This document shows, piece after piece, positions 1-10,514 of a DNA stretch of 10,514 bases. This stretch comes from an uncultured Ruminococcus sp. (GTDB lineage Bacteria; Bacillota; Clostridia; Oscillospirales; Acutalibacteraceae), in assembly GCA_905234305.1 (NCBI GenBank), contig CAJOHT010000024.1, forward strand, positions 11,163 through 21,676, written 5' to 3'. A model generated the notes under the pieces. The model was not told the DNA's origin and made no database searches. It saw nothing but the letters and a program-made list of their open reading frames with translations. The position numbers were made by a program, and so were the translations under genes. The stretch's first letter is position 1; each line of letters begins with the position of its first letter.

Positions 1-594
1 GCGGGTAAGGACGCTCAGTTTAAAATTAAGCTCCATGAGATCAAAACTAAGGAACTTCCTGAGGTTGACGACGAATTCGTAAAAGATGTATCTGAAAAGG
101 ATACTCTCGAAGAGTATAAAGAAGAGCTGAAGGAAAAGGTATCTAAGCGTCTTGAAGAACAGGCTGATAAAGATTTCGACAATAAACTCACCGAGGCTTT
201 AGAGAAACTCGCTGTTGAGGAAATTCCCGAGGCTATGTATGATAATGAAGTTCGCGATATGCTTAACGAGTTTGATATGAGATTACGCTCGCAGGGTATG
301 GATCTTCAGACATATATGAAATATACTGGTATGGATCAGGGAGCTATTGAGGCTACTTATAAACCTCAGGCTGAAAAGCGCGTTAAGATTAGATTAGTTC
401 TCGAGGCTATCGGTCGTCAGGAAAAGATTGAGGTTTCTGATGAAGATGTAGAGAAAGAGTACGAAAAGCTCGCTGACGCTTATAAAGCAACGGTAGATGA
501 GGTTAAGAATTATATCTCTAATGACGCGTTATCGCAGGATATTAAAGTTGAAAAAGCTATGCAGCTTGTAAGAGATAACGCTGTAGTTAAATAA
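1..594 (+). CDS. tig: Trigger factor, C-terminal part (5' end outside window)
   Basis: The reading frame is open from base 1 to the TAA at 592-594, giving 197 residues without the true start. Trigger factor is the ribosome-bound chaperone and peptidyl-prolyl isomerase that meets nascent chains at the exit tunnel. The visible part opens with the tail of the isomerase domain and the family-typical link (KIKLHEIKTKELPEVDDEFV, residues 8-27). It continues into the charged, all-helical C-terminal chaperone domain. An internal ATG at 235 is not the start, because clear family sequence lies upstream of it in the same frame. It precedes clpP by 54 nt, the usual Firmicutes order. The identification rests on the motif, the helical Lys/Glu-rich composition and the neighbours. 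The ribosome-binding N-terminal domain cannot be checked. Confidence 0.96.
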   Translation, partial: AGKDAQFKIKLHEIKTKELPEVDDEFVKDVSEKDTLEEYKEELKEKVSKRLEEQADKDFDNKLTEALEKLAVEEIPEAMYDNEVRDMLNEFDMRLRSQGMDLQTYMKYTGMDQGAIEATYKPQAEKRVKIRLVLEAIGRQEKIEVSDEDVEKEYEKLADAYKATVDEVKNYISNDALSQDIKVEKAMQLVRDNAVVK

Positions 595-633
595 TTTTTG
601 AATATTTAGTTTTTTACAGTCAATTATATACAC

Positions 634-642
634 GAAAGGAAG
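634..642 (+). promoter_or_regulatory. Ribosome binding site of clpP
   Basis: GAAAGGAAG lies 6 nt before the clpP ATG at 649 and fixes that start. In the 54-nt tig-clpP gap I see no CtsR-type direct repeat (GGTCAAA), no CIRCE element and no well-spaced promoter, so clpP is probably co-transcribed with tig. Confidence 0.7.
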
Positions 643-648
643 ATTTAT

Positions 649-1230
649 ATGGCATTAATCCCTTATGTTGTTGAACAAACGAACCGCGGTGAACGTTCAT
701 ATGATATATATTCTCGTCTTTTAAATGACAGAATCGTTATGCTTACCGAGGATGTAAACAGCGCGAGCGCCAGCGTTATTGTTGCTCAGCTTTTATATCT
801 TGAAGCTCAGGATCCGACTAAGGATATCAGCCTTTATATAAACAGCCCGGGCGGCTCTGTAACAGACGGCTTCGCTATTTATGATACAATGAATTATATT
901 AAATGCGACGTAAGTACGATTTGTATGGGTATGGCAGCCAGTATGGGAGCATTTCTCCTTGCTGCAGGCGCTAAGGGTAAAAGATACGCGCTTCCCAATT
1001 CTGATATTATGATTCATCAGCCCTCGGGCGGCGCAAAAGGTCAAGCTACCGATATGGAAATCCATACAAGACATATTCTTGATATGAAGAAAAGACTTAA
1101 TGAAATATTAGCCGCTAACACAGGCCAGCCGATTGATGTTATCGCCCAGGATACTAACCGCGATAACTTTATGACGGCTCAGCAGGCTCTTGAGTACGGT
1201 TTAATTGATAAGGTGTTTGAGAAGAGATAA
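649..1230 (+). CDS. clpP: ATP-dependent Clp protease proteolytic subunit ClpP
   Basis: This is the serine peptidase that forms the 14-subunit chamber of the ClpXP/ClpAP/ClpCP proteases in the cytoplasm. The 193-residue length is standard. The catalytic triad is complete: Ser98 in GMAASMGAF, His123 in MIHQPSGG and Asp172 in NRDNF. The oxyanion-loop motif SPGGSV (residues 66-71) is present. The N-terminus ([11 protein letters not shown]) is the usual short propeptide region before the axial loop. Its partner gene clpX follows after 22 nt, so the two are very likely made from one transcript. Nothing is unusual about the protein. Confidence 0.99.
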
Positions 1231-1252
1231 TCATTTTGAGTGAGGAAATCAC

Positions 1253-2560
1253 ATGGCTAATGTTGAGGACAATATTTATTGCTCGTTTTGCGGTAAACCG
1301 CAGGAGTATGTCGGAAGATTAATTAAGGGGAACGGTTCGTATATCTGCGATCAGTGTGTTGATTTATGCGTTAACATTCTTGAGGATTACGACATTGATT
1401 TCAGCCCGTCCGAAGAGAAAAAAGTTGACAACAGTATAGAAATGCCCCAACTCTTAAAGCCTGTTGAGATTAAAGCTGTGCTTGACGAGTATGTAATAGG
1501 GCAGGACAGCGCGAAAAAAGCCTTAAGCGTTGCGGTTTATAATCATTATAAGCGTGTGTTCAATAATGATAATGATGTTGAATTCGCTAAAAGCAACGTA
1601 TTGCTTTTGGGACCGACGGGTGTTGGTAAGACCTTACTTGCCCAGACTCTCGCTAAAGCGCTTGATGTTCCTTTCGCTATAGCTGACGCTACTACATTGA
1701 CAGAGGCGGGTTATGTCGGCGAAGATGTTGAGAATATTCTTTTAAAGCTGATTCAGGCTGCCGATTTTGACATTGAGAAAGCAGAACGCGGTATTATCTA
1801 TATTGATGAAATTGATAAGATTTCCAGGAAATCAGAAAACCCCTCGATAACGCGTGATGTAAGCGGTGAGGGCGTTCAGCAGGCTTTGTTAAAGATTCTT
1901 GAAGGAACAGTATCTAACGTTCCTCCTTCAGGCGGCAGGAAACATCCTCAGCAGGAATTTTTACAGATTAATACTAAGGACATTCTGTTTATTTGCGGCG
2001 GAGCGTTTGACGGACTTGAAAAGATTGTCGAAAAACGCAAGGGCGCGTCTTTAGTTGGATTTGGAGCTAACGTTCAGGAAAAAGCCGTTTTAGACGAAAC
2101 AGGCTGGATGAAGGACGTTGTAGCTCATGACCTTGTTAAATACGGTATAATTCCCGAGCTAGTAGGACGTATCCCTGTGATTACCGCGTTAAACGGACTT
2201 GATACCGATGCTTTGGTAAGAATTCTTTCTGAGCCTAAAAACTCACTTGTTAAACAGTACCAAAGGCTGTTCGCGTTTGACGGAGTAGAGCTTGAGATTA
2301 CCGATGACGCGCTCAGGGCTGTTGCGGAACTTGCTAGGGAGCAAAAAACCGGCGCAAGAGGTTTACGCGGTATTATGGAGAGTATTTTAAACGAGCTTAT
2401 GTTTGAAACACCTTCCGATGAAACAATCTCAAAAATCCTTATTAACGCGGATGTTGTAAATAAAAAATCCGAACCGATTATAGAACGTTCCTCGAAGAAA
2501 AAATCGATTAAGGGTAATTTTAACAGTCCGAAGATTATTGACGCCGAGGAAGTGTCGTAA
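1253..2560 (+). CDS. clpX: ClpX, ATP-dependent unfoldase of the ClpXP protease
   Basis: This AAA+ hexameric unfoldase recognises tagged substrates and feeds them into ClpP. It has 435 residues, with domains in the canonical order. An N-terminal C4 zinc-binding domain uses Cys10, Cys13, Cys32 and Cys35. Walker A is GPTGVGKT (120-127), and the pore-1 loop GYVGED is at 153-158. Walker [10 protein letters not shown] is at 181-189, the RKH pore loop at 229-231, and the ClpP-docking loop VGF at 268-270 (an [LIV]-G-[FL] tripeptide). Sensor 2 is GARGLR at 367-372. GAGGAAA precedes the ATG at a normal distance. It sits between clpP and lon, as in most Firmicutes. All key residues are intact. Confidence 0.99.
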
Positions 2561-2573
2561 TAAAAATCTATTC

Positions 2574-2608
2574 GCTGTATTGTAATTTCTACAAAATTAC
2601 ACTACAGC
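2574..2608 (+). terminator. Hairpin between clpX and lon (attenuator or weak terminator)
   Basis: Arms 2574-2588 and 2594-2608 pair over 15 bp with one mismatch around a 5-nt CTACA loop. The hairpin is followed by TTTTGGATTTT rather than an unbroken T run. It fills most of the 70-nt clpX-lon gap and ends 11 nt before the lon Shine-Dalgarno sequence. It could be a partial terminator setting the lon:clpX ratio, an mRNA-processing or stability hairpin, or, as DNA, a dyad operator. The sequence alone does not decide. Confidence 0.55.
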
Positions 2609-2630
2609 TTTTGGATTTTAAGGAGAATTT

Positions 2631-5027
2631 ATGAAAACTGATAACGCTATTTATAATCTGCCTGTTTTACCGTTAAGAGGGCTTGTAGTTTTTCCGAAAA
2701 CTATGCTTCATTTTGACGTCGGCAGAAAACAATCACAAAATGCTATTAATGTAGCCATGAAGAATGATCAGCTTATTTTTTTGGTTTCACAGAAAAATCC
2801 TTCTGTAAAAGAACCCAATGAAGCTGAATTGTTCTCCACAGGGGTTATTGCGCGCATTATTCAGGTTCTTAAACAGCCTGATGACGTTACAAGAGTAATC
2901 GTGGAGGGCGTTAACCGCGCGACAATTAGTGAGTTTATAACTAATCCTAAATGTATGTTCGCTCATGTTGTTTCGATTGATGAGAACGATGATAAGCAAA
3001 CTGCCTTAGAGATTGCTTTAATTAGACAGGTAAAAGCTGCTTTTGAAAAGTATTCAAGGCTTATTCCAAAATTGTCCTCCGATGTTCTTTTCAGGATAGC
3101 TATGACCGATAAAGGCGGAGAATTAGCTGATTTTATAGCTGGAAATATTCTACCTGATTATAACGACAAGCAGCTTGTTCTGGAAACTGTTGACGTTTGT
3201 GACCGTCTTGAAACATTGCTGGATATTCTTACTCAGGAACTCTTTATTCTTAAAATAGAGGAACAAATAGGGGAGAAAGCACGGGAAAGAATCGATAAAA
3301 GCCAGCGTGATTATTTTTTAAGAGAACAGAAAAGCATTATAGAGGAAGAACTTGGAGAAACCGATTCTCCCTCAAGCGAACGTGACGAATATGAAAAACG
3401 TATTCTTGAGCTTCATCTCCCTGAGGAATCCGAAAAGGCTTTACTTAAAGAGTGCGCAAAACTGTCAAAAATGCCTTCGGGAAGCCACGATGTTCCTGTT
3501 ATCTGTACGTATTTGGATACCGTACTCGATTTGCCGTGGAATAATGCTACTAAAGATAATATTAATCTTAAGAGTATTGAGCGTAAACTTAACAAAAATC
3601 ATTACGGACTACAAAAGGTTAAAGAAAGAATTATTGAACAATTCGCAGTCAGAAAACTTAATCCCGAAATTAAGGGACAGATTATTTGCTTAGTCGGACC
3701 TCCTGGAGTCGGAAAAACTTCCATAGCCCAGTCATTATCGGAAGCTATCGGAAGAAAATCCGCCAGAATAGCGCTCGGCGGAGTCAGGGATGAGGCTGAA
3801 ATACGCGGTCATCGTAAGACCTATATCGGCGCAATGCCTGGCAGAATTATCAACGCCATAAAGACCGCGGGTACAAATAACCCCATAATCATTCTTGATG
3901 AAGTTGATAAACTCGGCGCTGATTATAAGGGGGATCCTACCTCTGCTTTACTTGAGGTACTCGACGCCGAACAAAACAATAAATTCGTAGATCATTATAT
4001 TGAGATTCCGTTTGATTTATCTAAGGTGATTTTTATTACTACGGCTAATGACGCTTCTCAGATTCCCGCACCTTTATATGACAGAATGGAGATTATTAAT
4101 CTCGACAGTTATACTCGCGAGGAAAAGTTTAATATAGCCAAAAAGCATCTTATCCCTAAGCAAATCAAAGAAAGCGGACTTGATTCTGATACCGTAAAAT
4201 TTGCAACTAAAGGCATTTACTCAATTATTGATTTTTATACCCGTGAAGCGGGAGTCCGAAGACTTGAGCAGGAGATAGCTAAGGCTATTCGTAAATTTGC
4301 CGTTAAATATGTTAACGGGGAAGAGGAAAAGATTAAATTTTCCGAGAAGAATATCGGAGATTATCTTGGAGTAAAGAAGTATACCGATGATGAGCTTTCA
4401 GAAAAAGATGAAATCGGTCTTGTTAACGGACTTGCATGGACTTCAGCGGGTGGAACACTGCTTCCGATTGAGGTAGCTGTTATGCAGGGAGACGGAAAAA
4501 TCATTCTCACTGGTTCCTTAGGTGATGTAATGCAGGAAAGCGCCAAAGCTGCAATAACCTGTATACGTTCCCACAGTGAGTTTCTCGGAATAGACTCCGA
4601 TTTCTATAAAAACAGCGATATACATATCCATGCTCCAGAAGGAGCGGTTCCAAAGGATGGCCCTTCAGCAGGCATTACAATGACTACAGCTATATATTCC
4701 GCGCTTTCGGGGAGAGTTGTTAAGCGTGATATCGCTATGACGGGTGAGATTACTTTAAGAGGCAGAATCCTTCCGATAGGCGGTTTGAAAGAAAAAACAA
4801 TGGCGGCTTATAAAGCAGGTATAAAGAAGGTTTACATTCCTAAAGCAAATGTTCCTAATCTAGAAGAGCTTGATGAAAGTGTAAAATCAGCTATTCAGTT
4901 TGTACCTTGCGAGCATTTTACCGAAGTTATTTCCGATGCTACGGTCGAGCCGATTATTGTTAAGGAGAATAAAAGTATTATACTGACCGATAATAATCCC
5001 AATACTTCAACTTCGGTTCGTCAGTAG
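2631..5027 (+). CDS. lon: Lon protease (LonA type, ATP-dependent endopeptidase)
   Basis: Lon degrades misfolded and selected regulatory proteins in the cytoplasm as a hexamer. The 798-residue length is typical of LonA. The N-terminal substrate-binding (LAN) domain begins at PVLPLRGLVVFP (residues 11-22). A coiled-coil/helical region follows and includes DYFLREQ (227-233). Walker A is GPPGVGKT (356-363) and Walker B IIILDEVDK (419-427). The C-terminal peptidase domain carries the Ser-Lys dyad, Ser679 in KDGPSAG and Lys722 in GGLKEK. By my count these fall at the same numbers as in E. coli Lon. AAGGAG at 2620-2625 lies 5 nt from the ATG. The gene ends 7 nt before ysxC. No membrane segment (LonB type) is present. 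Confidence 0.99.
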   Translation: MKTDNAIYNLPVLPLRGLVVFPKTMLHFDVGRKQSQNAINVAMKNDQLIFLVSQKNPSVKEPNEAELFSTGVIARIIQVLKQPDDVTRVIVEGVNRATISEFITNPKCMFAHVVSIDENDDKQTALEIALIRQVKAAFEKYSRLIPKLSSDVLFRIAMTDKGGELADFIAGNILPDYNDKQLVLETVDVCDRLETLLDILTQELFILKIEEQIGEKARERIDKSQRDYFLREQKSIIEEELGETDSPSSERDEYEKRILELHLPEESEKALLKECAKLSKMPSGSHDVPVICTYLDTVLDLPWNNATKDNINLKSIERKLNKNHYGLQKVKERIIEQFAVRKLNPEIKGQIICLVGPPGVGKTSIAQSLSEAIGRKSARIALGGVRDEAEIRGHRKTYIGAMPGRIINAIKTAGTNNPIIILDEVDKLGADYKGDPTSALLEVLDAEQNNKFVDHYIEIPFDLSKVIFITTANDASQIPAPLYDRMEIINLDSYTREEKFNIAKKHLIPKQIKESGLDSDTVKFATKGIYSIIDFYTREAGVRRLEQEIAKAIRKFAVKYVNGEEEKIKFSEKNIGDYLGVKKYTDDELSEKDEIGLVNGLAWTSAGGTLLPIEVAVMQGDGKIILTGSLGDVMQESAKAAITCIRSHSEFLGIDSDFYKNSDIHIHAPEGAVPKDGPSAGITMTTAIYSALSGRVVKRDIAMTGEITLRGRILPIGGLKEKTMAAYKAGIKKVYIPKANVPNLEELDESVKSAIQFVPCEHFTEVISDATVEPIIVKENKSIILTDNNPNTSTSVRQ

Positions 5028-5034
5028 GTGTAAT

Positions 5035-5628
5035 ATGGATTTTTTGAAAATTGATTTTGAAATCGCAGCGGGAACCTCGGAGCAGCTTCCTGTATCGGTT
5101 GAACCTGAAATAGTATTTTCGGGGCATTCCAATGTAGGAAAAAGCTCACTTATAAATAAACTGGTACAGCGTAAAAATCTGGCGAGAGTCAGTTCTCAAC
5201 CCGGTAAAACGGCTACAATAAATTTTTATAAGGGAACAGATTTCAGGCTCGTTGATTTACCTGGTTACGGTTACGCTAAGGTTTCTAAAGCGGAAAAAGC
5301 AAGATGGGCTGAGTTAGTCGAAGGCTATCTTTCGCAGCAGAGAAATATTGCTTTAATAATTCAAATAATAGATATTCGTCATAAGCCTACTAAAGACGAT
5401 TATAATATGCTTAAATTCCTTTACGAGAGCAACGCTCCGTTTGTAATTGTTCTGACTAAAAAGGACAAGCTCAAAAAAACAGCTTACGAAAAGCGTATTG
5501 ATGAGGTCATGGATGAACTTGCGGATTTTGAAGGTACAGAGCTTATACCTTTTTCAGCAGTTAACGGAGAAGGCTTAGACGATATCAAAGAGGTAATTGA
5601 GGAATATACAAACAGTATGGAGGATTAA
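5035..5628 (+). CDS. ysxC: YsxC/EngB-type GTPase, 50S ribosomal subunit assembly
   Basis: This is a small essential GTPase (197 residues, standard length) that acts late in large-subunit assembly. The GTP-binding motifs are complete and in order: G1 GHSNVGKS (30-37), G3 DLPGYGYA (74-81, with the family-specific GYGYAKVSK stretch), G4 TKKD (141-144) and G5 SA (174-175). Its Shine-Dalgarno AGGTG (5026-5030) overlaps the lon stop codon, so translation is probably coupled to lon. Lon-ysxC adjacency is a conserved Firmicutes arrangement. The name engB (yihA in E. coli) is equally usable. Confidence 0.97.
   Translation: MDFLKIDFEIAAGTSEQLPVSVEPEIVFSGHSNVGKSSLINKLVQRKNLARVSSQPGKTATINFYKGTDFRLVDLPGYGYAKVSKAEKARWAELVEGYLSQQRNIALIIQIIDIRHKPTKDDYNMLKFLYESNAPFVIVLTKKDKLKKTAYEKRIDEVMDELADFEGTELIPFSAVNGEGLDDIKEVIEEYTNSMED
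5619..5623 (+). promoter_or_regulatory. Ribosome binding site that sets the lysA-like start
   Basis: GGAGG inside the last codons of ysxC lies 9 nt before the ATG at 5633. An in-frame ATG at 5597 would add 12 residues overlapping ysxC, but it lacks such a site. The family motif starts only at residue 20 of the 5633 product. The 5633 start is therefore preferred. Confidence 0.75.
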
Positions 5629-5632
5629 AACT

Positions 5633-6907
5633 ATGGAAAAAAAGCCGTTTCTAACCTTAGATAAGGCTAAGGAAATAATAAATGAAATCCCTACTCCTTT
5701 TCATATATATGACGAAAAGGGTATAAGGGAAAACGCAAGAGCGCTTAATAAGGCGTTTAGCTGGAATAAAGGTTATAAAGAATACTTTGCCGTAAAAGCT
5801 ACTCCTAATCCTTATCTTATGAAGATACTTGAAGAAGAGGGATGCGGTATGGACTGCTCTTCTTATACCGAGCTAATGCTCTGCGAGGCTTGCGGAATAA
5901 AAGGCTCTGATATTATGTTTAGTTCTAACGTTACTCCCGAGGAAGATATGTTAAAAGCCTACGAAATGGGAGCGTATATCAATCTTGATGATTATACTCA
6001 TGTTGATTTTATCAAAAGAATTCTTCCTGAGATTCCTGATACGATTTGCTGCAGATATAATCCCGGCGGTGTATTTGAGCTGGGTGGAAGCGAAGACAAA
6101 GTACAGGTTATGGATACTCCTGGCGATTCAAAATACGGAATGACTGAGAAACAGATGGAAAAAGCATTTCTGGAGCTGAAAGAAGCTGGTGTAAAGAACT
6201 TCGGAATACATGCTTTTTTGGCTTCAAATACTGTTTCTAACGAATACTATCCCGCGCTGGCAGGAATCCTTTTTGAACTAGCTGTAAGATTAAAAAAGAA
6301 AACAGGAGTTCATATTAAGTTTATTAATCTCTCAGGCGGTGTTGGAGTTGACTATAAGCCCGAAGAACCTAAAAGCGATATAGCGTACATCGGCGAAGGC
6401 GTACGTAAGAAATATGAAAAAATCCTGATTCCCGAGGGGATGGGGGATATTGAGATTTATACGGAGCTTGGACGATATATGCTCGCTCCTTACGGCGCTC
6501 TTGTTGCTACCGCAATCCACGAAAAGCATATTTATAAGGATTATATCGGATTAGACGCCTGCGCGGCTAACCTTATGCGTCCTGCTATGTACGGTTCTTA
6601 TCATCATGTTACAGTTCTCGGTAAAGAGAATGAAGCCTGCGACCATAAATATGATGTAACAGGCGGATTATGCGAAAATAACGATAAATTCGCTATCGAC
6701 AGAATGCTGCCCAAAATAGATATGGGGGATATTGTTTATATCCACGACACAGGCGCTCACGGCTTTTCTATGGGATATAATTATAATGGTAAGCTCCGCT
6801 CAGCTGAGGTTCTTCTCAAAGAGGACGGCTCCTTTGAAATGATACGTAGAGCTGAAACTCCGAAAGATTATTTCGCGACATTTGATTTTTCAAAATTTAA
6901 TCTATAA
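5633..6907 (+). CDS. lysA: Diaminopimelate decarboxylase-type PLP enzyme (LysA-like)
   Basis: This is a fold-type III PLP decarboxylase that would convert meso-diaminopimelate to L-lysine. From the 5633 start it has 424 residues. The PLP-binding lysine is Lys55 in FAVKATPNP. Glycines that normally hold the phosphate are at SGGVGVDY (234-241). The second active-site cysteine is Cys347 in GGLCEN, in the place of the usual CES motif. RPAMYGSYHH (316-325) matches the substrate-side RPALYGAYH motif. Three motifs differ from the textbook enzyme: EPGR is ELGR (278-281), the HIGSQ region is HAFLASNT (193-200), and GAYGFSM is GAHGFSM (374-380). This suggests a divergent clostridial clade, which I recall but could not check. 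Related decarboxylases (ornithine, carboxynorspermidine) are alternatives. It lies 4 nt after ysxC and is the last gene of the run. Confidence 0.85.
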   Translation: MEKKPFLTLDKAKEIINEIPTPFHIYDEKGIRENARALNKAFSWNKGYKEYFAVKATPNPYLMKILEEEGCGMDCSSYTELMLCEACGIKGSDIMFSSNVTPEEDMLKAYEMGAYINLDDYTHVDFIKRILPEIPDTICCRYNPGGVFELGGSEDKVQVMDTPGDSKYGMTEKQMEKAFLELKEAGVKNFGIHAFLASNTVSNEYYPALAGILFELAVRLKKKTGVHIKFINLSGGVGVDYKPEEPKSDIAYIGEGVRKKYEKILIPEGMGDIEIYTELGRYMLAPYGALVATAIHEKHIYKDYIGLDACAANLMRPAMYGSYHHVTVLGKENEACDHKYDVTGGLCENNDKFAIDRMLPKIDMGDIVYIHDTGAHGFSMGYNYNGKLRSAEVLLKEDGSFEMIRRAETPKDYFATFDFSKFNL

Positions 6908-6944
6908 AAAATAACGGCTATCTAAATGATAGTCGTCATTTTTT
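6906..6944. terminator. Bidirectional terminator shared by lysA-like gene and xer gene
   Basis: Arms 6906-6922 and 6928-6944 pair with one mismatch and one G-T wobble around a TAAAT loop. Six As begin the left arm and six Ts end the right arm, so it works as an intrinsic terminator on both strands. It overlaps the stop codons of both convergent genes. Confidence 0.85.
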
Positions 6945-7916
6945 ATGTTCAGGTTTAATATTTCCCAGCGGATTACTGTCGGCAGCTTGTTTAAGTTGTT
7001 GATTAGAAAGATGGGTATAGATTTCGGTTGTACCTAGATTTTCATGACCAAGTATATCTTTAAGAACTCTTATATCCACATCTCCTGTCTGATACATAAG
7101 CGTTGCGGCAGTATGTCTTAATTTATGGCAGGAGTAGCCCTGCGCGTTAAGACCGATTTTCTCCAAGTATTTATATACCATAGCCTGAACGGTTTTAGGA
7201 GACATTCTGTTATGATTACGGCTGATAAACAATGCGTTTTTGTCCTTAACATCATCAACAGGGCGTACCTCTTTATAAGCGTTTATAGCGTCGATACATG
7301 CTTTATTAAGGTAAATAACTCTTTCTTTATTTCCTTTACCTAAAACACGCATTGTATTATCATTACGTATATCGCTGAAGTTTAACCCAACAAGCTCAGA
7401 AAGCCGCAGTCCGCAATTTAAGAACAAGGTAAGTATACAGTAATCCCTGTAGTAATTATCGCCTTCTACAGCGTTTAAAAGCTCAATAGACTGCTCAAGC
7501 GTAAGATATTTAGGAAGAGTTTTTTTCTTTTTTGGAGTTTCTAAATCCTTCAAAGGATTAGTATCGATAATATGTTCTTTTTCTAAATATTTATAAAACT
7601 GCCTAAGGGAAGAGGTCTTTCGCGCTCTTGAAGCCTCGCTGTTATTACGCTCGTTCTTTATATAATACATAAATTCGTAAGTTTCTCTCAAGGAAACAGA
7701 AGAGATAAGATTTAAATCTACATTATCAATTTTAATCTCATCAAATTCTATATCATTACTTACAAGTCCGCGGCTCATATTAATGTATCTGAAAAAAGTA
7801 CGTAAATCAATATAATATTCATCAATTGTTTTTTTGCCGCGGCCTTTAATACCGTCCATATAAAGCAAAAATCTTTTTACTAAATCAGGAGCTTCATCCA
7901 TAAAGTTAACAGCCAT
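6936..7916 (-). CDS. Tyrosine recombinase, XerC/XerD type (chromosomal-style)
   Basis: This is a site-specific recombinase that cuts and rejoins DNA through a 3'-phosphotyrosine link. It has 326 residues: an N-terminal SAM-like core-binding domain (about 8-125) and a C-terminal catalytic domain. All six active-site residues are visible: Arg171 in CGLRLSELVGL, Lys194 in VLGKGNKER, His263 and Arg266 in HKLRHTAA, His290 in LGHENLG and Tyr299 in EIYTH. The GKGNKER, HKLRHTAA and LGH motifs are very close to XerD, so chromosome-dimer resolution is the likeliest role. It is about 25 residues longer than E. coli XerD, with extra sequence around 50-80. GAGGTGA lies 6 nt before the ATG. A dif-like inverted repeat sits 64 bp upstream. 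A phage or ICE integrase is the alternative. Confidence 0.9.
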   Translation of the reverse strand: MAVNFMDEAPDLVKRFLLYMDGIKGRGKKTIDEYYIDLRTFFRYINMSRGLVSNDIEFDEIKIDNVDLNLISSVSLRETYEFMYYIKNERNNSEASRARKTSSLRQFYKYLEKEHIIDTNPLKDLETPKKKKTLPKYLTLEQSIELLNAVEGDNYYRDYCILTLFLNCGLRLSELVGLNFSDIRNDNTMRVLGKGNKERVIYLNKACIDAINAYKEVRPVDDVKDKNALFISRNHNRMSPKTVQAMVYKYLEKIGLNAQGYSCHKLRHTAATLMYQTGDVDIRVLKDILGHENLGTTEIYTHLSNQQLKQAADSNPLGNIKPEHKK

Positions 7917-7938
7917 ATAAATTCACCTCATTTATTTA

Positions 7939-7947
7939 ATTATATCA
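7939..7947 (-). promoter_or_regulatory. Extended -10 promoter of the xer gene
   Basis: On the - strand the sequence reads TGATATAAT, a perfect extended -10 (TG-n-TATAAT), 22 bp upstream of the ATG and just before the GAGGTGA ribosome binding site. No good -35 hexamer stands at 16-18 bp, which fits an extended -10 promoter. The leader would be short. Confidence 0.55.
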
Positions 7948-7979
7948 TATCGGGAAGGGGTAATAATTCCTATACAGAA

Positions 7980-8009
7980 AATTATACAAAATGAATATTT
8001 TGTATAATT
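7980..8009. repeat. Perfect 13+13 bp inverted repeat, dif/Xer-core-like
   Basis: AATTATACAAAAT (7980-7992) and ATTTTGTATAATT (7997-8009) are exact reverse complements around GAAT. Read as a recombinase core, it has 11-12 bp arms around a 6-bp asymmetric centre TGAATA. The centre and right arm resemble the E. coli dif centre TGTATA and XerD arm TTATGTTAAAT as I recall them (5/6 and about 8/11). The left arm resembles the XerC arm poorly. It lies between the xer promoter and the probable mobile element. It also contains TATAAT on each strand without good -35 boxes. An operator or RNA hairpin is possible instead. Confidence 0.5.
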
Positions 8010-8043
8010 CAGGGGAGTGCTTTTTTAAAGCCCTCACCCTGAA
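8008..8043. repeat. Long hairpin next to the dif-like repeat
   Basis: TTCAGGG-GAGTGCTTT (8008-8023) pairs with the segment ending CCCTGAA (8027-8043) over about 15 bp, with one mismatch and a one-base bulge, around TTT. It abuts and shares two bases with the 7980-8009 inverted repeat. No T run follows on either strand, so a plain terminator is unlikely. Confidence 0.5.
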
Positions 8044-8064
8044 CTACAAGAGCCGCAAGGGCTT
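8028..8064. repeat. Alternative pairing element AAGCCCT/AGGGCTT
   Basis: AAGCCCT (8028-8034) and AGGGCTT (8058-8064) are exact reverse complements. The first copy is also half of the 8008-8043 hairpin, so the two structures exclude each other. A further ACAAAA/TTTTGT hairpin follows at 8065-8082. This arrangement could be a regulatory leader if transcribed; I recognise no known RNA family. Confidence 0.35.
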
Positions 8065-8147
8065 ACAAAATATCAGTTTTGTCTAGTTTGTGTCTAATAA
8101 AGCAGTTTCGCGCCTGCGTTCTTCCTTTCTTAAAATTTGTTATTAAA

Positions 8148-8177
8148 ACCATACCACACTAAAGCGGCTGTTGTCAA
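8148..8177 (-). promoter_or_regulatory. Possible leftward promoter toward xer
   Basis: On the - strand, TTGACA (8172-8177) is followed after 18 bp by TATGGT (8148-8153), which is preceded by TGG as in an extended -10. A transcript would run through the structured region into xer with a leader of about 220 nt. A sequence like a ribosome binding site (AAAGGAAG, 8121-8128) follows but has no start codon at a usable distance. Confidence 0.4.
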
Positions 8178-8188
8178 CCGCCTTTTTT
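8161..8188 (+). terminator. Rightward intrinsic terminator
   Basis: AAAGCGGCTG pairs with CAACCGCCTTT around TTGT, with a small bulge and one mismatch, followed by TTTTTTGATTTTTT on the + strand. It would stop rightward transcription before the 8201-8311 repeat. It overlaps the -35 of the possible leftward promoter. Confidence 0.6.
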
Positions 8189-8200
8189 GATTTTTTCAAT

Positions 8201-8311
8201 GTTAACACCTCGTTTTTGTTCTAGCGTATCATTTACCGTCAAGGATATATAAACGCTAGCGCGTCCTTGACTGTAAATGATTTGATTAAAAATAAAAAAC
8301 GAGGTGTAAAC
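8201..8311. repeat. Nested inverted repeat (17+18 bp arms) ahead of the small + strand gene
   Basis: The outer arms 8201-8217 and 8295-8311 match over 17 bp with one mismatch. The inner arms 8228-8245 and 8264-8281 match over 18 bp with one mismatch. The centre (8246-8263) contains the palindrome CGCTAGCG (8254-8261), half of which (CTAGCG) recurs at 8221-8226. The outer arms each carry CGAGGTGT, so the ribosome binding site of the 8313 gene is mirrored on the other strand. The inner arms each carry outward TTGAC, but no convincing -10 follows either one. Candidates are an origin or packaging hairpin, an attachment site of the element, an operator, or an invertible segment. Confidence 0.75.
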
Positions 8312-8312
8312 T

Positions 8313-8507
8313 ATGAAGTATTATCCTTATAACGATTATATGAAAAATATTCTATGTACTTACAAAATCTCCTATAAAACGTATATGGATTACGTCCATT
8401 ATGCGCTATCTAATAACTGTGCATATTTTGGTATGGAAATGCGCGGAGATTTTGAAGACCATTACCGCGATTTACTAAAAATTTTACCAGAAAATCGCTA
8501 TATATAA
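8313..8507 (+). CDS. Small tyrosine-rich protein of unknown function
   Basis: This 64-residue frame starts at an ATG 6 nt after GAGGTG (8301-8306), a good ribosome binding site lying inside the nested inverted repeat. It ends right before a strong terminator. I do not recognise it. Twelve of 64 residues are tyrosine, and there are two cysteines (15 and 36). The second half is acidic and helical looking (DFEDHYRDLLKILPE). There is no signal peptide or membrane segment. It is convergent with the integrase of the mobile element and is probably an element gene, perhaps a small DNA-binding regulator or directionality factor; that role is only a guess from position and size. Confidence 0.6.
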   Translation: MKYYPYNDYMKNILCTYKISYKTYMDYVHYALSNNCAYFGMEMRGDFEDHYRDLLKILPENRYI

Positions 8508-8551
8508 AATCAAAAGGCTACGGCGTTATCTCGCTGTAGCCTTGATTTTTT
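8506..8551. terminator. Bidirectional terminator between small gene and integrase
   Basis: Arms 8506-8525 and 8532-8549 share AAAATCAA and GGCTAC-GCG pairing with a two-A bulge and one G-T wobble. The right side ends in a six-T run and the left side begins with As. It serves both convergent genes and overlaps the integrase stop codon (8526-8528). Confidence 0.85.
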
Positions 8552-9197
8552 CTAACAGCCTGTCGGCTGTTTTTTCGGCAACTAAGTCGGCAAAAGTTTC
8601 CCAAAATTTGCCGTCTAGCGGGAGCCCTCGACTGTTCGCCGAGGACTTCCCCGCTTTTTCGTCATCTTCTAATCGAACGTGTGTTCTAAAATCATTTACA
8701 GCGCTGGGAACCTCGTCCAAATAGTCCGCAAAGGCATAAAGCATAGTTGTGCTTATATCCTTGTGCTGTAAATCTCTTTTTACGACAGCTAACCCGCCAT
8801 CTTTGAATTTTTCAACAGCATAAGTCTTTCTAGCGGAATGTGGCGCAAAATTCCCCTCTAATTCAAGAATTTTAGCGGCTTTTTTAACGTCTTTCCAAAC
8901 AGCCTGACGCGTTCTGTGCTTATCTTCACTAAGCCGACCGCGAAAAATATAATTCTTACCCGATATTTCGCAGAGCCTTTTAGCTAAATCTATACTCAAG
9001 ACCCGTTTAAAAGGCTTTTTAGTCTTGCTCGCTATTCCAACAAGCGTTCTTTTATTAAGTTGTCGAGGCGTAAGCCGTAAAACGTCATCAATCCTGAGTC
9101 CTGTTTCTAAACTAACGCGCAAAGCAAGCGCATTAGGGTACTGCATAACAGCATACATCTTGTTGTAAACGGTCGGATTTAAGTAAAAAGTTCTCAT
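8526..9197 (-). CDS. Tyrosine recombinase/integrase with catalytic domain only
   Basis: This 223-residue phage-integrase-family protein is probably the integrase of the mobile element. Active-site residues visible are Arg35 in TGLRIDDVL, a hairpin lysine (Lys58 or Lys60 in SKTKKP), His120 and Arg123 in HSARKTYA, His145 in LQHKDIS and Tyr154 in MLYAFAD. Only about 25 residues precede the catalytic domain, so the SAM-like DNA-clamp domain of normal integrases is missing. A 70-residue charged tail (about 155-223) follows the nucleophile. The missing domain does not look like simple truncation: the corrected rep frame stops 7 nt upstream of this ATG. The ribosome binding site is weak, so coupling to rep or transcription from the extended -10 at 9204-9212 may be needed. 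Confidence 0.88.
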   Translation of the reverse strand: MRTFYLNPTVYNKMYAVMQYPNALALRVSLETGLRIDDVLRLTPRQLNKRTLVGIASKTKKPFKRVLSIDLAKRLCEISGKNYIFRGRLSEDKHRTRQAVWKDVKKAAKILELEGNFAPHSARKTYAVEKFKDGGLAVVKRDLQHKDISTTMLYAFADYLDEVPSAVNDFRTHVRLEDDEKAGKSSANSRGLPLDGKFWETFADLVAEKTADRLLEKIKATAR

Positions 9198-9203
9198 AAC
9201 TCT

Positions 9204-9212
9204 ATTATAGCA
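9204..9212 (-). promoter_or_regulatory. Extended -10-like sequence at the integrase start
   Basis: The - strand reads TGCTATAAT, a perfect extended -10, ending 6 bp before the integrase ATG. A transcript from here would be nearly leaderless. No good -35 is present, and the match may be chance within the tail of rep. Confidence 0.3.
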
Positions 9213-9233
9213 CGCTATCGAAAATATTTTTCA

Positions 9234-10073
9234 CTAAAAACGCGCCGCCGTCGCAGGTGAAGCCATAATCACCGACAAAATCACCAAAAGAAACGCGACG
9301 CTGTAATACCAGCGCCCGCCAACCTTTTTTTCGCCTTTAGTGATATATTTGCCGATATAATTCGCGACAGCTCCCCTATCGCCGTATACTTCAATCGCTG
9401 TTGTGAACCCAAGTTTCCAATCTTGAATATTATATACGTTTCTGCAATCTTCAACTTTAAAGCCTGACCGCTTCACGGTGTCAGCCTTAACAGGTCTACC
9501 GCCGTTAGGTCTGATATATGTACCGCTATGAGTCAAATTTAAAACGTCGTTAGTCAAAAAATGAAAATGAAAACCGCCGCGCTTGTGTAACTCAGGTACA
9601 CCGACATATTTTAAACCGTTGCGGCGTACTCGGTTGTCGAGATAATTATTTAATTTTTTAATAATCGCGCTGTAATTGTTTCGGTCGACTTCATCAGGGT
9701 TAAGAGTAAGAGTAACAAAAAAATTCCACTCGTTACAGTTGATAAGGTCTAAAAGTCGATTTTTGGCGCGACGTTTCGACCTTGCAATATTATCAGCGGC
9801 GGTATTAATTATGATACGCTCACGTGGTTTAGTGTTATATAAAAGCTCAGTCATAGCCTCGTGATATGCCTCGGCTTCCTCGCGCTTATAATTGTGTCTA
9901 AGCTCTACACTGTCGGGATTGAATATATACCTGTTACAGCACATTTCCTCGACAAGTTTTAGCGAACCGTCGGGCTGTGGATAGAATTTCGACCGACAAT
10001 TATATTTTGCTTGAAAATCAGATTGTATTATCCCGCTGGGGATAAATTCAATATGCTTTTTTAAATTTTTCAT
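9234..10073 (-). CDS. HUH rolling-circle replication initiator, frameshifted near its 3' end
   Basis: Rep nicks one strand at the origin through a 5'-phosphotyrosine and starts rolling-circle replication. From the ATG at 10073 (AAGGGA just upstream) the frame gives 279 residues. Motif I is FVTLTLNP (119-126), the metal-binding HUH motif is His169-Phe-His171, and motif III is Tyr239-IGK-Tyr243 in NYIGKYITKG. This is the two-tyrosine pattern of phiX174 gpA and pC194-type Reps. After GGRWYYS (252-258) the frame turns into an unrelated hydrophobic tail. From about 9299 the -1 frame instead reads RVSFGDFVGDYGF and onward to a TAA at 9205-9207. One lost base (YYSG restored) would explain this. A frame opening upstream at TTG 10106 runs through the putative nick site and has no ribosome binding site. 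Plasmid, microvirus-like and filamentous-phage origins are all possible. Confidence 0.85.
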   Translation of the reverse strand: MKNLKKHIEFIPSGIIQSDFQAKYNCRSKFYPQPDGSLKLVEEMCCNRYIFNPDSVELRHNYKREEAEAYHEAMTELLYNTKPRERIIINTAADNIARSKRRAKNRLLDLINCNEWNFFVTLTLNPDEVDRNNYSAIIKKLNNYLDNRVRRNGLKYVGVPELHKRGGFHFHFLTNDVLNLTHSGTYIRPNGGRPVKADTVKRSGFKVEDCRNVYNIQDWKLGFTTAIEVYGDRGAVANYIGKYITKGEKKVGGRWYYSVAFLLVILSVIMASPATAARF

Positions 10074-10096
10074 TATCCCTTGACGGAATAACGTCC

Positions 10097-10108
10097 TTAA
10101 TATCAAGT
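10097..10108 (-). promoter_or_regulatory. Candidate double-strand origin nick site (phiX174-like)
   Basis: The - strand reads ACTTGATATTAA, identical over 12 nt to the core of the phiX174 gene A origin (recalled as CAACTTG^ATATTAATAAC). It also contains the CTTG^ATA shared with pC194. The predicted nick is between 10104 and 10103. It lies 24 bp upstream of the rep ATG. A short GACG/CGTC hairpin follows downstream. Confidence 0.55.
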
Positions 10109-10183
10109 AGTAATAGTTACAGAAACATTCATCTAGTTTAACGCCGTTTCTCAGTTTACATTCCTAAAAAAGTCAACTAGGAG

Positions 10184-10504
10184 TCAAACGTCATCATCCG
10201 GGGGTTCGCACTTACCCCCCTGCGCGGTTCGCGCAATAACCATTTTTGAAATAAACTCGCCAAGTGACACACACACATTAGTAAGCGGCTTATTCACCTC
10301 ATAAAGTTGTGCGAACTGTGCGAATTTGTATAACTCCCGCTGGCAGTCATTAGCTAGCTTAATCATCTGCGTAAAAGCCACAGCTTTAATCTTGCTGTTT
10401 TCTTGCCTATCGCTCTCAACTTCCTCGGGACTTTTGTAATTAGAACGTTCCCGACGTGTAGCCTGACGGTAAAATGAACCGTCGCCATATCCAAACTTGC
10501 TCAT
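10184..10504 (-). CDS. Hypothetical protein of the mobile element
   Basis: This 106-residue protein starts at an ATG preceded by GGTGAGA at a good distance (10505-10514). I do not recognise it. The N-terminus is Gly/Tyr/Arg rich (FGYGDGSFYRQATRRERS), followed by a charged linker. A helical stretch (about 38-90) contains two near-repeats FAQFAQL, and the tail is acidic (EPPDDDV). There is no signal peptide, membrane segment or zinc motif. It lies upstream of rep in the same direction, with a 77-110 nt gap that holds the candidate nick site. It may be a replication accessory or single-strand-binding-type protein, but nothing in its sequence demonstrates that. Confidence 0.6.
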   Translation of the reverse strand: MSKFGYGDGSFYRQATRRERSNYKSPEEVESDRQENSKIKAVAFTQMIKLANDCQRELYKFAQFAQLYEVNKPLTNVCVSLGEFISKMVIARTAQGGKCEPPDDDV

Positions 10505-10514
10505 AATCTCACCC

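Follow-up and report, generated by a model that had tools for sequence, protein, structure and literature searches.

Elements that live off the chromosome-dimer resolution site are known mainly from Proteobacteria. The initiator gpA of phiX174 has two catalytic tyrosines at Y-x3-Y spacing, and the phiX174 origin has its binding block 3' of the nick. The CTXphi-type IMEX of Vibrio cholerae are rolling-circle elements that integrate at dif and form tandem copies (PMC4246890, PMC5357621; statements on cited papers refer throughout to excerpts of them). In CTXphi, attP1 with a centre of 12 bp and attP2 with a centre of 5-7 bp lie 90 bp apart and pair on a single strand, and integration is irreversible (PMC4246890). 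The element LME-1 of Legionella carries a dif mimic and integrates at the dif of a single recombinase, XerL; its att is identical to 22 bp of dif, without twin sites and a stretched centre in the excerpt, one junction is altered after integration, and excision is lowered (PMC9765430). Searches of the open-licence literature of PubMed Central listed no dif-integrating Rep-Int element of Clostridia.

The window analysed here is the whole stretch of 10,514 nucleotides taken from a contig (CAJOHT010000024.1) of an uncultured Ruminococcus sp. It contains, with a probability that we put at a little under 0.8, one end of a small integrative rolling-circle plasmid. We read it as a new kind of element, a dif-integrating rolling-circle plasmid that consists of a Rep and an Int reduced to the catalytic domain and is located at the host dif. 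Integration at the chromosomal dif, by which IMEX are recognised, is observed, in the window by one end: the element abuts dif beside xer, and the window stops at the contig end. The element is unusual because of its integration side, where dif, Xer, Int and a second dif-like site lie together.

The layout resembles that of CTXphi. The site with the long centre is the one that is split, and the arrangement of two dif-like sites, one with an extended centre, was met in L078, L080 and L244-L247 (loci and genomes are cited by L and G numbers), whereas the window itself shows dif and the inner site only. Unlike CTXphi, which has no integrase of its own, the element encodes Int (8526-9197), and its hosts are Clostridia with a Xer gene beside dif instead of XerC/XerD. 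It differs from CTXphi also in its initiator, which is of family PF23343 (or Rep_1, Rep_OBD or RepL in relatives), and in that no coat or Zot gene was recognised in the two-ended elements of 2.5-4.6 kb. With LME-1 it shares integration of a dif mimic at a single-recombinase dif and the alteration of one junction (PMC9765430).

Sequences and searches

Genes were located with profile HMMs. Relatives were collected from whole genomes (4 of 98 genomes of relatives and 22 of 394 of the order, both counts including the window's genome G000), from 66 named genome contigs identified via the neighbouring recombinase, and from 56 IMG/VR loci. Eight duplicate loci, matches below 20 bits and Rep matches below 60 bits were dropped. 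Int matches were kept only above 100 bits, which excluded L135-L139, from other phyla, and a single match in IMG/VR. There were 55 places with a Rep followed by an Int. A scan of the genome contigs with the window Rep alone gave no match. Most relatives are metagenome-assembled genomes; three short contigs, L078, L083 and L113, carry the labels of Paludibacteraceae, Fibrobacter or Bacteroidales MAGs, and misbinning is suspected for them.

Host dif and xer

A perfect 11+6+11 palindrome, ATTATACAAAA-tgaata-TTTTGTATAAT, is located at 7981-8008 and is the single site of its kind in G000. Beside it lies the gene for the host Xer recombinase (6936-7916, - strand), which by its matches in the genus is a core gene: xer matches at E <= 1e-3, some of them other integrases, were obtained in 56 of 60 genomes. 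Exactly one site of the window's arm type was present in 29 of the 60 genomes and none in 31. The site is conserved upstream of xer in the genus: for 28 of the 29 sites a xer match is no more than about 250 bp away, and in G040, the remaining case, no xer match is listed on the contig with the site. In species free of the element, the flanks diverge just beyond the dif site. When the palindrome rule was applied to 600,038 control bases, one site was returned, the dif of G227 itself, and a chance repeat was rejected on that count.

In two single-contig genomes of the order (G227 and G067, GC skew sampled at 20 places per genome), xer is located at the turn of GC skew from plus to minus, that is, at the terminus; the turn is clear in G227, where the palindrome lies beside xer, and the skew at xer is noisier in G067, where no palindrome was found by xer. 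Compared with the NCBI models, the host Xer reached none of the cut-offs for XerC (228 against 335 bits), XerD (205 against 330), XerS (139 against 267) or XerA (201 against 220). In G000 one xer match was obtained, but the search was too strict to recover even Int. Because a second Xer-like gene adjoins the first in some other hosts, a single Xer is not general among them. On this comparative evidence, the outer site at 7981-8008 is identified as the host dif, which now forms one end of the element.

At most of the empty host sites of the genus that were inspected, dif is adjoined by a G-rich box, TCAGGGGAG or similar. In the window the box is located at 8009-8017 and is present on the element side as well, which would fit an extended dif that includes it.

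Element ends and dif-like sites

The second, inner dif-like site is located at 8060-8087, 79 bp from dif, and reads ACTAGACAAAA-ctgata-TTTTGTAAGCC on the Rep strand; its core is that of dif, both sites having the form ACAAAA-N6-TTTTGT. A dif-like palindrome was found downstream of Int in 37 of the 55 Rep-Int places, and in 22 the far end was seen as well, delimiting elements of 2542-4594 bp. By the rule used, the palindrome was absent from 18 places, some of which lack flanking sequence and some of which do not (e.g. L044, L084, L107 and L118). When distinct Ints with at least 1.6 kb of downstream sequence were counted, a palindrome lay within 2.5 kb in 37 of 47, a Xer within 5 kb in 29, and either of the two in 39. 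The centre of the far-end site measures 7-10 bp in 18 of 22 elements and 6 bp in the other four. A second site no more than 200 bp from the outer site was detected in 25 of the 37 places, at the dif end in 21 and at the far end in four.

The dif arms of the 37 places are of 12 types. In the left arm of the far site, the outer five bases are those of dif in 20 of 22 elements, and in the right arm in 8 of 22; these outer five bases were not used in the search for far sites. Inner and far sites were sought with the dif core, so that the ACAAAA shared there is given by construction. In a less restricted search, L087 and L122 were found to have a changed core (ACTAAA and GCATAA) that is altered alike in dif, inner site and far site. 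This matching of arms is the best evidence that both partners would be read by the same kind of protein.

Between dif and Int, at 8203-8310, the window has a long imperfect inverted repeat, with arms AACACCTCGTTTTT ... AAAAACGAGGTGT and CATTTACcGTCAAGGA ... TCCTTGACtGTAAATG, which could serve as a single-strand origin or have a regulatory role as a hairpin. It precedes an ORF of 64 aa (8313-8507, + strand), for which neither Pfam nor PHROG gave a family above the cut-off.

Int

Int (8526-9197, - strand, 223 aa) is located downstream of Rep on the same strand and is a tyrosine recombinase with a Xer-type catalytic domain only (Pfam, 7.1e-17). In NCBIfam, it matched the C-terminal part of XerA/XerD only, below the cut-off, and the Foldseek matches listed for it are tyrosine recombinases. 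A PF23343-type Rep accompanies 48 of 58 distinct Ints. Int was also found paired with Rep_1 (L086, L116, L125, L129 and plasmids L246, L247 and L248), with Rep_OBD/RepB (L095, L101 and plasmid L250) and with RepL (plasmid L245), which indicates that replication modules are exchanged around Int.

It might be supposed that Int alone integrates the element, the host Xer and dif being a mere address and the dif arms having been copied since Int evolved from Xer. Residues R35, K58, H120, R123, H145 and Y154 are invariant in the nine Ints aligned, so that the catalytic set R-K-HxxR-H-Y is complete in 9/9, and the similarity of Int to the Xer catalytic domain would agree with such a descent. However, the N-terminal core-binding domain of Xer-type enzymes is missing from Int, and the arms track the dif of each host though the Ints are only 29-53% identical to that of the window. 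We regard integration by Int alone as unlikely, though it deserves serious weight. Judging from the arms, the host Xer would take part in integration of the plasmid; Int may be a partner, an activator or the sole enzyme.

Rep

Rep (9234-10073, - strand), a two-tyrosine initiator of HUH type, was assigned to PF23343 (REP_ORF2-G2P) with 55.8 bits (E 5.8e-15; curated cut-off 27.8), and to a rolling-circle initiation family by PHROGs; no Pfam match to the phage gpA family (Phage_GPA) was obtained at E <= 0.1. In the preliminary description, motif III of this protein had been read as Y-xxx-Y, and Y239-xxx-Y243 proved to be invariant in 16 of 16 aligned Reps, window included, together with H169, H171 (the HxH motif, H169-F-H171 in the window) and K246; the two-tyrosine reading therefore holds. 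The likeness to phiX174 that had been drawn from it extends to the enzyme type and the nick heptamer, whereas the family is a different one in Pfam. In the structure model (mean pLDDT 76.6), HxH is located on the strand 168-174 and Y239 in the helix 233-242. Foldseek searches with this model returned weak matches only, several of them named HUH nucleases and none at E <= 0.001, and no solved structural relative was found by sequence.

After RWYYS, the tail of the window Rep (9234-9320) departs from the aligned homologues in the manner of a small deletion with a change of frame. Motifs I-III are intact, and the catalytic motifs precede the disrupted tail. Because the C-terminal tail is disrupted relative to the homologues, the window copy may be impaired.

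Circular and tandem forms, and gene content

Terminal repeats of 77-141 bp were present in seven of the 66 genome loci. All seven are short contigs and represent circles, or else perfect tandems, measuring 2.9-3.6 kb. In L078 and L080 the inner site is followed after 124-125 bp by an outer site with a centre of 8 or 7 bp. L113 and L121 have one site each, L116 has one site with an 11-bp centre in addition to an unrelated-looking GCATAA pair, and in L120 and L125 no site was found under the cores tested. Tandem Rep-Int copies are present in L076, L084 and L110.

In PLSDB, 20 records have an Int match. Among them are seven circular plasmids of 2.2-3.8 kb recorded under 'uncultured bacterium'; the other records are of other genera (among the matches listed, 10 of the 20). 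Twin dif-like sites are present in four of the seven (L244-L247), a centre of 6 bp being combined with one of 10, 7, 9 or 12 bp, and the remaining three have no site under the cores tested. The accessions of the seven (HG796380 and six others) fall within the range deposited by a metamobilome study of the rat caecum, in which chromosomal DNA was digested with exonuclease and the expected PCR product was obtained for 38 of the 40 circles that the study tested (PMC3913684). The excerpt of that study counts phage-integrase genes and names no integration site (PMC3913684). These plasmids are free circles with the same Int, and they differ from the window in their initiators, which in the five run against Pfam (L245, L246, L247, L248 and L250) are Rep_1, Rep_OBD or RepL and not PF23343.

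Another proposal is that the locus is an integrative mobilizable element, in which Rep would act mainly as a relaxase at an oriT and transfer would depend on a co-resident conjugative system. HUH initiators can serve as relaxases. Integrative mobilizable elements with Rep_trans relaxases have been described (PMC7563843). Against this, Int is paired with several initiators of plasmid type (Rep_1, Rep_OBD and RepL), and the seven rat caecum relatives are typed as non-mobilizable by PLSDB and were obtained from exonuclease-treated plasmid DNA (PMC3913684). Mobilization as the main function of Rep is accordingly given a small probability.

Inside the 22 two-ended elements, the recognised genes are Rep and Int. 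The elements contain 224 other ORFs of at least 60 aa, 42 of which resemble an ORF of another element, and each of the twelve best-connected ones matches one other element only. Eight further ORFs of relatives were compared with Pfam; seven had no family and one (L087, 8519-8965) matched sigma-70 region 4. The distance from the far end to Rep ranges from 0.1 kb (L038) to 2.7 kb (L112, 4312-6995), with no recognised gene in between. Upstream of the origin, the window has an ORF of 106 aa (10184-10504, - strand) without a match in Pfam or PHROG at E <= 0.1; neither this ORF nor that of 64 aa has a relative among the collected loci of other genomes.

This content was also weighed against a filamentous prophage (Inoviridae), decayed or incomplete, with morphogenesis genes past the contig end. 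Among named phages, the nearest relatives of Rep belong to Zot-carrying inoviruses, namely Inoviridae bajarodino virus 76 and Dulem virus 66 (33-34% identity, 17 or 10 annotated genes), and CTTGATA occurs near the Rep start in 6 of 37 IMG/VR Rep loci with upstream sequence, in 5 of the 37 as TACTTGATA. In the two named viruses, however, CTTGATA is not found near Rep, and no Zot match was obtained in the window's genome, which is 92% complete. The 22 two-ended relatives of 2.5-4.6 kb show no widely shared ORF other than Rep and Int, and circular relatives measure 2.2-3.8 kb. An ordinary inovirus was rejected, the genome being without Zot and no widely shared further gene having been seen, and a decayed one is held to be quite improbable.

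Two loci with related Reps were observed apart from the Rep-Int elements. In L018 (G136:C24), a lone Rep is flanked by a pair of dif-like sites separated by 1575 bp, and a second site follows each of them; the locus is possibly a still smaller dif-flanked unit, perhaps in tandem. In L049 (G386:C7, 6107-14682), from another family of the order, three tandem units of 2906 bp lie beside xer and have no Int. Each unit contains a related Rep without CTTGATA, two small ORFs, an ORF resembling helix-turn-helix repressors and one more small ORF. The units appear to represent a second class of rolling-circle element neighbouring dif, one that lacks Int.

The predicted origin of replication

The sequence ACTTGATATTAA, located at 10097-10108 on the - strand, has no other exact match within the window and is separated by 23 bases from the ATG of Rep (10073). 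The preliminary description had likened these 12 bases to the phiX174 origin, including the CTTG^ATA step, and the comparison with NC_001422.1 bore this out: positions 4301-4312 are identical to the window 12-mer, no longer common run exists, and CTTG is directly followed by base 4306, annotated as the rep_origin. By analogy with phiX174, the nick is predicted between 10104 and 10103 (- strand). The heptamer CTTGATA was present in both origins compared, and in pC194 it reads TATCTTGATA. With respect to phiX174, the window has T at -2 where phiX174 has A, the 3' block is unrelated, and the origin is located upstream of rep, while that of phiX174 lies inside gene A.

Conservation was examined in the 47 Rep-Int places with at least 150 bp of upstream sequence (8 of the 55 were dropped, the upstream sequence being too short). 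In the stretch from -160 to +40 relative to the estimated Rep start, CTTGATA was found on the Rep strand in 44 of the 47, a count that covers the window and near-identical copies, and all 44 read TACTTGATA; counted by distinct Int (95% identity), the nonamer was present in 37 of 40. On the opposite strand of the same stretches CTTGATA was found in 0 of 47, and in a more distant upstream control (-560 to -360) in 0 of 26. In 200 Markov shuffles of the 47 stretches, the mean was 0.495 and the maximum 3. The claim of a credible double-strand origin of an integrated element in Bacillota is supported by this comparison.

In 39 distinct Rep-Int origins, chosen by CTTGATA alone and with no part in the selection played by the preceding bases, TA lies directly 5' of the heptamer in 39/39. 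Their alignment has a conserved GGACAnTATTCCGTCA-like block 3' of the nick core, of the form GGAC..TATTCCGTCA and near GGACAtTATTCCGTCA, whose spacing shifts by one base between groups. Because TA and the 3' block are both conserved around CTTGATA, the functional unit is estimated at about 29 bp, from 10109 to 10081 (- strand), and the putative double-strand origin is written TACTTG^ATATTAAGGACGTTATTCCGTCA. The TTAA tail that completes the 12-mer shared with phiX174 is not conserved among the Rep-Int origins. Of the 12-mer expected upstream of close Rep homologues, therefore, the TACTTGATA core stands and the tail does not, and the view that all 12 matching bases are meaningful was rejected, conservation being confined to the core and the 3' block.

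Homologues that keep Rep and lack the motif were looked for, and three of the 47 places are without CTTGATA (L122, L106 and L087). In L122 and L106, the nonamer has one mismatch and is followed by the same 3' block; L087, with a divergent Rep, has no clear variant and is the sole such case among Rep-Int places. Among the more distant Reps without Int (with upstream sequence, mostly on IMG/VR contigs), CTTGATA was found in 9 of 50, and it was not found near Rep in L043, L047, L049 and L018. The IMG/VR viral contigs L140, L141, L142, L145 and L146 have TACTTGATA 5' of Rep, followed by a different 3' block; the nick core may reach part of the viral PF23343-like Reps. That the 12-mer is a chance match without function, with which the variable TTAA would agree, is hardly conceivable for the core, since it occupies one place and one strand in 44 of 47 Rep-Int places and was upheld by the strand and position controls.

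Discussion

The sequence evidence for an integrative rolling-circle plasmid covers the conservation of the origin, the motifs of Rep and Int, the insertion at dif, the matching arms, the twin sites and the circles. In the mechanism proposed, Rep would nick TACTTG^ATA just 5' of its own gene, and its two tyrosines would drive rolling-circle replication in the manner of phiX174 gpA, the Rep coding strand being displaced by way of a single-stranded intermediate. The circular form would carry two dif-like sites about 50-200 bp apart, of which the outer, usually with a centre stretched to 7-12 bp, would be split on integration, and the twin sites would act as attP. Entry into the chromosome would occur at the host dif, beside xer, because the arms of the element are copies of those of the host dif. 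The reaction is likely to be catalysed by the host Xer, and Int would act as its partner or activator. Since the outer centre and the 6-bp dif centre do not match, dif would be restored at one end after integration, while the other end would retain a poor site; reversal of the insertion is therefore probably difficult. Replication off the chromosome could start from tandem copies.

The proposal has its weak points. The window copy shows one end only and has a disrupted Rep tail; 18 of 55 Rep-Int places are without the palindrome, and the far centre of 6 bp in 4 of 22 elements is not a stretched one. Three of the seven plasmids and two of the seven circular contigs have no site, and two further contigs have one site only. 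Minimum-energy folds were made for integrated ends, in which the outer site is almost a perfect palindrome. In these folds the inner site was paired with the outer site in 7 of 21 loci when the Rep strand was folded and in 9 of 21 when the other strand was, and in the window on neither.

A more far-reaching version is put forward tentatively, and we would sooner expect it to fail than to stand as a whole. According to it, the plasmids form a widespread class of 2-5-kb dif-integrating elements in gut Clostridia that arrived independently at a single-stranded attP like that of CTXphi, folded from the two dif-like sites; Int would join the host Xer as the second subunit of the synapse, turning a host with one recombinase into a system with two, and the initiator would have been swapped among at least four families.

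Each part of the element has a known analogue, in dif-integrating phages, in single-Xer dif systems and in two-tyrosine Reps. What is new to us is their combination, the group of hosts, a stripped-down Xer domain encoded by the element and the defined origin of a PF23343 Rep. For a group of PF23343 initiators, in which sequence searches gave no solved relative, the results predict an origin and define it by sequence, and they point to the dif and Xer of hosts whose recombinases are left unassigned by the NCBI models. The stripped-down Xer domain raises the question of a free catalytic domain that works with the host recombinase or activates it. The results also suggest that dif-exploiting elements are widespread in the Clostridia of animal guts.
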